Source: Saprospiraceae bacterium (GTDB taxonomy: Bacteria > Bacteroidota > Bacteroidia > Chitinophagales > Saprospiraceae). From it: a stretch of 64,000 nucleotides of DNA. The stretch is from the NCBI GenBank assembly GCA_020628645.1, contig JAHDES010000016.1, forward strand, positions 39,547 to 103,546, in the 5' to 3' direction. The notes beneath the pieces were generated by a model. It was not told the DNA's origin. It did not search any database and saw only the letters and a list, made by a program, of their open reading frames with translations. Positions 1-64,000 of the stretch are shown one piece after another. Both the position numbers and the translations under genes were made by a program. Numbering within the stretch: the stretch's first letter is position 1; each line of letters begins with the position of its first letter.

Positions 1-1457
1 ATGGTTCTTGGGTCAATTGGGTAGCGACACCTTCCACTTCAACAGATAATACAGAAGAAAAAACGGATAAAAAAGAAGAATCAAAAAAGGACAAAAAAGC
101 AGTAGCTGAAATGGGAGCGATAACCTATCCATTCCTGCCTTATGGTTGGAAAGAAGCCCCAAAAACGGAAAAAGTACTCTTCAAAAATGCGACTGTTTGG
201 ACGAATGAGGCAGAAGGAATTGTAGAAGGTATGGATGTCCTAATTGATAATGGAAAAATTATTCAAGTCGGAAAAGATTTAAGTGATCGTTCGGCGACTA
301 CAGTTGATGCTACAGGCAAACATTTAACGAGTGGCATTATAGATGAACATTCGCATATTGCGATTTCGAGAGGAGTAAATGAATGTACGCAAGCGAGTAC
401 CGCAGAAGTGCGCATTGGTGATGTCATTGATTCCGATGATATTGATATTTATCGTCAATTAGGCGGTGGTGTAACTATTTCTCAATTATTACATGGTTCT
501 TGTAATCCTATTGGTGGACAATCGGCTTTGATTAAATTGCGCTGGGGCTATGCACCTGAAGCGATGAAATTTGGAAGTGCGCCTGGGTTTATCAAATTTG
601 CCTTAGGGGAGAATGTAAAGAAATCAAGATCATCTTCTAATAATCGTTTCCCCGATACGCGGATGGGGGTAGAGCAAGTGTATGTCGACCATTTTACACG
701 GGCAAAAGATTATAAAAAACGCCAACAATCAGGAGATCGTACCCTTCGAAGAGATTTAGAAATGGAGACGCTGGTAGAAATTTTAGATAGCAAACGCTTT
801 ATTACTTGCCATTCTTATGTACAATCCGAAATCAATATGTTGATGCATGTAGCGGATGATATGGGCTTTAAAGTAAATACTTTTACGCATATTTTGGAAG
901 GTTATAAAGTAGCTGATAAAATGAAAGCACACGGCGCAGCAGGTTCTTCTTTTTCAGATTGGTGGGCGTACAAATATGAGGTAATTGATGCGATTCCTCA
1001 AAATGGAGAAATCATGCACGATCAAGGCGTGACCGTTGCTTTCAATTCAGATGATGCCGAAATGGCGCGTCGCCTTAATCAAGAAGCCGCTAAAGCAGTG
1101 ATGTACGGCAATGTAAGTGAAGAAGATGCGTGGAAATTTGTTACGCTCAATCCTGCTAAAATTTTGCACATTGATGATCGTGTAGGAAGTATCAAAGTAG
1201 GAAAAGATGCAGATTTAGTGCTTTGGTCAGAACATCCAATGTCGGTTTATGCCAAAGCAGATATGACCTACATTGATGGAATTAAATTCTTCGACCGAGA
1301 ACTCGACAAGCAATTACAAGTAGAAATTCGAGAAGAACGCGCTCGTCTCATCCAAAAAATGCTCGCTGAAAAACAAAATGGCGGAGCAACTCAAAAAGCT
1401 AAAGGTCGATGGAAACACCACTATCATTGTGATGATGACCATGATGAGATGTATTGA
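1..1457 (+). CDS. Amidohydrolase family protein, C-terminal part (5' end outside window)
   Basis: The reading frame is open from base 3 to the stop at 1457, so the true start lies before the window; the ATG at 111 is internal. A Lys/Glu-rich linker (bases ~50-110) separates an unseen N-terminal part from a complete imidazolonepropionase-like amidohydrolase domain. Counting from base 111, the metal-binding HxH is H80-S-H82, followed by further candidate ligands in CHSY, THIL and NSDD motifs. The family hydrolyses C-N bonds in a TIM barrel with one or two metal ions; the substrate cannot be read from sequence. Large Bacteroidota amidohydrolases often carry two such domains in one ~1000-aa secreted chain, and the linker suggests this is the second of two. 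There is no operon partner: the next gene is 277 bases away and has its own leader region. Confidence 0.85.
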   Translation, partial: GSWVNWVATPSTSTDNTEEKTDKKEESKKDKKAVAEMGAITYPFLPYGWKEAPKTEKVLFKNATVWTNEAEGIVEGMDVLIDNGKIIQVGKDLSDRSATTVDATGKHLTSGIIDEHSHIAISRGVNECTQASTAEVRIGDVIDSDDIDIYRQLGGGVTISQLLHGSCNPIGGQSALIKLRWGYAPEAMKFGSAPGFIKFALGENVKKSRSSSNNRFPDTRMGVEQVYVDHFTRAKDYKKRQQSGDRTLRRDLEMETLVEILDSKRFITCHSYVQSEINMLMHVADDMGFKVNTFTHILEGYKVADKMKAHGAAGSSFSDWWAYKYEVIDAIPQNGEIMHDQGVTVAFNSDDAEMARRLNQEAAKAVMYGNVSEEDAWKFVTLNPAKILHIDDRVGSIKVGKDADLVLWSEHPMSVYAKADMTYIDGIKFFDRELDKQLQVEIREERARLIQKMLAEKQNGGATQKAKGRWKHHYHCDDDHDEMY

Positions 1458-1734
1458 TAATTTCATTTATTAAAGTATATTGTTAATTTTTTCGCGTCTT
1501 CTTTGTTAAAACTCAACAACACCTTGTTTGGTATTATAAAAAATCATAATTTAGCTTTTGTACAAATCTTGTTTGAGTATATGAGTAACGCTTAAATCTT
1601 GGAAAGTGTACGCCAAACAAAAAAGTAATTACTTTCCTTGTAACAAGTATAAACTCAGTCATTACTAAAACAACAAAAGGGATATCCCCAATCTTTCTTG
1701 TAAAAGAAAGAATTCATCTCAAAACTAAAGCATT

Positions 1735-3630
1735 ATGAAAAGATTCCAAATGAGTCTCCCTACAGTACAGTACAAACTTACTTGTCTCTTGATGATTTTT
1801 TCTTCCTTTCTACTCGCGCAAAAAATTGAATTAGATCAAACGATTGATCGCCCTACTGGTATTACGGAAGAACGCTCTCAATTCCTAGACGAATTACTAA
1901 ATGATCCAGATACAGAGGTATTGCATTATTTTGATACAAAAGAATTACTGGGACACCTCCTCTCTGATAAAGAAGTGACTTCCATCGATTTATCTATTGA
2001 TGAAGCCAATCTACCTATTGAAGTAATGTTAAATCAAACAGATAATTTGGGTGGACAATTTTGGTATGGTCGAAGTAGAGACGAAAAAAACCTTTTAGGA
2101 CTTTATACTCATCCTGAAAATCCTTATTTAGCTGGCTTTATACAATCTTCAAGAGGAAACTATGAAATTCATGCGGTTTCAAAGGGCGTTTCTGCATTAA
2201 GAAGAGTAACACCTCGCCTTAGTGGCGAAATCTGTGGAATTAAAGACCCCGATCCAGAGCCACCTACCCCTCCCATTGATGAACAATTTGAACTATGCGA
2301 TCATGATGCAGACTGTACTGCCGAGGTAGATGTTTTAGTCTTTATTCCTCAAGACGTTTTACCTAATCTTATAGCACAAGGATTAAGTCATTTTGAACGT
2401 TGGTTTTACATTATGGCAGGTTTGAATACTTTTCCTGCTGCTTTAGCCAATACTGGTATAGATGGAATTACTATTAATTGGCATTTTGAGAGTATTGATT
2501 TTGAATATCCTACTGACCTTGATGCAGAAGAAGTAATAAAAGCGTTTGTTAATCAGGTAGGTAGTTATAGAACTAGTGTAGGAGCAGATTTAGCTATCAT
2601 GCTTTCTGCAACTAACTTAGATGGGTTTATAGCTGGAATAGTTAATGGTTTAGGCCCTTTTGTAGGGAATGCATTTGCAATAATACACATAGAAGAGATG
2701 TTTGCTCCGCGGTGGACTTTTGCCCATGAAATGGGGCATTTGTTTGGTGGACGACATAATAGAACTTACATAGGTAATTGCACTTTTAGTTGTGATTTAG
2801 ATGCAGATGATGAGCATCCTTGTAGTCATGGTGTACGTTTTGGATTTGGGGAGATTGATCGAACTACAATGGCTGTTATGGGAGGAGATAATGCTCTTCC
2901 TTCGTCCGAGCGTATGCTCCAATTTTCAGATGTAGATGGTATTGGTGATGATATTAACTCCAATGGTACTACTATAGAAATTATGGGCTGCATTGTAGCC
3001 AATTATATGACCCCACAACCAATGAGTGTAGAACTCAATCCTGTACAATATCCCATTTGTATTGACGATGGTCAATTTTCTGTTGTAGCGACAGTTTTTG
3101 AAGCAAGTATTGTGCTACCTGGACATCCCCCCTATACTTATGAGTGGTCGGTCTCCCAAGGCACAATTACGCCAAATGGAGATGGGAGTAGTGCTACTGT
3201 TCAATTTAATTGTGCTGTAGCATGTACCATAAGTGTAACGTGTACTGTAACCTCTGATGATGGAGAGGTAGTTACAACTTCCATTGATGTTTCGATAGAA
3301 GAAGGTGTATGCTCTGGAGGAGGGGGAGGGCAAAACTTAGTATCAAATGATAACAAACAAGTGGTTTTAGGAAAACATAAGATGCTCAATAAGGAGAACA
3401 CAATTATTTCTATTTCACCCAATCCTGTGAGTACTCTTTTGTACCTAGATATACCATTAGACGCATCGTTTAATTACACCATTTACGATTTAAGTGGTAG
3501 GATACAGTTAGAACAATTGGAAGCTGATAGAACTAATACTATTGACGTCAGTACACTAAACAAAGGTATCCACTTTATTAAAGTATCTACCTCTACAGAA
3601 GATACCATTCTTCGATTTATAAAACAATAA
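1735..3630 (+). CDS. T9SS-exported reprolysin-like zinc metalloprotease
   Basis: A 631-aa secreted protease. Residues 1-29 are a signal peptide ending LLAQ. A pro-region follows, then a metzincin catalytic domain with the extended zinc site HEMGHLFGGRH (H331, H335, H341) and a likely Met-turn in TTMAVMGG about 40 residues downstream, all intact. Residues ~425-520 look like a PKD/Ig-like fold, followed by a Gly-rich linker. The last ~75 residues are a type A T9SS sorting domain (SISPNPVSTLL near its start, ending FIKQ), which directs export across the outer membrane and is then removed or anchored. The role is probably extracellular protein breakdown. The following lipoprotein gene starts only 5 bases after the stop, so the two may be co-transcribed. 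Confidence 0.85.
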   Translation: MKRFQMSLPTVQYKLTCLLMIFSSFLLAQKIELDQTIDRPTGITEERSQFLDELLNDPDTEVLHYFDTKELLGHLLSDKEVTSIDLSIDEANLPIEVMLNQTDNLGGQFWYGRSRDEKNLLGLYTHPENPYLAGFIQSSRGNYEIHAVSKGVSALRRVTPRLSGEICGIKDPDPEPPTPPIDEQFELCDHDADCTAEVDVLVFIPQDVLPNLIAQGLSHFERWFYIMAGLNTFPAALANTGIDGITINWHFESIDFEYPTDLDAEEVIKAFVNQVGSYRTSVGADLAIMLSATNLDGFIAGIVNGLGPFVGNAFAIIHIEEMFAPRWTFAHEMGHLFGGRHNRTYIGNCTFSCDLDADDEHPCSHGVRFGFGEIDRTTMAVMGGDNALPSSERMLQFSDVDGIGDDINSNGTTIEIMGCIVANYMTPQPMSVELNPVQYPICIDDGQFSVVATVFEASIVLPGHPPYTYEWSVSQGTITPNGDGSSATVQFNCAVACTISVTCTVTSDDGEVVTTSIDVSIEEGVCSGGGGGQNLVSNDNKQVVLGKHKMLNKENTIISISPNPVSTLLYLDIPLDASFNYTIYDLSGRIQLEQLEADRTNTIDVSTLNKGIHFIKVSTSTEDTILRFIKQ

Positions 3631-3634
3631 TCTT

Positions 3635-4180
3635 ATGCGACATCTACTTATAGCAAGTGGTATAAGCTTGCTTTGTATACTCATTGCTTGTCACCCTTAT
3701 CAAGATGAAACGATCCTCTGGGAGACGGGCACACAAACCTATGGTTGGGTGGAAGGTAGTATTAATGGATTGGGATTTGACGCTAGTGCTTATTGGCGAC
3801 CTTATCTTGGTGATAGTAGTAGGTATTATATTGTATTAACTACTCATACTTTAGCAGGCGGATTAAGCGAATCATTTAGAATTTTAGGACTAGAATGGGA
3901 AAAAGGAAAAGGGCGTTACAGAATAGAGGACGGCGATACGGATGATGATATTGTTACTGCAAGATATAGTTTATACGAAGAGGATGGGCATGTTGCCCTT
4001 GGTCGTTATTATCTTGATCCCCAAAAGAATAGTTGGGTACGTATTACTCATGCAGATAAAGAAGCAGGTATTGTAGAGGGGAAGTTTGAGTTGCATTTCG
4101 AAAACCGAGATGCACTAGAGGGCTTACCCGATAAAGTATCCATCAAAAATGGGCGTTTTGAGGTGGAAGAGTATCAGTAG
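3635..4180 (+). CDS. Lipoprotein, first copy of a tandem duplicate
   Basis: A 181-aa hypothetical protein. The N-terminus MRHLLIASGISLLCILIAC is a lipoprotein signal with lipobox LIAC (Cys19). The mature part is rich in Tyr, Trp, Gly and Asp, has no membrane segment and resembles no family I recognise; it is probably a small beta-rich surface or periplasmic protein. It starts 5 bases after the metalloprotease stop. A second, near-identical gene follows 68 bases downstream. The two proteins differ at only about 17 positions, most of them in residues ~89-132. Confidence 0.75.
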   Translation: MRHLLIASGISLLCILIACHPYQDETILWETGTQTYGWVEGSINGLGFDASAYWRPYLGDSSRYYIVLTTHTLAGGLSESFRILGLEWEKGKGRYRIEDGDTDDDIVTARYSLYEEDGHVALGRYYLDPQKNSWVRITHADKEAGIVEGKFELHFENRDALEGLPDKVSIKNGRFEVEEYQ

Positions 4181-4254
4181 TATCTTAAATAAGATGATTC
4201 ATCTAAGATAAAAATAATCTTAGAGGAATCTATTTTTATAAAACATTAATGCTT

Positions 4255-4800
4255 ATGCGATATCTACTTATAGCAAGTGGTATAAGCTTGCTTTGTTTAC
4301 TTATTGCTTGTAATCCTTATAAGGATGAAACGATCCTCTGGGAGACTGGCACACAAACCTATGGTTGGGTGGAGGGTAGTATTAATGGATTGGGATTTGA
4401 CGCTAGTGCTTATTGGCGACCTTATCTTGGTGATAGTAGTAGGTATTATATTGTATTAACTACTCATACTTTAGCAGGCGGATTAAGCGAATCATTCAGA
4501 ATTTTAGGACTAGAATGGAATAAAGGAAAAGGTCGTTATACTGTTGTAGAAGGTGATACGGATGACGGAATTATCATAGCGAAGTATAGTTTATATGAAG
4601 AAGACGGTCATGTTCCTATAGGTCATTATCATCTTGATCCCAAGAAAAATAGCTGGGTACGAATTACACATGCTGATAAAGAGGCAGGTATTGTAGAGGG
4701 GAAGTTTGAGTTGCATTTCGAAAACCGAGATGCGCTAGAGGGCTTACCCGATAAAGTATCCATCAAAAATGGGCGTTTTGAGGTGGAAGAGTATCAGTAG
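4255..4800 (+). CDS. Lipoprotein, second copy of a tandem duplicate
   Basis: A 181-aa paralogue of the preceding gene. An ATG two codons earlier (4249) is possible, but 4255 aligns exactly with the start of copy one. The lipobox is LIAC, as in copy one. Residues 24-88 and the last ~48 residues are identical between copies at protein level, with only a few silent base changes, while the central part (residues ~89-132) differs at both amino-acid and silent sites. This uneven divergence points to gene conversion of the flanks or selection on the centre. Function is unknown. A hairpin that may end transcription lies at 4824-4856. Confidence 0.75.
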   Translation: MRYLLIASGISLLCLLIACNPYKDETILWETGTQTYGWVEGSINGLGFDASAYWRPYLGDSSRYYIVLTTHTLAGGLSESFRILGLEWNKGKGRYTVVEGDTDDGIIIAKYSLYEEDGHVPIGHYHLDPKKNSWVRITHADKEAGIVEGKFELHFENRDALEGLPDKVSIKNGRFEVEEYQ

Positions 4801-4823
4801 TAAGTTTTCTATTTTTTTAAAAG

Positions 4824-4856
4824 CAGTCCGAATAGCTTAACAAACTATTCGGACTG
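4824..4856. terminator. Hairpin between convergent genes
   Basis: A perfect 12-bp stem (cagtccgaatag / ctattcggactg) with a 9-base loop lies between the lipoprotein gene and the converging bcp gene. The T-tract on either side is weak, so efficiency is uncertain. It is well placed to stop transcription from both sides. Confidence 0.6.
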
Positions 4857-4863
4857 TTCTATT

Positions 4864-5331
4864 TCACACCAACTCCATCGCTTCCTTAATCTGCTCTGCG
4901 TGTGCTTTCGTTTTTACTTTTGTAAATACCTTCTCAATCATACCATTTTCATCAATAATAAAAGTGGTACGATATACGCCTTCGTATTCTCGACCCATAA
5001 ATTTTTTGAGTCCCCAACAGCCATAAGCTTTAATGGTTTCCAATTCTGTATCAGCAAGTAATGGAAAAGGGAAATCAAATTTTTTGATAAAATTTTGATG
5101 CTTTTTAGCACTATCGGGACTTACGCCTAATAATTCAAATCCTGCTTTTTTAAGATCAGCATAATTATCACGTAAATTACAAGCAGCAGCTGTACAACCA
5201 GGAGTGTTATCCTTTGGGTAAAAAAATAGAATTAACTTTTTTCCTGCATAATCTGCTAAACTGATGGCTTCATTGTGTTCATTCACGCCTGAAAATGCAG
5301 GGGCTTTTTCTCCTTCTTTTAAAAATGTCAT
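4864..5331 (-). CDS. bcp: Thioredoxin-dependent thiol peroxidase (peroxiredoxin Q/BCP)
   Basis: A 155-aa cytoplasmic peroxiredoxin of the BCP/PrxQ group, which reduces hydroperoxides using thioredoxin. The motif FYPKDNTPGCTAAAC carries the peroxidatic Cys46 and a resolving Cys51 five residues later, as is typical of atypical 2-Cys PrxQ enzymes. Length is normal for the family. It starts at an ATG, is transcribed away from recX and converges on the lipoprotein pair. No partner gene is adjacent. Confidence 0.93.
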   Translation of the reverse strand: MTFLKEGEKAPAFSGVNEHNEAISLADYAGKKLILFFYPKDNTPGCTAAACNLRDNYADLKKAGFELLGVSPDSAKKHQNFIKKFDFPFPLLADTELETIKAYGCWGLKKFMGREYEGVYRTTFIIDENGMIEKVFTKVKTKAHAEQIKEAMELV

Positions 5332-5480
5332 AAGGTCGTTGTATTTTTGTATTTCAATTTTTTGATAGTATGGAAACTTAAAGTATTTCCTTTTGTGTTT
5401 CTTATATGTCTTTTGTGGTTAAACCAATATCAATAAAATACTAGAATCATCCTTTTTGTTGACCTAAATCAACTTTCTTT

Positions 5481-5963
5481 TTGAAAAAAACGCGAAAATA
5501 TATTTCTAAACTAGATGCGCTCAAGAAATTACAACGCTATTGTGCCTATCAAGATCGTTGTCATAAAGAGGTACGGACGAAACTGTTGGATTTGGGAATT
5601 TATGGCGATGATTTAGAAGAAATTATTGCAGAACTCATTGCTGAAAATTTCCTCAACGAACTCCGTTTTGCTAAATCCTATGCTCGCGGAAAATTTAGAA
5701 TGAAACGCTGGGGGAAAAATCGAATCAAACAAGAACTGAAATTGCGAAAACTCTCCGCTTACTGTATCAAAAAAGCCTTATTGGAAATTGAAGAAGAAGA
5801 TTATTTATCTACTATTAATGATCTGATCGAAAAAAAGATCAAAGATTATAAAGAACCCAATGAATACAAACTCAAAAACAAAATAGCACTCTACCTTATT
5901 AATAAAGGCTATGAATCATCTATTGCTTGGCAACAAATTCGTTTACGATTTCCTGCTAAATAA
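5481..5963 (+). CDS. recX: RecX family regulatory protein
   Basis: A 160-aa basic helical protein with tandem RecX-type three-helix modules; the opening LDALKKLQRYCAYQDRCHKE and the LIAENFLNELRFAKSYA stretch are characteristic. RecX binds RecA filaments and modulates recombination and SOS activity. The only usable start is TTG at 5481: in-frame stops lie just upstream and there is no early ATG. It stands alone, divergent from bcp. A short dispersed repeat lies 20 bases after its stop. Confidence 0.85.
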   Translation: MKKTRKYISKLDALKKLQRYCAYQDRCHKEVRTKLLDLGIYGDDLEEIIAELIAENFLNELRFAKSYARGKFRMKRWGKNRIKQELKLRKLSAYCIKKALLEIEEEDYLSTINDLIEKKIKDYKEPNEYKLKNKIALYLINKGYESSIAWQQIRLRFPAK

Positions 5964-5982
5964 TGTAGTTTTCATTCACATT

Positions 5983-6021
5983 GTGATCCGACTCCAAGTC
6001 GTCTTACGATTATTTGAATTA
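5983..6021 (+). repeat. Dispersed repeat family B, copy 1
   Basis: About 39 bases containing GACTCCAAGTC followed by a GTCTTACGATTA segment. Related copies occur at 46320-46353 (opposite strand) and 51935-51973. The hairpin in the centre (cgact tgg agtcg on the complementary strand) is preserved in copy 2 as cgatt ttg aatcg, a compensated pair change, which suggests that the structure matters. Confidence 0.55.
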
Positions 6022-6037
6022 TTTATGTTCTAAAACA

Positions 6038-6589
6038 TTAAGACTCGCCCTCCAAATCTAAAGCTGCACGATTCTCATACAGCACATCAATAATAAATTG
6101 GATATGCTCTCCAAAATCAACCTCTAATAATTCCACTCCTTTCAGTACTTCATCACGTTCAACGCCTGCTGCAAATTTCGGATTTTTAAATTTCTTTTTC
6201 ACCGATTTTACTTTTAAACCCTCCATCCGTTGTGGACGAATCAAGGCACAGGCCACAATAAAACCTGTCAATTCATCACATGCCAATAATGCCTTGTCCA
6301 ATCGAGAAATATAAGGTACACCCCATTTGGTATAATGTGCTGAAATAGCATGAGCGAGTTCCTTTTCTCCTTCTTCTTCTAACATTTTCACGATGATGTT
6401 TGGATGTTCTTCGGGATACTTTTCATAATCCGCGTCATGCAATAACCCTGCAATAGCCCATTGATTCTCGTCTTCTCCATATTTTTTTGCATATGCCTCC
6501 ATGACCATACTAACACTCCTACAATGTCGTTGAAGACTAGTATTTTCAATCATTTCTACGAAAATTTGTTCTGCTTTTGCTCGCTCCAT
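6038..6589 (-). CDS. HD domain protein (putative metal-dependent phosphohydrolase)
   Basis: A 183-aa soluble protein of the HD superfamily. The motif AGLLHDADYEKYPEEHPN contains the HD metal pair plus a following His, and a further ISAHYTKWG segment supplies another likely ligand, as in HDIG-type proteins. Members hydrolyse phosphate esters of nucleotides or related compounds; the substrate is not predictable here. It starts at an ATG and is a single-gene unit between recX and the divergent MerR-type regulator. Confidence 0.8.
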   Translation of the reverse strand: MERAKAEQIFVEMIENTSLQRHCRSVSMVMEAYAKKYGEDENQWAIAGLLHDADYEKYPEEHPNIIVKMLEEEGEKELAHAISAHYTKWGVPYISRLDKALLACDELTGFIVACALIRPQRMEGLKVKSVKKKFKNPKFAAGVERDEVLKGVELLEVDFGEHIQFIIDVLYENRAALDLEGES

Positions 6590-6729
6590 TTGTTCAATAT
6601 TGAATTATTATCTTATATTTTCAATCTATTCTGAAAGAATTAAAGCTAATCTAAACTTTTTTTTCAAAAAGCTGTTGAAAATGATGCGGTAAAGTAGCGG
6701 AGGACGAATTTTAGCACAAAAATTATTCA

Positions 6730-7626
6730 GTGGCAGTATACTCTATAAAAGATTTGGAAAAGCTTACGGGCATCAAAGCGCATACCATTCGGATATGGGA
6801 ACAGCGCTATGATATCTTGCATCCGCAACGTACGCAAACCAATATTCGCTATTATCAAGATAATGACCTCAAGCTGCTGCTCAATATCGCTCTGCTCAAT
6901 AAAAACGGCATCAAGATTTCTAAGATTGCTAAAATGACAGTCAATGAAATTGCAGAAAAAGTAGCAGCAATTTCAGAAATTAATTTTGAATACGGTACTC
7001 AACTCGATGCACTCACTATTTCGATGATTGAAATGGATGAGTATAAATTCGATCGTATTATTCGCACGAATATCCAACAATTGGGTTTTGAACGGACGAT
7101 GCTAGAGGTGATACATCCTTTCTTAGATAAATTGAGTTTACTTTGGCTGACGGGATCCATCAATCCTGTACAGGAAAACTTTATGAGTAACCTTATTCGG
7201 CAAAAGATTATTGTTGCTATAGATAATGAACCTATCGTTTCTGGATCGGATGCACCTAAGTTCCTTTTGTATTTGCCTGAAGGCGAAACCCAAGAATTGA
7301 GTTTGCTTTTAATGCACTATCTCGTTAAATCTAGACGAAATAATGTTATTTATCTTGGTCAAAATATTACCTTGGAGGATTTACAAGATGCTTATCATAT
7401 CCAAAAGCCCGATTATATTTATACGATGATTACAGAATCTTACGCCAAACAACCCGTTCAGCGGTATGTGGATCGTATATCCAAGCTTTTTCCTGATGTG
7501 AACGTTTTATTGTCAGGTTATCAGGTCATCGTTCAAAATGTAACACCTGCCCCCAATACTTCCATATTACGAAGTCTTGCAGAAACTATAGATTTTTTAA
7601 ATACCCTTCAAAGTGACAATCGTTAG
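6730..7626 (+). CDS. MerR family regulator with degenerate cobalamin-binding fold (CarH/LitR-like)
   Basis: A 298-aa regulator with a GTG start. Residues 1-70 are a MerR winged helix (VYSIKDLEKLTGIKAHTIRI, then WEQRY). Residues ~90-170 match the four-helix cap domain and ~176-290 the Rossmann-like B12-binding domain of CarH/LitR light sensors. The cobalamin motif ExHxxG is altered: the segment EGETQELS has Gln188 where the lower-ligand His is expected and Ser191 for the Gly, and the cap-domain EH motif is replaced by QEN (149-150). It therefore probably does not bind B12 in the usual way. No carotenoid or photolyase gene is adjacent, so the target is unknown. Confidence 0.85.
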   Translation: MAVYSIKDLEKLTGIKAHTIRIWEQRYDILHPQRTQTNIRYYQDNDLKLLLNIALLNKNGIKISKIAKMTVNEIAEKVAAISEINFEYGTQLDALTISMIEMDEYKFDRIIRTNIQQLGFERTMLEVIHPFLDKLSLLWLTGSINPVQENFMSNLIRQKIIVAIDNEPIVSGSDAPKFLLYLPEGETQELSLLLMHYLVKSRRNNVIYLGQNITLEDLQDAYHIQKPDYIYTMITESYAKQPVQRYVDRISKLFPDVNVLLSGYQVIVQNVTPAPNTSILRSLAETIDFLNTLQSDNR

Positions 7627-7676
7627 ATTGATTCTCCACTTTTTTTCTTATTTTTCCTTTTTAATTATGTTTAGGT

Positions 7677-7751
7677 TTAATTCCCCGATGCTTGCATCGA
7701 ATGAAAAAAGGAATTGCCATTTAAATGATACTCCGTATGCTTGCATCGGGG
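7677..7751. repeat. Palindromic intergenic element (repeat family A-like)
   Basis: This element opens with ttaattccccga and contains aaaaaaggaattg at 7704-7716, the same outer arms as the elements at 30866 and 54931. It also holds a perfect small palindrome (cgatgcttgcatcg, 7686-7699) and a longer inverted pair, ccccgatgc (7683-7691) against gcatcgggg (7743-7751). It lies between the MerR gene and the GH109-type gene, and no coding sequence is visible in it. Confidence 0.55.
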
Positions 7752-7859
7752 TAGTTCATTAGTTGATTTGGAAAGCTTTGTTAAAAAGCAATTTGTATAA
7801 ACGAAGTTTATCCATTTCATCATTGTTCTATATCAAAGAATTAGATTAGATTAAAACAG

Positions 7860-9227
7860 ATGGAAAACCAATTTAATAGACGGAAATTTCTCCAAACTTC
7901 CGCACTAGCAGGGGCTAGTGCTGCACTTCCTAATATCGCTTCAGCTACATCACCAAAATCAAAAACCCCCTTTCGTTCTACCATAAATATAGGTGTCATT
8001 GGAACAGGCTTACGGGGACAAAATCATATCAATCTTATTTTAAAAAGAACAGATTGTCAACTGATCGCTATCTGTGATATTGATGATGAAATGCTTCGCC
8101 GCACTAAAAAAATGATTACCGAAGCAGGTGCTAAAATGCCTAAAATTTATAAAGCAGGAGAAAAAGACTACCTGAATTTGGTACAAGATGAATCGGTTGA
8201 TGCTATTATTATCGCTACTCCATGGAGGTGGCATACAGAGATGGCAGTAGCGGCGATGCAAGCAGGTAAATATGTAGGTATGGAAGTCTGTGGCGGTTTT
8301 TCTATGGATGAATGTTGGCAACTCGTAAACACCCATGAAGCAACTGGCACGCCCTTATTTTTCCTTGAAAATGTCTGCTATCGACGCGATGTAATGGCGA
8401 TTTTAAATATGGTTCGAAAAGGACTATTTGGTGAACTGATCCATTTAGAAGGAGGTTACCAACATGATCTTCGAGGCGTGAAATTTAATGATGGGATAAC
8501 GCCCTACAATTCAGGAGCAGAATTTGGTGAAAAAGGTTTTAGTGAAGCACGCTGGCGTACACGGCATTCCATTCATCGAAATGGTGATTTATATCCAACA
8601 CATGGCATTGGCCCAGTAGCGCAGTATTGTAATATCAATCGAGGAAATCGATTTTTGTATTTGACCTCTATGGCATCTAAAGCGAGAGGATTACACAATT
8701 ATATCGTCGATCATGAGAAAGGCGGAGCCGATCATCCCAATGCAAAAATTGAGTTTCAATTAGGGGATAAAGTTACTACTTTGATTAAATGTTCCAATGG
8801 TGAAACCATCAGTTTACATCATGATACTAATTTGCCACGTCCTTATTCTTTAGGATTTAGAGTGCAAGGTACAAAAGGAATTTGGATGGCAGTGAATAAA
8901 TCGCTTCATCTTGAAGGTACAAGTCCTGCTCACCGCTGGGAAGATGCTCAAACCTACTTAGATCAATACGATCATGCGTATTGGAAAGCAGGAGCAAATA
9001 AAGCTACAGGAGCAGGACATGGCGGGATGGACTACTTTTTGATGGATGATTTTATAAATTGTGCTAAAGAAAAGGTAGCACCACCATTTGATGTATATGA
9101 TGCAGCGACATGGTTGGCAATTACGCCCCTTTCAGAACAATCTATTGCGATGGGAGGTCAACCTATGCCTTTCCCAGATTTTACAAGAGGGCGATGGATG
9201 CACCGAAAAAATACATTTGCTTTGTAA
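7860..9227 (+). CDS. Gfo/Idh/MocA family protein, GH109 type (NAD-dependent glycosidase)
   Basis: A 455-aa exported protein. The N-terminus has a twin-arginine signal (NRRKFLQ, Arg7-Arg8, then an Ala-rich segment), which implies folding with cofactor before export. Residues 41-160 form a Rossmann fold with GVIGTGLRG (G48, G50, G53). The C-terminal half has the conserved series found in family GH109 alpha-N-acetylgalactosaminidases: ENVCYRRDV, GGYQHDLRGVKFN, RNGDLYPTHGIGPVA, NLPRPYSLGFRVQGT and GAGHGGMDYF. GH109 enzymes use tightly bound NAD and an oxidation-elimination mechanism. Length is normal for the family. The role is probably trimming of host or environmental glycans; substrate is inferred from family only. 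It is transcribed alone. Confidence 0.85.
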   Translation: MENQFNRRKFLQTSALAGASAALPNIASATSPKSKTPFRSTINIGVIGTGLRGQNHINLILKRTDCQLIAICDIDDEMLRRTKKMITEAGAKMPKIYKAGEKDYLNLVQDESVDAIIIATPWRWHTEMAVAAMQAGKYVGMEVCGGFSMDECWQLVNTHEATGTPLFFLENVCYRRDVMAILNMVRKGLFGELIHLEGGYQHDLRGVKFNDGITPYNSGAEFGEKGFSEARWRTRHSIHRNGDLYPTHGIGPVAQYCNINRGNRFLYLTSMASKARGLHNYIVDHEKGGADHPNAKIEFQLGDKVTTLIKCSNGETISLHHDTNLPRPYSLGFRVQGTKGIWMAVNKSLHLEGTSPAHRWEDAQTYLDQYDHAYWKAGANKATGAGHGGMDYFLMDDFINCAKEKVAPPFDVYDAATWLAITPLSEQSIAMGGQPMPFPDFTRGRWMHRKNTFAL

Positions 9228-9325
9228 ATTTCAGAAGCTGTTTGAATTTAATTTTTTGAATAAAAAAGAAATTCACATTAACGTATTAAATTCAAATAGT
9301 TTCTTAGACCAATTGAACCCTTATT

Positions 9326-10795
9326 ATGCGAAAACTAAGACGATTATTATTCCGTTTATTGCTATTTGCTCTGATTATTATTATTGGTATAATGATTATC
9401 AGAACCCTGAATTTTTCATCCAAACAAATTCAAGATATTGAAGCGATAAAATTATTTCCCTTAGAGAAAAAGAGTATCGAACATTTGGCGCAAGCCATTC
9501 AAATTCCTACTATTTCCAATAATATAGATAGCTCGGCTTATCGCAATTTTGATACGTTATTACAGCGAACTTACCTACAAGTTCATCAAGAATTGGAACG
9601 TACTGTAATCAATGAATTTTCATATATCTATAAATGGGCAGGAACGAATCCAAGACTCGAACCCATATTACTCATGGGCCATTCTGATGTTGTTCCTGTA
9701 GAAGAAGCTAGTCGTGATCGTTGGGATGCTGATCCCTTTGGTGGTCAAATTGATGAAAATCTTTTATATGGACGAGGTACATTGGATGATAAAATTAATA
9801 TCATTGGTATTTTAGAAGCTTGTGAAAAAATGCTTCAAGAAGGATTTGCACCTACACGAGATATCTATTTTGCGTTTGGACATGATGAAGAAGTATTGGG
9901 TAAGTATGGGGCAAAAGCTATTGTTCAATATTTCAAAGATAATAATTTGCGCTTTGAATATGTCTTAGATGAAGGACAAATGGTACTCAATAAAGCGATG
10001 GGAGGATTGGAACAACCCTTAGCCATGATTGGGATCAGTGAAAAAGGCTATGCTACTTTAACCTTGACTGCCCAGCTCGAAGATGGTGGGCATTCTTCGA
10101 TGCCTCCTCCAGAAACAGCAGTAAGTACACTCACAAAAGCAATTAACACCTTAGTAGAGCATCCATTTCCAATGAAAGTAGATGGTGCTACTGCTGCACT
10201 TTTTGAGCATGTAGGTCCTGAAATGACCATTTTTAATAAAACACTTTTCGCCAATTTATGGTTGACCAAAGGTTTGATCAAAAGTCAATTATCAAAAGAT
10301 CCTGCCGCGAGTGCGATTATGCGTACTACAACAGCCCCAACAATGTTAAGAGGAGGCGTTAAAGAAAATGTTTTGCCCACACGTGCTTCTGCAAAAATAA
10401 ATTTTAGAATCATTCCAGGGGAAACAGTAGAAAGTGTAAAAGCCTATGTAGAAGATGTCATAAATGACAAACGTATTATTGTGCAAATAGATGATCCAGA
10501 AAATTCAACTGATCCTGCTCCTTTATCCAGTACCGATAGTTTTGGTTTTCGTGTTTTGCAACGAACGATTAAAGAAATATTTCCAGAAGCAGTAGTTGCT
10601 CCATCTTTAGTAATAGCAGCAACAGACAGTCGATATTATGTGGATGTGTCTGATAATATTTATCGTTTTCAACCCCTTCAATTGGATCGTTCTGATTTGA
10701 AACGTTTTCATGGAATTAATGAAGCTATTAGTTTAGATAATTATCAAAAAGCAATCAATTTCTATTATCAATTGATAAAAAATAGCAGTAAATAG
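9326..10795 (+). CDS. M20 family zinc carboxypeptidase with N-terminal membrane anchor
   Basis: A 489-aa protein with one N-terminal membrane segment (residues ~7-27, rich in Leu and Ile), so the enzyme domain faces the periplasm. The dinuclear zinc ligands of M20 are all visible: GHSDVV, YGRGTLDD, the general-base Glu in GHDEEV, LDEGQ, and a late His in RFHGINEA. This pattern matches the carboxypeptidase S / PM20D1-like branch, which removes C-terminal residues or cleaves N-acyl amino acids. It is separated by 98 bases from the GH109-type gene and by 117 from the next gene; co-transcription is possible but unproven. Confidence 0.88.
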   Translation: MRKLRRLLFRLLLFALIIIIGIMIIRTLNFSSKQIQDIEAIKLFPLEKKSIEHLAQAIQIPTISNNIDSSAYRNFDTLLQRTYLQVHQELERTVINEFSYIYKWAGTNPRLEPILLMGHSDVVPVEEASRDRWDADPFGGQIDENLLYGRGTLDDKINIIGILEACEKMLQEGFAPTRDIYFAFGHDEEVLGKYGAKAIVQYFKDNNLRFEYVLDEGQMVLNKAMGGLEQPLAMIGISEKGYATLTLTAQLEDGGHSSMPPPETAVSTLTKAINTLVEHPFPMKVDGATAALFEHVGPEMTIFNKTLFANLWLTKGLIKSQLSKDPAASAIMRTTTAPTMLRGGVKENVLPTRASAKINFRIIPGETVESVKAYVEDVINDKRIIVQIDDPENSTDPAPLSSTDSFGFRVLQRTIKEIFPEAVVAPSLVIAATDSRYYVDVSDNIYRFQPLQLDRSDLKRFHGINEAISLDNYQKAINFYYQLIKNSSK

Positions 10796-10912
10796 AATTT
10801 ACTCCACAATGTCAGGTGTTCTACAAACCATACACTTTTAATGTTTTCTTTATATTCATCTATATCATGTAAGTAAATATTGTCGTTACTTTGAAGAAGA
10901 TATATTTGGTGA

Positions 10913-12454
10913 ATGAAAAGCATTATGCTACAGCGTATAAACATACTTTTTATCCTACTTTTAGGATATTATTACACTCTTGCGCAACTTCCCGATGGAA
11001 CAATTGCTCCTGACTTTACTTTGACAGATATCAATGGAAATACTCATCAATTAAGCGATTATCTCGATGAAGGCAAAACGGTTATTTTAGAAATAGGCGC
11101 TACTTGGTGTGAACCTTGTTGGGTGTATACGCAGCAAGCTGCATTAAATGAAGTTTATTATTTGATTGGAGAAGAAGGCTTAGGCGAAACAGTGATTCTA
11201 TTTATAGAAACAGAAGCCCAAAATTCCACAGATCAATTAATGGGGCAGTTAGGATCAACGGGGACATTTATTGGAGATTTTACTTTTGGGAATTGGATAG
11301 AAGCTATTGACTATCCAATCATTGATAATGTTTCTTCTATTAATGATGCTTATAATATTCAATATTATCCAACCATTTATAAAATTTGTCCTACAGATAG
11401 AAGTACATATTTAATGAATCAACACCTTACAGATGGTTTGTTAAATGAAGTATTAACTGCAGATTGTGCTGTTCCAAAAGTAGAGAATGACTTGGCTATT
11501 TTGAGATATACAGGAACCTCCGAAATTTGCCAAAATGATGCTATTTATTTGCCCATTGAAATAATTAATTTGGGGGGGAATAGCATTGAAAATCCTATGA
11601 TATCCATTGCAGATGAAAATGGAACACTGTTAACAGAAGAAGTACAAGATGTATTAACTCCATTTGAACGAAGACATCTTAATTTGGGCCCTATTTTGAC
11701 TAATGAACTTGATTTTTTGATAGAATTGACTGGTATAGAAGACGATCAACTAGATAATAATCATACACTTGAAACACTTAGCTTTGCGAATCAATCATTT
11801 TCGTCTAATGTCTTTGTTGAAATACTAACAGACGAGTATGGACATGAAACGTACTGGCAAATACAAGATTACAATGGTCAGATTTATGCTTCAGGAGGTA
11901 ACGAAGCAGTAGGAATTGAGGCTGGAGGTTTTCCTTATATCAATAATCCAGATGGGGAGGGAGCTTATGCTTCTAATCAAATGTATTCGAGTGTGGTACA
12001 ACTACCCACAGAAGGATGCTATGAATTTATCATTGTAGATGACTATGGCGATGGGGTATGCTGTACGTTAGGTAATGGGCATTATAAAATCTATGATGAA
12101 CAAGGATGGGTATTACTAGAAGGAGGCAATTTTACCTCGAAAGAAATTCGACCTTTTTCTGTAGAGTTTGCAGCTACATCAACTAAAAAAATACCATTTT
12201 ACGCTATTGAAATATATCCCAATCCAGCACAGAATACGATTAAAATTCAACGACCACATCAATTGGAAACTATCCATGAGATAACAATTTTTGATGCTAA
12301 GGGAGATATGCAATTACAAATTAATCCGACTTTTATAAACAATTTTCAAACAATAGATATTGATATAAAGCATCTTCCTAGTGGAATTTATTTTTGTAAA
12401 ATAAATACTAAAAATCAACATAGTCAAAGTTTAAAATTTAGTATAATTCGATAG
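10913..12454 (+). CDS. T9SS-exported thioredoxin-like (TlpA/Omp28-type) protein
   Basis: A 513-aa protein. A signal peptide (ending TLAQ) is followed by an AhpC/TSA- or TlpA-type thioredoxin fold starting PDGTIAPDFTLTDINGNTHQ, with redox motif WCEPCW. The middle is beta-rich without a clear family. The last ~80 residues are a T9SS type A sorting domain (IEIYPNPAQNTIKIQ near its start, ending FSIIR). It is probably a secreted or surface-anchored disulfide or thiol protein. A second start four codons later (MLQR) is possible. It is followed by another T9SS protein with a CxxC motif. Confidence 0.8.
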   Translation: MKSIMLQRINILFILLLGYYYTLAQLPDGTIAPDFTLTDINGNTHQLSDYLDEGKTVILEIGATWCEPCWVYTQQAALNEVYYLIGEEGLGETVILFIETEAQNSTDQLMGQLGSTGTFIGDFTFGNWIEAIDYPIIDNVSSINDAYNIQYYPTIYKICPTDRSTYLMNQHLTDGLLNEVLTADCAVPKVENDLAILRYTGTSEICQNDAIYLPIEIINLGGNSIENPMISIADENGTLLTEEVQDVLTPFERRHLNLGPILTNELDFLIELTGIEDDQLDNNHTLETLSFANQSFSSNVFVEILTDEYGHETYWQIQDYNGQIYASGGNEAVGIEAGGFPYINNPDGEGAYASNQMYSSVVQLPTEGCYEFIIVDDYGDGVCCTLGNGHYKIYDEQGWVLLEGGNFTSKEIRPFSVEFAATSTKKIPFYAIEIYPNPAQNTIKIQRPHQLETIHEITIFDAKGDMQLQINPTFINNFQTIDIDIKHLPSGIYFCKINTKNQHSQSLKFSIIR

Positions 12455-12710
12455 CTATACAATGTCATCAGCTTTGCAAAACTGTATTTTAATTTATTTT
12501 CCTCAAGCAATTATCTTTTTATGAATACTTCTAAAGTATTTCTTTCGCTTCTTTTCTTGTAGTTTTATTATCTTTAGTTTCTTTTTTAATAAGTTTATAG
12601 AACATTGATTTTAATTACGCTTTAATTGTATCAAAAAAATGGATTATTTCTCTATTTGGCGAAAATTAATCTCTCCTTGTTTGCTACGATTATAAAAAAT
12701 TTTTTCACGT

Positions 12711-14642
12711 ATGAAGAAACTATTACTTTCAACTTTTGCGATTTGTCTTACTTCCTTAGTTGTAATAGGACAAACCTATTTTTCTGAAGATTTTGAAGCT
12801 GGTTTTCCAGCTGACTGGTCAATGGACGGTGGATGGGTGTATTCAGATGCTGCTGATTTCGGTAGTGCTTACTTTGCTCCAGATGAACATACTCAATTCA
12901 TTGGCGTAAATGATGATGCTCTTGGAAATGGTGTTGTATCTGATGGTCGTGTAGTAACTAGCGATATTGATCTTACAGAAGCTACAGGAACGATATTATT
13001 AGAAATGGAATCTTATTTTGGAAATGGTGATTATCAAGGACTTGATGAGAGAGCTACGGTATATGCATCAACAGATGGTGGTATGAATTGGGAATTAGTA
13101 GGTGATTTAGAAGATCAAGCTGGATTCGAATGGAGAAAAGTTACGGTATTCCTTGATAATTATGCAGGTCAAGTGATTCAATTAGCATTTGACTATACAG
13201 ATGGCGATCAGTGGAATTATGGCTGGGCCATTGATGATATTACTATTGGTGCACCAACTATCGTTCGTGATGCTAGTATTGCTTTAGGAGCAGGATCTTT
13301 TATTAACGGTGGACTTATTGGTGTAGATGCTGAAGTCGCTGGTGTTATTGCAAATGCAGCGATTGAAGAAATTACATCTATAGATGTAAACTGGAGTGAT
13401 GGGACGAATACCTATACACAATCAATGACAGATATTTCTATTCCTTTTAATAGTAGTATGCCATTTACACATCCAGATGTATTTACTATCGTAGATGGAG
13501 AATCGGAAATTGATGTGTGGGTATCTAATGTAAATGGAATGGGCGATGATGATGATACCACAAATGATGCTAGTTCGTTAAGTATCTCAGGAGTTACACC
13601 AAATCCTAATAAAGCAGTTGTAGTAGAAGAAGCTACTGGTACATGGTGTCCTTGGTGTCCACGCGGAGAAGTATTCCTTCAAGGAATGTCTGATCGTTAT
13701 GGAAAGCATTTTATTGGTATCGCTGTTCACAATCAAGACCCAATGGTAAATGCAGATTATGATGGAGCACTTACATCGTTTCCTGGTTTCACAGGATTTC
13801 CTTCCGTTATTCATCAAAGAACAGAAGTGTTAGATCCTTCTGAAATAGAGATGCCATCAGTAGAGGATATGTTAGATAACCCACCAGCTATTTTAACTGT
13901 GGGAGTTGCTTATGATGAATCAACACGTGACCTTGATGTATCTGTAGATATTAATTTCATGATGGATGTAAGTGGAGAACACCGATTAGCTGTTATCTTG
14001 ACAGAAGATGGCGTCACAGGTACAGGAGCAGAATGGGGACAAGCTAATAATTATTCTGGAGGTGGATTTGGTCCTATGGGTGGATATGAAAATTTACCAA
14101 GTACTGTACCAGCAGAGGACATGGTTTATAATCATGTTGGTCGTGAATTAATTGGTGGATATGATGGTGTAATGGGTAGTGTACCTGAAACAGCAGTGGC
14201 AGGTGATCGCCACCCTTATTTCTTTGAAACGGTAACTGTAGATGCAGGTTATAATACTAATAATATGCATGTGATTGCACTATTATTAGATGATGATGGA
14301 GAGGTTGTCAATGCTGTTTCTTCTACTATGGAAGAAGCAATTGCGCAAGGCTTAGCATTTCCAGTTTCAGCAGAAGATGTATATCGTAATGATTTAGCAG
14401 ATGTATTCCCTAATCCTGCTTCTGAAAAAGTAAATATAGAATTAGCATTAGCAACTTCTTCAGATGTTTACGTTGAAGTTTACAATGCAGTTGGTCAGCG
14501 TGTAGCAGCAAATGATTATGGTAAAATGTCTGGAAATAATATTATTCCTTTTGATGTAGCTAATTTTGCTAGTGGTATGTATACCATCCATATAAAATTA
14601 GATGAATCATTGATTACTAAGAAAATTTCTGTTCAACGATAA
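12711..14642 (+). CDS. T9SS-exported choice-of-anchor J / Omp28-related protein
   Basis: A 643-aa protein. Signal peptide residues 1-20. Residues ~22-175 have the MAM/choice-of-anchor J jelly-roll pattern (FSEDFEAGFPADWS at the start, WAIDDITIG at the end). The region ~195-295 resembles CARDB-like domains. An Omp28-type thioredoxin fold follows, with EEATGTWCPWCPRGE supplying a CPWC pair. The C-terminus (YRNDLADVFPNPASEKVNIE onward) is a T9SS sorting domain ending KISVQR. It is secreted or surface-bound; a redox or adhesion role is inferred. A strong intrinsic terminator follows at 14682. Confidence 0.82.
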   Translation: MKKLLLSTFAICLTSLVVIGQTYFSEDFEAGFPADWSMDGGWVYSDAADFGSAYFAPDEHTQFIGVNDDALGNGVVSDGRVVTSDIDLTEATGTILLEMESYFGNGDYQGLDERATVYASTDGGMNWELVGDLEDQAGFEWRKVTVFLDNYAGQVIQLAFDYTDGDQWNYGWAIDDITIGAPTIVRDASIALGAGSFINGGLIGVDAEVAGVIANAAIEEITSIDVNWSDGTNTYTQSMTDISIPFNSSMPFTHPDVFTIVDGESEIDVWVSNVNGMGDDDDTTNDASSLSISGVTPNPNKAVVVEEATGTWCPWCPRGEVFLQGMSDRYGKHFIGIAVHNQDPMVNADYDGALTSFPGFTGFPSVIHQRTEVLDPSEIEMPSVEDMLDNPPAILTVGVAYDESTRDLDVSVDINFMMDVSGEHRLAVILTEDGVTGTGAEWGQANNYSGGGFGPMGGYENLPSTVPAEDMVYNHVGRELIGGYDGVMGSVPETAVAGDRHPYFFETVTVDAGYNTNNMHVIALLLDDDGEVVNAVSSTMEEAIAQGLAFPVSAEDVYRNDLADVFPNPASEKVNIELALATSSDVYVEVYNAVGQRVAANDYGKMSGNNIIPFDVANFASGMYTIHIKLDESLITKKISVQR

Positions 14643-14681
14643 AATGAAATAATCAGTATTTGTTGATTACTGAAATTTTCA

Positions 14682-14716
14682 GGGCATAATCTTTTTTAAA
14701 GGTTATGCCCTTTTTT
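14682..14716 (+). terminator. Intrinsic terminator
   Basis: The stem gggcataa / ttatgccc is extended by g-u pairs and followed by six T residues (14711-14716). It lies 40 bases after the stop of the choice-of-anchor J protein. Confidence 0.85.
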
Positions 14717-14843
14717 ATTATAGGAATAGCCTTAACCTTTGAGCAAGTTTTACGTTATTTCAATAGCAACACAATATTTATTTTACGAAGAGTACAATTT
14801 AAAAAAAACTTTCGATAAACTATAAATTCGTGTTTTGACTTAA

Positions 14844-14851
14844 TACTTTTG
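14844..14851 (+). promoter_or_regulatory. Possible Bacteroidota -7 box
   Basis: TACTTTTG fits TAnnTTTG and lies 36 bases before the dehydrogenase ATG, but no TTG stands at the expected distance upstream. Confidence 0.35.
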
Positions 14852-14887
14852 TAGCATATTTCTAATCAATATTAAGACCTAATTTAA

Positions 14888-16417
14888 ATGAAAAAAACAT
14901 TCTTAAAAAAACTAGGACTAAAGAAGAAAAATGATGGAACTTCTACTGGTTTAAAATCCACTTCTAGCTCTGGTGAATATATTGATTCCTATTCTCCTGT
15001 TGATGGTAGCTTTATCGGAAGCGTAAGTGTTACCTCTAAAAAAGAATATGAACAAGTCATTAAAACAGCACAAAAAGCCTTTGTTAATTGGCGTACCTTA
15101 CCTGCACCCAAACGCGGTGAGATAGTTCGCTTATACGGAGAAGAATTACGGAAATACAAAGAACCACTCGGACAACTCGTTTCCTATGAGATGGGGAAAA
15201 GCCTTCAAGAAGGTTTAGGCGAAGTTCAAGAGATGATTGATATTTGCGATTTTGCCGTAGGACTTTCTCGTCAGTTGTATGGTTTGTCCATGCACTCGGA
15301 GCGACCAAGCCATCGCATGTATGAACAATGGCATCCATTAGGAATTGTAGGAATCATTTCTGCTTTCAACTTTCCAGTTGCAGTTTGGTCATGGAATTCA
15401 ATGCTGGCGTTAGTATGTGGTGATGTTTGTGTTTGGAAACCATCTGAGAAAACACCACTTTGTGCAGTCGCTTGTCAAAATATTCTCCATAAAGTGCTAA
15501 AAGATAATGATGTGCCAGAAGGTATTAGTTGTATCGTTACTGGAGATTATAAAGTTGGTGAGTATATTTCTACAGATACGCGTGTACCTTTAGTGTCCGC
15601 TACAGGAAGCACAAGAATGGGTAAAATAGTAGCAGCTACAGTGGCAGGTCGTTTAGGAAGAAGTCTTTTAGAATTAGGTGGAAACAATGCCATTATTGTT
15701 ACGCCAAATTCTGATATGAATTTAGTTTTAACAGGAGCTGTTTTTGGAGCTGTAGGTACGGCAGGACAGCGTTGCACTACGACTCGTCGTCTTATTGTAC
15801 ATGAAGATGTTTATGATAAGGTGAAGAAGAATTTAGTAAGTGCATATAAACAGTTACGTATTGGAGATCCTTTAGATAGTAACAATCATGTTGGTCCATT
15901 AATAGATCAAGATGCTGTCAATATGTACTTAGCTTCGATTGAAGCTGCTAAAAAAGAAGGTGCGAATTTTGTAGTAGATGGCGGGGTATTAGAAGGGAAA
16001 GGATACAAAAGTGGTTGCTATGTCAAGCCTTGTATTGCCGAGGTGGAAAATCATTTCAAGATTGTACAACATGAGACTTTCGCGCCTATTCTTTATATCA
16101 TGAAATATAAGAAGTTGAGCGAAGCCATTGCCATGCAAAATGATGTTCCTCAAGGACTCTCCTCTGCTATTATGACCGATAGTTTGAAAGAAGCAGAATT
16201 ATTCCTTTCTACGGCAGGTTCCGATTGTGGTATTGCCAATGTGAATATAGGAACTAGTGGGGCAGAAATTGGTGGTGCATTCGGTGGTGAAAAAGAAACA
16301 GGTGGAGGACGTGAATCGGGTTCTGATTCTTGGAAAGCATACATGCGCCGCCAAACAAATACCATCAATTATAGTAAAGAATTGCCACTAGCTCAAGGTA
16401 TTAAATTTGATTTTTAA
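14888..16417 (+). CDS. Aldehyde dehydrogenase, ALDH7 (antiquitin) type
   Basis: A 509-aa NAD-dependent aldehyde dehydrogenase. After a ~30-residue Lys- and Ser-rich N-terminal tail come the substrate/cofactor core, LELGGNN (general base Glu262) and GQRCTTTRRL (nucleophile Cys296). The run CTTTRRL is typical of ALDH7A1/antiquitin enzymes, which oxidise alpha-aminoadipate semialdehyde (from lysine breakdown) to aminoadipate; related bacterial enzymes are called AmaB or Pcd. Lysine breakdown is thus the likely role, but no other lysine genes are adjacent. It is monocistronic: terminators flank both sides. Confidence 0.9.
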   Translation: MKKTFLKKLGLKKKNDGTSTGLKSTSSSGEYIDSYSPVDGSFIGSVSVTSKKEYEQVIKTAQKAFVNWRTLPAPKRGEIVRLYGEELRKYKEPLGQLVSYEMGKSLQEGLGEVQEMIDICDFAVGLSRQLYGLSMHSERPSHRMYEQWHPLGIVGIISAFNFPVAVWSWNSMLALVCGDVCVWKPSEKTPLCAVACQNILHKVLKDNDVPEGISCIVTGDYKVGEYISTDTRVPLVSATGSTRMGKIVAATVAGRLGRSLLELGGNNAIIVTPNSDMNLVLTGAVFGAVGTAGQRCTTTRRLIVHEDVYDKVKKNLVSAYKQLRIGDPLDSNNHVGPLIDQDAVNMYLASIEAAKKEGANFVVDGGVLEGKGYKSGCYVKPCIAEVENHFKIVQHETFAPILYIMKYKKLSEAIAMQNDVPQGLSSAIMTDSLKEAELFLSTAGSDCGIANVNIGTSGAEIGGAFGGEKETGGGRESGSDSWKAYMRRQTNTINYSKELPLAQGIKFDF

Positions 16418-16474
16418 TTAATGTAATGCTATTTCTAGATTAAACATTCTTTATTTTAGTGAAATATTAAATGA

Positions 16475-16510
16475 ACTGCAATGAGAAATCTCCTCTCATT
16501 GTAGTTTTTT
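16475..16510 (+). terminator. Intrinsic terminator
   Basis: A 12-bp stem (actgcaatgaga / tctcattgtagt, one G-U pair), 7-base loop and T-tract lie 58 bases after the dehydrogenase stop. Confidence 0.8.
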
Positions 16511-16891
16511 ATTTATAAAAGTCAAGAGCTAAAAGTGCTTTTTTGTCTGAAATTATGTAAAAAATCATGTTTAGACACGGTTTTTTGATATCAGACAAAA
16601 AAAAATCATTTTTTTTAAAAAAAATTCCAATTATTGATAAAATGTAAAATTTCGCTTATCTCAAATCTCCCTTATTTTATTCTGCATTAATACTGCTTTC
16701 CAAACAATATTTTATTCTGATATTTAATATACTGATTAGTAGATTGTTCTGTCATTTGCATATTCGCAAAACATTAGCATAATTGAAAGAAAATCTATAA
16801 ATTTGTAATAGATATTGTAATTAGTACAATAACTAATAGCTCAAAAAAGATTTACTTTTAAAATATAATTTGGTTTTATTTGGTTAGGGCT

Positions 16892-16922
16892 GAGGTGGTG
16901 TAATTAACACTACCTCTTTTTT
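16892..16922 (+). terminator. Orphan intrinsic terminator
   Basis: The stem gaggtggtgt / acactacctc (one G-U pair) with a 5-base loop is followed by six T residues. No gene lies between it and the previous terminator ~380 bases upstream, so it either ends an unannotated short RNA or acts as an attenuator in the leader of the glycosyltransferase gene that starts 26 bases later. Confidence 0.7.
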
Positions 16923-16947
16923 ATTTTACCACCCATAGTTCTTCAGT

Positions 16948-17955
16948 ATGCCCAACAACCTCATTAGTATTCTTCTTCCCGTTTATAATGCTGCTCCCTT
17001 TTTGAATGCTTGTTTAGATTCTGTTCTTACACAAACAGAAACCAATTGGGAATTGATTGCAATCAATGATTTTTCTGAAGATGAGAGTAAACAAATCCTT
17101 GAACAATACGCCCAAAAAGATCAACGTATTCAAGTAGTTCAAAATACTGAAAAAGGCATCATTCCTGCCTTACGTTTAGCACTAGAAAAAAGTAAAGGAA
17201 CATTAATTACCCGAATGGATGCGGATGACCTTATGCAGCCTCAAAAATTAGCACAACTCAAAAAGATACTGTTAAATCAAGATGATTGTCAAATTAGTAC
17301 GGGGCTTGTGCAATATTTTTCAGAAGAGCAATTAGGACAAGGCTATCAAAACTATGCGAATTGGTTAAATGAATTACTCCAATCCGAAAATCCATATACG
17401 GATATTTATAAAGAATGTATTCTTCCTTCTCCTTGTTGGATGATGCGAAAAAAACATTTAGCTGCATGTGGTGGTTTTGATAATGATATTTACCCAGAAG
17501 ATTATGATTTGTGTTTTCGATTTTATAAAAAGAACTATAAAGTAGCCGTTTGTCCAGAAGTATTGCATCTATGGCGCGATCATCCCACGCGAAGTTCTCG
17601 TACACAAAAACACTATTCCAATCAACGATTTTTTGATTTAAAATTGGATTATTTTTTTCAACTCGATTATTATTTTAGTCGTCCTATTGTAATATGGGGA
17701 GCAGGAAAAAAAGGAAAGCAACTAGCTCAAAAACTACGAGATCGAGGAAAAGAATTTCTCTGGGTGTGTAATAATCCAAAGAAAGTTGGTAAAGAAATAT
17801 TAGATGTTAAACTTATGGATTATCGAAGATTACCCACCATTTGGCAGCCTCAAATTCTAATTACAGTCGCAGCACCTGATGGACAAGAAGAAATACAAGC
17901 TTTTCTCGATCAACATCAATATGAACGGAATTATCATTACTTTTACTTTGTGTAA
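16948..17955 (+). CDS. Family 2 glycosyltransferase with extra C-terminal domain
   Basis: A 335-aa protein. Residues 4-230 are a GT-A fold: ISILLPVYNAAPFLNACLDS at the N-terminus, metal/nucleotide-binding DADD at 91-94 (inside RMDADDLMQPQ) and PEDYDLCFR as the acceptor-side motif. Residues ~245-335 form a separate Rossmann-like module beginning IVIWGAGKKGKQLAQ, often seen fused to such enzymes. It transfers a sugar from a nucleotide sugar, probably to a surface glycan; donor and acceptor are unknown. It has no membrane segment. An orphan terminator-like hairpin lies in its leader. The pseudouridine synthase gene follows after 41 bases. Confidence 0.85.
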   Translation: MPNNLISILLPVYNAAPFLNACLDSVLTQTETNWELIAINDFSEDESKQILEQYAQKDQRIQVVQNTEKGIIPALRLALEKSKGTLITRMDADDLMQPQKLAQLKKILLNQDDCQISTGLVQYFSEEQLGQGYQNYANWLNELLQSENPYTDIYKECILPSPCWMMRKKHLAACGGFDNDIYPEDYDLCFRFYKKNYKVAVCPEVLHLWRDHPTRSSRTQKHYSNQRFFDLKLDYFFQLDYYFSRPIVIWGAGKKGKQLAQKLRDRGKEFLWVCNNPKKVGKEILDVKLMDYRRLPTIWQPQILITVAAPDGQEEIQAFLDQHQYERNYHYFYFV

Positions 17956-17996
17956 TTGGGTAAGACCTAAATGCTACTTGAACTATAATTTCGACT

Positions 17997-18806
17997 ATGG
18001 CAAAATTTAATGATTCACGGAAAAAGCCCAGTCAAAGAGGAAGTCGCTCTATGTCGTCTAACAAAAGAACAACTTCTTCTGAGATTTCAGAACCTATGCG
18101 TCTTAACAAATATGTGGCGCATTGCGGGATTTGTGCGCGTCGTAAAGCCGATGAATTTATTAAAGATGGGCAAGTAAAAGTAAATGAAACCATCATTTTA
18201 GAACCGGGGCATAAAGTGCTTCCCAAAGATAAGGTCTATTTCAAAGGCGAATTAATTCAGCCTGTTCAAAATATGGTCTATATTTTGCTCAATAAACCTC
18301 GAAACTGTATTTCCACAGTAAGCGATGAGCGGGGGCGAAGAACCGTTATTGATATTGTAGGCAGAAAAGTGAAGGAGCGTATTTTTCCTGTAGGACGATT
18401 GGATCGCGAAACAACGGGCTTAATTCTATTAACGAATGATGGAACTTTAGCAAAAAGGTTATCTCATCCGAGCCACAAAGTCCAGAAAGTATACCGAGTC
18501 GTTTTAGATAAAAAAGTAGAAAAAAATCATTTGGAACAAATTCGTAATGGCTTGACTTTAGAAGACGGTTTCGCAGAAGTAGATTTTGTGACCTATGTTG
18601 AAAATCGAGGCGGTAAAGAAATCAATATTGAATTGCACATTGGTAAAAATCGAATCGTTCGCCGCATTTTTGAGTATTTTGGATATGTCGTAGAGAAATT
18701 GGATCGTATTTATTATGCAGGCTTAACCAAAAAAGATGTACCACGAGGATGGTTTCGAGAATTAACAGAACGAGAGATCATTATGCTGAAACATTTTACC
18801 AATTGA
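17997..18806 (+). CDS. rluB: 23S rRNA pseudouridine synthase, RluB/RsuA family
   Basis: A 269-aa RNA-modifying enzyme. A basic, disordered N-terminus (~30 residues) leads into an S4 RNA-binding domain (MRLNKYVAHCGICARRKADE, residues 34-53, onward) and the catalytic domain with GRLDRETTGLILLTNDG; Asp136 is the nucleophile. The family isomerises a specific uridine of 23S rRNA (position 2605 for RluB); assignment to RluB rather than RluE/F rests on the presence of the S4 domain and general similarity. It lies 41 bases after the glycosyltransferase and may share its transcript. Confidence 0.85.
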   Translation: MAKFNDSRKKPSQRGSRSMSSNKRTTSSEISEPMRLNKYVAHCGICARRKADEFIKDGQVKVNETIILEPGHKVLPKDKVYFKGELIQPVQNMVYILLNKPRNCISTVSDERGRRTVIDIVGRKVKERIFPVGRLDRETTGLILLTNDGTLAKRLSHPSHKVQKVYRVVLDKKVEKNHLEQIRNGLTLEDGFAEVDFVTYVENRGGKEINIELHIGKNRIVRRIFEYFGYVVEKLDRIYYAGLTKKDVPRGWFRELTEREIIMLKHFTN

Positions 18807-18930
18807 TCGTTTTAACAAATGTCCGCTAGACTTTAATAAAAACTTAAAATTAGCTTCATTGTACTTTTTTTAGATGATAAAACGTCTAATAGGAAAATCT
18901 AAGCTATAATCACCCATAAAAAATTAGATT

Positions 18931-19734
18931 ATGCGAATACAACATCTTTTAATGACAGCTCTTCTAGCAATAGTATTACTGGCTTCGGGTTGTAAAGGAA
19001 AAAAAGGATTGGGGTTAAATTTATTTCCCCTAAGTGATGATATAAAACTGGGTAAACAAGTTAGTCAACAAATTGAAAGTGACCCACAACAATTTCCAAT
19101 ATTGAAAGAACAAGGCAATGAAAAAGTCTATCAATACATTCGTGGTATAACCCGTAAAATCTTAAACTCAGGAAACGTCAAACATAAAGATAATTTCGTT
19201 TGGCAAGTAAAAATTATTGATGATCCAAAGACCCTCAATGCATTCTGTACACCGGGCGGATACATATACGTTTATACAGGTTTGATTAAATATCTTGATT
19301 CGGAGGATCAACTTGCTGGTGTGATGGGACATGAAATTGCACATGCTGACCTTCGCCATTCTACTCGTCAAATGACTAAAATGTTTGGCTTACAAACACT
19401 GATTGCAGTGGTTACGGGAAAATCAGAACCTGGTATGTTGGAGCAAGTAGCAATGGGCTTAGTGAATCTTAAATTTAGTCGTAGCCACGAAACAGAGTCT
19501 GACAATCATTCTGTACTTTATTTATGTGGTACAGGCTATAATGCAGCAGGAGCGGCTGGTTTCTTTGAAAAAATTGAAAGCGAAGGTAGTTCTCGACCAC
19601 CTCAGTTTTTGAGTACACACCCCAATCCAGACAATCGAGTGAGTAATATTTATGAAAGAGAGAAAGAATTAGGTTGTTCAGGAAAACAACTGAATCGTTC
19701 TAAATATGAAGAAATCAAGCGATTATTACGATAA
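18931..19734 (+). CDS. M48 family zinc metalloprotease, lipoprotein
   Basis: A 267-aa lipoprotein (lipobox LASGC, Cys21) with an M48 catalytic domain: zinc-site MGHEIAHAD (H134, E135, H138) and third ligand Glu in SRSHETESDNHS. STHPNPDNRV near the C-terminus is typical of the BepA/LoiP branch, which takes part in outer-membrane protein quality control in the periplasm. Unlike full-length BepA it lacks a TPR domain, so it is closer to LoiP in layout. Single gene; it converges on the ABC ATPase gene. Confidence 0.88.
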   Translation: MRIQHLLMTALLAIVLLASGCKGKKGLGLNLFPLSDDIKLGKQVSQQIESDPQQFPILKEQGNEKVYQYIRGITRKILNSGNVKHKDNFVWQVKIIDDPKTLNAFCTPGGYIYVYTGLIKYLDSEDQLAGVMGHEIAHADLRHSTRQMTKMFGLQTLIAVVTGKSEPGMLEQVAMGLVNLKFSRSHETESDNHSVLYLCGTGYNAAGAAGFFEKIESEGSSRPPQFLSTHPNPDNRVSNIYEREKELGCSGKQLNRSKYEEIKRLLR

Positions 19735-19760
19735 TACCTTTATCTAAAAACGAATAAAGA

Positions 19761-20522
19761 CTACGCAGCATTTACAATACGGATAAATTCCATGGTAAGA
19801 TTATCCGTTTGCATTTGCGCCCGAAAATCCTTCATCGTACTGCTGTGAAGGATTTTTCCTTTATGGATGATTGCTAAATCATCACATAATAAATCGACTT
19901 CACTCATAATATGAGAAGAGAAAATAACCGTTTTTCCTTCTTCTTTACAATTGCGAATTAAATTGATAATATTCTCCGCCGTGATAACATCTAAACCAGA
20001 AGTAGGTTCATCAAAAACAACCACTTGAGGATCATGTATCATCGTACGAACGATAGAAACCTTCTGCTTCATTCCTGTAGAAAGTTGACCGATGCGTTTC
20101 TTCGCAAAGTCATTCATATCTAACAAATTGAAAAGCCGTTCTTTTCGCTGTTTAAATGTAGAAGCATCGACTTTGTATAAATCAGCAAAATATTTGACCA
20201 ATTCATTAGGTGTTAAACGATCATAAAGCCCCGTACTTCCTGTAAGGAAGCCAATCGACTGTCGTACGCCTTGTTCGTTTTTCATTACGTCATGACCAGC
20301 TACTTCTATGGTGCCACTTGAGGGTTTCAAAATAGTGGCGATCATACGAAGCGTGGTTGTTTTTCCAGCTCCATTGGGTCCAAGAAGGGAGAAAATTCGT
20401 CCAGGCTGACAAGTAAAATTAATAGTATCTACTGCACGAATACTACTTGCATCCGTTGCCATTTCTTTTCGTTGCTGACGTGAAAGCTTAAATTCCTTCG
20501 TTAAATTACGTACTTCTATCAT
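19761..20522 (-). CDS. ABC transporter ATP-binding protein (NatA-like)
   Basis: A 253-aa ATPase with Walker A GPNGAGKTT (48-56), signature LSTGMKQK and Walker B VVVFDEPTSGLD. The DevA/NatA-type layout (drug or Na+ exporter ATPases of the ABC-2 class) fits. ABC-2 ATPases normally sit next to a permease gene, but none is found: downstream is the convergent M48 gene and upstream an unrelated cytochrome gene. The partner permease must be encoded elsewhere. Start ATG. Confidence 0.88.
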   Translation of the reverse strand: MIEVRNLTKEFKLSRQQRKEMATDASSIRAVDTINFTCQPGRIFSLLGPNGAGKTTTLRMIATILKPSSGTIEVAGHDVMKNEQGVRQSIGFLTGSTGLYDRLTPNELVKYFADLYKVDASTFKQRKERLFNLLDMNDFAKKRIGQLSTGMKQKVSIVRTMIHDPQVVVFDEPTSGLDVITAENIINLIRNCKEEGKTVIFSSHIMSEVDLLCDDLAIIHKGKILHSSTMKDFRAQMQTDNLTMEFIRIVNAA

Positions 20523-20606
20523 TGGTCGTTCGGTATGAATTATTTATGAAGCTGTAATTTAGTAAGATTTTTAAAAATGCTCGGACTTAATCGACAGATA
20601 CTTACT

Positions 20607-21056
20607 TTAATTCGAGTTATAACGAATATAAGCCAAGATCGCTTCAATCTCTTCATCCGTCAAACTTGGAAAAGCGGTCATTTCGTCTCCATTATTTTCT
20701 TTAAAAACTTCTACTGCTCTAGGATGTCCTTCATCTACCATTAATAAAGAATTACGTACCCAACGATATAAGTCTTCTCGTGGATAGGCTTCCCATCGTT
20801 CTTCTACACCTTTTAAAGCAGGCCCTGTCAAATCATCTTTCATATTTTTATTATGGCAAGAAGCACAGTTGTTTTTAAAAAGAGTTTTACCACCAAGTGT
20901 GAACGCATCTATTTCAAGTTTTTCATTTATCTCATCTTCTTCTGTTTTTTCAATACAACGATGGTATTTAAGTAAGGTATTGGGTTTGGTATAATGTTTA
21001 TAAGCGGAAAAAGTCATCGCAAACATCAGAATAACACATAACTTTAAGAATTTCAT
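20607..21056 (-). CDS. Class I cytochrome c, periplasmic
   Basis: A 149-aa protein with an N-terminal signal or anchor segment (residues 1-19) and a single haem site NNCASCH (C64, C67, H68). The likely distal Met lies in GDEMTAFPSLTDEEIEAIL near the C-terminus, the usual arrangement of small c-type cytochromes. It carries electrons in the periplasm; the partner is unknown. It lies 84 bases upstream of the ABC ATPase gene on the same strand. Confidence 0.88.
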   Translation of the reverse strand: MKFLKLCVILMFAMTFSAYKHYTKPNTLLKYHRCIEKTEEDEINEKLEIDAFTLGGKTLFKNNCASCHNKNMKDDLTGPALKGVEERWEAYPREDLYRWVRNSLLMVDEGHPRAVEVFKENNGDEMTAFPSLTDEEIEAILAYIRYNSN

Positions 21057-21244
21057 TTTATAGCGTTTTTGGTTAGAAAATATACTTTCAAATTACGTCA
21101 CAATCCTTTTCTTAACAATATCCCTTAAACAAAATAATTAAGTAGAATTATTCTAAATAAAAAAGCTTACTTACTTTCCGTTTCCATAGAAATAATTTCT
21201 CCAAAAAGTGATAAATTCGTGTTCTATTTAAATCTAGCCAAAAT

Positions 21245-22933
21245 ATGAACAACCAGCCATTAATTGAGTGCGTCCCAAATTTTAGTGAAGGGCGCGATAT
21301 GAGCATTGTCAAACAAATCACGGATGCTATCGAAAGCGTAGAAGGCATCAAATTATTAGATGTCGATCCAGGGAAAGCAACCAATCGAACGGTAGTTACC
21401 TTTGTTGGTACGCCAGATTTGGTGATTCAAGCTGCCTTTCTAGCCATTAAAAAAGCAAGTGAAGTAATTGATATGAGTAAACATCAAGGCGAACATCCAC
21501 GAATGGGAGCTACTGATGTGTGTCCACTTATTCCGATTGCCAATATTAGTATGGAAGAAGTGGCTAAATATGCGCATAAACTGGGAGAAATGGTCGGTCA
21601 AGAATTAGATATTCCTATCTACATGTATGAATCTGCTGCTACGCGCCCAGAACGAAAAAACCTTGCTACGGTACGTGCAGGGGAGTATGAAGGCTTACCA
21701 GAAAAATTAAAACAAGCAGCTTGGAAACCTGATTATGGAACGGCTCAATTTAATCCACAAGCAGGAGCAACGGCTATTGGCGCACGCGATTTTTTAATTG
21801 CTTATAATGTAAATCTCAATACTACTTCTGTTCGAAGAGCGAATTCTGTTGCTTTCGATATTCGTGAAAAAGGACGAATCAAACGAGAAGGCGGCATCAT
21901 AAATGGAAAAATTATCACGGATGAAAATGGAGAACCTTTACGCGAAGCAGGTGCATGTAAATCCGTAAAAGCAATTGGTTGGTTCATCGAAGAATATGGC
22001 GTCGCTCAAATTTCCATGAATTTGACGAATATAAAAGATACACCCCTTCATATTGCATTTGCAGAAACAGAAAAAAGTGCCATTCGACGCGGCTTACGCG
22101 TGACAGGCTCTGAATTAGTAGGCTTAGTTCCTTTACAAGTGATGTTGGATGCAGGGCAATACTTCCTCAAAAAACAACGTCGTTCAGTAGGAGTTTCTGA
22201 AGCGGAGTTGATTAAGATAGCTATTAAATCATTGGGTTTAGATGAATTAGGATCATTTGATCCACAGAAAAAAATTATTGAATACCAACTAAAAGATGCC
22301 ACTAGTACTCCTCTTTTGAATACTAATTTACAAGATTTCGCTGATGAGACGGCATCAGAAAGTCCAGCACCAGGAGGTGGTTCTATCTCTGCTTATGTGG
22401 GCGCACTAGGTATCTCTTTAGCTACAATGGTCGCCAATCTTTCGGCGCATCGACGGGTTTGGGATGCGCGTTGGGAAGAATTCTCCACTTGGGCAGAAAA
22501 AGGACAAGAACTTAAAGATGCCTTACTACGCTTAGTGGATGAAGATACCCATTCGTTCAATGCCATTCTAGAAGCCATTCGTTTACCTAAAGGGACAGAA
22601 GGGGAAAAAAAAGCACGCCATGCAGCTATTCAAGCAGCTACGAAATATGCAATTGAAGTTCCATTTCGGGTGATGGAAATTTCTTTGCAATCTTTTGATA
22701 TTATCAAAGCAATGGCAGAAAAAGGCAATCCAAATTCTGTAACGGATGCTGGGGTAGGGGCTTTATGTGCGCGAGCTGCGATTCATGGTGCATTTTTAAA
22801 TGTAAAAATTAATGCTGGAGATTTAGAAGACAAAAAGTTTGTAAAAGATACGCTTGCAAAAGGAGAAAAAATGATTCAACTAGCCGATACTTTGGAAAAA
22901 GAAGTGATGGATATGGTAAATGGCAAGTTGTAA
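21245..22933 (+). CDS. ftcD: Bifunctional glutamate formimidoyltransferase / formimidoyl-THF cyclodeaminase
   Basis: A 562-aa fused enzyme of histidine breakdown. Residues 1-~330 are the formiminotransferase (LIECVPNFSEGRD at the start, HPRMGATDVCP substrate loop), moving the formimino group from formiminoglutamate to tetrahydrofolate. Residues ~355-562 are the cyclodeaminase (SESPAPGGGSISAYVGALG), releasing ammonia to give methenyl-THF. The fused layout is the mammalian FTCD type and is also common in Bacteroidota. No hutH, hutU or hutI is adjacent in the window, so the pathway is split in this genome. Confidence 0.93.
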   Translation: MNNQPLIECVPNFSEGRDMSIVKQITDAIESVEGIKLLDVDPGKATNRTVVTFVGTPDLVIQAAFLAIKKASEVIDMSKHQGEHPRMGATDVCPLIPIANISMEEVAKYAHKLGEMVGQELDIPIYMYESAATRPERKNLATVRAGEYEGLPEKLKQAAWKPDYGTAQFNPQAGATAIGARDFLIAYNVNLNTTSVRRANSVAFDIREKGRIKREGGIINGKIITDENGEPLREAGACKSVKAIGWFIEEYGVAQISMNLTNIKDTPLHIAFAETEKSAIRRGLRVTGSELVGLVPLQVMLDAGQYFLKKQRRSVGVSEAELIKIAIKSLGLDELGSFDPQKKIIEYQLKDATSTPLLNTNLQDFADETASESPAPGGGSISAYVGALGISLATMVANLSAHRRVWDARWEEFSTWAEKGQELKDALLRLVDEDTHSFNAILEAIRLPKGTEGEKKARHAAIQAATKYAIEVPFRVMEISLQSFDIIKAMAEKGNPNSVTDAGVGALCARAAIHGAFLNVKINAGDLEDKKFVKDTLAKGEKMIQLADTLEKEVMDMVNGKL

Positions 22934-22946
22934 ACTTCTTTTGTTT

Positions 22947-24026
22947 TTAGCTGGTCAAATGTTCTAGAAAATCTTTTATTATAGCCTTAAAAGAAGAACT
23001 TGTATTCATAGAAAAATAAGTGTTCTTTTTTAGTTGATCTAATTCTTGAATCGCTTCCTCGATATTTAAATGATCTTGTTCTTGGTAAATAAATTGTCCA
23101 CTTTTTTGGAGATGTTTAGCTAAATATTCCTGCTCCGTTTGACCGGGCGTAGGGATCAAAATCGCCTTTTTTTGTAAGGCTACTAAATCCATCAAACTAG
23201 AATAACCTGATCGACAAATAACATATCTGCTTTCTAAAATAGCTTGATTTAGATTTTCACTAGTTAAAAAACTGATTTGTTTAACGGAATTGGATAATTG
23301 TTTTTCTTCATGTTTTTCTGTTTGTCCACTAATTAAAAGGATCTTATAATCTAGGGGTAAAAGTTGTTGAATCAATTTTTCTTCTAGAAAAGTACGTTGT
23401 GGTTCAGGGCCTGAAAGGACGATGATAATATCGTATTTGAGCGAAATCTCTTTTCGTTTCATACGAGAAAGAATACCTAAATAGTCTACTTTTTTCTTTA
23501 TAGCAGTAGCTGAAGATAGGGTTCCTGCCAAACGAGGCGATTCCTCTACATCTGGAATCCAACACGCATCAAATTGACGAATAAAACGATGATTGAAGGA
23601 GTTAACTATTTTTTCTAGGAATGGAATTGGCGTTTTAATATTGATTTGATGGGTAATAAAAATAGATGGAATAGTTGCATTATAACAACCAAAGCGATTA
23701 TCCGAAATAATGGCATCTATCTTCAATTCTTTGATTAGTTGCTTTATCAGTTTCTTTTCTTGATTAATGGCACGTATGATTTTGGGCAATTGCCAGGCTA
23801 TATTCCAGACCATATTTTTACTCCGATAAGAGACATTATAGGCTGGTAATTTGATGGTTTGTAATTGTGGAAATTCTTTTTGTAATAACTGAAGCGCACG
23901 TCCATCTGAGGCTAGAATCACTTCTACACCTTGCTTTAGTAATTCCTGAATGAGCGGAATGGAGCGACTTGCATGACCAAGTCCCCAGTTGAGAATACAA
24001 AATAAAATACGTGGAGCGTGTTTCAA
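22947..24026 (-). CDS. MurG-like (GT28/GT-B fold) glycosyltransferase
   Basis: A 359-aa protein with a TTG start and no better ATG nearby. The N-terminal motif LNWGLGHASRSIPLIQEL is the acceptor-side glycine loop of MurG-like enzymes, and the C-terminal half carries the donor-side pattern (RSGYSSLMDLVALQKKAILI followed by PTPGQTEQEYLAKHLQ). It uses a UDP-sugar donor; the acceptor is unknown. It converges on ftcD with 13 bases between stops. A palindromic element lies upstream at 24121-24175. Confidence 0.8.
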   Translation of the reverse strand: MKHAPRILFCILNWGLGHASRSIPLIQELLKQGVEVILASDGRALQLLQKEFPQLQTIKLPAYNVSYRSKNMVWNIAWQLPKIIRAINQEKKLIKQLIKELKIDAIISDNRFGCYNATIPSIFITHQINIKTPIPFLEKIVNSFNHRFIRQFDACWIPDVEESPRLAGTLSSATAIKKKVDYLGILSRMKRKEISLKYDIIIVLSGPEPQRTFLEEKLIQQLLPLDYKILLISGQTEKHEEKQLSNSVKQISFLTSENLNQAILESRYVICRSGYSSLMDLVALQKKAILIPTPGQTEQEYLAKHLQKSGQFIYQEQDHLNIEEAIQELDQLKKNTYFSMNTSSSFKAIIKDFLEHLTS

Positions 24027-24120
24027 GACTAACTTCTAGTTAAAGAATTCGTACAAGATAATGAAATACCTTATTTTTATACGAAATTGATTAAGTGATT
24101 TCGTAAATCACACCTTCAAC

Positions 24121-24175
24121 ATATAATGCCGAATTGAAAAAATCCCGCCAGAGTCGGGCAGGCATAAATTATATA
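24121..24175. repeat. Intergenic palindromic element
   Basis: The arms atataatgcc and ggcataaattatat pair imperfectly around a core cccgccagagtcgggcagg. The tcgggcagg part is shared with the family A element at 30866-30977. It lies between divergent genes and is non-coding. Confidence 0.45.
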
Positions 24176-24223
24176 TGAAACTATTTTTTCAAATCGGTAT
24201 TAGGTGCTATAAATCTGTTCTTT

Positions 24224-24346
24224 ATGAAACGTAAACATATTTTTGCTCTATTTGCAGCTTTCGTTATTCTATGTGGATTATCTTCTTGTAAAGCAGGAGA
24301 TTGTAATTGCCCTAAATTTTCAATGGAAGTATTAAAAAATGGCTAA
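24224..24346 (+). CDS. Small lipoprotein, 40 aa
   Basis: A short gene encoding a basic N-terminus, a hydrophobic stretch and a lipobox-like LSSC (Cys22), followed by a mature peptide of only ~19 residues: Cys22, then Cys27 and Cys29 in a DCNCPKF motif. The signal-peptide form and the CxC motif argue that it is real. Small lipoproteins with such a Cys-rich CxCP tip are common hypotheticals in Bacteroidota, but no function is known to me. Its stop codon lies inside the stem of the hairpin at 24334-24369. Confidence 0.6.
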   Translation: MKRKHIFALFAAFVILCGLSSCKAGDCNCPKFSMEVLKNG

Positions 24347-24369
24347 GACCAAATTTGATCCTAGCCATT
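24334..24369 (-). terminator. Intrinsic terminator of the RNase G gene
   Basis: Read on the minus strand, a 13-bp stem (aatggctaggatc / ggtcttagccatt, with two G-U pairs) and loop aaattt are followed by six U residues, 37 bases beyond the rng stop. On the plus strand the same bases contain the stop codon of the small lipoprotein. Confidence 0.75.
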
Positions 24370-24405
24370 CCCTCCGAAGTATAATTTTCTAAATCTGTTT
24401 GCTTG

Positions 24406-26040
24406 TTAATTTAGGCGTATTTCATCGTCATTGGAGTCAAAGAAGGTATATTGCGATAGATGATAATCATTATCTGAAAATACCTTGATCCATTTATAAT
24501 GCTTCATATACCAGCGCATCTGTGAGTTGGGCAATCCTTTTTTCAAATACGCTTCAATATAAGGATGTACATGAAGTTTGAGTTTTGAGTTAGGACGAGA
24601 TTGTAAAATAAACTCTAAATCTCGCTCAATTTCATCAGTCAATAATATGGTTGGATTGACTTTTCCAGTACCTGTACAAGTCGGGCAAATCTCAGCCGTA
24701 TTAATCTTCACTTCTGGTCGGACACGCTGCCGCGTAATTTGCATTAAGCCAAACTTACTCAAAGGTAAAATGGTATGTTGCGCTCGATCTTTGCGCATAT
24801 GATCACGCATTGCTTTAAGTAGTTCTTTACGATGATCCGAGACACGCATATCAATAAAATCAATAATAATGATTCCTCCAATATCTCGTAAACGCAATTG
24901 ACGTGCAATTTCTTCTGCCGATTCCAAATTGACTGCTAAAACTGCTTCTGCTTGATCGCCACTTGTCATCTTATGTCCACTATTGACATCAATCACATGC
25001 ATGGCTTCGGTAGATTCAATAACGAGATAAGCTCCACTTCCCATCGTTGCAGTTTTCCCAAAAGAAGACTTAATCTGACGGGTTACACCAAACACATCAA
25101 AAATGGGTTTTTTAGAACGATGATGATTAACAATTTTTACTTGCTCTGGGGCAATGGAAGCCATAAAGGTTTTCACATTTTCATAGAGCTCTTTATCATT
25201 GACGACTATTTTATTAAATGAATCCGTCAATAAATCACGTAAAATACTAGAAGCTTTATCGAGTTCGCTTAATAATTTTAATGGAGGCGTATTATTAATC
25301 AGTTGGCTATAAATCTGCTGCCATTTATTCATCATCATACTTAGTTCTTCGTGAAGATCTGCCACTTTTTTTCCTTCAGCAGCGGTACGTACAATGAGTC
25401 CAAAATTTTTAGGCCGAATACTTTCTACCAGTAAGCGTAGTCGATTACGTTCTTCAGCATTCCCGATTTTTTTAGATACAGCAATCGTATTTTGAAAAGG
25501 AGTCAATACTAAATAACGCCCAGGAATAGTTAATTCACAGCTCAAGCGAGGCCCTTTGGTAGAAATAGGTTCTTTTAATACTTGTACTAAAATAGGCTGA
25601 CGTTTGGATAAAACTTGGTCGATTTTACCAGTTTTGATAATGTCAGGTTCAAATGTAAAGGATTCTAAACGATGCGTTTTGAGCTTACCATCAATGGATT
25701 CTTGTGTGAATTTGAGCAGCGTACGTAACTTAGGCCCTAAGTCAGTATAATGCAAAAAGGCATCCTTCTTATGCCCTATATCGACGAAAGCTGCATTGAG
25801 CCCAGGCATAAGCTTTTTTATTCTCCCTAGAAAAATATCTCCTACTGTGAAATTGGTATTGGTCTTCTGATAATGTAACTCAACGAGTTTTGAATCTTCT
25901 AAAAGTGCAATCTCGACTTCAGTAGGAGTGGAATTTATTATGAGTTCTTTTTCCACAATCTCTTTTCCTTTTTTGGAAGGGTTTGGAGCAACGGACAAGT
26001 GGGAAGAAAGGTCAGTAATTTGGTGATGTTTGGTATTCAA
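24406..26040 (-). CDS. rng: Ribonuclease G (Rne/Rng family)
   Basis: A 544-aa endoribonuclease. An N-terminal S1 domain (VGDIFLGRIKKLMPGLNAAF onward) is followed by the catalytic DNase I-like segment with Mg-binding aspartates in VIDVNSGHK and IIIIDFIDM, then the zinc-link motif CPTCTGTGKV and the small dimerisation domain. It lacks the long C-terminal scaffold of RNase E. It acts in 16S rRNA 5' maturation and mRNA decay. It lies at the end of an HU - TPR - basic microprotein - rng array on the minus strand, 317 bases beyond the microprotein, and is closed by a terminator. Confidence 0.93.
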   Translation of the reverse strand: MNTKHHQITDLSSHLSVAPNPSKKGKEIVEKELIINSTPTEVEIALLEDSKLVELHYQKTNTNFTVGDIFLGRIKKLMPGLNAAFVDIGHKKDAFLHYTDLGPKLRTLLKFTQESIDGKLKTHRLESFTFEPDIIKTGKIDQVLSKRQPILVQVLKEPISTKGPRLSCELTIPGRYLVLTPFQNTIAVSKKIGNAEERNRLRLLVESIRPKNFGLIVRTAAEGKKVADLHEELSMMMNKWQQIYSQLINNTPPLKLLSELDKASSILRDLLTDSFNKIVVNDKELYENVKTFMASIAPEQVKIVNHHRSKKPIFDVFGVTRQIKSSFGKTATMGSGAYLVIESTEAMHVIDVNSGHKMTSGDQAEAVLAVNLESAEEIARQLRLRDIGGIIIIDFIDMRVSDHRKELLKAMRDHMRKDRAQHTILPLSKFGLMQITRQRVRPEVKINTAEICPTCTGTGKVNPTILLTDEIERDLEFILQSRPNSKLKLHVHPYIEAYLKKGLPNSQMRWYMKHYKWIKVFSDNDYHLSQYTFFDSNDDEIRLN

Positions 26041-26357
26041 CTTTATAGTTGTACTAACTAAAGTTTAAAACTAAAAGATGGATCACTAATTTGAATCATT
26101 GACATTCGTACTAAGTTCAACCTAAAAATCATCACAGATGAATATTTTGTATAGTAGAAAAAGTACTTGACTTATACTATTAAAATCAAATAGCTAGAAA
26201 CTATAAAATAGTTTGAACTACTTTTATGAAATGGTATTACTTCCCAATTAGTATAAATGCAGATAAACAAGCTCTGACAAAAACAGAACTTGTTTATCTT
26301 GACATAGGAGGTCAATCTATTGATACTTGTCCTTTACAGTATCAATAGCGGAAGATA
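26041..26357. other. 317-base gene-poor stretch with three stem-loops
   Basis: Three hairpins follow one another: 26262-26298 (gataaacaag / cttgtttatc), 26299-26315 (ttgac / gtcaa) and 26317-26348 (ctattgatac / gtatcaatag). They sit between the basic microprotein gene and rng on the minus strand, where they could separate or process the two messages. A 40-codon plus-strand ORF (26226-26348) overlaps them but is unconvincing. The rest shows nothing recognisable. Confidence 0.5.
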
Positions 26358-26453
26358 TTATCTATTCTTCTTCTTATGTCTATTTTTACGAAGTCGTTTT
26401 TTTCTTTTGTGCGTCGCTATTTTATGACGCTTACGCTTTTTTCCACAAGGCAT
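26358..26453 (-). CDS. 31-aa basic protein, AURKAIP1/COX24 (bS22/mS38-like) type
   Basis: A short gene. The protein begins MPCGKKRKRHKIATHKRKKR and continues with more Arg and Lys; more than half of its residues are basic. It matches the pattern of the small AURKAIP1/COX24-domain proteins: in actinobacteria this family is ribosomal protein bS22 and in mitochondria mS38, both bound to the small ribosomal subunit. A ribosomal role here is inferred from family. It lies between a TPR gene and rng, an rRNA-processing enzyme, which fits. No Shine-Dalgarno sequence is obvious. Confidence 0.75.
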   Translation of the reverse strand: MPCGKKRKRHKIATHKRKKRLRKNRHKKKNR

Positions 26454-26519
26454 AATTAAAAATTTCTTTTATTTTAAAAATATAATATTTTGAACAAGCT
26501 ATTAGTATATAGTATAGCA

Positions 26520-27311
26520 CTAAAGCTGTTGTAATTGTTCACATTTTTTTTGATAAATCGACGCATCGGCTGTTTTTCCTGATTTATTCAGCGCATTTGC
26601 TAATAAACAATTCGCTCTTTTATGCTCAGGTACTAAATTTACAGCACGTGTCAAACGCTCTATGGCTTTATCAAATTGTCCTGTTTGAATACCAAAACGT
26701 CCTAAACTTACAAGGACGGGTACATCATCAGGATTAGCTTTATTCATTTCAATCAGCATCAAAATTCCCTTCATTGGATTATCCTGTGGAGGAAATTCTG
26801 CATAAACCGTAGCTAAATTTACTTTATGTGCACTATTAGAAGGATTAAGAGATAATGCATTTTCAAAAGCACTAATGGCTCTTGATTTACAAAAATCTTT
26901 TAATTTATCTTCTTGTGCTTGGCGCGCACCAATTAAATAAGTAGTACCTGTGATCGACCAAGCTTCTTCTTCCTCATTTTGCTTTGCTACCTGCTCGGCA
27001 TAAAATCCAGCAATATCTGCTCGACCATAGTCATACCATTTACCCGATAAATCCTTTAATAAAGGAATGCGGAGAGAGTCCTCCGTAATCTCTTGGATTT
27101 GGGACTCTAAAGCAAGAATATAAGAAGATTGCTGCGCACTTAACTTGGGCTTTGCCTCCATCAACATTGTATTGATGTCAGTACTTTCAATAACTAGACT
27201 TCGATTTTTTTCTACTTCTTTTTGAGAAGGAGGTTTAGTACTCGTTCCAAAATACATTCCTAAGAAAAGGAAAGCTGCAACTGCTAGAACGATCGTTTGA
27301 AGTTTGGTCAT
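26520..27311 (-). CDS. TPR protein with N-terminal membrane anchor
   Basis: A 263-aa protein with a single membrane segment or uncleaved signal (residues ~5-22), then a charged region and TPR-type helical repeats from ~residue 115 to the end (for example ISAFENALSLNPSNSAHKVN and FDKAIERLTRAVNLVPEHKR). TPRs mediate protein-protein contacts; partners are unknown. It starts 14 bases after the HU gene stop, so the two are almost certainly one operon. Confidence 0.85.
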   Translation of the reverse strand: MTKLQTIVLAVAAFLFLGMYFGTSTKPPSQKEVEKNRSLVIESTDINTMLMEAKPKLSAQQSSYILALESQIQEITEDSLRIPLLKDLSGKWYDYGRADIAGFYAEQVAKQNEEEEAWSITGTTYLIGARQAQEDKLKDFCKSRAISAFENALSLNPSNSAHKVNLATVYAEFPPQDNPMKGILMLIEMNKANPDDVPVLVSLGRFGIQTGQFDKAIERLTRAVNLVPEHKRANCLLANALNKSGKTADASIYQKKCEQLQQL

Positions 27312-27325
27312 TGGTAGCTTCTACT

Positions 27326-27637
27326 TTAATCAATTTTTTCTTCATCAGGCAAAGAAGAAACATTTTCTTTTACCTGCTCAACGAAGATTTTAGCTGGTTT
27401 AAAAGCTGGGATATAGTGTTCTGGGATTTCAATTGCTACATTCTTTTTAATGTGGCGACCGATTTTTTTAGCTCTTTTTTTGATAACAAAGCTACCAAAA
27501 CCGCGAATATATACGTTTTCTCCTTCTGCAAGAGAATTCTTTACTTCTTTAAAGAACGTTTCCAATGAAACCAATACATCGACTTTAGGAACTCCCGTCT
27601 TCTCTGATATTGCTGCGACTAAATCAGCTTTTCTCAT
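27326..27637 (-). CDS. HU/IHF family DNA-binding protein
   Basis: A 103-aa histone-like protein. The family pattern is complete: MRKADLVAAISEKTGVPK at the N-terminus, the core VYIRGFGSF, and the beta-arm region ending in the usual IPEHYIPAFKPAK. A short acidic tail follows residue 93. It bends or compacts DNA as a dimer. It is the first gene of the HU - TPR unit and lies upstream of the basic microprotein and rng. Confidence 0.92.
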   Translation of the reverse strand: MRKADLVAAISEKTGVPKVDVLVSLETFFKEVKNSLAEGENVYIRGFGSFVIKKRAKKIGRHIKKNVAIEIPEHYIPAFKPAKIFVEQVKENVSSLPDEEKID

Positions 27638-27827
27638 TATTACTATTTGGTTTATAATAAGTTATAAATTGAAATACGCTTCGTTAAAAGCGTGGCAAAT
27701 TTCGGAATTTTATTGATTAAATGAAAGTAATTTTTCATTTAATTTCAACTTTTTATCCTTTATACTCAATACATTATATCTATTTGTAATTTCTATTTGT
27801 ACAAAAATAGCATAAATACGGGTGAAA

Positions 27828-28739
27828 CTAAGGCAAAACTGCTCCTTTGGATGCTTGCCATAAGTCGTACCAATCCGTTCGATCCATCTGAATCGCTAAT
27901 GCACCGACCGCATCTCTAATCCGTTCAATTTTACTGGTGCCTAAGACGGGTTGTATTCCTGCTGGATGACGCAATAACCATGCAAGCAATAATTGGTCGA
28001 GTTGACAATTGTATTTTTCTTGTAAAGGGCGGGCAACTTGTAAAATTTGATTTAAACGTGGATCTTCTCCAGTTTGAAATAAAGCTCCTCCGCCCAAGGG
28101 GGACCAAGCCATTGGGGGAACGCCTTGTCTTAAGCATTGATCTATTGTACCATCTTCAAATGGATTAAGTGCTAAAATAGAAGCTTCTATTTGATTGGTG
28201 CAAAGGGGAATTTCTTCATTTAATAACTCAAATTGTGAAGGTGTAAAATTGGATACGCCAAAACTTCGTACTTTTCCGGCTTCATATAAATGGAAAATCA
28301 CTTCTGCCACCTCATTCGGATCCATCAAATGATCGGGCCGATGAATCAATAAGACATCAATATAATCGGTAGCTAATTCTTTTAGTGAATTTTCTACAGA
28401 CCATTTAATGTGTTCAGGGCTTGAATCGTACGATTTGATTTTATGATCGGGGCGATTGGCACATACGCGGCGTATTCCACATTTAGTTATTAATTGTAGT
28501 TTAGTACGAAGCGAAGAATTATTTTTTAATACTTTTCCAAAATCTGCTTCTGTGGTATAATCGCCATAAATATCTGCATGATCAAAAGTGGTTAAACCAA
28601 ATTCAATGCTTTCTTCAATGAATTCTTGTAGTTGTTGACTATTCATTTGCGCTCCCCACAAGCCTAAGCGCATCGTACCAACAATAAGGGGAGATAAGTT
28701 TGTTTCTTCTAAATTTGTCATGATTATTTTCTTTGGCAT
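27828..28739 (-). CDS. Aldo/keto reductase (YdhF-like)
   Basis: A 303-aa NADPH-dependent oxidoreductase with the AKR TIM barrel: TFDHADIYGDY (catalytic Asp and Tyr), LLIHRPDHLMDP (catalytic His), FGVSNFTPSQFELL and the cofactor-binding LGTSKIERIRDAV near the C-terminus. The LLIHRPDHLM form resembles E. coli YdhF. The substrate is unknown. A second start six codons later (MTNLEE) is equally plausible. Single gene, divergent from the acyl-CoA ligase. Confidence 0.9.
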   Translation of the reverse strand: MPKKIIMTNLEETNLSPLIVGTMRLGLWGAQMNSQQLQEFIEESIEFGLTTFDHADIYGDYTTEADFGKVLKNNSSLRTKLQLITKCGIRRVCANRPDHKIKSYDSSPEHIKWSVENSLKELATDYIDVLLIHRPDHLMDPNEVAEVIFHLYEAGKVRSFGVSNFTPSQFELLNEEIPLCTNQIEASILALNPFEDGTIDQCLRQGVPPMAWSPLGGGALFQTGEDPRLNQILQVARPLQEKYNCQLDQLLLAWLLRHPAGIQPVLGTSKIERIRDAVGALAIQMDRTDWYDLWQASKGAVLP

Positions 28740-28865
28740 AAAGGTAGAGAGCTATAAGGATAAATTTAGTTTATACTGCCAATTTTTATACTATCAATCA
28801 AATATTATTTGAAGAGCAGACAATTTTTAGTACTTTCAACAAACAAAACAAGACGACCCATTTCA

Positions 28866-30638
28866 ATGGACTTTAACCGACTTTTTGATTTACTTCCTTA
28901 TCAGGCAGCCCATTATGCACAGCCTAAAGCATTTGCTGAGCGTGATGGTAATACATGGCAATATTATAGTACCACAGATGGCTTGGAAATGGTGGAGCAA
29001 ATGAGTGTAGGCTTATTGAACTTAGGAGTACAAGTTGGAGATAAAGTTGGAATATTCACCCAGCATGGAAGTCCGCCATGGAATTTCGTGGATTTTGCAG
29101 TGCAGCAAATAGGAGGAGTGGTCATACCTATACATGCTACTTCTTCTCCAGAAGCGATTCTACACATCATAGAAGAAACGCAATTAAAAATTTGTTTTGT
29201 ACAAAATGAACAATTTGCGGAGCGTATCCAAGAAGCCATCAAATCTAAAGAAGTCCATATTTATACATTTGAATTATCTTCTAAATACCCCCATTGGAAA
29301 AGCATTTTTAAAAAAAGCACATCAAACTATCTTGAAGAAATAAACCATCGTAAAGCTCAAATTACAGAAGATACACTTGCGACCATTATTTATACTTCAG
29401 GAACAACCGCCGAGCCCAAAGGGGTGATGTTATCGCACAAAAATATTATAAGTAATATCAAGGCGATTATTTCTTTAGTACCTATTAATTATCATAAACG
29501 AACCTTTAGTTTTCTTCCATTGAGCCATATTTTCGAACGGATGGTGACCTACACGTATATGGTAGTGGGGGCATCGGTGTATTATATTGATAAAATGGAA
29601 AATATAGTGCCTTGTATTCGTTCTGCAAAGCCACATTATTTTACGAGTGTTCCTCGTTTTTTGGAAAAAGTATATGATACCATTTTAGAACGTGGTGGAG
29701 AACAAGCAGGTTGGAAACGACGCTTATTATTGTGGGCAATTCGGGTAGGAGAGGGCTATGAAAAAAAGCGACTTCGAAATTGGAATTATTGGTTAAAGCA
29801 TCGCTTGGCAGATTTGATTGTATTTCGGAGATGGCGTTATGCCTTGGGCGGACATGTAGAAGGCGTGGTAGTAGGAGCGGCAGCGATGCAGGCGCGATTG
29901 GGGCAGCTTTTTTCAGCAGCAGGGATTGAAGTGCGCGAGGGCTATGGTTTGACGGAGACCTCTCCAGTAGTATCTTTTAATCGCTTTGAACCGGGAGGTT
30001 GTCGTTTTGGTACGGTAGGAATTCCTATTCCAGGGGTAGAGGTGAATATTTTAAATCCAGATGAACGAGGCGAAGGAGAAATTCGGGTAAAAGGCCCGAA
30101 TGTAATGCTAGGCTATTTTCAAAAAGAAGCATTAACGCAAAAGGTCATTAGTCCAGAAGGTTGGTTTCATACAGGAGATGTGGGGTGTATGGTACATAAA
30201 AAGTTTCTACAAATTACAGATCGGAAAAAAGATATTTTTAAAACGAGTCATGGAAAATATGTAGCACCTCAGGAGTTAGAAAATTTATTGAAAGACTCAG
30301 AATTTATCGAACAATGCCTCATTATTGGTTTTCAACGTCCTTTTGTAGCAGCGCTGATTATTCCTAATATGACGATGCTGCACATTTGGTGTGATGAAAA
30401 TAAGGTGCATTGGACATCTCCACAATTTATGGTCATTAATCCTAAAGTAATTCAACATTTTGAGAAACAGCTAGCAATGATTAATGAAAATCTCCCTTCT
30501 CATAAACAGATTAGAAAATTTCTTCTCCTCCATAAAGAATGGACCTTAGAAACGGGCGAGTTAACAGCAACTTATAAGCCTTTGAGAGCCGCTATTTTAG
30601 AAAACAATAAAAAAGAAATTAATAAAATGTATACATGA
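28866..30638 (+). CDS. Long-chain fatty acid--CoA ligase (AMP-forming)
   Basis: A 590-aa enzyme of the ANL superfamily, which activates fatty acids to acyl-CoA through acyl-AMP. Visible motifs are the phosphate loop IIYTSGTTAEPKGV, YGLTETSPV, TGDVG, and ITDRKKDIFKTSHGKYVAPQ with the C-terminal hinge and Lys region. An in-frame TTG at 28809 would add 19 residues, but the ATG at 28866 gives the usual family N-terminus (MDFNRLFDLLPYQ) and is preferred. No other lipid gene is adjacent. Confidence 0.9.
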   Translation: MDFNRLFDLLPYQAAHYAQPKAFAERDGNTWQYYSTTDGLEMVEQMSVGLLNLGVQVGDKVGIFTQHGSPPWNFVDFAVQQIGGVVIPIHATSSPEAILHIIEETQLKICFVQNEQFAERIQEAIKSKEVHIYTFELSSKYPHWKSIFKKSTSNYLEEINHRKAQITEDTLATIIYTSGTTAEPKGVMLSHKNIISNIKAIISLVPINYHKRTFSFLPLSHIFERMVTYTYMVVGASVYYIDKMENIVPCIRSAKPHYFTSVPRFLEKVYDTILERGGEQAGWKRRLLLWAIRVGEGYEKKRLRNWNYWLKHRLADLIVFRRWRYALGGHVEGVVVGAAAMQARLGQLFSAAGIEVREGYGLTETSPVVSFNRFEPGGCRFGTVGIPIPGVEVNILNPDERGEGEIRVKGPNVMLGYFQKEALTQKVISPEGWFHTGDVGCMVHKKFLQITDRKKDIFKTSHGKYVAPQELENLLKDSEFIEQCLIIGFQRPFVAALIIPNMTMLHIWCDENKVHWTSPQFMVINPKVIQHFEKQLAMINENLPSHKQIRKFLLLHKEWTLETGELTATYKPLRAAILENNKKEINKMYT

Positions 30639-30988
30639 GACAGCAATGGTAATGTAAGCTTGTAATTTATGCTGAATTCAGTTTTTCATAGAACATACCT
30701 TTCAAACAAAATCAAATGAATCTAAATTTATCTTTACGAATTCTTTGTTTATCGCCTTTTTAAAGCTAAAAATCCTTTTATCTTTCAAATAAATTTAACT
30801 ATATTTATCAAGAGTAAATACTTGAGTATGAAAAGTGTAGTTGGTAAAGATTATTAACCATTAACAACGGTCAAATAATTAATTCCCGACCCGCCTGAAT
30901 GATCTTCAGATCGGGCAGGTTTTCTTCAAATAGTGAAGAAATAAAAAAAGGGAATTGAATTTTTGACGAATACTAAAACGAATGCCTT
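30639..30988. other. 350-base gene-free stretch
   Basis: The last third is the family A repeat (30866-30977). The rest is A+T-rich with no convincing gene; a 15-codon ORF at 30716-30763 is judged accidental. Confidence 0.5.
30866..30977. repeat. Dispersed palindromic repeat family A, copy 1
   Basis: The outer arms aacggtcaaataattaattc and gggaattgaatttttgac form an imperfect ~17-bp inverted repeat around a variable core that is itself palindromic (cccgacccgcctga / tcagatcgggcagg). A copy with nearly identical arms but a different core is at 54931-55040, and a shorter relative at 7677. The structure resembles REP or MITE-like elements. It ends 12 bases before the CBS protein gene. Confidence 0.7.
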
Positions 30989-31414
30989 ATGATGAATCAA
31001 AAAGTACACGAGATTATGAATCCCACTCCTGTTGTTACCAATCCAACTAAAAATTTGAGGGAACTATCACACGAGATGCTTGATTCAGGCATACAGCAGC
31101 TACCAGTTGTTGATAATGGTAATTTAGTAGGTATTCTCACTACCTATGATATGTGGAAGCAATATGAAAATAGAACGACAGTGGAAGGACTTACGGTAGG
31201 TGATGTGATGAATACACGGATTGTTAAGATTAGACCCAATGATAAGATCGGTACAGCTGCAGAGCTTTTTGCTGATGGAAGATTTAAAACCATTCCTGTT
31301 GTTTCTGAATCTGGAGAATTGAAAGGTACGATTACAGCCTTTGATATTATCAAAAAAGTATTTAATTCAGAATATAGTACCGCTATTTTATATCAAGAGA
31401 AGTTTAACGGGTAA
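30989..31414 (+). CDS. CBS domain pair protein
   Basis: A 141-aa stand-alone pair of CBS domains (residues ~7-65 and ~72-132), each with the usual pattern (PTKNLRELSHEMLDSGIQQL, then VVDNGNLVGILT; NDKIGTAAELFADGRFKTIP, then VVSESGELKGTIT). CBS pairs bind adenosyl ligands and act as energy or ligand sensors; the partner is unknown. It is monocistronic, with the repeat element just upstream and a terminator downstream. ATG at 30989, with a second ATG in the next codon. Confidence 0.88.
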   Translation: MMNQKVHEIMNPTPVVTNPTKNLRELSHEMLDSGIQQLPVVDNGNLVGILTTYDMWKQYENRTTVEGLTVGDVMNTRIVKIRPNDKIGTAAELFADGRFKTIPVVSESGELKGTITAFDIIKKVFNSEYSTAILYQEKFNG

Positions 31415-31440
31415 AATATTCTGTATCACAAATATGGAAT

Positions 31441-31488
31441 GGGGGCAAAAATATGGAAAATTGGAATGTACCAATTATAGCCCCCTTT
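31441..31488. terminator. Terminator hairpin between convergent genes
   Basis: The arms gggggc (31441-31446) and gccccc (31480-31485) enclose a second stem aattgg / ccaatt; a short T run follows. It separates the CBS gene from the convergent gene at 31487. Confidence 0.65.
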
Positions 31489-32311
31489 AATACGCCACTT
31501 CTACATTAAAACCAATACTAAATGGAGGGATTTTCGCCCATACGTCTTGACTTGTGGCGCGAACAATAATGGGTTTGCCAAATAAAGCAAAGGAAAAATC
31601 AAGTCCATCTTCTCCATAATCTTCTATCCATTCCAGCGATACAAAGAAATCTTCCTCTACAATAATATCATATGGACGTAAGTCAACACTCATAATCCCT
31701 TGCTCAATATCCGTTTCTACAAATATGTTTTCTCGAATGATGATCTTATCAGGTTTACCATTTTTAACGGAATAAAAATTGAGGCGAAATTTAATTTTCC
31801 CATAATCATTTTTAGTGATAGAAGCATTGAAGGTTTTTAAGTAGGTCGGTTTATTTCGTTTTGTTCGTATAATGATCCCGATTTCGTTGCCCAATTCGTC
31901 AATTTGGTAACCTCCTGTCATAAAAGTCGAAGTGGTTTTATTTCCCAAAATTTTGGTTTTGGTAAATTCCGAACTTTCTACAATAACTTCTTTTATGATA
32001 CTTGCTTCAGCGTCCATTGGCAGTACTGCGGTTTCGCTTAATTGTTTAGCTAAATCCTCTACTTTAAATTCTAAAGCTTTATACCCAATCATGGATAGGC
32101 GAATAATTTCTTGACTCAAAGAATCCGCTACTGTTAATTTAAATTGACCTTCACTATTTGAGACAGTTCCTACGCCTTTTCCAACCACCCCAATATTGAC
32201 ATAAGCTAAGGCTTCTTGGGTGTTGGAATCAATTAGTTTGCCTGATAAATTAAATTGTGAAAATGCTATTGACCAAGAAAAAGAAAATGCAAGTAGAAGA
32301 ATATATCGCAT
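31487..32311 (-). CDS. Secreted protein with carboxypeptidase-regulatory-like domain
   Basis: A 274-aa protein. Signal peptide residues 1-18 (ending IAFSQ). Residues ~20-95 form a CarboxypepD_reg-like beta sandwich (FNLSGKLIDSNTQEALAYVN onward), the same module found at the N-terminus of SusC/TonB-dependent receptors, but no plug or barrel follows. The remaining ~175 residues are beta-rich and of unknown family. It is probably periplasmic or surface-exposed; function unknown. It starts 56 bases beyond the VOC gene stop on the same strand. Confidence 0.8.
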   Translation of the reverse strand: MRYILLLAFSFSWSIAFSQFNLSGKLIDSNTQEALAYVNIGVVGKGVGTVSNSEGQFKLTVADSLSQEIIRLSMIGYKALEFKVEDLAKQLSETAVLPMDAEASIIKEVIVESSEFTKTKILGNKTTSTFMTGGYQIDELGNEIGIIIRTKRNKPTYLKTFNASITKNDYGKIKFRLNFYSVKNGKPDKIIIRENIFVETDIEQGIMSVDLRPYDIIVEEDFFVSLEWIEDYGEDGLDFSFALFGKPIIVRATSQDVWAKIPPFSIGFNVEVAY

Positions 32312-32367
32312 AATTAGAAAAGTTTATATTATAAAGAGACAACTAACTAGAAGAAAGGTTTGATTGA

Positions 32368-32745
32368 CTAATCTATTCGCCAAGGCGGATTCAGACGATT
32401 CTCCCCTGCATAATATAGGATGAGCTGATTGCCCTCGGGATCTTTTAATCGCGCCTCCCGCCAAAGCCAGCTCTTATCATTCGGCAATTCGTCAAATAAT
32501 AGTCCTTTGTTCAGTAATTCTTCCACATACATATCCAAATCTTTACATTCAAAATACACCCAAACCCCATCTCCTTTGGGTAATGCTTCTACTTGATGAA
32601 TAGAAAAACTAGCCTTTCCATCAGGACAAACAAAACGCGCATAACGCGCATGCGAATGGACAATTAATTGTAGTCCTAGTTTCTTATAAAAAGAAATAGA
32701 CTTGGAAACATCTAAAGACGGAACGGTGATTTGGTTGAGGTTCAT
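32368..32745 (-). CDS. VOC (glyoxalase/bleomycin-resistance) family protein
   Basis: A 125-aa protein with the paired beta-alpha-beta-beta-beta modules of the vicinal oxygen chelate fold: NLNQITVPSLDVSKSISFYK at the start, and KDPEGNQLILYYAG with the metal-ligand-type Glu/Asp near the end. Members include glyoxalase I, dioxygenases and antibiotic-binding proteins; the reaction is unknown here. It starts 9 bases after the stop of the neighbouring esterase on the same strand, so they are probably one operon. Confidence 0.85.
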   Translation of the reverse strand: MNLNQITVPSLDVSKSISFYKKLGLQLIVHSHARYARFVCPDGKASFSIHQVEALPKGDGVWVYFECKDLDMYVEELLNKGLLFDELPNDKSWLWREARLKDPEGNQLILYYAGENRLNPPWRID

Positions 32746-32754
32746 AAAAAATAG

Positions 32755-33618
32755 TTAATGGTTATGTCCAATCCACCTCAAAAAATCAGGGAAAATCTCT
32801 CCCCAAGTTTGAGTCGTATGCGTACCATCTTCGACTTCTACATAATGAATTTGAGAAGATGGAATTCCTTTTTGTTCCAATGCTTTTATAAGATCAAGCG
32901 TATCATCAATCGCATCAATGACACCATTATTATTCCGATCATCTTCTTCATCTTTCGTACCTGTTTGCAACCAAAAACGGAGATGTTGACGGGGAGAAAT
33001 TTTATCATTTTCCACCATCGTATGTACGATTCGATCCGCATCAGGATCTTCTGCTCGAAAGGCTTTTGATCGCCACCAAAATGAACCCGAAAAAACCCCC
33101 ACTTTTCCAAAAAAATCGGGGTGTTGCCACGCCAAATCGAAAGCCGATAATCCACCTAAGGAGAAGCCCGCAATAGTATGATCTTGTGGGGTAGTAGAAA
33201 TGCTAAAATTAGTATGAATAAAGGGGAGTAATTCCTTAGTAATAAATTTAGCATAAGCAGTTGATTGTTGTCCACGATTGGCATAATCCAACTGTTTCGA
33301 TGTACCATATTCTTGTAGGCGATCACCTGCATGAATCGCAACCGCTAAAAGTGGTTTTTCTTTGTAATATTCTTTTAAATGTTGCTCCAATTGAATAGCC
33401 TCCATATCTTGTCCATCGTTTAAAATAAGTAAGGATAAACCTTCATTATTTCTTTGTAGACTCGAACTCGGATAATAGCAATCTACTTCCACTTCACGCC
33501 CTAAGTGAACAGAATGGAATACTTTTTTCAGCTTTTTTACCGAATAATCTATTTTTTTAGGCTTTTTTCTAAAAAAATTACCAAATTTTATTTTGAAAGC
33601 TTGTTTTATTTTTAGCAC
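32755..33618 (-). CDS. Esterase D-type alpha/beta hydrolase
   Basis: A 287-aa hydrolase of the putative esterase family (PF00756; enterochelin esterase Fes / antigen 85 fold). The nucleophile Ser is in the elbow AGFSLGGLSAFD; GTKDEEDD supplies the likely acid and GTHTTQTW the likely catalytic His. GTG start. The N-terminus (~25 residues) is basic and lacks a clear signal peptide. The first gene of a minus-strand pair with the VOC gene. It is divergent from the ATP-grasp operon, whose first gene is also an esterase-type hydrolase; a shared role is a guess. Confidence 0.82.
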   Translation of the reverse strand: MLKIKQAFKIKFGNFFRKKPKKIDYSVKKLKKVFHSVHLGREVEVDCYYPSSSLQRNNEGLSLLILNDGQDMEAIQLEQHLKEYYKEKPLLAVAIHAGDRLQEYGTSKQLDYANRGQQSTAYAKFITKELLPFIHTNFSISTTPQDHTIAGFSLGGLSAFDLAWQHPDFFGKVGVFSGSFWWRSKAFRAEDPDADRIVHTMVENDKISPRQHLRFWLQTGTKDEEDDRNNNGVIDAIDDTLDLIKALEQKGIPSSQIHYVEVEDGTHTTQTWGEIFPDFLRWIGHNH

Positions 33619-33742
33619 CTCTTAAAAAATAATTAATTGTTAAAGCAACTATTTTCAAAATTCTATTTTCTGAAACCTCTTTCTTTCCTTATCGTACGTA
33701 AAATAGCTGATTTGTAAAAAACTGATTATCAAATAGTTTGGC

Positions 33743-33773
33743 TTGATTTTTACAAAATTCTGCTATAATTTTG
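33743..33773 (+). promoter_or_regulatory. Promoter of the ATP-grasp operon
   Basis: A -33-type TTG (33743-33745), 20 bases, then the -7 box TAATTTTG (33766-33773) fit the Bacteroidota housekeeping promoter consensus well. The box ends 50 bases before the first start codon. Confidence 0.6.
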
Positions 33774-33823
33774 CACTCGATTTTCAACACCTATAATTTC
33801 TAATACTCAAAACAATAGCCATC

Positions 33824-34534
33824 TTGAAAGAACAATATGTAAAATGGTATTCACCAAAGTTAGGCAAAGATATGGAAATGCTTGTATTTGGTGACCGTGG
33901 TTATCCACTTGTTATTTTCCCTTCTACAATGGGACGTTATCACGAAAGTAAAGATTTTAAATTAATTGAATCTGTACGCTGGTTTGTCGAACAAGGATTG
34001 GTGCAAATTTATTGCCCCGATAGTATTGATAAATTGAGTTGGTACAATCGTTCTGTTCACCCTTCAGTAAAGGTCTACAATCATACCTGCTACGATCAAA
34101 TGGTACAGCACGAAATCGTAGAAAAAATCCGTTGGAATACAGGTGTTGGAAAAGTAGCTGTTGCTGGGGCAAGTTTTGGTGGTTTTCATGCAACAAATTT
34201 TGCTTTTCGTCACCCTGAGTTAGTGAGCCACTTATTTAACATGAGTGCTGCTTTTGATATCAAATCGTTCATGGATGGACATTATGATGAGAATGTTTAT
34301 TTCAACAATCCTGTAGATTATCTCCCTGGTTTAAATCATCCAGAATTGTACAATATGAAAATCATTTTGGGCACATCGGAATGGGATATTTGTAAAGAAC
34401 CTAACTTCAATATGTCTAACATTCTCCGTTCAAAAGGTGTTGATCATTGGCTTGATTTAAGAGGCTGGAAAAAACACGATTGGCCACTTTGGCGCGAGAT
34501 GTTCCCGCATTATGTTTCAACTATCTGGAATTAA
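33824..34534 (+). CDS. Esterase-family alpha/beta hydrolase, first gene of ATP-grasp cluster
   Basis: A 236-aa protein of the esterase family (PF00756-like). Ser117 lies in the nucleophile elbow AGASFGGFHA; the Asp in GTSEWDICKE and the His in WKKHDWPLW complete a likely triad. It has no signal peptide, so it is cytoplasmic. It starts at TTG, with no good ATG near the conserved N-terminus (KWYSPKLGKDMEMLVFG). It is followed after 70 bases by an ATP-grasp ligase. In such a cluster an esterase could release or trim an ester or amide product or act as an acyl- or aminoacyl-transferase; this is inference. Confidence 0.82.
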   Translation: MKEQYVKWYSPKLGKDMEMLVFGDRGYPLVIFPSTMGRYHESKDFKLIESVRWFVEQGLVQIYCPDSIDKLSWYNRSVHPSVKVYNHTCYDQMVQHEIVEKIRWNTGVGKVAVAGASFGGFHATNFAFRHPELVSHLFNMSAAFDIKSFMDGHYDENVYFNNPVDYLPGLNHPELYNMKIILGTSEWDICKEPNFNMSNILRSKGVDHWLDLRGWKKHDWPLWREMFPHYVSTIWN

Positions 34535-34604
34535 TACTCATAAAAACTAATTGCCAACAGGCACAGTAAACAATTATCAATAGACAATAATCAATCAAAC
34601 GGAA

Positions 34605-35621
34605 ATGAAAAAAATTGGAATCCTCTTTGGACAAGAAAATACCTTCCCTCAAGCATTTGTTAATCGTATTAATGAAAAGAATGTAAAAGGCATTCAAGCA
34701 GAATTCGTTACCGTAGACGAAGTTATGCAAGCTACACCTACTGAATATGCCGTAATCGTAGACCGTATTTCTCAGGATGTACCTTTCTATCGTGCCTATT
34801 TGAAAAATGCAGCAATGTGTGGAACGGCTGTCATCAATAATCCATTTTGGTGGAGTGCTGATGAAAAGTTTTTCAATAACTGTCTCGCAGAAAAAATAGG
34901 CGTGCCTGTTCCAAAAACAGTTTTACTACCTTCTAAAGAAATGCCTATTGACACGAATCACAATTCGTTCCGCAATCTTAAATTTCCAATGGATTGGGAA
35001 AAGATTTATAACTACTTAGGCGGATTTCCATTCTACATGAAGCCTTATGCGGGCGGTGGTTGGAAAAGCGTATACAAAGTAAATAATCCAGAAGAATTAT
35101 TTGCGGCTTACGATGAGACGGGGCATTTAGTGATGATGTTACAAGAAGAGATCGTATTTGATAGCTATTTCCGTTGTTACTGCATTGGTGGAAAAGAGGT
35201 TCGTATTATGCATTATGAGCCACGTAATCCACATCACCTACGTTACCAAGCGAATTTCGACGTACCTAAATCTTTATTAAACAAAATGGAGAAATACGTT
35301 TTGGACTTATGTAAAGGCTTAGGTTATGATTTCAATACAGTAGAATTTGCAGTACGAGATGGCATTCCTTATGCCATCGATTTCTGTAATCCTGCTCCAG
35401 ATGCAGATGTGAATTCTGTAGGTCAAGAAAACTTTGATTGGGTAGTAGAAGCATCTGCAAATTATGCCATCGAACGTGCAAAAGCACAAAAAGATGGACA
35501 AGATAATTTGACTTGGGGGACGTATATCCAAAATGCCTCCAATAAAAAGAAAACGCCAGCTCGCGCAAAAAGTACCACTAAAGCAAAAGCAACTACTCGT
35601 AAAAAAGCGGTAACGGCTTAG
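34605..35621 (+). CDS. ATP-grasp ligase with basic C-terminal tail
   Basis: A 338-aa RimK-like ATP-grasp enzyme. Visible ATP-grasp features are Lys146 in FYMKPYAGGGWKSV with the Gly-rich flap at 150-156, hinge LQEE (179-182), the Arg in YFRCYCIGGKEVR, and metal-binding Glu247 (TVEFAV) plus Asp259/Asn262 (AIDFCNPAPD). Such enzymes join a carboxylate to an amine or thiol through an acyl-phosphate. Residues 313-338 are a Lys/Ala/Thr-rich tail of the histone H1 kind, unusual for this family and possibly for nucleic-acid or polyanion contact. The substrate is unknown. Confidence 0.85.
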   Translation: MKKIGILFGQENTFPQAFVNRINEKNVKGIQAEFVTVDEVMQATPTEYAVIVDRISQDVPFYRAYLKNAAMCGTAVINNPFWWSADEKFFNNCLAEKIGVPVPKTVLLPSKEMPIDTNHNSFRNLKFPMDWEKIYNYLGGFPFYMKPYAGGGWKSVYKVNNPEELFAAYDETGHLVMMLQEEIVFDSYFRCYCIGGKEVRIMHYEPRNPHHLRYQANFDVPKSLLNKMEKYVLDLCKGLGYDFNTVEFAVRDGIPYAIDFCNPAPDADVNSVGQENFDWVVEASANYAIERAKAQKDGQDNLTWGTYIQNASNKKKTPARAKSTTKAKATTRKKAVTA

Positions 35622-35660
35622 TTTTTGTAATTGGATAAAAACTGTCTAAAAGATAATGAT

Positions 35661-35713
35661 CGGAGAAGTTTCCCAACTTCTCCGAAACATATCTAGCGAG
35701 TTTCCAAACTCGC
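35661..35713. repeat. Two adjacent hairpins in operon spacer
   Basis: The perfect stems cggagaagtt / aacttctccg (35661-35684) and gcgagttt / aaactcgc (35696-35713) share the core agttt-cc-aaact. They occupy the 166-base gap between the first ATP-grasp gene and the amidotransferase gene and may reduce or process the downstream message. Confidence 0.6.
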
Positions 35714-35787
35714 AAAATGACTTACGTTATTTTTGATCAGAATAATTTAATTTCCAATTCAACTAATAATTAAACTACACCTTCAGA

Positions 35788-36600
35788 ATGCAACAGTTAA
35801 AACTAGCGATATTAGATTTGTATGGGGGAGAGCCCAACATGGGCATGGCAGCGATTCAAGATATCGTTCGCATTTATGAAGATCAATTTGAGTGGAAGGT
35901 CTTCGATGTACGTGGAAAAGCCGAATTACCTGATTTATCTTATGATATTTTTATCTCTACAGGTGGACCAGGGAGTCCTTTAGATGGAGATGGGCATTGG
36001 GATCGCTTATATTTTGAATGGCTAGAAAAGGTTTGGAATTGGAATACAAAAGATAAAGAAACTAAAAAACATGTTTTCTTTATTTGTCATTCTTTTCAGA
36101 TGGCGTGTCATCATTTTCAAATAGGAGAAGTCAATCAACGAAAATCGCGTTCATATGGAACATTTCCTGTACATAAAACCGATACAGGAAAAAAAGAACC
36201 CTTTTTTCAAACACTCGACAATCCATTTTACGTAGCAGATTTTCGATATTGGCAAGTGGTACAGCCTGATATGGATCGGATGGAAGAGCTAGGAGCAGAA
36301 TTATTACTTTTAGAAAAATTCCGTCCACATGTACCACTGGAACGAGCGATGATGGCAGTGCGCTTTTCCAATGAGATTTTTGGGACACAGTTTCATCCAG
36401 AAGCGTATCCAAAAGGATTATTAGAAGCCTTTTCAAAAGAAGATCGAAAACAAGATATTATTACCAACCACAGTGAGGAGAAATATGTGCAGATGATGGA
36501 CGACATTCGCGATCCTCAAAAGGTGTTAAAAACATACAATACCATTTTACCGACTTTTCTAGAACACGCAATTGAATCATTAACGACTGTTTTGACGTAG
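35788..36600 (+). CDS. Class I glutamine amidotransferase-like protein
   Basis: A 270-aa protein with the GATase I fold. The oxyanion and nucleophile region is STGGPGSPLD (58-67) and FFICHSFQMACH, with Cys100 at the elbow; His203 and Glu205 in FGTQFHPEAYPKG complete the triad, so hydrolysis of an amide (glutamine or a gamma-glutamyl bond) is expected. Stand-alone GATases of this kind either feed ammonia to a partner or act as gamma-glutamyl hydrolases. Its place among three ATP-grasp-type enzymes suggests that it works on their product or supplies their nitrogen; not proven. Confidence 0.85.
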   Translation: MQQLKLAILDLYGGEPNMGMAAIQDIVRIYEDQFEWKVFDVRGKAELPDLSYDIFISTGGPGSPLDGDGHWDRLYFEWLEKVWNWNTKDKETKKHVFFICHSFQMACHHFQIGEVNQRKSRSYGTFPVHKTDTGKKEPFFQTLDNPFYVADFRYWQVVQPDMDRMEELGAELLLLEKFRPHVPLERAMMAVRFSNEIFGTQFHPEAYPKGLLEAFSKEDRKQDIITNHSEEKYVQMMDDIRDPQKVLKTYNTILPTFLEHAIESLTTVLT

Positions 36601-36651
36601 CAATTTTTAGCTGTAAAAATTAAATTTAAAACATTCAAAACCAAGCCCCTT

Positions 36652-37845
36652 ATGGTTTCCTCCGTCCGCCAACAATACAACGCAGCCTTTACACAAGAGC
36701 GTTACCAAGCTTTTCTTAAAAGTATTACACAAGCGTACAACTATACCCCTCCTTTCCGTATCGCAGAAACTCCTGTTTTTATTAACAAACAACTGAAAGG
36801 ACGATTATTTGATGCTTGTGAAGAAATCATGGACACGATCTGCCGTCCAGATTTTAAAGATATTTCTAAAGGTGCTATTTTACCCGATCAAATTGTTCCA
36901 AACGAAGATGAACATACCGTTTTCCTTCAGATGGATTTTGGTATTTGTAAAGATGAAAAAGGTGATTTGATTCCTCAATTAATCGAGGTACAAGGATTTC
37001 CTTCATTGTATTTTTTCCAAGATTTATTAGCAACAAGCTATTATAAGCATTTTGATATTCCTTCCAACTATTCTCATCTATTTGGAGGCTTAGATTCCAA
37101 TGGCTATATCCAATCTTTACGAGATGTGATTGTAGGAGACAGCGTGGCAGAAAATGTTATTTTACTGGAAGTAGAGCCTGAAAAACAAGCCACTCGAATT
37201 GATTTCATAGGTGCTGAACATACCATTGGTGTTAAAACTAAATGCGTTTCTGAACTTAAAAAAGAAGGAAAAGACGTTTATTATATCAATGAAAATGGAA
37301 AAAAAGTTGGCGTAGAAAAAATCGTGAATCGCGTTATTTTTGATGAACTCATCAAGCGCGATGATTTAAAACGTGATTTCTTTTTTACGCAAGAAGCAGA
37401 TGTGAAATGGATTGGTCATCCGCATTGGTTTTTCCGTATTAGTAAACATACTTTACCACATTTAAAGAGTCAGTACAATCCCGTTTCTTACTTTTTAAAT
37501 GAGTTGGATCGTATTCCAGATGATTTAGAGAATTATGTGTTAAAACCATTGTATTCTTTTGCTGGAACAGGTGTAATTATTAATCTCAATCGTTACGATA
37601 TTGAGAGTATCAAAGATCCAGAAAATTATATTTTACAAAAGAAAGTATCTTATGCACCAGTTGTAGAAACCCCTAACCAGCCCGCAAAGTGTGAGATTAG
37701 AATGTTGATGCTTTGGAAAGAAGGTGAAGCACGCCCCGTTATTGTAAATAATCTAGCACGCTTGAGTAAAGGTGAAATGATTGGCGTTCGATATAATAAA
37801 AATAAAGACTGGGTCGGCGCAAGTGTCGGACTCTTTGAAAACTAA
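36652..37845 (+). CDS. Probable circularly permuted ATP-grasp enzyme
   Basis: A 397-aa protein. The C-terminal half has an ATP-grasp-like phosphate and lysine region, NYVLKPLYSFAGTGVII (Lys298, Gly305, Gly307), and a later ILQKKVSYAP hinge and CEIRMLML (Glu348, Arg350). The metal-binding type motif LIEVQGFPSLYFFQ (Glu112, Gln114) comes before, not after, these, which fits a circularly permuted ATP-grasp as in glutathionylspermidine synthase. Family assignment is by pattern and is less sure than for its neighbours. It lies 51 bases after the amidotransferase gene in the same transcription unit. Confidence 0.7.
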   Translation: MVSSVRQQYNAAFTQERYQAFLKSITQAYNYTPPFRIAETPVFINKQLKGRLFDACEEIMDTICRPDFKDISKGAILPDQIVPNEDEHTVFLQMDFGICKDEKGDLIPQLIEVQGFPSLYFFQDLLATSYYKHFDIPSNYSHLFGGLDSNGYIQSLRDVIVGDSVAENVILLEVEPEKQATRIDFIGAEHTIGVKTKCVSELKKEGKDVYYINENGKKVGVEKIVNRVIFDELIKRDDLKRDFFFTQEADVKWIGHPHWFFRISKHTLPHLKSQYNPVSYFLNELDRIPDDLENYVLKPLYSFAGTGVIINLNRYDIESIKDPENYILQKKVSYAPVVETPNQPAKCEIRMLMLWKEGEARPVIVNNLARLSKGEMIGVRYNKNKDWVGASVGLFEN

Positions 37846-37873
37846 AATTACTTTACGGTGGTACGGCTTTATC

Positions 37874-37916
37874 GGTAAACGGCACTTTTTTACGGAAAGA
37901 TCGCCTACCGTTTACC
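37874..37916. repeat. Hairpin in operon spacer
   Basis: The stem ggtaaacgg / ccgtttacc spans 37874-37916 with a 25-base loop, in the 108-base gap before the last ATP-grasp gene. It could be a processing site or a REP-like remnant. Confidence 0.5.
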
Positions 37917-37953
37917 AAATAACCGTCTACCCAAAAACATATAATAAAAAACC

Positions 37954-39165
37954 ATGTCTCAACCAACCACTTTTCTTTGTCTAACCTGCGATTTTAAAGG
38001 AGAATCATTTTTACGTGCGCTTCATGCAGCAGGAAATCGTATTTATCTCGTTACTTCTACGGAACATCAACAAGATGCTTGGCCATTTGAGGTCTTGGAA
38101 GATGTATTTTATTTGGATAAAAATGCCAATGGGCATTGGAATGCAGATCATTTGATTGGAGGTGTTGCACACATGATGCGTGGAATCAAGATTGATCGCG
38201 TAGTTGCCTTAGATGATTTTGATGTGGAAAAAGCAGCCTTGGTACGTGAGACTTTCCGTATCCCTGGCATGGGGCAAACAACGGTTCGTCATTTCCGTGA
38301 TAAATTAGCGATGCGGATGAAAGCAGCAGAAGCAGGTATTCCTGTTCCCGCTTTTTGTGGCTTATTTAATGATGAAACCATCAATGAATTTGCAGATACG
38401 GTTGCGGCCCCTTGGATTGTCAAACCTCGCTCAGAAGCTTCTGCTACAGGATTAAAAAAAGTACATTCTAAAGAAGAATTATGGCAAGTGATTCATAGTT
38501 TAGGTGATCATCGACATGAGTATTTAGTGGAGCAATTTAAACCAGGTGCGGTTTATCATGCCGATGCACTTACGGTAGATGGCAAAGTGAAATTTTGTCG
38601 TGTTTCTAAATATATGAATACGCCTTTTGAAGTAGCGCATGGTGGAGGCATTTTCCGAACGCATACGATTGATTTCAATGCGAAAGAAACTAAAGCCCTC
38701 GAAAAAATGAATGCCCAAATTATGAAGGCATTTGGCTTACAATTTAGTGCAACGCATACCGAATTTATCCAAGCAGAAGAAGATGGGCAGTTTTATTTCT
38801 TAGAAACGGCATCACGAGTAGGAGGGGCGCATATTGCCGAAATGGTAGAGGCTGCTTCGGGCATTTCACTTTGGGAAGAATGGGCAAAAATTGAATCCGC
38901 TTCAGCAAATAATGAATCCTACAAACTGCCAAAAATTAAAAAAGAACATGCTGGTATTGTGGTTTCTTTAAGTCGCTTTGAGCACCCAGACACCAGTTCA
39001 TTCCAAGATCAAGAAATCGTTTGGCGAATGAATAAACAACATCATATTGGTTTAATTGTACAAAACAAAAAGACCAATCGAATTGTAGAATTGTTAGATC
39101 AATATGCGCTTCGCATTCGAGATGAATTTCATGCCAGTGCGCCTGCAAAAGAGGTGGTACATTAA
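37954..39165 (+). CDS. ATP-grasp ligase (PurT/carbamoyl-phosphate synthase-like)
   Basis: A 403-aa ATP-grasp enzyme. Residues 1-110 are a Rossmann-like preATP-grasp domain (LCLTCDFKGESFLRALHAAG). ATP contacts are Lys157 (WIVKPRSEASATGLK) and the hinge YLVEQF; metal ligands are Glu270 (THTEFI) and Glu284 in FLETASRVGG, with Arg288. The usual ExNxR motif here reads ETASR, which occurs in several ATP-grasp_4 type amino-acid ligases. The last gene of the cluster, closed by a double terminator. Together with the two other ATP-grasp-type enzymes it suggests stepwise amide or peptide bond formation. Confidence 0.85.
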   Translation: MSQPTTFLCLTCDFKGESFLRALHAAGNRIYLVTSTEHQQDAWPFEVLEDVFYLDKNANGHWNADHLIGGVAHMMRGIKIDRVVALDDFDVEKAALVRETFRIPGMGQTTVRHFRDKLAMRMKAAEAGIPVPAFCGLFNDETINEFADTVAAPWIVKPRSEASATGLKKVHSKEELWQVIHSLGDHRHEYLVEQFKPGAVYHADALTVDGKVKFCRVSKYMNTPFEVAHGGGIFRTHTIDFNAKETKALEKMNAQIMKAFGLQFSATHTEFIQAEEDGQFYFLETASRVGGAHIAEMVEAASGISLWEEWAKIESASANNESYKLPKIKKEHAGIVVSLSRFEHPDTSSFQDQEIVWRMNKQHHIGLIVQNKKTNRIVELLDQYALRIRDEFHASAPAKEVVH

Positions 39166-39221
39166 GGAGATTTGTTCAAATAGTTGAACATTCTCAATTA
39201 GCTTAAAATAAAAAATAAGAT

Positions 39222-39270
39222 TAATAGTCAGTATTTTTACAAATCGTAAGTTGCTGACTATTAGTTTTTT
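39222..39270 (+). terminator. Intrinsic terminator, first of two
   Basis: The 10-bp stem taatagtcag / ctgactatta is followed by a T-tract (39265-39270), 56 bases after the last ATP-grasp gene. Confidence 0.75.
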
Positions 39271-39275
39271 ATGAC

Positions 39276-39307
39276 TTACATGAAAGTTTTTTCATGTAAT
39301 TTTTTTT
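39276..39307 (+). terminator. Intrinsic terminator, second of two
   Basis: The perfect stem ttacatgaaa / tttcatgtaa with a 4-base loop is followed by eight T residues. It insulates the arginine operon promoter, which begins 10 bases later. Confidence 0.85.
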
Positions 39308-39316
39308 AAAAAAGGC

Positions 39317-39347
39317 TTGAAGTGTTCAATATTATTAAATACCTTTG
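39317..39347 (+). promoter_or_regulatory. Promoter of the arginine operon
   Basis: TTG (39317-39319), 20 bases, then TACCTTTG (39340-39347) match the Bacteroidota consensus. Transcription should begin about 4-8 bases after the box, which places the start almost on the ATG of the leader peptide at 39355. Confidence 0.65.
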
Positions 39348-39354
39348 AGCCGTA

Positions 39355-39438
39355 ATGACAAATGTACCTACATATAATTTTTCTTCACTCAACTTGGTAG
39401 CACGCCGCGCTATCCGTACATTCCGTCGTCGCCCCTAG
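39355..39438 (+). CDS. Arginine-rich leader peptide (candidate attenuator of the arginine operon)
   Basis: A 27-codon ORF that starts immediately downstream of the promoter. The C-terminal half reads VARRAIRTFRRRP: six Arg codons (all CGC or CGT) in the last 11 positions, four of them in two clusters of two and three. This is the form expected of a leader peptide whose translation senses charged tRNA-Arg. The stop codon lies inside a cgccc-cta-gggcg hairpin (39430-39442), and a second hairpin, gggta-gtac-taccc (39470-39483), follows, then U-rich sequence. Function is inferred from position, composition and the arginine genes downstream. Confidence 0.65.
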   Translation: MTNVPTYNFSSLNLVARRAIRTFRRRP

Positions 39439-39631
39439 GGCGTAATTTCACACATATAACCTTCACCAAGGGTAGTACTACCCACTTCTATTTTCCCCAG
39501 CGGAATAGATGTCTCTATTATCAGTTTTCGATGGTATAATTTATCCTTCTAAAGATGCTAGTTTAATTTTTTTTGAAAGGAAGAATTGTACCTCAGCAAG
39601 ACTGTCTTCTTTCAATATTATTTTAAGACTA
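39430..39631 (+). promoter_or_regulatory. Leader region with alternative hairpins (candidate arginine attenuator)
   Basis: This stretch lies between the leader peptide and the first structural gene. It includes cgccc-cta-gggcg overlapping the leader stop, gggtagtactaccc (39470-39483) followed by acttctatttt, aataga-tgtc-tctatt (39504-39519), and a longer imperfect stem gaaaggaaga / tcttctttc (~39578-39614). An in-frame ATG at 39509 would extend the GNAT gene into this region, but the added residues look unlike the family. Which stem acts as terminator or antiterminator is not resolved. Confidence 0.45.
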
Positions 39632-40213
39632 ATGGATATTCAAATTCATATCGCTAATGATACCCATACACATTTTGCCAAAAGCATTTGTGAGCTGATA
39701 GAAGTATCTGCAAAAATTAGAGGAACAGGTATTGCAAAACGAGAAACAAAATATATTGAGCAAAAAATAAATACGGGTCATGCAGTTATTGCATTAGATG
39801 GAGATCAATTAGTGGGTTTCTGTTATATCGAAGTTTGGAGTCATGAAAAATATGTTGCCAATTCAGGTTTGATCGTACATCCTGATTATCGAAAATTAGG
39901 TTTGGCCCGAGCCATTAAAGCAGAAGCCTTCGCACTTGCTCGAAACAAATATCCTCAGGCGAAAGTCTTTGGTATTACGACGAGTTCAGCCGTTATGAAA
40001 ATCAATTCTGACTTGGGTTATCGACCAGTTACTTTTTCTGAACTCACCCAAGATGAAGCCTTTTGGAAAGGTTGCCAAACCTGCCCTAATTATGATATTC
40101 TAGAACGAAATCAAAGAAAAATGTGCCTTTGTACAGGCATGCTTGCTCCTTCAAAAGAAGAAGAATTGAATTATCCATTAACCAGCAAACATAATTATGA
40201 AAAATCAAAATAA
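39632..40213 (+). CDS. GNAT N-acetyltransferase (probable ArgA-type glutamate acyltransferase)
   Basis: A 193-aa GNAT-fold protein starting at the ATG at 39632, where the conserved domain begins (MDIQIHIAND); an upstream in-frame ATG at 39509 is judged to be leader sequence. Motif A/B of GNATs is visible in NSGLIVHPDYRKLGLARAIK. As the first gene of a complete arginine operon lacking argJ and a classical argA, it most likely acylates glutamate at its amino group, the entry step. Whether the acyl group is acetyl or succinyl is open. Its 3' end overlaps argG by 17 bases. Confidence 0.82.
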   Translation: MDIQIHIANDTHTHFAKSICELIEVSAKIRGTGIAKRETKYIEQKINTGHAVIALDGDQLVGFCYIEVWSHEKYVANSGLIVHPDYRKLGLARAIKAEAFALARNKYPQAKVFGITTSSAVMKINSDLGYRPVTFSELTQDEAFWKGCQTCPNYDILERNQRKMCLCTGMLAPSKEEELNYPLTSKHNYEKSK

Positions 40214-41393
40214 TTCGCTCGTACTCGCTTATAGTGGAGGGCTAGACACCTCTTACTGTATCAAATATTTAAGTCTAGAAGGTTGGAATGTTCATGCCGT
40301 TTCTATTAATACAGGTGGATTTGATAAAGAAGAAATCCATAAAATGGAACAGCAAGCCTATACCCTAGGAGCTACTTCTTTTCAATGTATTGATGCCGTC
40401 GAATCATATTATGAAAAATATATCCGCTTTTTGATTTATGGCAATGTGTTACGAAATAATACCTATCCTTTATGTGTATCGGCTGAACGAATGTTTCAAG
40501 CAGTTGAAATCGCAAAAGTGGCGCAACAATTAAATGTAAATGCAATTGCTCATGGAAGTACAGGGGCTGGGAATGACCAAGTTCGTTTTGATTTGGCATT
40601 TAATGTTTTATGTCCTGAAATAAAAATTATCACGCCTATTCGAGATCAACAACTAAGTCGACAAGAAGAAGTAGATTTTTTAAAGCATCATGGTTTTGAA
40701 TGGACGACCCAAAAAGCTAAATATTCCATCAACAAAGGCATTTGGGGAACAAGTGTAGGTGGCGCTGAAACCCTTACTTCTCATCAATATTTACCTGAAG
40801 AAGCCTGGCCCACTCCAATAGACAAAACAGAGGAAACGAAGGTTCGTCTTCATTTTTTAAAAGGAGAATTAGTGGGGGTCAACGAGCAAGTATTCGATCA
40901 TCCTTTATCGGCAATTCAATATCTACAATCCATCGCTGCGCCTTACGGTATTGGGCGAGATATTCATGTAGGAGATACCATTATTGGCATCAAAGGGCGA
41001 GTCGGATTTGAGGCGGCGGCTCCTCTAATTATTTTAAAAGCGCATCATCTTTTAGAGAAACATATTCTTGGGAAATGGCAAGCATACTGGAAAGAACAAC
41101 TCGCTAATTGGTATGGAATGATGCTTCATGAAGGACAATATCTTGATCCTGTCATGCGAAATATTGAGGGCTTCTTAGAAAATACGCAACAGCAAATTAC
41201 GGGTGAAGTATTTGTTAAACTCTATCCTCATCGCTTTGAATTGCAAGGTATCCATTCTGATTTTGATAAAATGCAACAGCAAAAAGGACAATATGGAGAA
41301 ATGAACGAGGGATGGACGGGCGAAGATGTAAAAGGTTTTACTAAAATTTTAGCGAACCATTTTTCAAGCCCTGTAAAAGAGTTAGTATCATGA
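40197..41393 (+). CDS. argG: Argininosuccinate synthase
   Basis: A 398-aa ATP-dependent ligase joining citrulline and aspartate. The PP-loop LAYSGGLDTSYCIKYL is at residues ~9-24, with downstream substrate motifs AHGSTGAGNDQVRFD and YSINKGIWGTSVGG. Normal family length. It overlaps the GNAT gene upstream and argC downstream (4 bases), so translation is coupled. The Bacteroidota arginine clusters typically have this gene second. Confidence 0.95.
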   Translation: MKNQNNSLVLAYSGGLDTSYCIKYLSLEGWNVHAVSINTGGFDKEEIHKMEQQAYTLGATSFQCIDAVESYYEKYIRFLIYGNVLRNNTYPLCVSAERMFQAVEIAKVAQQLNVNAIAHGSTGAGNDQVRFDLAFNVLCPEIKIITPIRDQQLSRQEEVDFLKHHGFEWTTQKAKYSINKGIWGTSVGGAETLTSHQYLPEEAWPTPIDKTEETKVRLHFLKGELVGVNEQVFDHPLSAIQYLQSIAAPYGIGRDIHVGDTIIGIKGRVGFEAAAPLIILKAHHLLEKHILGKWQAYWKEQLANWYGMMLHEGQYLDPVMRNIEGFLENTQQQITGEVFVKLYPHRFELQGIHSDFDKMQQQKGQYGEMNEGWTGEDVKGFTKILANHFSSPVKELVS

Positions 41394-42355
41394 TAAAAGT
41401 AGGTATCGTCGGAGGGGCGGGATATACAGCTGGTGAGTTGTTACGATTATTAATTCGTCATCCACAAATACAAATTGATTTTGTACAAAGCAATAGTCAA
41501 GCGGGTAAACAGGTGTCTTCCATACATTCAGATTTGGTTGGTGATCTTGAACAGCTTTTTGTTAAAAATATTCCTTCCGAAGTAGATGTTCTTTTTTTAT
41601 GTTCTGGACATGGGAAATCTAGGTCCTTTTTAATAGATCGTAATTTTCCAAAAACCACTAAAATCATTGATCTCAGTCGAGATTTTAGATTACTTCCACA
41701 AGCAGAAGGCTTCGTTTATGGTTTACCAGAATTAAACCGAGAACAGATTTCACAAAGTACCAAAATTGCTAATCCTGGTTGTTTTGCTACGGCGATTCAA
41801 TTGGCATTATTACCCTTGGCAAAAGAAGGTGTATTAAAGGAGGAAATCCATATTCATGCACTAACAGGAAGTACGGGAGCAGGGCAAAATCCGACACCGA
41901 CCACTCATTTTAGTTGGCGAAATAATAATGTATCCATTTATAAAGCGTTTACACACCAGCATCTCGATGAGATTCATCAAAGTTTGCATCAGCTACAAAA
42001 TAATTTTAAACAAAACATCAATTTCCTACCCATTCGTGGAAATTTCTCCAGAGGAATTTTTGCCAGTTTATACATGACAACCGATTTAAGTTTGGAAGCC
42101 ATCCAAACGTACTACACAAACTATTATGATACACACCCATTTGTCCACATTATACCTGATAACCCCCATTTAAAGCAAGTGGTCAATACCAATAAATGCA
42201 TCTTACACTTAGAACAACACGAGAATAAAATTTTAATCATCAGCACAATTGACAACCTCATCAAAGGAGCATCTGGACAAGCGATTCAAAACATGAATTT
42301 GATGTTTGGTCTTTCTGAAACAATGGGATTGCAATTGAAAGCATGTGCTTTTTAA
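41390..42355 (+). CDS. argC: N-acyl-gamma-glutamyl-phosphate reductase
   Basis: A 321-aa NADPH-dependent reductase. The N-terminal Rossmann motif GIVGGAGYTAGELLRLL and the catalytic Cys in ANPGCFATAIQLALLPLA are intact, as is HQHLDEIHQ, the conserved His region. It makes N-acylglutamate semialdehyde. The start codon overlaps the end of argG (ATGA-type 4-base overlap). Confidence 0.94.
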   Translation: MIKVGIVGGAGYTAGELLRLLIRHPQIQIDFVQSNSQAGKQVSSIHSDLVGDLEQLFVKNIPSEVDVLFLCSGHGKSRSFLIDRNFPKTTKIIDLSRDFRLLPQAEGFVYGLPELNREQISQSTKIANPGCFATAIQLALLPLAKEGVLKEEIHIHALTGSTGAGQNPTPTTHFSWRNNNVSIYKAFTHQHLDEIHQSLHQLQNNFKQNINFLPIRGNFSRGIFASLYMTTDLSLEAIQTYYTNYYDTHPFVHIIPDNPHLKQVVNTNKCILHLEQHENKILIISTIDNLIKGASGQAIQNMNLMFGLSETMGLQLKACAF

Positions 42356-42370
42356 ACCAAAAAATGTTTA

Positions 42371-43537
42371 ATGAAACCATTTGATGTATATCCCTTAATG
42401 GATGTTACGATTCAACGTAGCCTTGGTAGTTATGTCTGGGATGAAAAAGGTAAACAATATTTAGATTTTTATGGAGGGCATGCGGTCATCTCTATTGGAC
42501 ATGCGCATCCTCATTTTATAGAACGTATTCAAGACCAATTAAAGAAAACAATCTTTTATTCCAATTTTGTGCAAAATGAACTGCGAGAAGCCGTCGCTGA
42601 AAAATTAGGTCAGTTATCAGCTTATCCTTCTTATTCCTTATTCATGGTAAATTCTGGTGCAGAAGCAATGGAAAATGCACTTAAATTAGCCTCTTTTAAA
42701 AATAAGCGGACGAAGGTAATTGCTTTTGAACGATCATTTCATGGGCGAACGTCTTCTGCAGTTCATATCACCGATAATCCCAACATTTCTGCACCAATCA
42801 ATAAAGGATTTGAACGGCTTATTTTGCCTTGGAATTCCTCGGATGCTCTTGAACAAGAATTGCGAAAAGGAGATGTTTGTGCCGTAGTTGTTGAAGGTGT
42901 ACAAGGTATTGGTGGCATTCATGTACCCGATCCTGATTTTTTAAAGACTGCCGAAAATTTGTGTAAACAAGAAGGGACTATTCTTATCCTCGATGAAATT
43001 CAATCAGGTTATGGACGAACGGGAAAATTCTTTGCCCATCAATTTACGGATATAAAACCCGATCTAATCACCATTGCTAAAGGCATGGGAAATGGTTTTC
43101 CTGTAGGTGGGGTATTGATAGCTCCTGATTTTGAAGCAAAATATGGTCTGTTAGGAACTACTTTTGGTGGAACGCATTTGGCTTGTGCAGCGAGTTTGGC
43201 GGTATTAGAAGTCATTGAACAAGAACAGCTACTCAAAAATGCTCAATTACGAGGTGAACAAATGATTGAAGCCTTTCAACAATTTCCAGAAATAGAAACC
43301 ATTCGAGGTATGGGCTGTATGATTGGAATTGATTTACCTTTTCCTGTCAAAGCATTTCGAAAAGAATTGATTCAAGAATATGGTGTGTTTACAGGTTCAT
43401 CAAGTCAGGCGAATACCTTACGTATTTTACCTTCTTTAGCTGTAAGTTCGGCTGAAGTAGAGCAATTTATAGCTGCTTTTGGTGCATGTTTATCCAATTT
43501 TAAATCTAAACCCATCTATGAGACATTTTCTATCTAG
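42371..43537 (+). CDS. argD: N-acylornithine aminotransferase
   Basis: A 388-aa PLP enzyme, class III aminotransferase. VNSGAEAMENALKLA binds the cofactor phosphate, LDEIQSGYGRTG holds the PLP-ring Asp, and the Schiff-base Lys lies in TIAKGMGNGFPVGG. It converts N-acylglutamate semialdehyde to N-acylornithine with glutamate as donor. It lies 15 bases after argC, and its 3' end overlaps the argF' start by 20 bases. Confidence 0.93.
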   Translation: MKPFDVYPLMDVTIQRSLGSYVWDEKGKQYLDFYGGHAVISIGHAHPHFIERIQDQLKKTIFYSNFVQNELREAVAEKLGQLSAYPSYSLFMVNSGAEAMENALKLASFKNKRTKVIAFERSFHGRTSSAVHITDNPNISAPINKGFERLILPWNSSDALEQELRKGDVCAVVVEGVQGIGGIHVPDPDFLKTAENLCKQEGTILILDEIQSGYGRTGKFFAHQFTDIKPDLITIAKGMGNGFPVGGVLIAPDFEAKYGLLGTTFGGTHLACAASLAVLEVIEQEQLLKNAQLRGEQMIEAFQQFPEIETIRGMGCMIGIDLPFPVKAFRKELIQEYGVFTGSSSQANTLRILPSLAVSSAEVEQFIAAFGACLSNFKSKPIYETFSI

Positions 43538-44459
43538 TGACGCTATTACTGATTTATCTACGATCTTAAATAATATTAAAAACATAAAAGAAAATCCATT
43601 TGGAAATTCATCTTTAGGGAAAAATAAGACAATGGTTTTGCTATTCTTCAATCCAAGTTTACGGACAAGATTGAGTACTCAAAAAGCGGCTTTAAATCTG
43701 GGAATGCATGTCATACCTATGAATGTTGCACAAGGATGGAAAATTGAATTTGAAGATGGTACCATCATGAATTTGGATAAAGCAGAACACATCAAAGAAG
43801 CTGCAGCAGTCATCAGTCAGTATGCAGATGTAATTGGTATTCGAACCTTTCCTAGTTTGATAAATAAAGAACAAGATTATCAAGAAATGATTTTGAGTCA
43901 ATTTGTAAAATATGCTAGCGTACCTATTGTCAATATGGAGTCGGCGACAGTTCATCCTTTACAATCTTTAACCGATCTCTTTACTATTGAAGAATACAAG
44001 AAAAAAACGCGTCCAAAAGTAGTCTTAACATGGGCACCGCACCCGCGAGCTTTGCCCCAAGCGGTTGCCAATTCCTTTACCGAATGGATACAGAAAATGG
44101 ATTATGAATTCGTCATTACACACCCGAAAGGATATGAATTAGCGCCCCATTTCACAAAAGATTGTACCATCGAATACGATCAACATAAAGCATTTGAAAA
44201 TGCCGATTTTATTTATGCGAAAAATTGGTCGAGTTATTCCGATTATGGAAAAATACTCCCGACTTCAACGAATTGGATGATTACAAAAGAAAAAATGGCA
44301 TTGACCAATGAAGCGTACTTCATGCACTGTCTCCCCGTACGCCGAAATGTAGTCGTAGAAGATGCCGTCTTAGACAGTCCTAATTCAATTGTCATTCCAC
44401 AAGCTGGAAATCGTACGCATGCTGCACAAGCTGTATTAACTCAAATTTTAAATAAATGA
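43518..44459 (+). CDS. argF': N-acylornithine carbamoyltransferase (ArgF' type)
   Basis: A 313-aa transcarbamylase acting on acylated ornithine, as in Bacteroides. The ATG at 43518 gives the family N-terminus (MRHFLSSDAITDLSTIL); an upstream in-frame ATG at 43479 lies well inside argD. The carbamoyl-phosphate motif is FFNPSLRTRLSTQKA; the C-terminal HCLPVRRNVVVEDAV matches ArgF' rather than ordinary OTCase (HCLPxxR). The residue that sets acetyl versus succinyl specificity is, by alignment from memory, Ala89 (in LDKAEHIKE): Glu in the Xanthomonas acetyl enzyme, Pro in the B. fragilis succinyl enzyme. Confidence 0.92.
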   Translation: MRHFLSSDAITDLSTILNNIKNIKENPFGNSSLGKNKTMVLLFFNPSLRTRLSTQKAALNLGMHVIPMNVAQGWKIEFEDGTIMNLDKAEHIKEAAAVISQYADVIGIRTFPSLINKEQDYQEMILSQFVKYASVPIVNMESATVHPLQSLTDLFTIEEYKKKTRPKVVLTWAPHPRALPQAVANSFTEWIQKMDYEFVITHPKGYELAPHFTKDCTIEYDQHKAFENADFIYAKNWSSYSDYGKILPTSTNWMITKEKMALTNEAYFMHCLPVRRNVVVEDAVLDSPNSIVIPQAGNRTHAAQAVLTQILNK

Positions 44460-45226
44460 AAGCATTACATATCATAAAAATAGGTGGAAAATTATTGGAT
44501 AATCCTGTTCAATTAAAAGAACTCCTTTCCACTTTTGCACAACTCAACGTACCGAAAATTCTAGTGCATGGTGGTGGAAAAAAAGCTTCTTCACTTTGCC
44601 AAAAATTAGGAATTACGCCACAAATGAAAGCGGGTCGACGCATTACAGATGAAGCGACTTTGGAGGTAGTCACGATGGTCTATGCGGGTTTGATTAATAA
44701 ACAAGTAGTGAGTCAATTGCAAGCTTTTCAATGCAATGCTGTGGGATGTACAGGTGCGGATGGGAATCTGATTCTTGCTAAAAAACGAGCTGCTGTTCCA
44801 ATAGATTATGGTTTTGCAGGAGATATTGAAAGTGTCAACACAGAACAATTAGTTCAATTTTTAGAAGGTGGTATCACACCTGTTTTTTGTGCTATTACCC
44901 ATGATGGAAATGGACAATTATTAAATACCAATGCAGATACCATTGCCACTAGTTTGGCGATTGCCCTTTCTAAACATTATGAGGTTAATTTAAAATTTTG
45001 CTTTGAAAAAGAAGGAGTTTTAGCTGATCCAACGAATGATTTGTCTGTCCTTACCAATTTATCGCAAGAAGAGTATTTCCTTGAACGAAAAAAAGGCAGT
45101 ATATCAGATGGTATGATCCCCAAATTAGACAATGCTTTTTCTGCTAAAAAAGCTAAGGTTCATAACGTTAAAATCTGTGGAAGTACAGGAATTACAACCT
45201 CAAAAGGAACAGAAATATGTCTATAA
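44456..45226 (+). CDS. argB: N-acylglutamate kinase
   Basis: A 256-aa amino-acid kinase family member. The N-terminal Lys-Gly-Gly loop (IIKIGGKLLDNP) and VHGGGKKASSL bind phosphates, and TNADTIATSLAIAL lies in the nucleotide site. It phosphorylates the acylglutamate side chain. It starts within the argF' stop (4-base overlap) and its end overlaps the deacylase gene by 10 bases. No N-terminal helix of the kind linked to arginine feedback is evident, so feedback control may lie elsewhere. Confidence 0.93.
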   Translation: MKALHIIKIGGKLLDNPVQLKELLSTFAQLNVPKILVHGGGKKASSLCQKLGITPQMKAGRRITDEATLEVVTMVYAGLINKQVVSQLQAFQCNAVGCTGADGNLILAKKRAAVPIDYGFAGDIESVNTEQLVQFLEGGITPVFCAITHDGNGQLLNTNADTIATSLAIALSKHYEVNLKFCFEKEGVLADPTNDLSVLTNLSQEEYFLERKKGSISDGMIPKLDNAFSAKKAKVHNVKICGSTGITTSKGTEICL

Positions 45227-46320
45227 AAACCGCTTTAATTTCAGATGCTATTGCATTATTGAAAAAATTGATTTCGACGCCTTCTTTTAGTCGAGAAGAA
45301 GAGCATACGGCGACCTTGATTCAAGCTTTTTTCAAGCAAAAAGGAATTCCTTTGCATCAACATCACAATAACCTTTTTGCTTTTTCAAAATTTCAAAAAG
45401 AAGGAATGCCTACCTTTTTACTTAATTCCCATCATGATACGGTAAAACCTGTAAATGGCTGGCAACGAAATCCTTTTGATCCAATAATTAAAGGCGATCA
45501 ATTATTTGGTTTAGGCAGTAATGATGCTGGAGCTTCTTTGGTCGCCTTAATGGCTGTTTTTATTCATTTTTATGAGTACAAAGCACTTCCTTTTAATCTT
45601 GTTTTTTTAGCATCAGCAGAAGAAGAAATTTCTGGTAAAAATGGCGTAGAAGCGGTATTGCCCAAACTAGGAAAAATAGATGTTGCTATCGTAGGAGAAC
45701 CGACTCAAATGCAAATGGCAATTGCAGAGAAAGGGCTATTAGTTATAGACGGTGTAGTAAAAGGGAAAGCGGGTCATGCCGCCCGAAATGAAGGCGAAAA
45801 TGCCATTTATAAAGCATTACAAGACATTCAGTTTCTACAAAATGTAGTCTTTGATAAAAGCTCTCCATTACTAGGAAAGGTAAATATTGCTATTACTCAA
45901 ATCAATGCAGGAACACAGCACAATGTCGTGCCTGATGAATGCCATTTTGTCGTGGATATTCGTACCACGGAGCAATACACCAATCAAGAAGTTTTTCAGT
46001 TTTTACAAAAAAATACGCGTTCTGAATTGAAAGCGCGATCTTTTCGATTGAATTCTTCTGGTATTCCGTTGGCGCATCCTTTGGTACAAACGGGAAAGGC
46101 GATGGGCTTGTCCACTTATGGATCGGCTACTTTATCGGATCAAGCTTTGATGTCTTTTCCAAGTTTGAAAATGGGACCAGGTAATTCGAATCGTTCGCAT
46201 ACGGCGGATGAGTATATTTATCTAAAAGAAATAAAAGAAGGGATACATATTTATCATCAACTTATTGAAAAATTGATTCCTATCTATCAAAATAAATTAG
46301 CAGTAAAAGGGATTAATTGA
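45217..46320 (+). CDS. argE: M20 family N-acyl-amino-acid deacylase (ArgE role)
   Basis: A 367-aa dinuclear zinc hydrolase. Ligands and base are visible: LNSHHDTVKP, GLGSNDAGAS, the general-base Glu in ASAEEEISG, GEPTQMQ and a late His in NRSHTADEYI. In this operon it should remove the acyl group from N-acylcitrulline (since carbamoylation precedes deacylation with ArgF') or from N-acylornithine. Sequence similarity alone would also allow an ArgE/DapE assignment; the operon decides. A family B repeat begins at its stop codon. Confidence 0.88.
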   Translation: MSIKTALISDAIALLKKLISTPSFSREEEHTATLIQAFFKQKGIPLHQHHNNLFAFSKFQKEGMPTFLLNSHHDTVKPVNGWQRNPFDPIIKGDQLFGLGSNDAGASLVALMAVFIHFYEYKALPFNLVFLASAEEEISGKNGVEAVLPKLGKIDVAIVGEPTQMQMAIAEKGLLVIDGVVKGKAGHAARNEGENAIYKALQDIQFLQNVVFDKSSPLLGKVNIAITQINAGTQHNVVPDECHFVVDIRTTEQYTNQEVFQFLQKNTRSELKARSFRLNSSGIPLAHPLVQTGKAMGLSTYGSATLSDQALMSFPSLKMGPGNSNRSHTADEYIYLKEIKEGIHIYHQLIEKLIPIYQNKLAVKGIN

Positions 46321-46353
46321 ACTAATCGTGGGACGATTTTGAATCGGCCACAC
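46320..46353 (-). repeat. Dispersed repeat family B, copy 2
   Basis: aactaatcgtgggacgat, then tttgaatcggccacac, is the reverse complement form of the elements at 5983 and 51935. It lies in the 57-base gap between the deacylase gene and argH. The central stem cgatt-ttg-aatcg is a compensated version of cgact-tgg-agtcg in copy 1. Confidence 0.55.
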
Positions 46354-46377
46354 GATAAGAAATTAAAAATTTAACAC

Positions 46378-47688
46378 ATGAAACTCTGGGAGAAACAAAC
46401 TAAAATAAATCAGTTGATCGAAGCCTTTACGATTGGCAATGATTCTGATTTTGATCTACAATTGGCGAAGTTTGATGTACAAGGGACACTTGCCCACATC
46501 AAAATGCTTCAAAAAATTGGCTTATTAACAGCATCCGAATTGTCTGCCTTAGAAATCGCTTTAGACCATATCTTACAACTCATTGAAAAGGGCGAATTTC
46601 AGATTGAAAACGGTATAGAAGATGTGCATTCACAAGTAGAATTAATGCTGACTAGAGAACTAGGTGATATAGGAAAAAAGGTGCATGCAGGACGTTCTAG
46701 AAACGATCAAGTTTTGGTGGATTTACGTTTGTTCTTTCGATCTGAAATGAAGGAAATTGCACATTTAGTACATGCTTTATTTGAGACTTTAATTGCAAAA
46801 AGTGAAGAGTATAAAAATGTCTTAATGCCAGGTTATACCCATACCCAAGTAGCTATGGTTTCTTCTTTTGGCTTATGGTTTGGTGCGTATGCGGAGTCCT
46901 TGATTGATGATTTGAGATTACTACTTTCCGTTTATCAAATTAATAATCAAAATCCGTTAGGTTCGGCTGCAGGTTATGGAAGTTCTTTTCCTTTAGATCG
47001 AAAAATGACGACTAAATTATTGGATTTTGAAGAACTCGCGTACAATTCTATTTATGCTCAAATGGGGCGTGGTAAAACGGAGCAATTTTTAAGTTTTGCA
47101 ATCGCTGGGCTTGGAGCTATATTAGGAAAAATAGCTTCAGATGTCGTACTTTTTTCCAATGAAAATTTTCGCTTTCTTCAATTACCAGATGAATTTACAA
47201 CAGGTAGTAGTATCATGCCACACAAAAAAAATCCAGATGTATTTGAATTGATACGAGGGCATTCTAATCTATTTCAATCACTTCCTACACAAGTAAGTTT
47301 GCTTAATTCGAATTTGATAAGTGGTTATCATCGTGATTATCAATTATTGAAAGAAGTACTTTTTCCAGCATTAGAACAACTCAAAAAATGCCTTCATTTA
47401 TCTATTGAATGTTTTAAAAATATAATGGTGCATCAAGAAATACTAAAGGACGATAAATACAATTATCTTTTTACGGTAGAAAAAGTAAATACTTTGGTGA
47501 TGGAAGGTGTTCCTTTTCGAACAGCTTATCAAGATGTTGGAGCAGAAGTGGAGGCTGGTACTTTTTCTTATAAAGGAGAGCTACAGCATACGCATGAAGG
47601 AAGCATTGGCAATCTTTGTTTAAAGGAAATACAATCAAAAATGCAAGTTGTTTATGCACAGTTTACAGCAAATAATGCGGTTGATTAG
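46378..47688 (+). CDS. argH: Argininosuccinate lyase
   Basis: A 436-aa fumarase/aspartase superfamily enzyme giving arginine and fumarate. VHAGRSRNDQVLVDLRLFF, YTHTQVA and the signature loop GSSIMPHKKNPDVFELIRG (catalytic Ser region) are all present. It is the last gene of the operon. Its stop overlaps the stop of the convergent cinA by 4 bases, leaving no room for an ordinary terminator. Confidence 0.95.
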   Translation: MKLWEKQTKINQLIEAFTIGNDSDFDLQLAKFDVQGTLAHIKMLQKIGLLTASELSALEIALDHILQLIEKGEFQIENGIEDVHSQVELMLTRELGDIGKKVHAGRSRNDQVLVDLRLFFRSEMKEIAHLVHALFETLIAKSEEYKNVLMPGYTHTQVAMVSSFGLWFGAYAESLIDDLRLLLSVYQINNQNPLGSAAGYGSSFPLDRKMTTKLLDFEELAYNSIYAQMGRGKTEQFLSFAIAGLGAILGKIASDVVLFSNENFRFLQLPDEFTTGSSIMPHKKNPDVFELIRGHSNLFQSLPTQVSLLNSNLISGYHRDYQLLKEVLFPALEQLKKCLHLSIECFKNIMVHQEILKDDKYNYLFTVEKVNTLVMEGVPFRTAYQDVGAEVEAGTFSYKGELQHTHEGSIGNLCLKEIQSKMQVVYAQFTANNAVD

Positions 47689-48932
47689 CTATAATATTTA
47701 TTTAAAAATTGCCGTAAAAAATTAAGGGCTTGTACACTGGTAAATTGAATATTTCGAAGACGGTCTTTCCCTAGTGAAAGTAGGCGAGTTTCAATGTGTT
47801 GGTCATTTCCAACAGCCATCCAAATTGTACCCACAGGTTTTTCTTCCGTGCCTCCTGTGGGGCCAGCGATTCCAGAAATGGAAATAGACACATCCGTTTG
47901 AAGGAGCTGATTAGCACCACTTACCATCGCACGAACCGTTTGTTCACTGACAGCTCCATGTTCTTCTAAGATCTCTTTTGGTACATTTAATTGCTTTTCT
48001 TTGATGGCATTCGAATAAGCAACGACTCCTCCTTGAAAATACCTTGACGAACCAGAAATAGAAGTAATTAAATGGGCTAAATAACCACCTGTACAACTTT
48101 CTGCTAAACCCAGCATTAATCCTTTTTCTTGCAACATCCTACCAATGACCGATTCAATCGTTTCTGTTCCATAACCAAATACCAAATCAGGAATGATGGA
48201 TACCATTTTTTCTTGGTAAGCATTAAGTTGTTCGTTTAAATAGGTTTCATCCTCATGCATACCCGTAAGACGAAGTCGCACCCGACCGAGATTGGGTAAA
48301 AAAGCTAGTTTGATGAAATCAGGGAGTTCTTCAGCTACTGAATTTATTTTTTTAGCAATTCTAGATTCTCCTTCTCCAATCGTTAAAATAGTACGATGCG
48401 CGATGGGTAGAGCGATAAAGCGTTCTTTTAAACGAGGGATTACTTCGTGCTCCATCAGATATTTCATCTCATAGGGTACACCGGGCATGGAGATAATGAC
48501 TTTTCCTTCTTTTTCAAACCACATTCCGGGGGCAGTCCCCATTTTATTTTTCAACAGTAGTGCATTAGCAGGCATGTAACATTGGTCATGATGCGCTTGC
48601 GTCATTGATCGTCCCCATTTATCAAAAAATCGTTTGATCCGATCATAAGTTCCTTGATGAAAAACCATATCCACCCCAAAATAATCGGCAATGGCTTTTT
48701 TTGTGATATCATCTTTAGTGGGGCCAAGTCCTCCAGTCATCAATACCACATCTGCTTGCTGTAAGGCATTATCCAACCCATTTACAATAGAAGTATGTGT
48801 ATCTGATAAGCTACTGATCTCTATAATTTGTCCACCATTGGCATTCAATTGTTGCCCCATCCAAGCAGAATTAGTGTCCACAATTTGCCCGATTAATATT
48901 TCATCTCCGATGGTAAGAATTTGGATTTTCAT
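47685..48932 (-). CDS. cinA: CinA family nicotinamide-nucleotide amidohydrolase
   Basis: A 415-aa two-domain protein. Residues 1-~170 are a MoaB/MogA-like domain (ILTIGDEILIGQIVDTNSAW, then MTGGLGPTKDD), associated with ADP-ribose pyrophosphatase activity. The C-terminal ~165 residues are the CinA/PncC domain (LAESCTGGYLAHLITSISG), which deamidates nicotinamide mononucleotide in NAD salvage. Historically linked to competence. It begins within the stop of the upstream phosphatase gene (4-base overlap), so the pair is one operon. Confidence 0.93.
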   Translation of the reverse strand: MKIQILTIGDEILIGQIVDTNSAWMGQQLNANGGQIIEISSLSDTHTSIVNGLDNALQQADVVLMTGGLGPTKDDITKKAIADYFGVDMVFHQGTYDRIKRFFDKWGRSMTQAHHDQCYMPANALLLKNKMGTAPGMWFEKEGKVIISMPGVPYEMKYLMEHEVIPRLKERFIALPIAHRTILTIGEGESRIAKKINSVAEELPDFIKLAFLPNLGRVRLRLTGMHEDETYLNEQLNAYQEKMVSIIPDLVFGYGTETIESVIGRMLQEKGLMLGLAESCTGGYLAHLITSISGSSRYFQGGVVAYSNAIKEKQLNVPKEILEEHGAVSEQTVRAMVSGANQLLQTDVSISISGIAGPTGGTEEKPVGTIWMAVGNDQHIETRLLSLGKDRLRNIQFTSVQALNFLRQFLNKYYS

Positions 48933-49537
48933 TTATTTGAAGTTTTAATATGTAAGGCTTTTGCCCGCCAATTCCGTTTTTCTATTGCTCTAACCGTTGG
49001 ATAATCTTTTAAGGTTTTTAGATATTTAGCTAATAGCAATAATTCTGTATCTGTAGAATCACCTAAAAATTCTTTAGGATAAATTGCATTGCCATAATTA
49101 TCCATAGATTTATGCGGGGTATCATCTACTATTAATATTCGATCTAAGGTGTAGCCTTTTCGTTTGAGTTTTTTTAGAGGTTTGATATAATTGTAGTGAT
49201 TGTTAAAATCACTATCATAATACCCATATTCATCAATTTGCACTATTCTTCTGTATGTGCATTGACTTCTTCCCCAAACAAACGCTAAAGGTACAATAGG
49301 TCTTATAAATTTATCAACTAAAGTGTTAACATAATCATCTGAAGCAGAAGACCAGATTGCAAGTATGAAATCATCGTTTACTGCTTTTAAAAAATCCATC
49401 AAATGTGGACGCAAATAGATATGATAATCAAAAAAATGACTATCAGCAGGTCGATTTAATTTTTTTTGACTTGCGTGCAAAAGTGTTTCATCTAGGTCTA
49501 AAATTAAAAGCGTTTTAGCTATATTCTTGTATTGCAT
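48929..49537 (-). CDS. NLI-interacting-factor/FCP1-like HAD phosphatase
   Basis: A 202-aa HAD-family protein from the ATG at 49537 (a TTG at 49576 would add 13 residues). The catalytic motif LLILDLDETLLHA (Asp14, Asp16) is the DxDxT signature of FCP1/SCP phosphatases. Later motifs are WSSASDDYVNTLVDKF, YRRIVQID and LDRILIVDDTPHKSMDN, again FCP1-like. In eukaryotes such enzymes act on phosphoserine in RNA polymerase tails; the bacterial substrate is unknown. It is co-transcribed with cinA (4-base overlap). A lone -7-like box lies at 49600-49607 on this strand. Confidence 0.82.
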   Translation of the reverse strand: MQYKNIAKTLLILDLDETLLHASQKKLNRPADSHFFDYHIYLRPHLMDFLKAVNDDFILAIWSSASDDYVNTLVDKFIRPIVPLAFVWGRSQCTYRRIVQIDEYGYYDSDFNNHYNYIKPLKKLKRKGYTLDRILIVDDTPHKSMDNYGNAIYPKEFLGDSTDTELLLLAKYLKTLKDYPTVRAIEKRNWRAKALHIKTSNK

Positions 49538-49692
49538 AATTCTGTAGATAAGTCCATTAATTTTTCTAAAAACCAATTATACTCATCAAAAGGTTCAAAC
49601 AAATCTAAAAATAATAGGTTCGATCATTTTCGCTATTTTACAAAAGTATGCTAATTTTATGGAATCATTCAACGAACCCGATTTTAAGATCA

Positions 49693-50787
49693 ATGGCAAA
49701 TACTAATTCCATTCTTCGCCCGCATGCAGAATCTGTCTATGCAGATGAATTAGCCCATTTAAAAAAAGTGGATGAATATGCTCGTCCTACCAACTGGGCC
49801 ATGTCGCCTAGAGCAGTTTTAACTTATTTATTAGGGGGTAAATTAGAAGATGGGACGGAAATAGAGCCTAAATATTTTGGAAATCGACGATTGATTGAAG
49901 TCGCTGTAGCTACTTTGGCAACGGATCGAGCTTTGTTATTGGTGGGTATTCCCGGAACGGCAAAGACTTGGGTGTCGGAGCATCTGAGCGCAGCTATTTC
50001 TGGGGATTCTACACTTTTGGTACAAGGTACAGCAGGAATGAATGAAGATGCCTTGCGTTATGGTTGGAATTATGCTCGTTTAATTGCAGAAGGGCCATCA
50101 GAGCAAGCACTCGTCCCTAGCCCATTAATGGTAGCGATGCAAAAAGGACAGATTGCACGTATTGAAGAATTGACACGTATTCCATCAGACGTGCAAGATA
50201 CCTTGATTACGGTTTTATCAGAAAAAACATTGCCTGTTCCAGAACTCAATCAAGAAGTACAAGCCCAACGAGGATTTAATCTCATTGCTACCGCTAATGA
50301 TCGTGATAAAGGGGTGAATGAATTATCTAGTGCATTGAGACGACGTTTCAATACGGTTGTTCTTCCGCTGCCTGCTACTTTTGAAGAAGAAGTGACAATT
50401 GTACAAACACGAGTAGAAAAAATAGGCAAGTCGCTGGAATTACCTGACTTACCCACCCCCCTTGAAGAAATCAAACGCTTAGTACAGATTTTTAGAGAAT
50501 TACGCTCTGGACGAACGGAAGATGGACGTACTAAACTCAAATCTCCTTCTAGTACATTAAGTACTGCGGAGGCTATTTCTGTCGTTAATAGTGGGCAGGC
50601 ATTGTCGGCACATTTTGGAGATGGCAATTTAAATGCTCGCGATATGGCAGCAGGAATTACAGGGGCAATTGTCAAAGACCCCATCCAAGATCAAATTATC
50701 TGGAAAGAATACTTAGAAACGGTTGTAAAATCTCGTAAAGAATGGAAAGATTTGTATTCTGCTTGTAAAGAATTTTTAACGCATTAA
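49693..50787 (+). CDS. MoxR-type AAA+ ATPase
   Basis: A 364-aa AAA+ protein. The ATG at 49693 is chosen over 49648, whose added residues are not conserved in style. Walker A is GIPGTAKT (85-92); ATANDRDKG with LSSALRRRFN supply sensor and arginine-finger regions. MoxR ATPases act as chaperones or metal-insertion factors with a VWA partner. The gene is related to those found beside VWA, SWIM and DUF5682/DUF5691 genes in Bacteroidota, but none of these is here. The only co-directional neighbour is the small membrane protein 3 bases downstream. Confidence 0.82.
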   Translation: MANTNSILRPHAESVYADELAHLKKVDEYARPTNWAMSPRAVLTYLLGGKLEDGTEIEPKYFGNRRLIEVAVATLATDRALLLVGIPGTAKTWVSEHLSAAISGDSTLLVQGTAGMNEDALRYGWNYARLIAEGPSEQALVPSPLMVAMQKGQIARIEELTRIPSDVQDTLITVLSEKTLPVPELNQEVQAQRGFNLIATANDRDKGVNELSSALRRRFNTVVLPLPATFEEEVTIVQTRVEKIGKSLELPDLPTPLEEIKRLVQIFRELRSGRTEDGRTKLKSPSSTLSTAEAISVVNSGQALSAHFGDGNLNARDMAAGITGAIVKDPIQDQIIWKEYLETVVKSRKEWKDLYSACKEFLTH

Positions 50788-50790
50788 TTT

Positions 50791-51171
50791 ATGCCTCAGT
50801 TATTATTATTTATTGCAGGTTTAGCTAGTTTAATCCTATTTTATCTTCTTATTGCTTTTATTGCGAAAAAGACAAAATATAGTTTTATACGCCTTTCCTT
50901 TTTTGCTATTTTGATTTTTGGTAGTATTGGTTATTGGGGGACTTTATTTATTCATCCAATTGGAGGAATTAGTGTGGCAGGTTTGGTGGGCTTATTTGAT
51001 ACTTTTTTCTCTCGTAAGATTGCACGTCAGTTGGATGTAGATTTGAGTGATTTAGAAGAAGAGGCAGTGGCTTTATTAATGGAAAATGACCTACCTTGGC
51101 ACTTTGTCGTATTGTCTATTAGTTTTGCGATGTTTGTGGCTTGGTTGGGAAGTTTAATAGCGGGATTTTAG
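50791..51171 (+). CDS. Small integral membrane protein
   Basis: A 126-aa hypothetical protein with about four predicted membrane segments: residues ~3-24, ~32-50, a hydrophobic stretch ~55-68, and ~103-124. A charged loop (RQLDVDLSDLEEEAVALL) lies between. No family is recognised. It begins 3 bases after the MoxR-type ATPase stop, so the two are surely one operon and may work together at the membrane. Its stop abuts the stop of the convergent response-regulator gene. Confidence 0.75.
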   Translation: MPQLLLFIAGLASLILFYLLIAFIAKKTKYSFIRLSFFAILIFGSIGYWGTLFIHPIGGISVAGLVGLFDTFFSRKIARQLDVDLSDLEEEAVALLMENDLPWHFVVLSISFAMFVAWLGSLIAGF

Positions 51172-51918
51172 TTAACCTAATGCTTTTAATAAAGGTTCTT
51201 TTTTACGAGCAGATACTTCTAATTTTTCACCATCACTTAAAATAATGTAGCCTTGTTTCCCTTTTATAAATTTACGTACATAATTGAGGTTGATAAGATG
51301 AGATTTATGGATTCTAAAAAAACCTTTCCCTTCTAAGAGACTTTCATAATGCTTTAGTGTTTTTGTTAAAATGAGAAAGCTACCATCATTAAAATGAACA
51401 TAGGTGTAATTTCCTTCGGCTGCGCATCGTACAATTTGGTCAAAACGCACAAAGGTGAATCCATCTAAAGTAGTCAAGGCAATTTTTGTAGCATTAAACT
51501 GTTCGATGACATTATCCATATTAATGTAATCAAGGGTGTCATCTACTTCAACAATTGCATTTATTCGACCTCTTGCTTTTTCATAGGCACGAATTAATGC
51601 ATCAATATCTATGGGTTTCAGTAAGTATTGAACAGCAGAAGCTTGAAAGGCTTGAAGGGCATATTGCTCATAAGCAGTAGTGAAAATTACTTCAAAAGGA
51701 GCACCATGCTCATAAGATTCTAAGAGGACAAAACCATTTTCTTCTGGCATTTTTATATCTAAAAACACTAAATCAGGATTGGAATCTTCAATCAGTACTT
51801 TAGCTTCTTGTACAGATGCAGCTGTACCCACTACATTTAATCCAGTACAGTATTCTTCACACAATGCCAATAATGTTCGGCGACTTCGTCCTTCGTCATC
51901 TACTATTATCGCTTTCAT
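51172..51918 (-). CDS. LytTR-type response regulator
   Basis: A 248-aa two-component regulator. Residues 1-~120 are a receiver with acidic pocket VDDE (7-9 region), phospho-acceptor Asp54 in LVFLDIKMPEENG and Lys in YLLKPIDIDAL. Residues ~145-245 are a LytTR DNA-binding domain (FVRFDQIVRCAAEGNYTYVH, then FFRIHKSHLINLNYVRKF). No histidine kinase gene is adjacent, so the partner (usually a LytS/YehU-type kinase) is elsewhere. A family B repeat lies in its leader. Confidence 0.92.
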   Translation of the reverse strand: MKAIIVDDEGRSRRTLLALCEEYCTGLNVVGTAASVQEAKVLIEDSNPDLVFLDIKMPEENGFVLLESYEHGAPFEVIFTTAYEQYALQAFQASAVQYLLKPIDIDALIRAYEKARGRINAIVEVDDTLDYINMDNVIEQFNATKIALTTLDGFTFVRFDQIVRCAAEGNYTYVHFNDGSFLILTKTLKHYESLLEGKGFFRIHKSHLINLNYVRKFIKGKQGYIILSDGEKLEVSARKKEPLLKALG

Positions 51919-51934
51919 TTTTTTAATTATTGTC

Positions 51935-51973
51935 GTGAGCCAACTTCAAGTGGTCTTACGATTAGTTTAATCA
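51935..51973 (+). repeat. Dispersed repeat family B, copy 3
   Basis: gtgagccaacttcaagtg followed by gtcttacgattagtttaatc is closely related to the elements at 5983 (same strand) and 46320 (opposite strand). It lies just upstream of the LytTR regulator gene, so it would be in or near its promoter or leader. Confidence 0.55.
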
Positions 51974-52053
51974 TTATTTTGTGTAGAATAGGTGCATTAG
52001 ATACACTTATCCCCAAAAATGCAAGGCATTTTCTATCTTCTGATCCACTTGGT

Positions 52054-53475
52054 TTATTCTTTTTTTAAACCATATTTATCTAATAAATAGATCAAAGAAG
52101 TCATAGCTGCTGCTCCTAATTCTAATTCACGTTTGTTGATCGCATCAATATTATCAATAGCTGTATGATGATAATCAAAATACCGTTGTGAGTCTGGACG
52201 AAGTCCAAATAAAAGACCTCGTTGACTTTTTAAAGGAGAAATGTCTGCACCAGATCCTCCTTTGGATAAAATCAAGCCATAAGGTTCTAATAGTGGTGAC
52301 CAAGTAGTGACTTGTTTGAAATAATTATTGAATAAATCAGCTTCTGCATCTGCTGAAAATCCTCTAGGGCTAAAGCCCCCCGCATCTGACTCTATAGCGG
52401 CCATATGAAATTCGCCTTTTTCATTTGATATTTTTGCATATTCCAAGGCGCCACCCAATCCATTTTCTTCATTCATAAATAAAACACAACGGATGGTACG
52501 TTTGGGCTGATAATTCAGTTGTTGAAGTAAAAAAAGAACATCCATTGATTGTACACAACCTGCGCCGTCATCATGTGCGCCTGATCCTACATCCCAAGAA
52601 TCTAAGTGTCCACCCACTAAAATAATTTCATCAGGATAGGTACTGCCTTTGATTTCTGCAATTACATTATAAGAAGGTTTTGGACTCATCATCTGACTAG
52701 TGGATCGTAAATATAAACTAACTTCTTCTTGCTTTAATAATTGGCTCAATAAGTTAGAGGCATTGGTACTAATGGCAATTGCAGGAATGGGAGTCGCATC
52801 TTCTTCATACACACTCACACCTGTATGAGGGATATCATCTTGTCTGGTAGTCATAGAGCGAATAATAGCTGCCACTGCGCCGTATTTTGAAGCTCGACTT
52901 GCTCCATACACGCGCTGGTCAACCGCACCACCATAAGCATTAAAGGTACGTATTTGAGTAGGATTCATAGGACGATTGAAAAAGACAATTTTTCCTGCTA
53001 GTTTGGCTCTTCCTAAGGTTTCTAATTCATTTAAGGATTGTACTTCAATTACTTTTGCCGTTAATCCATTTTCACCTGTACCTATGGAATTACCCAAAGC
53101 TAGGGCTGGCAAATCAATAGAGCCTCTACTGGAATTTACAATACGAACTTGTTCTTTTTCTCCTCTTACCCAATGCGGCACTTCACAAGGCTGTAGCCAA
53201 ACGTTATCCAATCCAATGGTATCCAGCATTTGACGGGTATATTCTACCGCTGCTGAAGCTTGCGGAGAACCAGCTAATCGTCCGCCAATACTCGTTGTGA
53301 GATGTTCTAGCCAAACATAAGAACGACTGTCTGTAAGGGCTTGGTCATAAATGGAACGTATAAAAAAGGCATCCTCATCTTGTGGCTTATCTTGTGCATT
53401 GAGATAAATTATACTGGAGAAAAGTAAGAAAAAAGGAAGACAAAATTTTATAAATGTAGAACTGATGTATTGCAT
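52054..53475 (-). CDS. M28 family zinc peptidase, exported
   Basis: A 473-aa protein. The ATG at 53475 is preferred to one at 53508: it gives a good signal peptide (ending YLNAQ), and the -7 box at 53506-53513 would start the message below 53508. An inserted PA-like domain sits at ~100-290. The peptidase domain has the dinuclear zinc set: GGHLDSWDVGSGAHDDGAG, FMNEENG, and later Asp and His (IESDAGGF, YHHTAIDNIDAI). This is the carboxypeptidase Q / aminopeptidase type M28 layout, periplasmic or surface-bound. Single gene. Confidence 0.87.
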   Translation of the reverse strand: MQYISSTFIKFCLPFFLLFSSIIYLNAQDKPQDEDAFFIRSIYDQALTDSRSYVWLEHLTTSIGGRLAGSPQASAAVEYTRQMLDTIGLDNVWLQPCEVPHWVRGEKEQVRIVNSSRGSIDLPALALGNSIGTGENGLTAKVIEVQSLNELETLGRAKLAGKIVFFNRPMNPTQIRTFNAYGGAVDQRVYGASRASKYGAVAAIIRSMTTRQDDIPHTGVSVYEEDATPIPAIAISTNASNLLSQLLKQEEVSLYLRSTSQMMSPKPSYNVIAEIKGSTYPDEIILVGGHLDSWDVGSGAHDDGAGCVQSMDVLFLLQQLNYQPKRTIRCVLFMNEENGLGGALEYAKISNEKGEFHMAAIESDAGGFSPRGFSADAEADLFNNYFKQVTTWSPLLEPYGLILSKGGSGADISPLKSQRGLLFGLRPDSQRYFDYHHTAIDNIDAINKRELELGAAAMTSLIYLLDKYGLKKE

Positions 53476-53505
53476 ACTGAGCTGAATAAGTTGAATGAAT
53501 AGGAT

Positions 53506-53513
53506 CAAAATTA
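53506..53513 (-). promoter_or_regulatory. Possible -7 box for the M28 peptidase gene
   Basis: On the minus strand this reads TAATTTTG, a fit to TAnnTTTG, about 30 bases upstream of the preferred ATG. No clear TTG stands at the -33 position. Confidence 0.35.
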
Positions 53514-53565
53514 CAATAAGTGTAGCACATTTTTAAAAAAGGCGTCGTGATCTCTCTTTTAAATG

Positions 53566-53605
53566 ACAAAACCTCTTGCGATTTTTTCACAAGAGGTTTT
53601 GTTTA
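53566..53605. terminator. Strong hairpin, likely terminator of a 22-aa gene
   Basis: A perfect 13-bp stem (acaaaacctcttg / caagaggttttgt) with an 11-base loop and U-rich 3' arms in both directions. No annotated plus-strand gene ends here; on the minus strand it follows the small hydrophobic ORF at 53628-53696, which it would terminate. Confidence 0.7.
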
Positions 53606-53627
53606 GTGTAACGATGCTTTTGTTTGA

Positions 53628-53696
53628 TTAAGCTTGGTGCATTAGTTCATATCCAAAAAAAGCAATGAATACTAATAAAACAGATAAGATAATCAT
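53628..53696 (-). CDS. Putative 22-aa membrane microprotein
   Basis: A very short ORF with ATG start. The product has one hydrophobic helix (residues 2-15, MIILSVLLVFIAFFGYELMH) and a short polar end. Size and form recall small subunits or regulators of membrane complexes such as KdpF or CydX, but no partner gene is adjacent and no family is recognised. The main support is the strong terminator hairpin 23 bases beyond its stop, which otherwise has no gene to serve. Coding status is uncertain. Confidence 0.4.
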   Translation of the reverse strand: MIILSVLLVFIAFFGYELMHQA

Positions 53697-54110
53697 GGGA
53701 TAGATTTTAATATTAATAATAGTGTTCTCTTAAAAAACGGCTATAAGAATAGGATTGTTGCACGTAAATTTTAAATTTTTAAGATTAAATAATTGCTTTA
53801 TAGTGATTTAAATATATTAGATATTTTTATTTATTAAATAGGTTATGTTTACTAAGCTTTGGAGTGCTTCTTGTCAATAAGAATAGAATAAAGTGTATTG
53901 TATAACAAATTAGTTGATTTGCCCGTTTCAATAAAGTGCCAAAGGGAATCTTATTCTATTGGCATTGTACTTTTTGTTCCACACAATTTGTCTACGAACG
54001 ATACTTTTTTATAGTACAATAAACATTCAATACTAGTAAAAAAAGTATAACTTTGTATACGCTCATGAACATTGGCATATCCATTCCATGCCTTATTAAA
54101 ATAGACCTAG
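53697..54110. other. 414-base gene-free stretch
   Basis: A+T-rich. It contains an imperfect hairpin with a short T run on the plus strand (aagtgccaa 53935-53942 / ttggcattgtactt, ending ~53975) and a promoter-like box for the next gene at 54048-54055. Nothing else is recognised. Confidence 0.45.
54026..54055 (+). promoter_or_regulatory. Possible promoter of the DUF6089 gene
   Basis: The -7 box TAACTTTG (54048-54055) fits the consensus. The -33 element is TTC (54026-54028) instead of TTG, with a 19-base spacer. It lies 55 bases before the GTG start. Confidence 0.45.
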
Positions 54111-54929
54111 GTGAAAAAATTGCTCTTTTTAATACTCATTTCCTTTGGAATATCTACCATTTCTAATGCTCAAAAAGGTTGGGAAGCAGGTGGCTGGCTT
54201 GGGGTATCCCATTATTTTGGAGATTTAAATACCAATTATCGAATCTCCGATTTGGGGCCTGCATTGGGAGCATTTGGACGGTACAATTTTAATAATCGTG
54301 TTGCCCTTCGTTTAGGGGCTACTTATGCACGGGTTGCTGCTGATGATAAAGATTCAGACAATTCATTTGAGCAAGCTCGAAACCTTCATTTCCGATCTAA
54401 TATTTTTGATCTTAATTCTCAATTTGAATTCAATTTCTTGCCTTATAATCATGGAAGTCGAGATGAGTTTTTTACACCTTATCTTTTTGCGGGCTTCAAT
54501 GTCTATAATTTCAATCCTCAAGCTTTATTCAATGATGAGTGGATTGACCTTCAACCACTTGGTACAGAGGGGCAATTTCGAGGCGAAGAATATTATTCTA
54601 CCCAAGGAGGAATTGCTTATGGTGGTGGATTCAAAATATCCTTGTCTTATGAATGGGCAATTGAATTTGAGCTGAGTGCCCGTCATCTTTTCAATGATTT
54701 TTTGGATGATGTGAGTGGCGTATATCCTGATTTCGATGATTTGGAAAGCTTGCGTGGCGAAACTTCTGTTTTACTTTCTGATCGTTCGGTAGAACTCGTA
54801 CCTGATGAATTAGAAAGTCCAATCGGTGAGGCTGGTCGTCAAAGAGGAAATAGCAATGATAATGATCGCTATGCTACCTTTGGTGTAAGTGTGGTGTATT
54901 ATTTTGGGGGGATTGTTTGTCCGTATTAG
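54111..54929 (+). CDS. DUF6089-type outer-membrane beta-barrel protein
   Basis: A 272-aa protein with a GTG start and signal peptide (residues 1-20, ending SNAQ). The mature part is a series of amphipathic beta strands (GWEAGGWLGVSHYFGDLN; ALGAFGRYNFNNRVALRLGA), ending in the aromatic strand SVVYYFGGIVCPY. This is the pattern of the small outer-membrane barrels labelled DUF6089 in Bacteroidota. Function is unknown. Monocistronic, with a family A repeat directly after the stop. Confidence 0.82.
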   Translation: MKKLLFLILISFGISTISNAQKGWEAGGWLGVSHYFGDLNTNYRISDLGPALGAFGRYNFNNRVALRLGATYARVAADDKDSDNSFEQARNLHFRSNIFDLNSQFEFNFLPYNHGSRDEFFTPYLFAGFNVYNFNPQALFNDEWIDLQPLGTEGQFRGEEYYSTQGGIAYGGGFKISLSYEWAIEFELSARHLFNDFLDDVSGVYPDFDDLESLRGETSVLLSDRSVELVPDELESPIGEAGRQRGNSNDNDRYATFGVSVVYYFGGIVCPY

Positions 54930-54930
54930 T

Positions 54931-55040
54931 AACGGTCAAATAATTAATTCCCGATTTTCTTCAATTAGTAATACTAATGAAGTTTTTCAAGCTAATTGGA
55001 GAAATTTAAAAAGGGAATTTAATTTTTGACGAATACTTAA
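54931..55040. repeat. Dispersed palindromic repeat family A, copy 2
   Basis: This copy has nearly the same arms as the element at 30866-30977 (aacggtcaaataattaattc at the left; gggaatttaatttttgacga at the right), with a different internal palindrome (cttcaattagt / actaatgaag). It fills the space between two convergent genes and may also act as their terminator. Confidence 0.7.
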
Positions 55041-55044
55041 AGGA

Positions 55045-58000
55045 TTATTTTAACTCTTCTATTCTTTTTTTATAGTTATACTTTGGTGTTTGTTGATATA
55101 GCTTTTGGTAAGCTTGAAATGCTTTCTGTTTTTCGGAAGCATTAAAAAGGGACGCTAAATATAGATAATCTACTTTTTCTTCCTCAGTAATTGCTTGAAG
55201 TGTTTTGTATAAAGAGGTAGCTGTAGGCTTATCATTTTGAGCTAACGCCCATTGTATTTTTAGAAAACATAATTGAAAATGATCCAAAGGAAGCTGTTTT
55301 TCTAACTCTTGCAGTAGTTCTTTTGCTTTTAGAAATTCCTTTTGATGAATTAAAACCCTTATCTTTTCCAAGAAGCAGCTTTGTAAGAGCGCTTGATTTT
55401 TAATGGCTTGACTTACTTCAATAGAACGATCATAAAATTCAATAGATTTAGCATAATCATTTAAATAAAAATAAACATTTCCAAGTGTATTGGTTGCTTT
55501 GGCGATCCCTTTTTGGTAATTCAAGCCTTCACAAAGATCCAATTGTTGTCCTAAATGATTAATGGCATCGTCAAAATCTCCTTTTATCGCATATAAATCT
55601 CCCAATAAACCATGTGCAATAGAAATACCTTGTTTATCGCCCATCTCCAAACATAATTCCATATCTAATTGGAAATTATCCATTGCTTTTTCAAAATTGC
55701 CCTGTTGTTGATACACACTCCCGATACAACCAATAGCAATAGAAGTGAGGAGTTTATTACCCAACTCACGACTTAAAGCCAAGCCTTTTTCATAACTGCT
55801 TAAAGCAGATTTGTAATCTCCTTTTTCAAAATAGACAATGCCCATATTGGTATACAAAGTTGCCATACTTTGTTTGTCGCCTTTTGTGATACTAATAGAT
55901 AATTGTTCGGCTTGACAAAAAATGCCTTCTTCGTAGTTGCCTTGATTCATATGGGTGAGACCAAGATTGGACACAATTTGAGCAGTAGCCGTATTATATT
56001 CTAGCGAACGACTCAATGCAATACTTTTAGAGAAGTATTCTTTTGCTTCATCATATCGTCCTTGACGAAAGTAGAGGTTTCCTAAATTTCCATAGGTTTT
56101 GGCAATGCCTAATTTATCATCTATATTTTCGAACGTTTGTACGGCTGTTTCCAAATGGTGGCGCGCATCCTTATAATTTCCTTTTAACATTAATAATTTC
56201 CCCAGCGCATCATTGGCACGTGCTTCAAGTAAATCATCATGGCTAAACATCGCTTGTTCGAGTGCAATGGTATAGGTGGTTTCACAATTTTCCCAATCAC
56301 CAACTAATTCTAACACACTTCCTTTTTTGAGGGAAAGACGAATTCGATTTTCTTTAGAAAGGGCACTTTCAGGAAGATTTAATAATTTATCATAGAATCG
56401 AATAGCTTGTTGATTTTGGAAATTGCGACGCGCATAATCGGCTGCTTTTCTGGTATAAAAAATCGCTTTTTTCCAACTTTCGGCTTGTTCGTAATGAAAC
56501 GATAAATCAAAATAACGTTCTGAAATATCGTCTTTATAAATATGCTCAATGGCTTCTGCAATCTGCCGATGTAGCTCGCGCAAGCGCACCCGCAATTGCA
56601 TATCATAAACAGCTTCTCGCAATAAAGAGTGTTTAAAAATATAACGCAACTCATTCATCGCTCGCCAAATCTGCCCTTGTTCAGCCGTCTTTATTTGTTC
56701 TTGTAAAACAGTCGTATGATTACCATTTTTTTGAATGAAGGCTTCTTGTACTTTCATCACCTCCGACAAAACAGGTACTTCAAATTCACGTCCAATAACG
56801 GCTGCAGCTTTAACGGTTTCTTTTACTAAGTTTGAAAGACGATCCACTCTTGCCATCAAAATAGCGTTGATGGAGTTAGAAAGTTTGACATTTTTATCTT
56901 TGATGTGCCAAATTGCTTTCTTTTGTTTTAATAAATCACTTTCTACAAAGTATTCGATAATTTGCTCCGCATAAAAAGGATTGCCATTGGTAGTTCGAAT
57001 TAATAATTTGTGAAATTCTTTGCTGATTTTACCTTCCAATTGGTGTTCGGCAAAGGCTCGTATACCTTCTGCGGGGAGAATATTTAAATCTAATTCTAAT
57101 TGTGAAATATTAAATTTTTCAATGTCTTCTTCTGGAATAAGTTTAGGTTTTGAACCATCATCAAAATAACGCGATGTTATTAACAATAAGATGGGATACT
57201 GCTGCGTCAAACGAAGAAAATCTTGTAAAAAAACTTTAGAGCTATCATCAAACCAATGGGCATCTTCTAACTCAATCACCAAAGGCTGTGCTATTGAAAT
57301 GGCGATGAGCAGATTGGAAATGGCTTGCAGGGTATTTTGGTAGCGTCCTTTTGCATCGAGCTGTTCCCAAAGACTTTCCTTGGTGGTGGGTAAAGCAATG
57401 AGGGCCGCCAAAATGGATTTGGTACGCTTCAGTTCTTCAATAATACTATTCGCTTCTTGATGCTGTATTTGTGCAGTATGTTGAATAAGTTGTCGGAAAC
57501 TTTTTTCAAAAGCATCAACATTGGCTAGTTTACTATTTTCAGAAGATTGTTGGAAATAATTTTTAAGGAAATAAATAAACGGATTAAATGGTTTTCGCAA
57601 AATTTGATCGGCTTGACAATTCGCCCATCGTATTGCAACTGGATTAATCGTATTAGACGAAGATTGCTCATTTAAAACTTGCATAAATTCGTAAGTCAAA
57701 CGACTTTTACCAATACCTGCTTCTCCATAAATATAAATAATACCTGCCGAACGATTTTCCCACAGGGGACGAGCAAATTGTGTCAATTCTTTCAATTCGT
57801 TTTCACGACCAACCATTTTTCCACTAAAAACATTGGAATCTGTTGCATTTCGACCAATCAATTTATAGGTGGGAATCAGACCTTGTATACCCTTATAGTG
57901 AATATCTCCTTTCTTTTGAAATCGAAATTGTCTGTTTTTTTGAATGCTTTCGTCTACCAAAATTTCTCCCCAATCCGAATAGGTCATCAAACGTGCAGCA

Positions 58001-59076
58001 AGATTGACTCGATTTCCGACAACTGCATATTGTACACGTTCTTCACCACCCAAAATGCCAGTAAAAGCAGTTCCGTCTGTGATACCCGCTTTAAACTGAA
58101 TCGTATGTTCTTTTCTCAAGGTATAAGATTCTTCTTCTACGGCTGCGATAAATTCTAAGGAACGTTCAATATTATTTTCAAAAGAAACAGGTGCACCAAA
58201 AAAAGCTACAATTACATTTCCTTTATCGCCAAAATCTATCTCTTTGAAATAACCAGAAAAGGTTTGAATTTGCTCCAAAATAATAGAAGTGAAAGCATCA
58301 AGTTGTGGGTGAGCGTCTATTTTAGAAAAAGCTAAAAAGACTGCAATAACGGGACGAAACTCACCTGCTTGATTGAAATTGAGTATGGGTTTGGGGATAA
58401 AACGTTCTACTGTTTTGCGATGGAGTTGTCGATTGGAAGGAGAGGCAGTGGGTAAAGCAATTGGATGATCTTGTTTCAAGCCTTGTAGCAAATAGAAGTC
58501 TTGATTTCGTAATTTTCGAGCTTTTACTTTTTTATTGTTTAATTTTTGCTTAAATGACAGATCAAAGATGATTTGTAGATCTTTAGCCGCCATCTGACAA
58601 GCTGCGCATTGCTGTATAGCTTCTCCTTTAAAATAAAAGGAATTGTGATGGTTGCCGACTATTCCCCAATCTACTTTTCCTACAGAAAGACCAATTTTCA
58701 CCCCAATTTGAAATGATCCAAACAGTGTTTTTTGTAAGCCTTCTTGTTCAAAATAGGTTTGAATTTCAAGTGCTGTTTTTAAAAGAACATCTATAGAAAC
58801 AATATTATTTTTTAATGGAAAAATAGCAGTGAAAGCATCTCCTGCATAATAAGGAATAAAGCCTCCTCGCTCATAGACCATTTTTACGATAGGTGTAAAA
58901 ATATTATTGACCGTCATGGATAGTTGTTCTGCCCCTTCATTACCTGCTTGCATCAAACGTTCGGTCAATGAAGTAAAACCAGAGAGATCAACAAAAAGCG
59001 TAAATGCCTCAAGTTGCCCTTGAAAGTTACCTTCTTCAAATTGTTCTTGTATGAAATAAGGAATTAGTGGTCGCAC
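55045..59076 (-). CDS. Soluble-adenylyl-cyclase-like protein: two cyclase domains, AAA ATPase, TPRs
   Basis: A 1343-aa cytoplasmic protein, GTG start. Domain order: cyclase homology domain C1 (~22-175) with metal Asp30 (FVDLSGFTS) and Asp80 (YAGDAF); C2 (~242-405) lacking the first Asp but with the transition-state pair Asn358/Arg362 (VVGNRVNLAARL); an ATPase module from ~422 with Walker A GEAGIGKS (451-458); and from ~860 a long TPR array. C1 lacks the Asn/Arg pair, so C1 and C2 should form one shared catalytic site, as in human ADCY10. The layout and local motifs resemble ADCY10 closely. It should make cAMP; TPRs probably sense partners. No other gene is in its unit. Confidence 0.88.
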   Translation of the reverse strand: MRPLIPYFIQEQFEEGNFQGQLEAFTLFVDLSGFTSLTERLMQAGNEGAEQLSMTVNNIFTPIVKMVYERGGFIPYYAGDAFTAIFPLKNNIVSIDVLLKTALEIQTYFEQEGLQKTLFGSFQIGVKIGLSVGKVDWGIVGNHHNSFYFKGEAIQQCAACQMAAKDLQIIFDLSFKQKLNNKKVKARKLRNQDFYLLQGLKQDHPIALPTASPSNRQLHRKTVERFIPKPILNFNQAGEFRPVIAVFLAFSKIDAHPQLDAFTSIILEQIQTFSGYFKEIDFGDKGNVIVAFFGAPVSFENNIERSLEFIAAVEEESYTLRKEHTIQFKAGITDGTAFTGILGGEERVQYAVVGNRVNLAARLMTYSDWGEILVDESIQKNRQFRFQKKGDIHYKGIQGLIPTYKLIGRNATDSNVFSGKMVGRENELKELTQFARPLWENRSAGIIYIYGEAGIGKSRLTYEFMQVLNEQSSSNTINPVAIRWANCQADQILRKPFNPFIYFLKNYFQQSSENSKLANVDAFEKSFRQLIQHTAQIQHQEANSIIEELKRTKSILAALIALPTTKESLWEQLDAKGRYQNTLQAISNLLIAISIAQPLVIELEDAHWFDDSSKVFLQDFLRLTQQYPILLLITSRYFDDGSKPKLIPEEDIEKFNISQLELDLNILPAEGIRAFAEHQLEGKISKEFHKLLIRTTNGNPFYAEQIIEYFVESDLLKQKKAIWHIKDKNVKLSNSINAILMARVDRLSNLVKETVKAAAVIGREFEVPVLSEVMKVQEAFIQKNGNHTTVLQEQIKTAEQGQIWRAMNELRYIFKHSLLREAVYDMQLRVRLRELHRQIAEAIEHIYKDDISERYFDLSFHYEQAESWKKAIFYTRKAADYARRNFQNQQAIRFYDKLLNLPESALSKENRIRLSLKKGSVLELVGDWENCETTYTIALEQAMFSHDDLLEARANDALGKLLMLKGNYKDARHHLETAVQTFENIDDKLGIAKTYGNLGNLYFRQGRYDEAKEYFSKSIALSRSLEYNTATAQIVSNLGLTHMNQGNYEEGIFCQAEQLSISITKGDKQSMATLYTNMGIVYFEKGDYKSALSSYEKGLALSRELGNKLLTSIAIGCIGSVYQQQGNFEKAMDNFQLDMELCLEMGDKQGISIAHGLLGDLYAIKGDFDDAINHLGQQLDLCEGLNYQKGIAKATNTLGNVYFYLNDYAKSIEFYDRSIEVSQAIKNQALLQSCFLEKIRVLIHQKEFLKAKELLQELEKQLPLDHFQLCFLKIQWALAQNDKPTATSLYKTLQAITEEEKVDYLYLASLFNASEKQKAFQAYQKLYQQTPKYNYKKRIEELK

Positions 59077-59327
59077 AATATCAGAATCGTCTAATCATAA
59101 ATTTAAAATAAAAGCGAAAAATACAAATTATAGTTCATCCAAATCTTATTTTAGTACGTATAATTTATATCTAACGATTTAAAACACAAAAGCAAATTAA
59201 ACCGAATAGAAGGATGCAACTAATAGATATTTTTTTTTGTCATTAGAATATCATTCTCTATCACTATTATTGAAAGTAAAACCTTCTTTCTTTATAATAG
59301 AAAAGAGATCACCCATAAGAAAAAAAG

Positions 59328-61892
59328 ATGAATCGAGCATTAACGATCCTTGTAGTAATGCTTGTGGCAGTTGGTTTCAACTATGCCCAAGAACAATCTA
59401 ATACCTTACCACAAAAGCGAACCACCGCTTTACGTATTGCTACTAATATAAAACTGGATGGCAAGCTAGATGAAGCTATTTGGCAAGAAGCTGTTGTAGC
59501 TACTAATTTCATTGAAAATGATCCTGCTCCTGGAGAAACTCCTTCTCAAGCCTCAGAAGTACGTGTTTTATACGATAATCAAGCCATTTATATTGGCGCA
59601 ACGCTCTATGATGCTCATCCTGATAGTATTTTGCAAGAATTATCAGAGCGTGATAATATGGGCAATACCGATTGGTTTGGGGTGATAATTGATGCCTATC
59701 AAGATGGTCAAAATGGACTCGGATTTTTTGTAACACCTGCTGGTGTTCAATTGGATACTAAATATTCTGCATTAGGTGGAGGAAATAATGGCCCGGGCAT
59801 TATTTTTAGTGGGGATCGAAATTGGGACGCAGTTTGGGGAAGTGAAGCTAGAATTACGGCAGATGGATGGGTAATAGAAATGAAAATTCCTTATATGGCA
59901 TTGCGTTTTCCTGATAAGCAGATGCAAGAATGGAATATCAATTTTGGTCGACAAGTTCGTCGAAATCGAGAGCAATCCTTTTGGAATCCTGTCGATCCAC
60001 AAGAACAAGGCTTTGTCCGTCAATCGGGTACAATGACAGGGATACGAGATATCAAAGCACCGATTCGATTATCAGCAACCCCTTTTATTGCTGTGTATGC
60101 AGAAAATTATCGAGATAAAACAAGTAATCCATCAAGTACTTGGGGGCGTTCTTTTAATGGAGGAATGGACATTAAATATGGAATCAATGATGCCCTCACC
60201 TTAGATATGACCTTAATTCCTGATTTTGGGGAATCTATTTCTGATAATCAGGTTTTAAATCTATCTCCTTTTGAAGTACGTTTTGACGAAAATCGCCAAT
60301 TCTTTACCGAAGGAACAGAACTCTTTAATAAAGGAGGATTATTCTATTCGCGTAGGGTAGGGGGGACACCGATGCATTATTGGGCGGTAGAAGGCGGAGA
60401 TTTATTAGAAGAGGGCGAAGAAATTATTAGTAATCCACAAACCACACAATTAATCAATGCGACAAAAGTTTCAGGTCGTCTAGAAAATGGTTTAGGAATT
60501 GGGTTTTTTAATGCGGTGGCAGGTCAAACGAGTGCTTTAGTGAAAAGCCCAGAAGGCGCTGAGCGCGAAATTCAAACGAGTCCATTAACGAATTATAATG
60601 TCTTTGTTTTAGATCAAAATCTAAAAAATAATTCCTTTATCACTTTAGTTAATACCAATGTACTTCGTGCAGGAGCAGATTATGATGCGAATACCACAGG
60701 AACGATTTTTAATTTAAAAAATAAGAAAAACTCCTATGGCATTTTTGGCAGTGGCGCCGTAAGCCAAAAATATTATCCAGATCGTGCCGATTTGGGTTAT
60801 CGTTATGGAATTGGTTTTGGAAAGATCAGTGGCAGATTTAATTTTGAAGTGTATACCAATATGGAGAGCTATGATTATGATCCAAATGATTTAGGCTTTT
60901 TACGTAGCCCAAATGAACGAAATATTGGCTTCAATTTTAATTATAATGTCTACGAACCCTTCTGGAAGGATCGATTTAATGCTGGTGGTTTTGGTTTTTG
61001 GACGGGGTATTCGCGCTTACATAAACCTGATGTATTTACTGATTATGGCTTGAATGCCTGGGCGTGGGCGCGAACAAAGAATTTCACCAACTTTAATGTT
61101 TGGACCTATGGTGAACCCTTTCAAACCTACGATTATTTTGAGCCACGAACAGCCGATTTTAGTCGTTACTTTGCCTATCCTCGAAGTTTCAATATAGGAG
61201 CATGGATTTCTTCGGATTATCGAAAGAAATTTGCTTTAGATATTAATGGAAATTTTCGACCTTTTGAAGCGGACGGGCGTTATCGCTTAAATTTTGGTCT
61301 GGCACCACGCTATCGCTTTAGTAATAAATTTTCAGTGCGTTTGAGTACAGATATCTACAATTGGAAAAATGATGCAGGTTTTGTGGATAATTGGGGCGAT
61401 GACATTATTTTTGGAGTTCGTGATGTATTTACTGTAGAGAACTTTATCAATGCCAATTATACATTTAATAACAAAATGTCCTTGAATTTCCGCTTACGCC
61501 ATTATTGGTCAAGAGCAGAATATGATTCTTTCCATTTATTACAAGAAGATGGTCATCTTGGTACTACCGATTATAATTCATTTAATGATAATAGTTTTAA
61601 TGCGTTTACCATAGATTGTATTTATCGCTGGCGATTTGCACCAGGGAGTGATATTTTTATCATTTGGAAAAACGGAATTTTTGGGTACGACAACTTAGAA
61701 GAATCTATCATTTATAACTACAACGATAGTGTCAATCGTCTTTGGGATACCCCTCAAAGTAATAGTCTTTCCATCAAAGTAATTTACTTTTTAGATTATT
61801 TAGCCGTGACAGGAGGAAATAAAAATGCAGATAAACTAGATGCTGGCGATGATCGTGATGGCTGGCGTATGCGAGGTGGAAGAAGAAGGTAG
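59328..61892 (+). CDS. DUF5916 outer-membrane protein with CBM9-like domain
   Basis: An 854-aa protein. Signal peptide residues 1-20 (ending NYAQ). Residues ~35-230 form a carbohydrate-binding family 9-like sandwich (IKLDGKLDEAIWQEAVV; QAIYIGATLYDAHPDS). The rest (~250-850) is a DUF5916 beta-barrel with many aromatic-rich strands such as FEVRFDENRQFFTEGTELF and YRWRFAPGSDIFIIWKNG. Such proteins are common in Bacteroidota and presumed to bind or import glycans or related compounds at the outer membrane; the ligand is unknown. The stop codon is followed in the same frame by the next ORF. Confidence 0.88.
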   Translation: MNRALTILVVMLVAVGFNYAQEQSNTLPQKRTTALRIATNIKLDGKLDEAIWQEAVVATNFIENDPAPGETPSQASEVRVLYDNQAIYIGATLYDAHPDSILQELSERDNMGNTDWFGVIIDAYQDGQNGLGFFVTPAGVQLDTKYSALGGGNNGPGIIFSGDRNWDAVWGSEARITADGWVIEMKIPYMALRFPDKQMQEWNINFGRQVRRNREQSFWNPVDPQEQGFVRQSGTMTGIRDIKAPIRLSATPFIAVYAENYRDKTSNPSSTWGRSFNGGMDIKYGINDALTLDMTLIPDFGESISDNQVLNLSPFEVRFDENRQFFTEGTELFNKGGLFYSRRVGGTPMHYWAVEGGDLLEEGEEIISNPQTTQLINATKVSGRLENGLGIGFFNAVAGQTSALVKSPEGAEREIQTSPLTNYNVFVLDQNLKNNSFITLVNTNVLRAGADYDANTTGTIFNLKNKKNSYGIFGSGAVSQKYYPDRADLGYRYGIGFGKISGRFNFEVYTNMESYDYDPNDLGFLRSPNERNIGFNFNYNVYEPFWKDRFNAGGFGFWTGYSRLHKPDVFTDYGLNAWAWARTKNFTNFNVWTYGEPFQTYDYFEPRTADFSRYFAYPRSFNIGAWISSDYRKKFALDINGNFRPFEADGRYRLNFGLAPRYRFSNKFSVRLSTDIYNWKNDAGFVDNWGDDIIFGVRDVFTVENFINANYTFNNKMSLNFRLRHYWSRAEYDSFHLLQEDGHLGTTDYNSFNDNSFNAFTIDCIYRWRFAPGSDIFIIWKNGIFGYDNLEESIIYNYNDSVNRLWDTPQSNSLSIKVIYFLDYLAVTGGNKNADKLDAGDDRDGWRMRGGRRR

Positions 61893-61931
61893 TTTTGTAT
61901 TAATGGCACAAAAGATCAATTTCTCAATGGT

Positions 61932-62342
61932 GTGGAAACCACTCGTTTTCCATTTCACTATGAGATCAATTGGGTTTTTAATCCTGATCTTTCAGAAAAA
62001 AGTCAAGTATATAAAACTATGCAATCCATCTGGAATGTACATCAAGCTGTTATTAGTGGGCATTTGGAGTCATCCAAAATAGAAGTATTGACTAATTTAA
62101 TTTTTGACACCTTTGAAATTTATAGAAAAGAATGCCTCAATGCCATAAAAGGAAAACCCATAACTCCCACTACATCAAAAATCATACAACAGTATTATGA
62201 TAATGCAGACCAAGAAGTAAAAAAATGGCTGAAAGCATGTAGAAATGGTAAGGATGAATATCAACTAAGACTTTATAATGAATACATAGCCGAACAATTA
62301 GGCATTAATAATATGGAGTTATTCATCAAAGAAGAAGAATAG
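61932..62342 (+). CDS. Hypothetical protein, 136 aa, start uncertain
   Basis: A soluble, helix-rich protein with no recognised family. The frame is open back to the DUF5916 stop codon (61890-61892), and no ATG is available before residue ~40; GTG at 61932 is taken as start, but an upstream ATT at 61899 or translation coupled to the DUF5916 stop are also possible. The composition (Trp, Tyr, many Glu/Lys) looks coding. It lies only 39 bases after the DUF5916 gene on the same strand, so it is probably in the same unit. It could also be a degraded gene that lost its 5' end. Confidence 0.55.
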   Translation: METTRFPFHYEINWVFNPDLSEKSQVYKTMQSIWNVHQAVISGHLESSKIEVLTNLIFDTFEIYRKECLNAIKGKPITPTTSKIIQQYYDNADQEVKKWLKACRNGKDEYQLRLYNEYIAEQLGINNMELFIKEEE

Positions 62343-62524
62343 TATTTTATAGTGAAAACAATGATAGCATAAACATTTTTGCTGTCCTACTGTTAAAAAA
62401 TTACACTTCATAGTCCAAAACAGATAAAAGGTCAATCTTTCCAAATAAGAATTGGACTTATCATTGCTTAAACTCGGGTTTTAAGCTATCACCTTAATTT
62501 CAAATAATATAAAACATTTTAATT

Positions 62525-63784
62525 ATGACAACAAAAGTTACCACACTTATCTTTCTATTTTTATCTACTCTTTCTATTAATATCTTATTGGCACAAGAAA
62601 CCATTGTAGCCCCCAATTCATTGCGTCAATCTTTAGTTACGGATGGTTTCAATAGTGTATCTGAGGCAGAACTTCTAAAAAGAGAAGCCTTATATGAAAA
62701 GGCGTATCGTGAATATTGCAATTCATCGAACGAAGAAAAAGATCTCTTAACCGTTTATCAATTGCCTATTGTCTTCCATATTATAAATCAAGAAAATGGA
62801 ACTGAAATCACCAATGAAGAAGCCGTATACAAGACATTGGCAGATGTAAATGCAGCCTTTTCGAATGTAGGATATTACAACTCAGACACTGGTGTTGATG
62901 TGAGAATACAATTTTGCTTGGCAGCGCAAAGTCCTACAGGTATTACATCAAATGGGATTACCAAATCGTATTCCTCTTTAAGTGTCATCAACGAAGGTAA
63001 TTCTCTTGATTTACCTAATCTTATAAGCTGGAATACGACGGAATATATTAATGTATGGATTGTTAGAAGTATCAATAGTATTATTGTTGGGGTTAATCCA
63101 TTAGCATACTCTACTTTTCCTACAGATCATGGTAAACCTAAGGATGGGGTTGTGATTGAAAGTAAATTTTTTGGCGATTCTGCTGTTAAATCCGCGCTTT
63201 TGGTTCATGAGTTGGGGCGTTATTTGGGATTGTACGATATATTTTATAGAGGGTGCGATAATGGAAATTGTTTACAAAATGGAGATCGTGTTTGTGATAC
63301 GCCTCCTGTTAAAGGATACACAAATGACGCTTGTGATGAACCATTCAATTCCTGTTTAACTGATGTCAATCTTGATGATGAGAATAACCCATTTAAGAAT
63401 GACCAAAATGATTTACAGAACAATTTTATGGATTATGGTGATCTAGATTGCTATAATTCATTTACGGAAGGACAAAAAACAAGAATGCGATATACAGCAG
63501 CGTTTATAAGAAGTAGTTTATTCCAAACGAGTTGTACGGAGGTCGATCCTTCCACATCAGTAGTAGATATAGCCGAGCAAGTGTTTAGCATATATCCGAA
63601 TCCTGCTACTCAGCAACTCAATTATGAAAATGGAGTACGTCCTTTAAAGTTATATAATGCAATAGGGCAATTGGTTTATGAAACGACTGCTGTTAGTGGT
63701 TCGATAGATGTATCTAATTTCCCCAATGGTATTTATTATCTTACTGATTTTAAACGTACGGAAAAGGTGGTGATTAATAATTGA
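62525..63784 (+). CDS. T9SS-exported M43-type metalloprotease homologue with altered zinc site
   Basis: A 419-aa protein. Signal peptide residues 1-23 (ending LLAQ). The body matches the pregnancy-associated plasma protein A / cytophagalysin (M43) family: LPIVFHIINQENGTEITNEE, a Cys-rich loop CDNGNCLQNGDRVCDTPP and the Met-turn region NNFMDYGDLDCYNSF. The zinc motif, normally HExxHxxGxxH, reads HELGRYLGLYD: His228 and Glu229 remain, but Arg232 replaces the second His and Asp238 the third. A T9SS sorting domain ends the protein (FSIYPNPATQQLNYE onward). It is probably inactive as a protease or uses another metal set. An intrinsic terminator follows. Confidence 0.85.
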   Translation: MTTKVTTLIFLFLSTLSINILLAQETIVAPNSLRQSLVTDGFNSVSEAELLKREALYEKAYREYCNSSNEEKDLLTVYQLPIVFHIINQENGTEITNEEAVYKTLADVNAAFSNVGYYNSDTGVDVRIQFCLAAQSPTGITSNGITKSYSSLSVINEGNSLDLPNLISWNTTEYINVWIVRSINSIIVGVNPLAYSTFPTDHGKPKDGVVIESKFFGDSAVKSALLVHELGRYLGLYDIFYRGCDNGNCLQNGDRVCDTPPVKGYTNDACDEPFNSCLTDVNLDDENNPFKNDQNDLQNNFMDYGDLDCYNSFTEGQKTRMRYTAAFIRSSLFQTSCTEVDPSTSVVDIAEQVFSIYPNPATQQLNYENGVRPLKLYNAIGQLVYETTAVSGSIDVSNFPNGIYYLTDFKRTEKVVINN

Positions 63785-63816
63785 TTTTGATCAGGAAATT
63801 CAAAAAATATCGCTAA

Positions 63817-63857
63817 AATGGCTAGAGGAAGGAGGATTTTCACCTAGCCATTTTTTT
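63817..63857 (+). terminator. Intrinsic terminator
   Basis: The stem aatggctag / ctagccatt is followed by seven T residues, 32 bases after the M43-type gene. The stem arms are nearly the same as those of the rng terminator at 24334-24369. Confidence 0.85.
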
Positions 63858-63946
63858 AGTTAAGCCTAAAAAAACTGTAAAAATATTTTGTTACAACAAT
63901 AAGATGTACGTATATTAGTGGCATACTATAAAGCTGAAATTAAAAC

Positions 63947-64000
63947 AAACAGTCTTTCAAACAGTCTTTCAAACAGTCTTTCAAACAGTCTTTCAAACAG
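63947..64000. repeat. 12-bp tandem repeat array, cut by window end
   Basis: Four and a half perfect copies of aaacagtctttc, running off the window. No spacer is present between units, so it is a minisatellite and not a CRISPR array. A unit length of 12 (a multiple of three) would keep frame if it entered a coding region beyond the window. Confidence 0.9.

Follow-up and report, generated by a model that had tools for sequence, protein, structure and literature searches.

A five-gene peptide-ligase operon in Bacteroidota and its tentatively predicted product, a small amine-capped peptide

What might be made by an operon that encodes an esterase, an amidotransferase-like protein and several predicted ATP-grasp ligases? 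The question is raised by five genes in a stretch of 64,000 nucleotides of Saprospiraceae DNA, which we refer to as the window. The peptide-ligase operon is present as described in the original prediction, with five open reading frames at the claimed positions, every one on the forward strand (Table 1). The claimed double terminator agrees with two terminator-like hairpins 3' of GraspB, the last gene. The claim of a single promoter fared less well. A sigma-70-like scan of the window gave 23 sites where 23.4 were expected, and the site at the operon matches CTTG-N20-TAATTTTG, which we take to be the Bacteroidota type of consensus. This match is within chance, as the window has three such sites and 13 of 100 shuffles reach that count; the stricter TTTG form has three sites elsewhere in the window and none at the operon. 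A defence system was ruled out, since the five proteins matched no family among the PADLOC models (anti-phage defence) at E 0.01, and so was a plasmid-borne element, GraspA and GraspP being without a match in 72,556 plasmid records.

Table 1. Features of the operon and its surroundings, in window coordinates.
Feature	Position	Strand	Evidence or remark
Est0, divergent PF00756 esterase	32755..33618	-	Pfam PF00756 E 2.6e-31
Bacteroidota-type promoter-like site CTTG-N20-TAATTTTG	33742..33773	+	Bacteroidota-type consensus; not beyond chance
Est, alpha/beta hydrolase, 236 aa, GASFGG nucleophile motif	33824..34534	+	PF00561 E 4.6e-7
GraspA, RimK-like ATP-grasp ligase (predicted), 338 aa	34605..35621	+	fold search of predicted model
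Lys/Ala/Thr-rich disordered tail of GraspA	35526..35618	+	pLDDT <50 from residue 304; varies among relatives
Two hairpins in slot between GraspA and GAT	35660..35713	+	fold z -7.35 for 35655-35735
GAT, class I glutamine-amidotransferase-like, Cys100-His203-Glu205	35788..36600	+	PF00117, PF04204
GraspP, permuted ATP-grasp (predicted), glutathione synthetase / glutathionylspermidine synthetase fold, 397 aa	36652..37845	+	
GraspB, L-amino-acid-ligase-like ATP-grasp, 403 aa, optional	37954..39165	+	PF07478, PF02222, PF13535 above cut-off
Terminator-like hairpin 1	39219..39266	+	z -7.4, 0/200 shuffles fold equally well
Terminator-like hairpin 2, then T run	39276..39299	+	z -3.1, 2/200 shuffles

The first gene had been called an esterase, and Est does score above Pfam cut-offs (for PF00756, 22.0 bits with a cut-off of 22); a PDB profile match is to the putative esterase 5vol (E 2.8e-7). 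Ser117 and His218 are invariant in all 16 aligned proteins (15 of 23 loci plus the window), and the TTG start agrees with the relatives, whose proteins start at the same residue. Est0 is a common but inconstant neighbour, with cluster members in 36 loci including the window and a varying position.

GraspA matched no Pfam family at E 0.01 and reached 30.4 bits with the RimK family TIGR00768, below the cut-off of 143.4. By its predicted model it has the RimK fold, RimK, LysX and ArgX being the nearest of the folds listed. Lys146 and Lys154 are invariant in 26 of 26 aligned proteins (25 of 32 loci plus the window) and may be counterparts of the two conserved lysines in the RAGNYA domain of the R2K clade. 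The basic tail that had been pointed out is present in the window, but many relatives have only a short tail or none, and it is therefore not regarded as central.

The 397-aa protein had been suspected to be a permuted ATP-grasp enzyme, which was borne out by a confident predicted model (pLDDT 93) and a fold search. Nearest among the folds listed were E. coli YjfC and YgiC, homoglutathione synthetase and GspS, and the model supports a permuted ATP-grasp enzyme of the GSS/GspS type. Asp95, Glu112 and Lys298 are identical in 35 of 35 aligned proteins (34 of 48 loci plus the window), and the claim that key ATP-binding residues are present holds in that the catalytic residues checked are conserved. 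No family in Pfam or NCBIfam was matched at E 0.01. Protein searches gave at least 7,999 relatives of GraspA and at least 8,000 of GraspP. GraspB, expected to be a second classical ATP-grasp ligase, exceeds Pfam cut-offs and matches profiles of the solved L-amino acid ligases 4wd3 (E 3e-23), 3vot (3.9e-12) and 30vh (3.4e-11); its alignment comprised 10 of 13 loci plus the window.

The genes co-occur in Bacteroidota. GraspP was found in 35 of 118 genomes, all among the 44 with GraspA, and the genomes with GAT (29 of 29) and GraspB (24 of 24) fall within the same 44. By family, GraspA is present in 20 and GraspP in 16 of the 30 sampled. In six families of mixed presence, each of the 36 genomes has either all or none of GraspA, GCS2 (a YbdK-type carboxylate-amine ligase) and GraspP, once two distant matches to GraspA (G007, G087) and one to GCS2 (G004) are set aside. 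The five-gene set recurs, but as one of several forms. GCS2 is often added, and GraspB is an optional member that was found in 24 of 118 genomes (GraspP in 35) and is frequently located elsewhere. Beyond Bacteroidota, Ignavibacteria contigs were among the loci found.

GCS2 occurs somewhere in 35 of the 44 GraspA genomes (the two together in 35 genomes, Fisher p 2e-20, kinship ignored). The protein of locus L059 matches NCBIfam NF010039 over its full length with 512.9 bits (cut-off 371), and 9 of 11 loci entered the GCS2 alignment. Among 53 readable loci, the slot between GraspA and GAT contains GCS2 in 21 and another likely permuted ATP-grasp in 7, and is empty in 25. At E 1e-20 neither the window nor its genome has GCS2, which two family members lack as well; the PF04107 match in the window's own genome is a distinct, distant GCS2-like protein (L134:3624-5540). 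A tree of 75 rows, 10 with state unknown, ruled out that GCS2 left the slot only once, as well-supported branches force at least 5 changes. Slot states were taken from the genome survey for sampled-genome rows and assigned by hand for L040, L043, L072, L088 and L089; for L072, a further check confirmed GCS2.

GAT matches PF00117 with 26.8 bits (cut-off 22.8) and PF04204 with 29.3 (cut-off 27), and the triad said to be complete does not vary among the 24 aligned proteins (23 of 39 loci plus the window). The nucleophile elbow of class I amidotransferases is GxCxGxQ. In GAT it departs from this pattern, reading ICHSFQ in the window with Ser replacing the second Gly; position 101 is His in 21 proteins and Tyr in 3, and Ser102 is found in all 24. 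A role as the constant glutaminase subunit of one ligase is contradicted by the genomes without GAT, namely 13 of 35 with GraspP and 15 of 44 with GraspA. As GAT is often absent, and as an M29 metallopeptidase occupies its position in two of these 13 GraspP genomes, GAT may be a hydrolase, and it need not serve a ligase.

Further hydrolases are encoded beside the ligases. M17 aminopeptidases were found in 13 of 108 loci, the nearest core gene always being GraspB (within 200 bp in 11), followed by S10 (5 loci), amidohydrolase (5), M29 (3) and asparaginase_2 (2), with the families checked in Pfam on one representative apiece. Neighbourhood counts cover the loci other than L080 and L001-L030, the latter being short or identical with the window. 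Neighbouring open reading frames were called from 90 aa upwards, and in G+C-rich loci longer antisense frames masked some true genes; the tblastn counts (slot contents, hydrolases, glycogen genes, tails) avoid this masking.

Our tentative reading is that the predicted ligases and hydrolases of the operon make and recycle a small amine-capped peptide in the style of glutathione and glutathionylspermidine. The ligases would likely add amino acids successively, in an order that we infer, giving a short peptide of acidic or gamma-glutamyl type. The first step would fall to GCS2 in those relatives that have it, and perhaps to GraspB in the window's family, which is without GCS2. GraspA would lengthen the chain and GraspP would cap it with an amine, possibly a polyamine. 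GAT, which would be a thiol hydrolase rather than an ammonia-supplying subunit, Est and the neighbouring peptidases would cleave the product again. According to the available text of PMC4431377, peptide ligases of several folds that are encoded in one operon often take successive steps on one peptide-derived product, and that of PMC12568646 describes YgiC and YjfC as peptidylpolyamine synthetases; YgiC is annotated as a peptide-spermidine ligase. A broader version appears doubtful, that of a Bacteroidota counterpart of the trypanothione/glutathionylspermidine system, in which an ancient, phylum-wide relay of YbdK-, RimK- and YgiC-type ligases with exchangeable amidases would make a putative peptide-polyamine conjugate alongside bacillithiol.

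The main rival to the peptide-amine reading is protein tagging, which we consider rather unlikely. GraspA would then add residues to a protein or to a lysine-rich tail, its own or another, GCS2 and GraspP would extend them, and GAT and the peptidases would remove the tag, as RimB trims RimK additions. Tagging was rated higher, and the peptide-amine reading lower, on account of a weak match of GraspA at a lax limit to R2K_2 (PF18299, an ATP-grasp family). However, this match has 15.4 bits against a cut-off of 26.2 that none of the six GraspA proteins tried attained (best 24.7), the relative L081 has no R2K_2 match, and the 50 fold matches listed included no recognised R2K-clade entry. R2K membership was set aside, every protein tried being below the cut-off. 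Also against tagging are the short or absent tails of many relatives, the L-amino-acid-ligase type of GraspB, the action by family of M17, M29 and asparaginase_2 on small peptides or amino-acid derivatives, and the neighbouring open reading frames of at least 90 aa, among which no recurrent substrate protein was seen. If the ligases instead built an amidated di- or tripeptide osmolyte, with ammonia from GAT and recycling by the aminopeptidase, the joint occurrence of ligases, amidotransferase and peptidase would fit, and glgC/glgA (glycogen genes), nearby in 10 loci, hint at a storage or compatible-solute setting. We hold this to be improbable. The 13 GraspP genomes without GAT speak against it, and glgA, over the cut-off in 105 of 118 genomes, is itself near universal, so a glycogen link via co-occurrence was dropped and linkage alone remains (in 4 of 37 genomes, glgA lies no more than 10 kb from a core gene). 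The N-acetylglutaminylglutamine amide system, the model for such osmolytes, uses a class II amidotransferase, whereas GAT is class I by Pfam, and the set is carried by Arcicella and Dyadobacter, which are freshwater and soil genera.

A glutathione-like thiol is more improbable still: GCS2 with GraspA or GraspP would make a gamma-glutamyl thiol peptide beside bacillithiol. By family and fold, GCS2 and GraspP correspond to the pair of enzymes that make glutathione, but the window's family is without GCS2, and 117 of 118 genomes contain the bacillithiol gene bshC irrespective of the set, so that no thiol is lacking. A thiol had been among the products suggested for the operon; one replacing bacillithiol is unlikely on these bshC counts and was rejected as a motive. 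Very unlikely, finally, are unrelated genes gathered by chance or shared regulation with no common pathway. Some genes of the set do lie far apart or on separate contigs in families f20, f22, f25 and f26, yet they are still present or absent jointly, as in the mixed families above, and all six genomes of f22 have Est, GraspA, GCS2 and GraspP.

Overall, the original interpretation is partly supported. Co-occurrence, the permuted fold and the lack of a named pathway stand, so that none of the three refuting outcomes named in advance was observed. The set composition, the constancy of GraspB, the role of GAT, the weight of the tail and the thiol, where it would replace bacillithiol, call for correction. 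No named pathway with this exact set was found in the open-licence literature; one might be mentioned in the 2009 amidoligase survey, which reportedly covered ATP-grasp and GS-like amidoligases. GraspA and GraspP of the window are above no Pfam cut-off despite thousands of relatives. If the peptide-amine reading is true, the literature searched has no description of a peptide-type metabolite that is made across a large phylum of environmental bacteria. In the six all-or-none families, the metabolomes of carriers and related non-carriers can be compared in pairs.

Among known systems, E. coli YgiC and YjfC share 11-13% identity with GraspP, and the hhalign alignment to YgiC covers only 83 columns. 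The metal motif of GraspP ends in Gln, whereas that of YgiC/YjfC presumably ends in Asn, and the genomic setting differs from that of E. coli ygiC, which follows ygiB and tolC. Unlike Gss and trypanothione synthetase, to which its profile has no credible match, GraspP is a 397-aa chain without a fused amidase domain, and the hydrolases here are separate and exchangeable. GraspB differs from the L-amino acid ligases (4wd3 etc.) in its setting, a multi-ligase operon or a place beside an M17 aminopeptidase. Compared with a glutathione-type pathway, the gamma-glutamyl ligase gene is not in the window's set but is present in relatives, where GCS2 matches the YbdK-type ligases (NF010039, PF04107) over its full length. 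GraspA shares the predicted fold of RimK, LysX and ArgX, scores far under the RimK family, and has no recognised RimB or LysW gene in its set; a RimK-type protein in the available text of PMC11036162 belongs to a polysaccharide locus that we do not connect to this set. With the R2K clade of PMC4431377 GraspA has in common a weak local R2K_2 match and may share two conserved lysines, but an operon of this make-up was not found in the available text of that paper, whose main text is without the word Bacteroidetes. The fungal E-64 pathway has a different second enzyme and, in the available text of PMC12568646, no GAT, RimK-like or YbdK-like part. The system of PMC2588565 is proteobacterial and has a different ligase family ('ATP-grasp' is absent from the main text), but the pairing idea is similar: a GS-fold carboxylate-amine ligase adjoins a GAT-like thiol peptidase, and peptide synthesis was suggested.

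Each protein of the operon was searched in one set of 118 Bacteroidota genomes with a limit of 1e-20, relaxed to 1e-10 for the class I glutamine-amidotransferase-like protein (GAT) and the alpha/beta hydrolase (Est). The RimK-like ATP-grasp enzyme GraspA was found in 44 genomes, the carboxylate-amine ligase of relatives, GCS2, in 36, the permuted ATP-grasp enzyme GraspP in 35, GAT in 29 and the ATP-grasp ligase GraspB in 24. The 46 genomes with Est are an upper bound, because paralogs may account for the matches that lie at a distance from the operon and share 30-40% identity. Every genome carrying GraspP, GAT or GraspB is also GraspA-positive.

A family was taken as mixed when GraspA is carried by part of its members, which gave six families (f2, f3, f5, f10, f14 and f17) with 36 genomes. 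Distant matches to GraspA (G007 and G087, 32-33% identity) and to GCS2 (G004, 35%) were left out of this test. In 36 of 36 genomes GraspA, GCS2 and GraspP either occur together or are missing together. Family f14 has six genomes with all six genes and six from which the ligase genes and GAT, five in all, are absent, one of the latter retaining Est. This all-or-none pattern within families is stronger evidence than raw p-values, which ignore kinship. The operon of the original prediction is real, and its conservation is broader than a reader of the sequence alone could tell. The peptide-ligase module is phylum-wide; the five-gene set represents one of its forms and lacks the YbdK-type ligase present in other families. 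The GraspA relatives in G007 (locus L128) and G087 (L127), where the other genes are absent, are perhaps a paralogous family.

Features of the window and of compared loci
Feature	Position	Strand	Remark
Est, GraspA, GAT, GraspP and GraspB genes, in that order	33824 to 39165	+	ORFs
Two perfect hairpins	35655-35735		z -7.35; at the site of GCS2 in other families
Arginine-biosynthesis-like run	39509-47688		directly downstream of the operon, beyond both terminators
Protein of ~640 aa with distant GCS2 domain	L134:3624-5540		window's own genome, contig C94
GraspA protein ending in a longer tail with a ~65-residue segment (KGVGPKLE...)	L033:7456-8922		
GraspA protein with such a tail	L042:1332-2828		
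GraspA protein with such a tail	L044:7704-9032		
GraspA protein with such a tail	L056:7613-8923		

The intergenic spacings across the five-gene run are 70, 166, 51 and 108 bases. A promoter and a double terminator had been proposed to enclose it. The run closes with two hairpins that fold more stably than shuffled sequences; a promoter is plausible, but its match does not exceed what chance gives. The draft genome carrying the window is 6.18 Mb and 99.8% complete; in GraspP it comes closest to metagenome-assembled genomes of Saprospiraceae, with 80% identity. In the arginine-like run a GNAT protein and argininosuccinate synthase were identified by Pfam, and argC, an aminotransferase, a carbamoyltransferase, argB, a deacetylase and argH by reading translations.

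In many relatives GCS2 sits in the slot between GraspA and GAT. Slot contents were counted over 53 loci with GraspA and GAT both visible close together, excluding the window; for contigs that are not whole genomes the GCS2 state refers to the slot only. The slot holds GCS2 alone in 20 loci, GCS2 with an amidohydrolase in 1, a different, likely permuted, ATP-grasp protein, c11, in 7 and neither GCS2 nor c11 in 25. Anywhere in the genome, GCS2 is found in 35 of the 44 GraspA-positive genomes. Genome searches found no GCS2 of the operon type in the window's genome, nor in G037 and G064, the remaining sampled members of its family. In the window the slot is gene-free and contains two hairpins, the first of which occurs only once in the window. 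On the GraspP tree the slot was emptied repeatedly, with at least five changes. The ~640-aa protein on contig C94 is distinct from the operon-type GCS2 and by eye carries a CBS pair at its C-terminus.

A second version of the module occurs in seven genomes from which GraspP is absent (G013, G022, G030, G034, G096, G104 and G112). Here the gene order is GraspA, c11, GAT, followed in six by the esterase c10 and in two of these loci then by GraspB; GCS2 is kept elsewhere in three of the seven. One c11 copy matches PF14403 and PF04174, both under cut-off, and another has no Pfam match; the conserved motifs read like a permuted ATP-grasp fold, which c11 likely has. Comparing both versions, the common core is a RimK-like ligase, a permuted or likely permuted ligase, an Est-type hydrolase and, often, GAT.

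Neighbouring hydrolases were counted over 108 loci, not all independent as some come from close relatives, and one representative of each kind was checked by Pfam. M17 aminopeptidase is found in 13 loci, with GraspB the closest core gene in all 13 and within 200 bp in 11. S10 carboxypeptidase adjoins GraspP or GCS2 in 5, amidohydrolase adjoins GraspP or GAT in 5, and M29 metallopeptidase and asparaginase_2 occur in 3 and 2, respectively. In the GAT-less genomes G055 and G093 the position taken by GAT elsewhere, after GCS2 and before GraspP, is occupied by an M29 gene, a hint that GAT may be a hydrolase of the operon product. A GS-fold ligase family adjoining a GAT-like thiol peptidase has been reported, with glutathione-like peptide synthesis as the suggested role (PMC2588565). 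Among other neighbours, glgC is close to the module in 10 loci (L039, L040, L041, L044, L046, L057, L061, L062, L078 and L088), with glgA in 8 of them, and GraspB is at most 125 bp from glgC in four; in 4 of 37 genomes, which belong to 3 families, glgA is within 10 kb of a core gene.

Judged by their families and folds, the parts would likely fit a peptide-ligase relay, in which GCS2, or GraspB in its stead where GCS2 is lost, would start a dipeptide, GraspA would lengthen it and GraspP would attach a final residue or amine, while the hydrolases would recycle the product; all substrates, and the sequence in which the enzymes act, are inferred. Peptide ligases linked in operons frequently act in succession (PMC4431377). 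YgiC is annotated as a peptide-spermidine ligase in the MG1655 record; YgiC and YjfC are described as peptidylpolyamine (peptide-spermidine) ligases (PMC12568646). Counting against this reading, GCS2 is dispensable in several lines and GraspP is nearly as close to glutathione synthetases, which share its fold and add an amino acid. Its motif has Gln114 where both known families have Asn, and hhalign of GraspP against YgiC aligned little outside one stretch.

Protein tagging by the operon enzymes would also suit these data: the conservation of GraspA, its basic tails and its weak likeness to the R2K clade of ATP-grasp enzymes are compatible with it, and tagging has been proposed for that clade (PMC4431377). 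By eye the longer tail segment of GraspA resembles a helix-hairpin-helix; the L044 piece has no Pfam match.

GraspB is placed by sequence as a relative of L-amino-acid ligases, and GCS2 of the relatives is of the YbdK type. GraspA falls under both the RimK and the R2K cut-offs, no family model matches GraspP, and GAT lacks the usual nucleophile elbow and a constant partner, so that these three are assigned no further than to fold or superfamily. Each part of the operon has a known relative, and its function here is a prediction.
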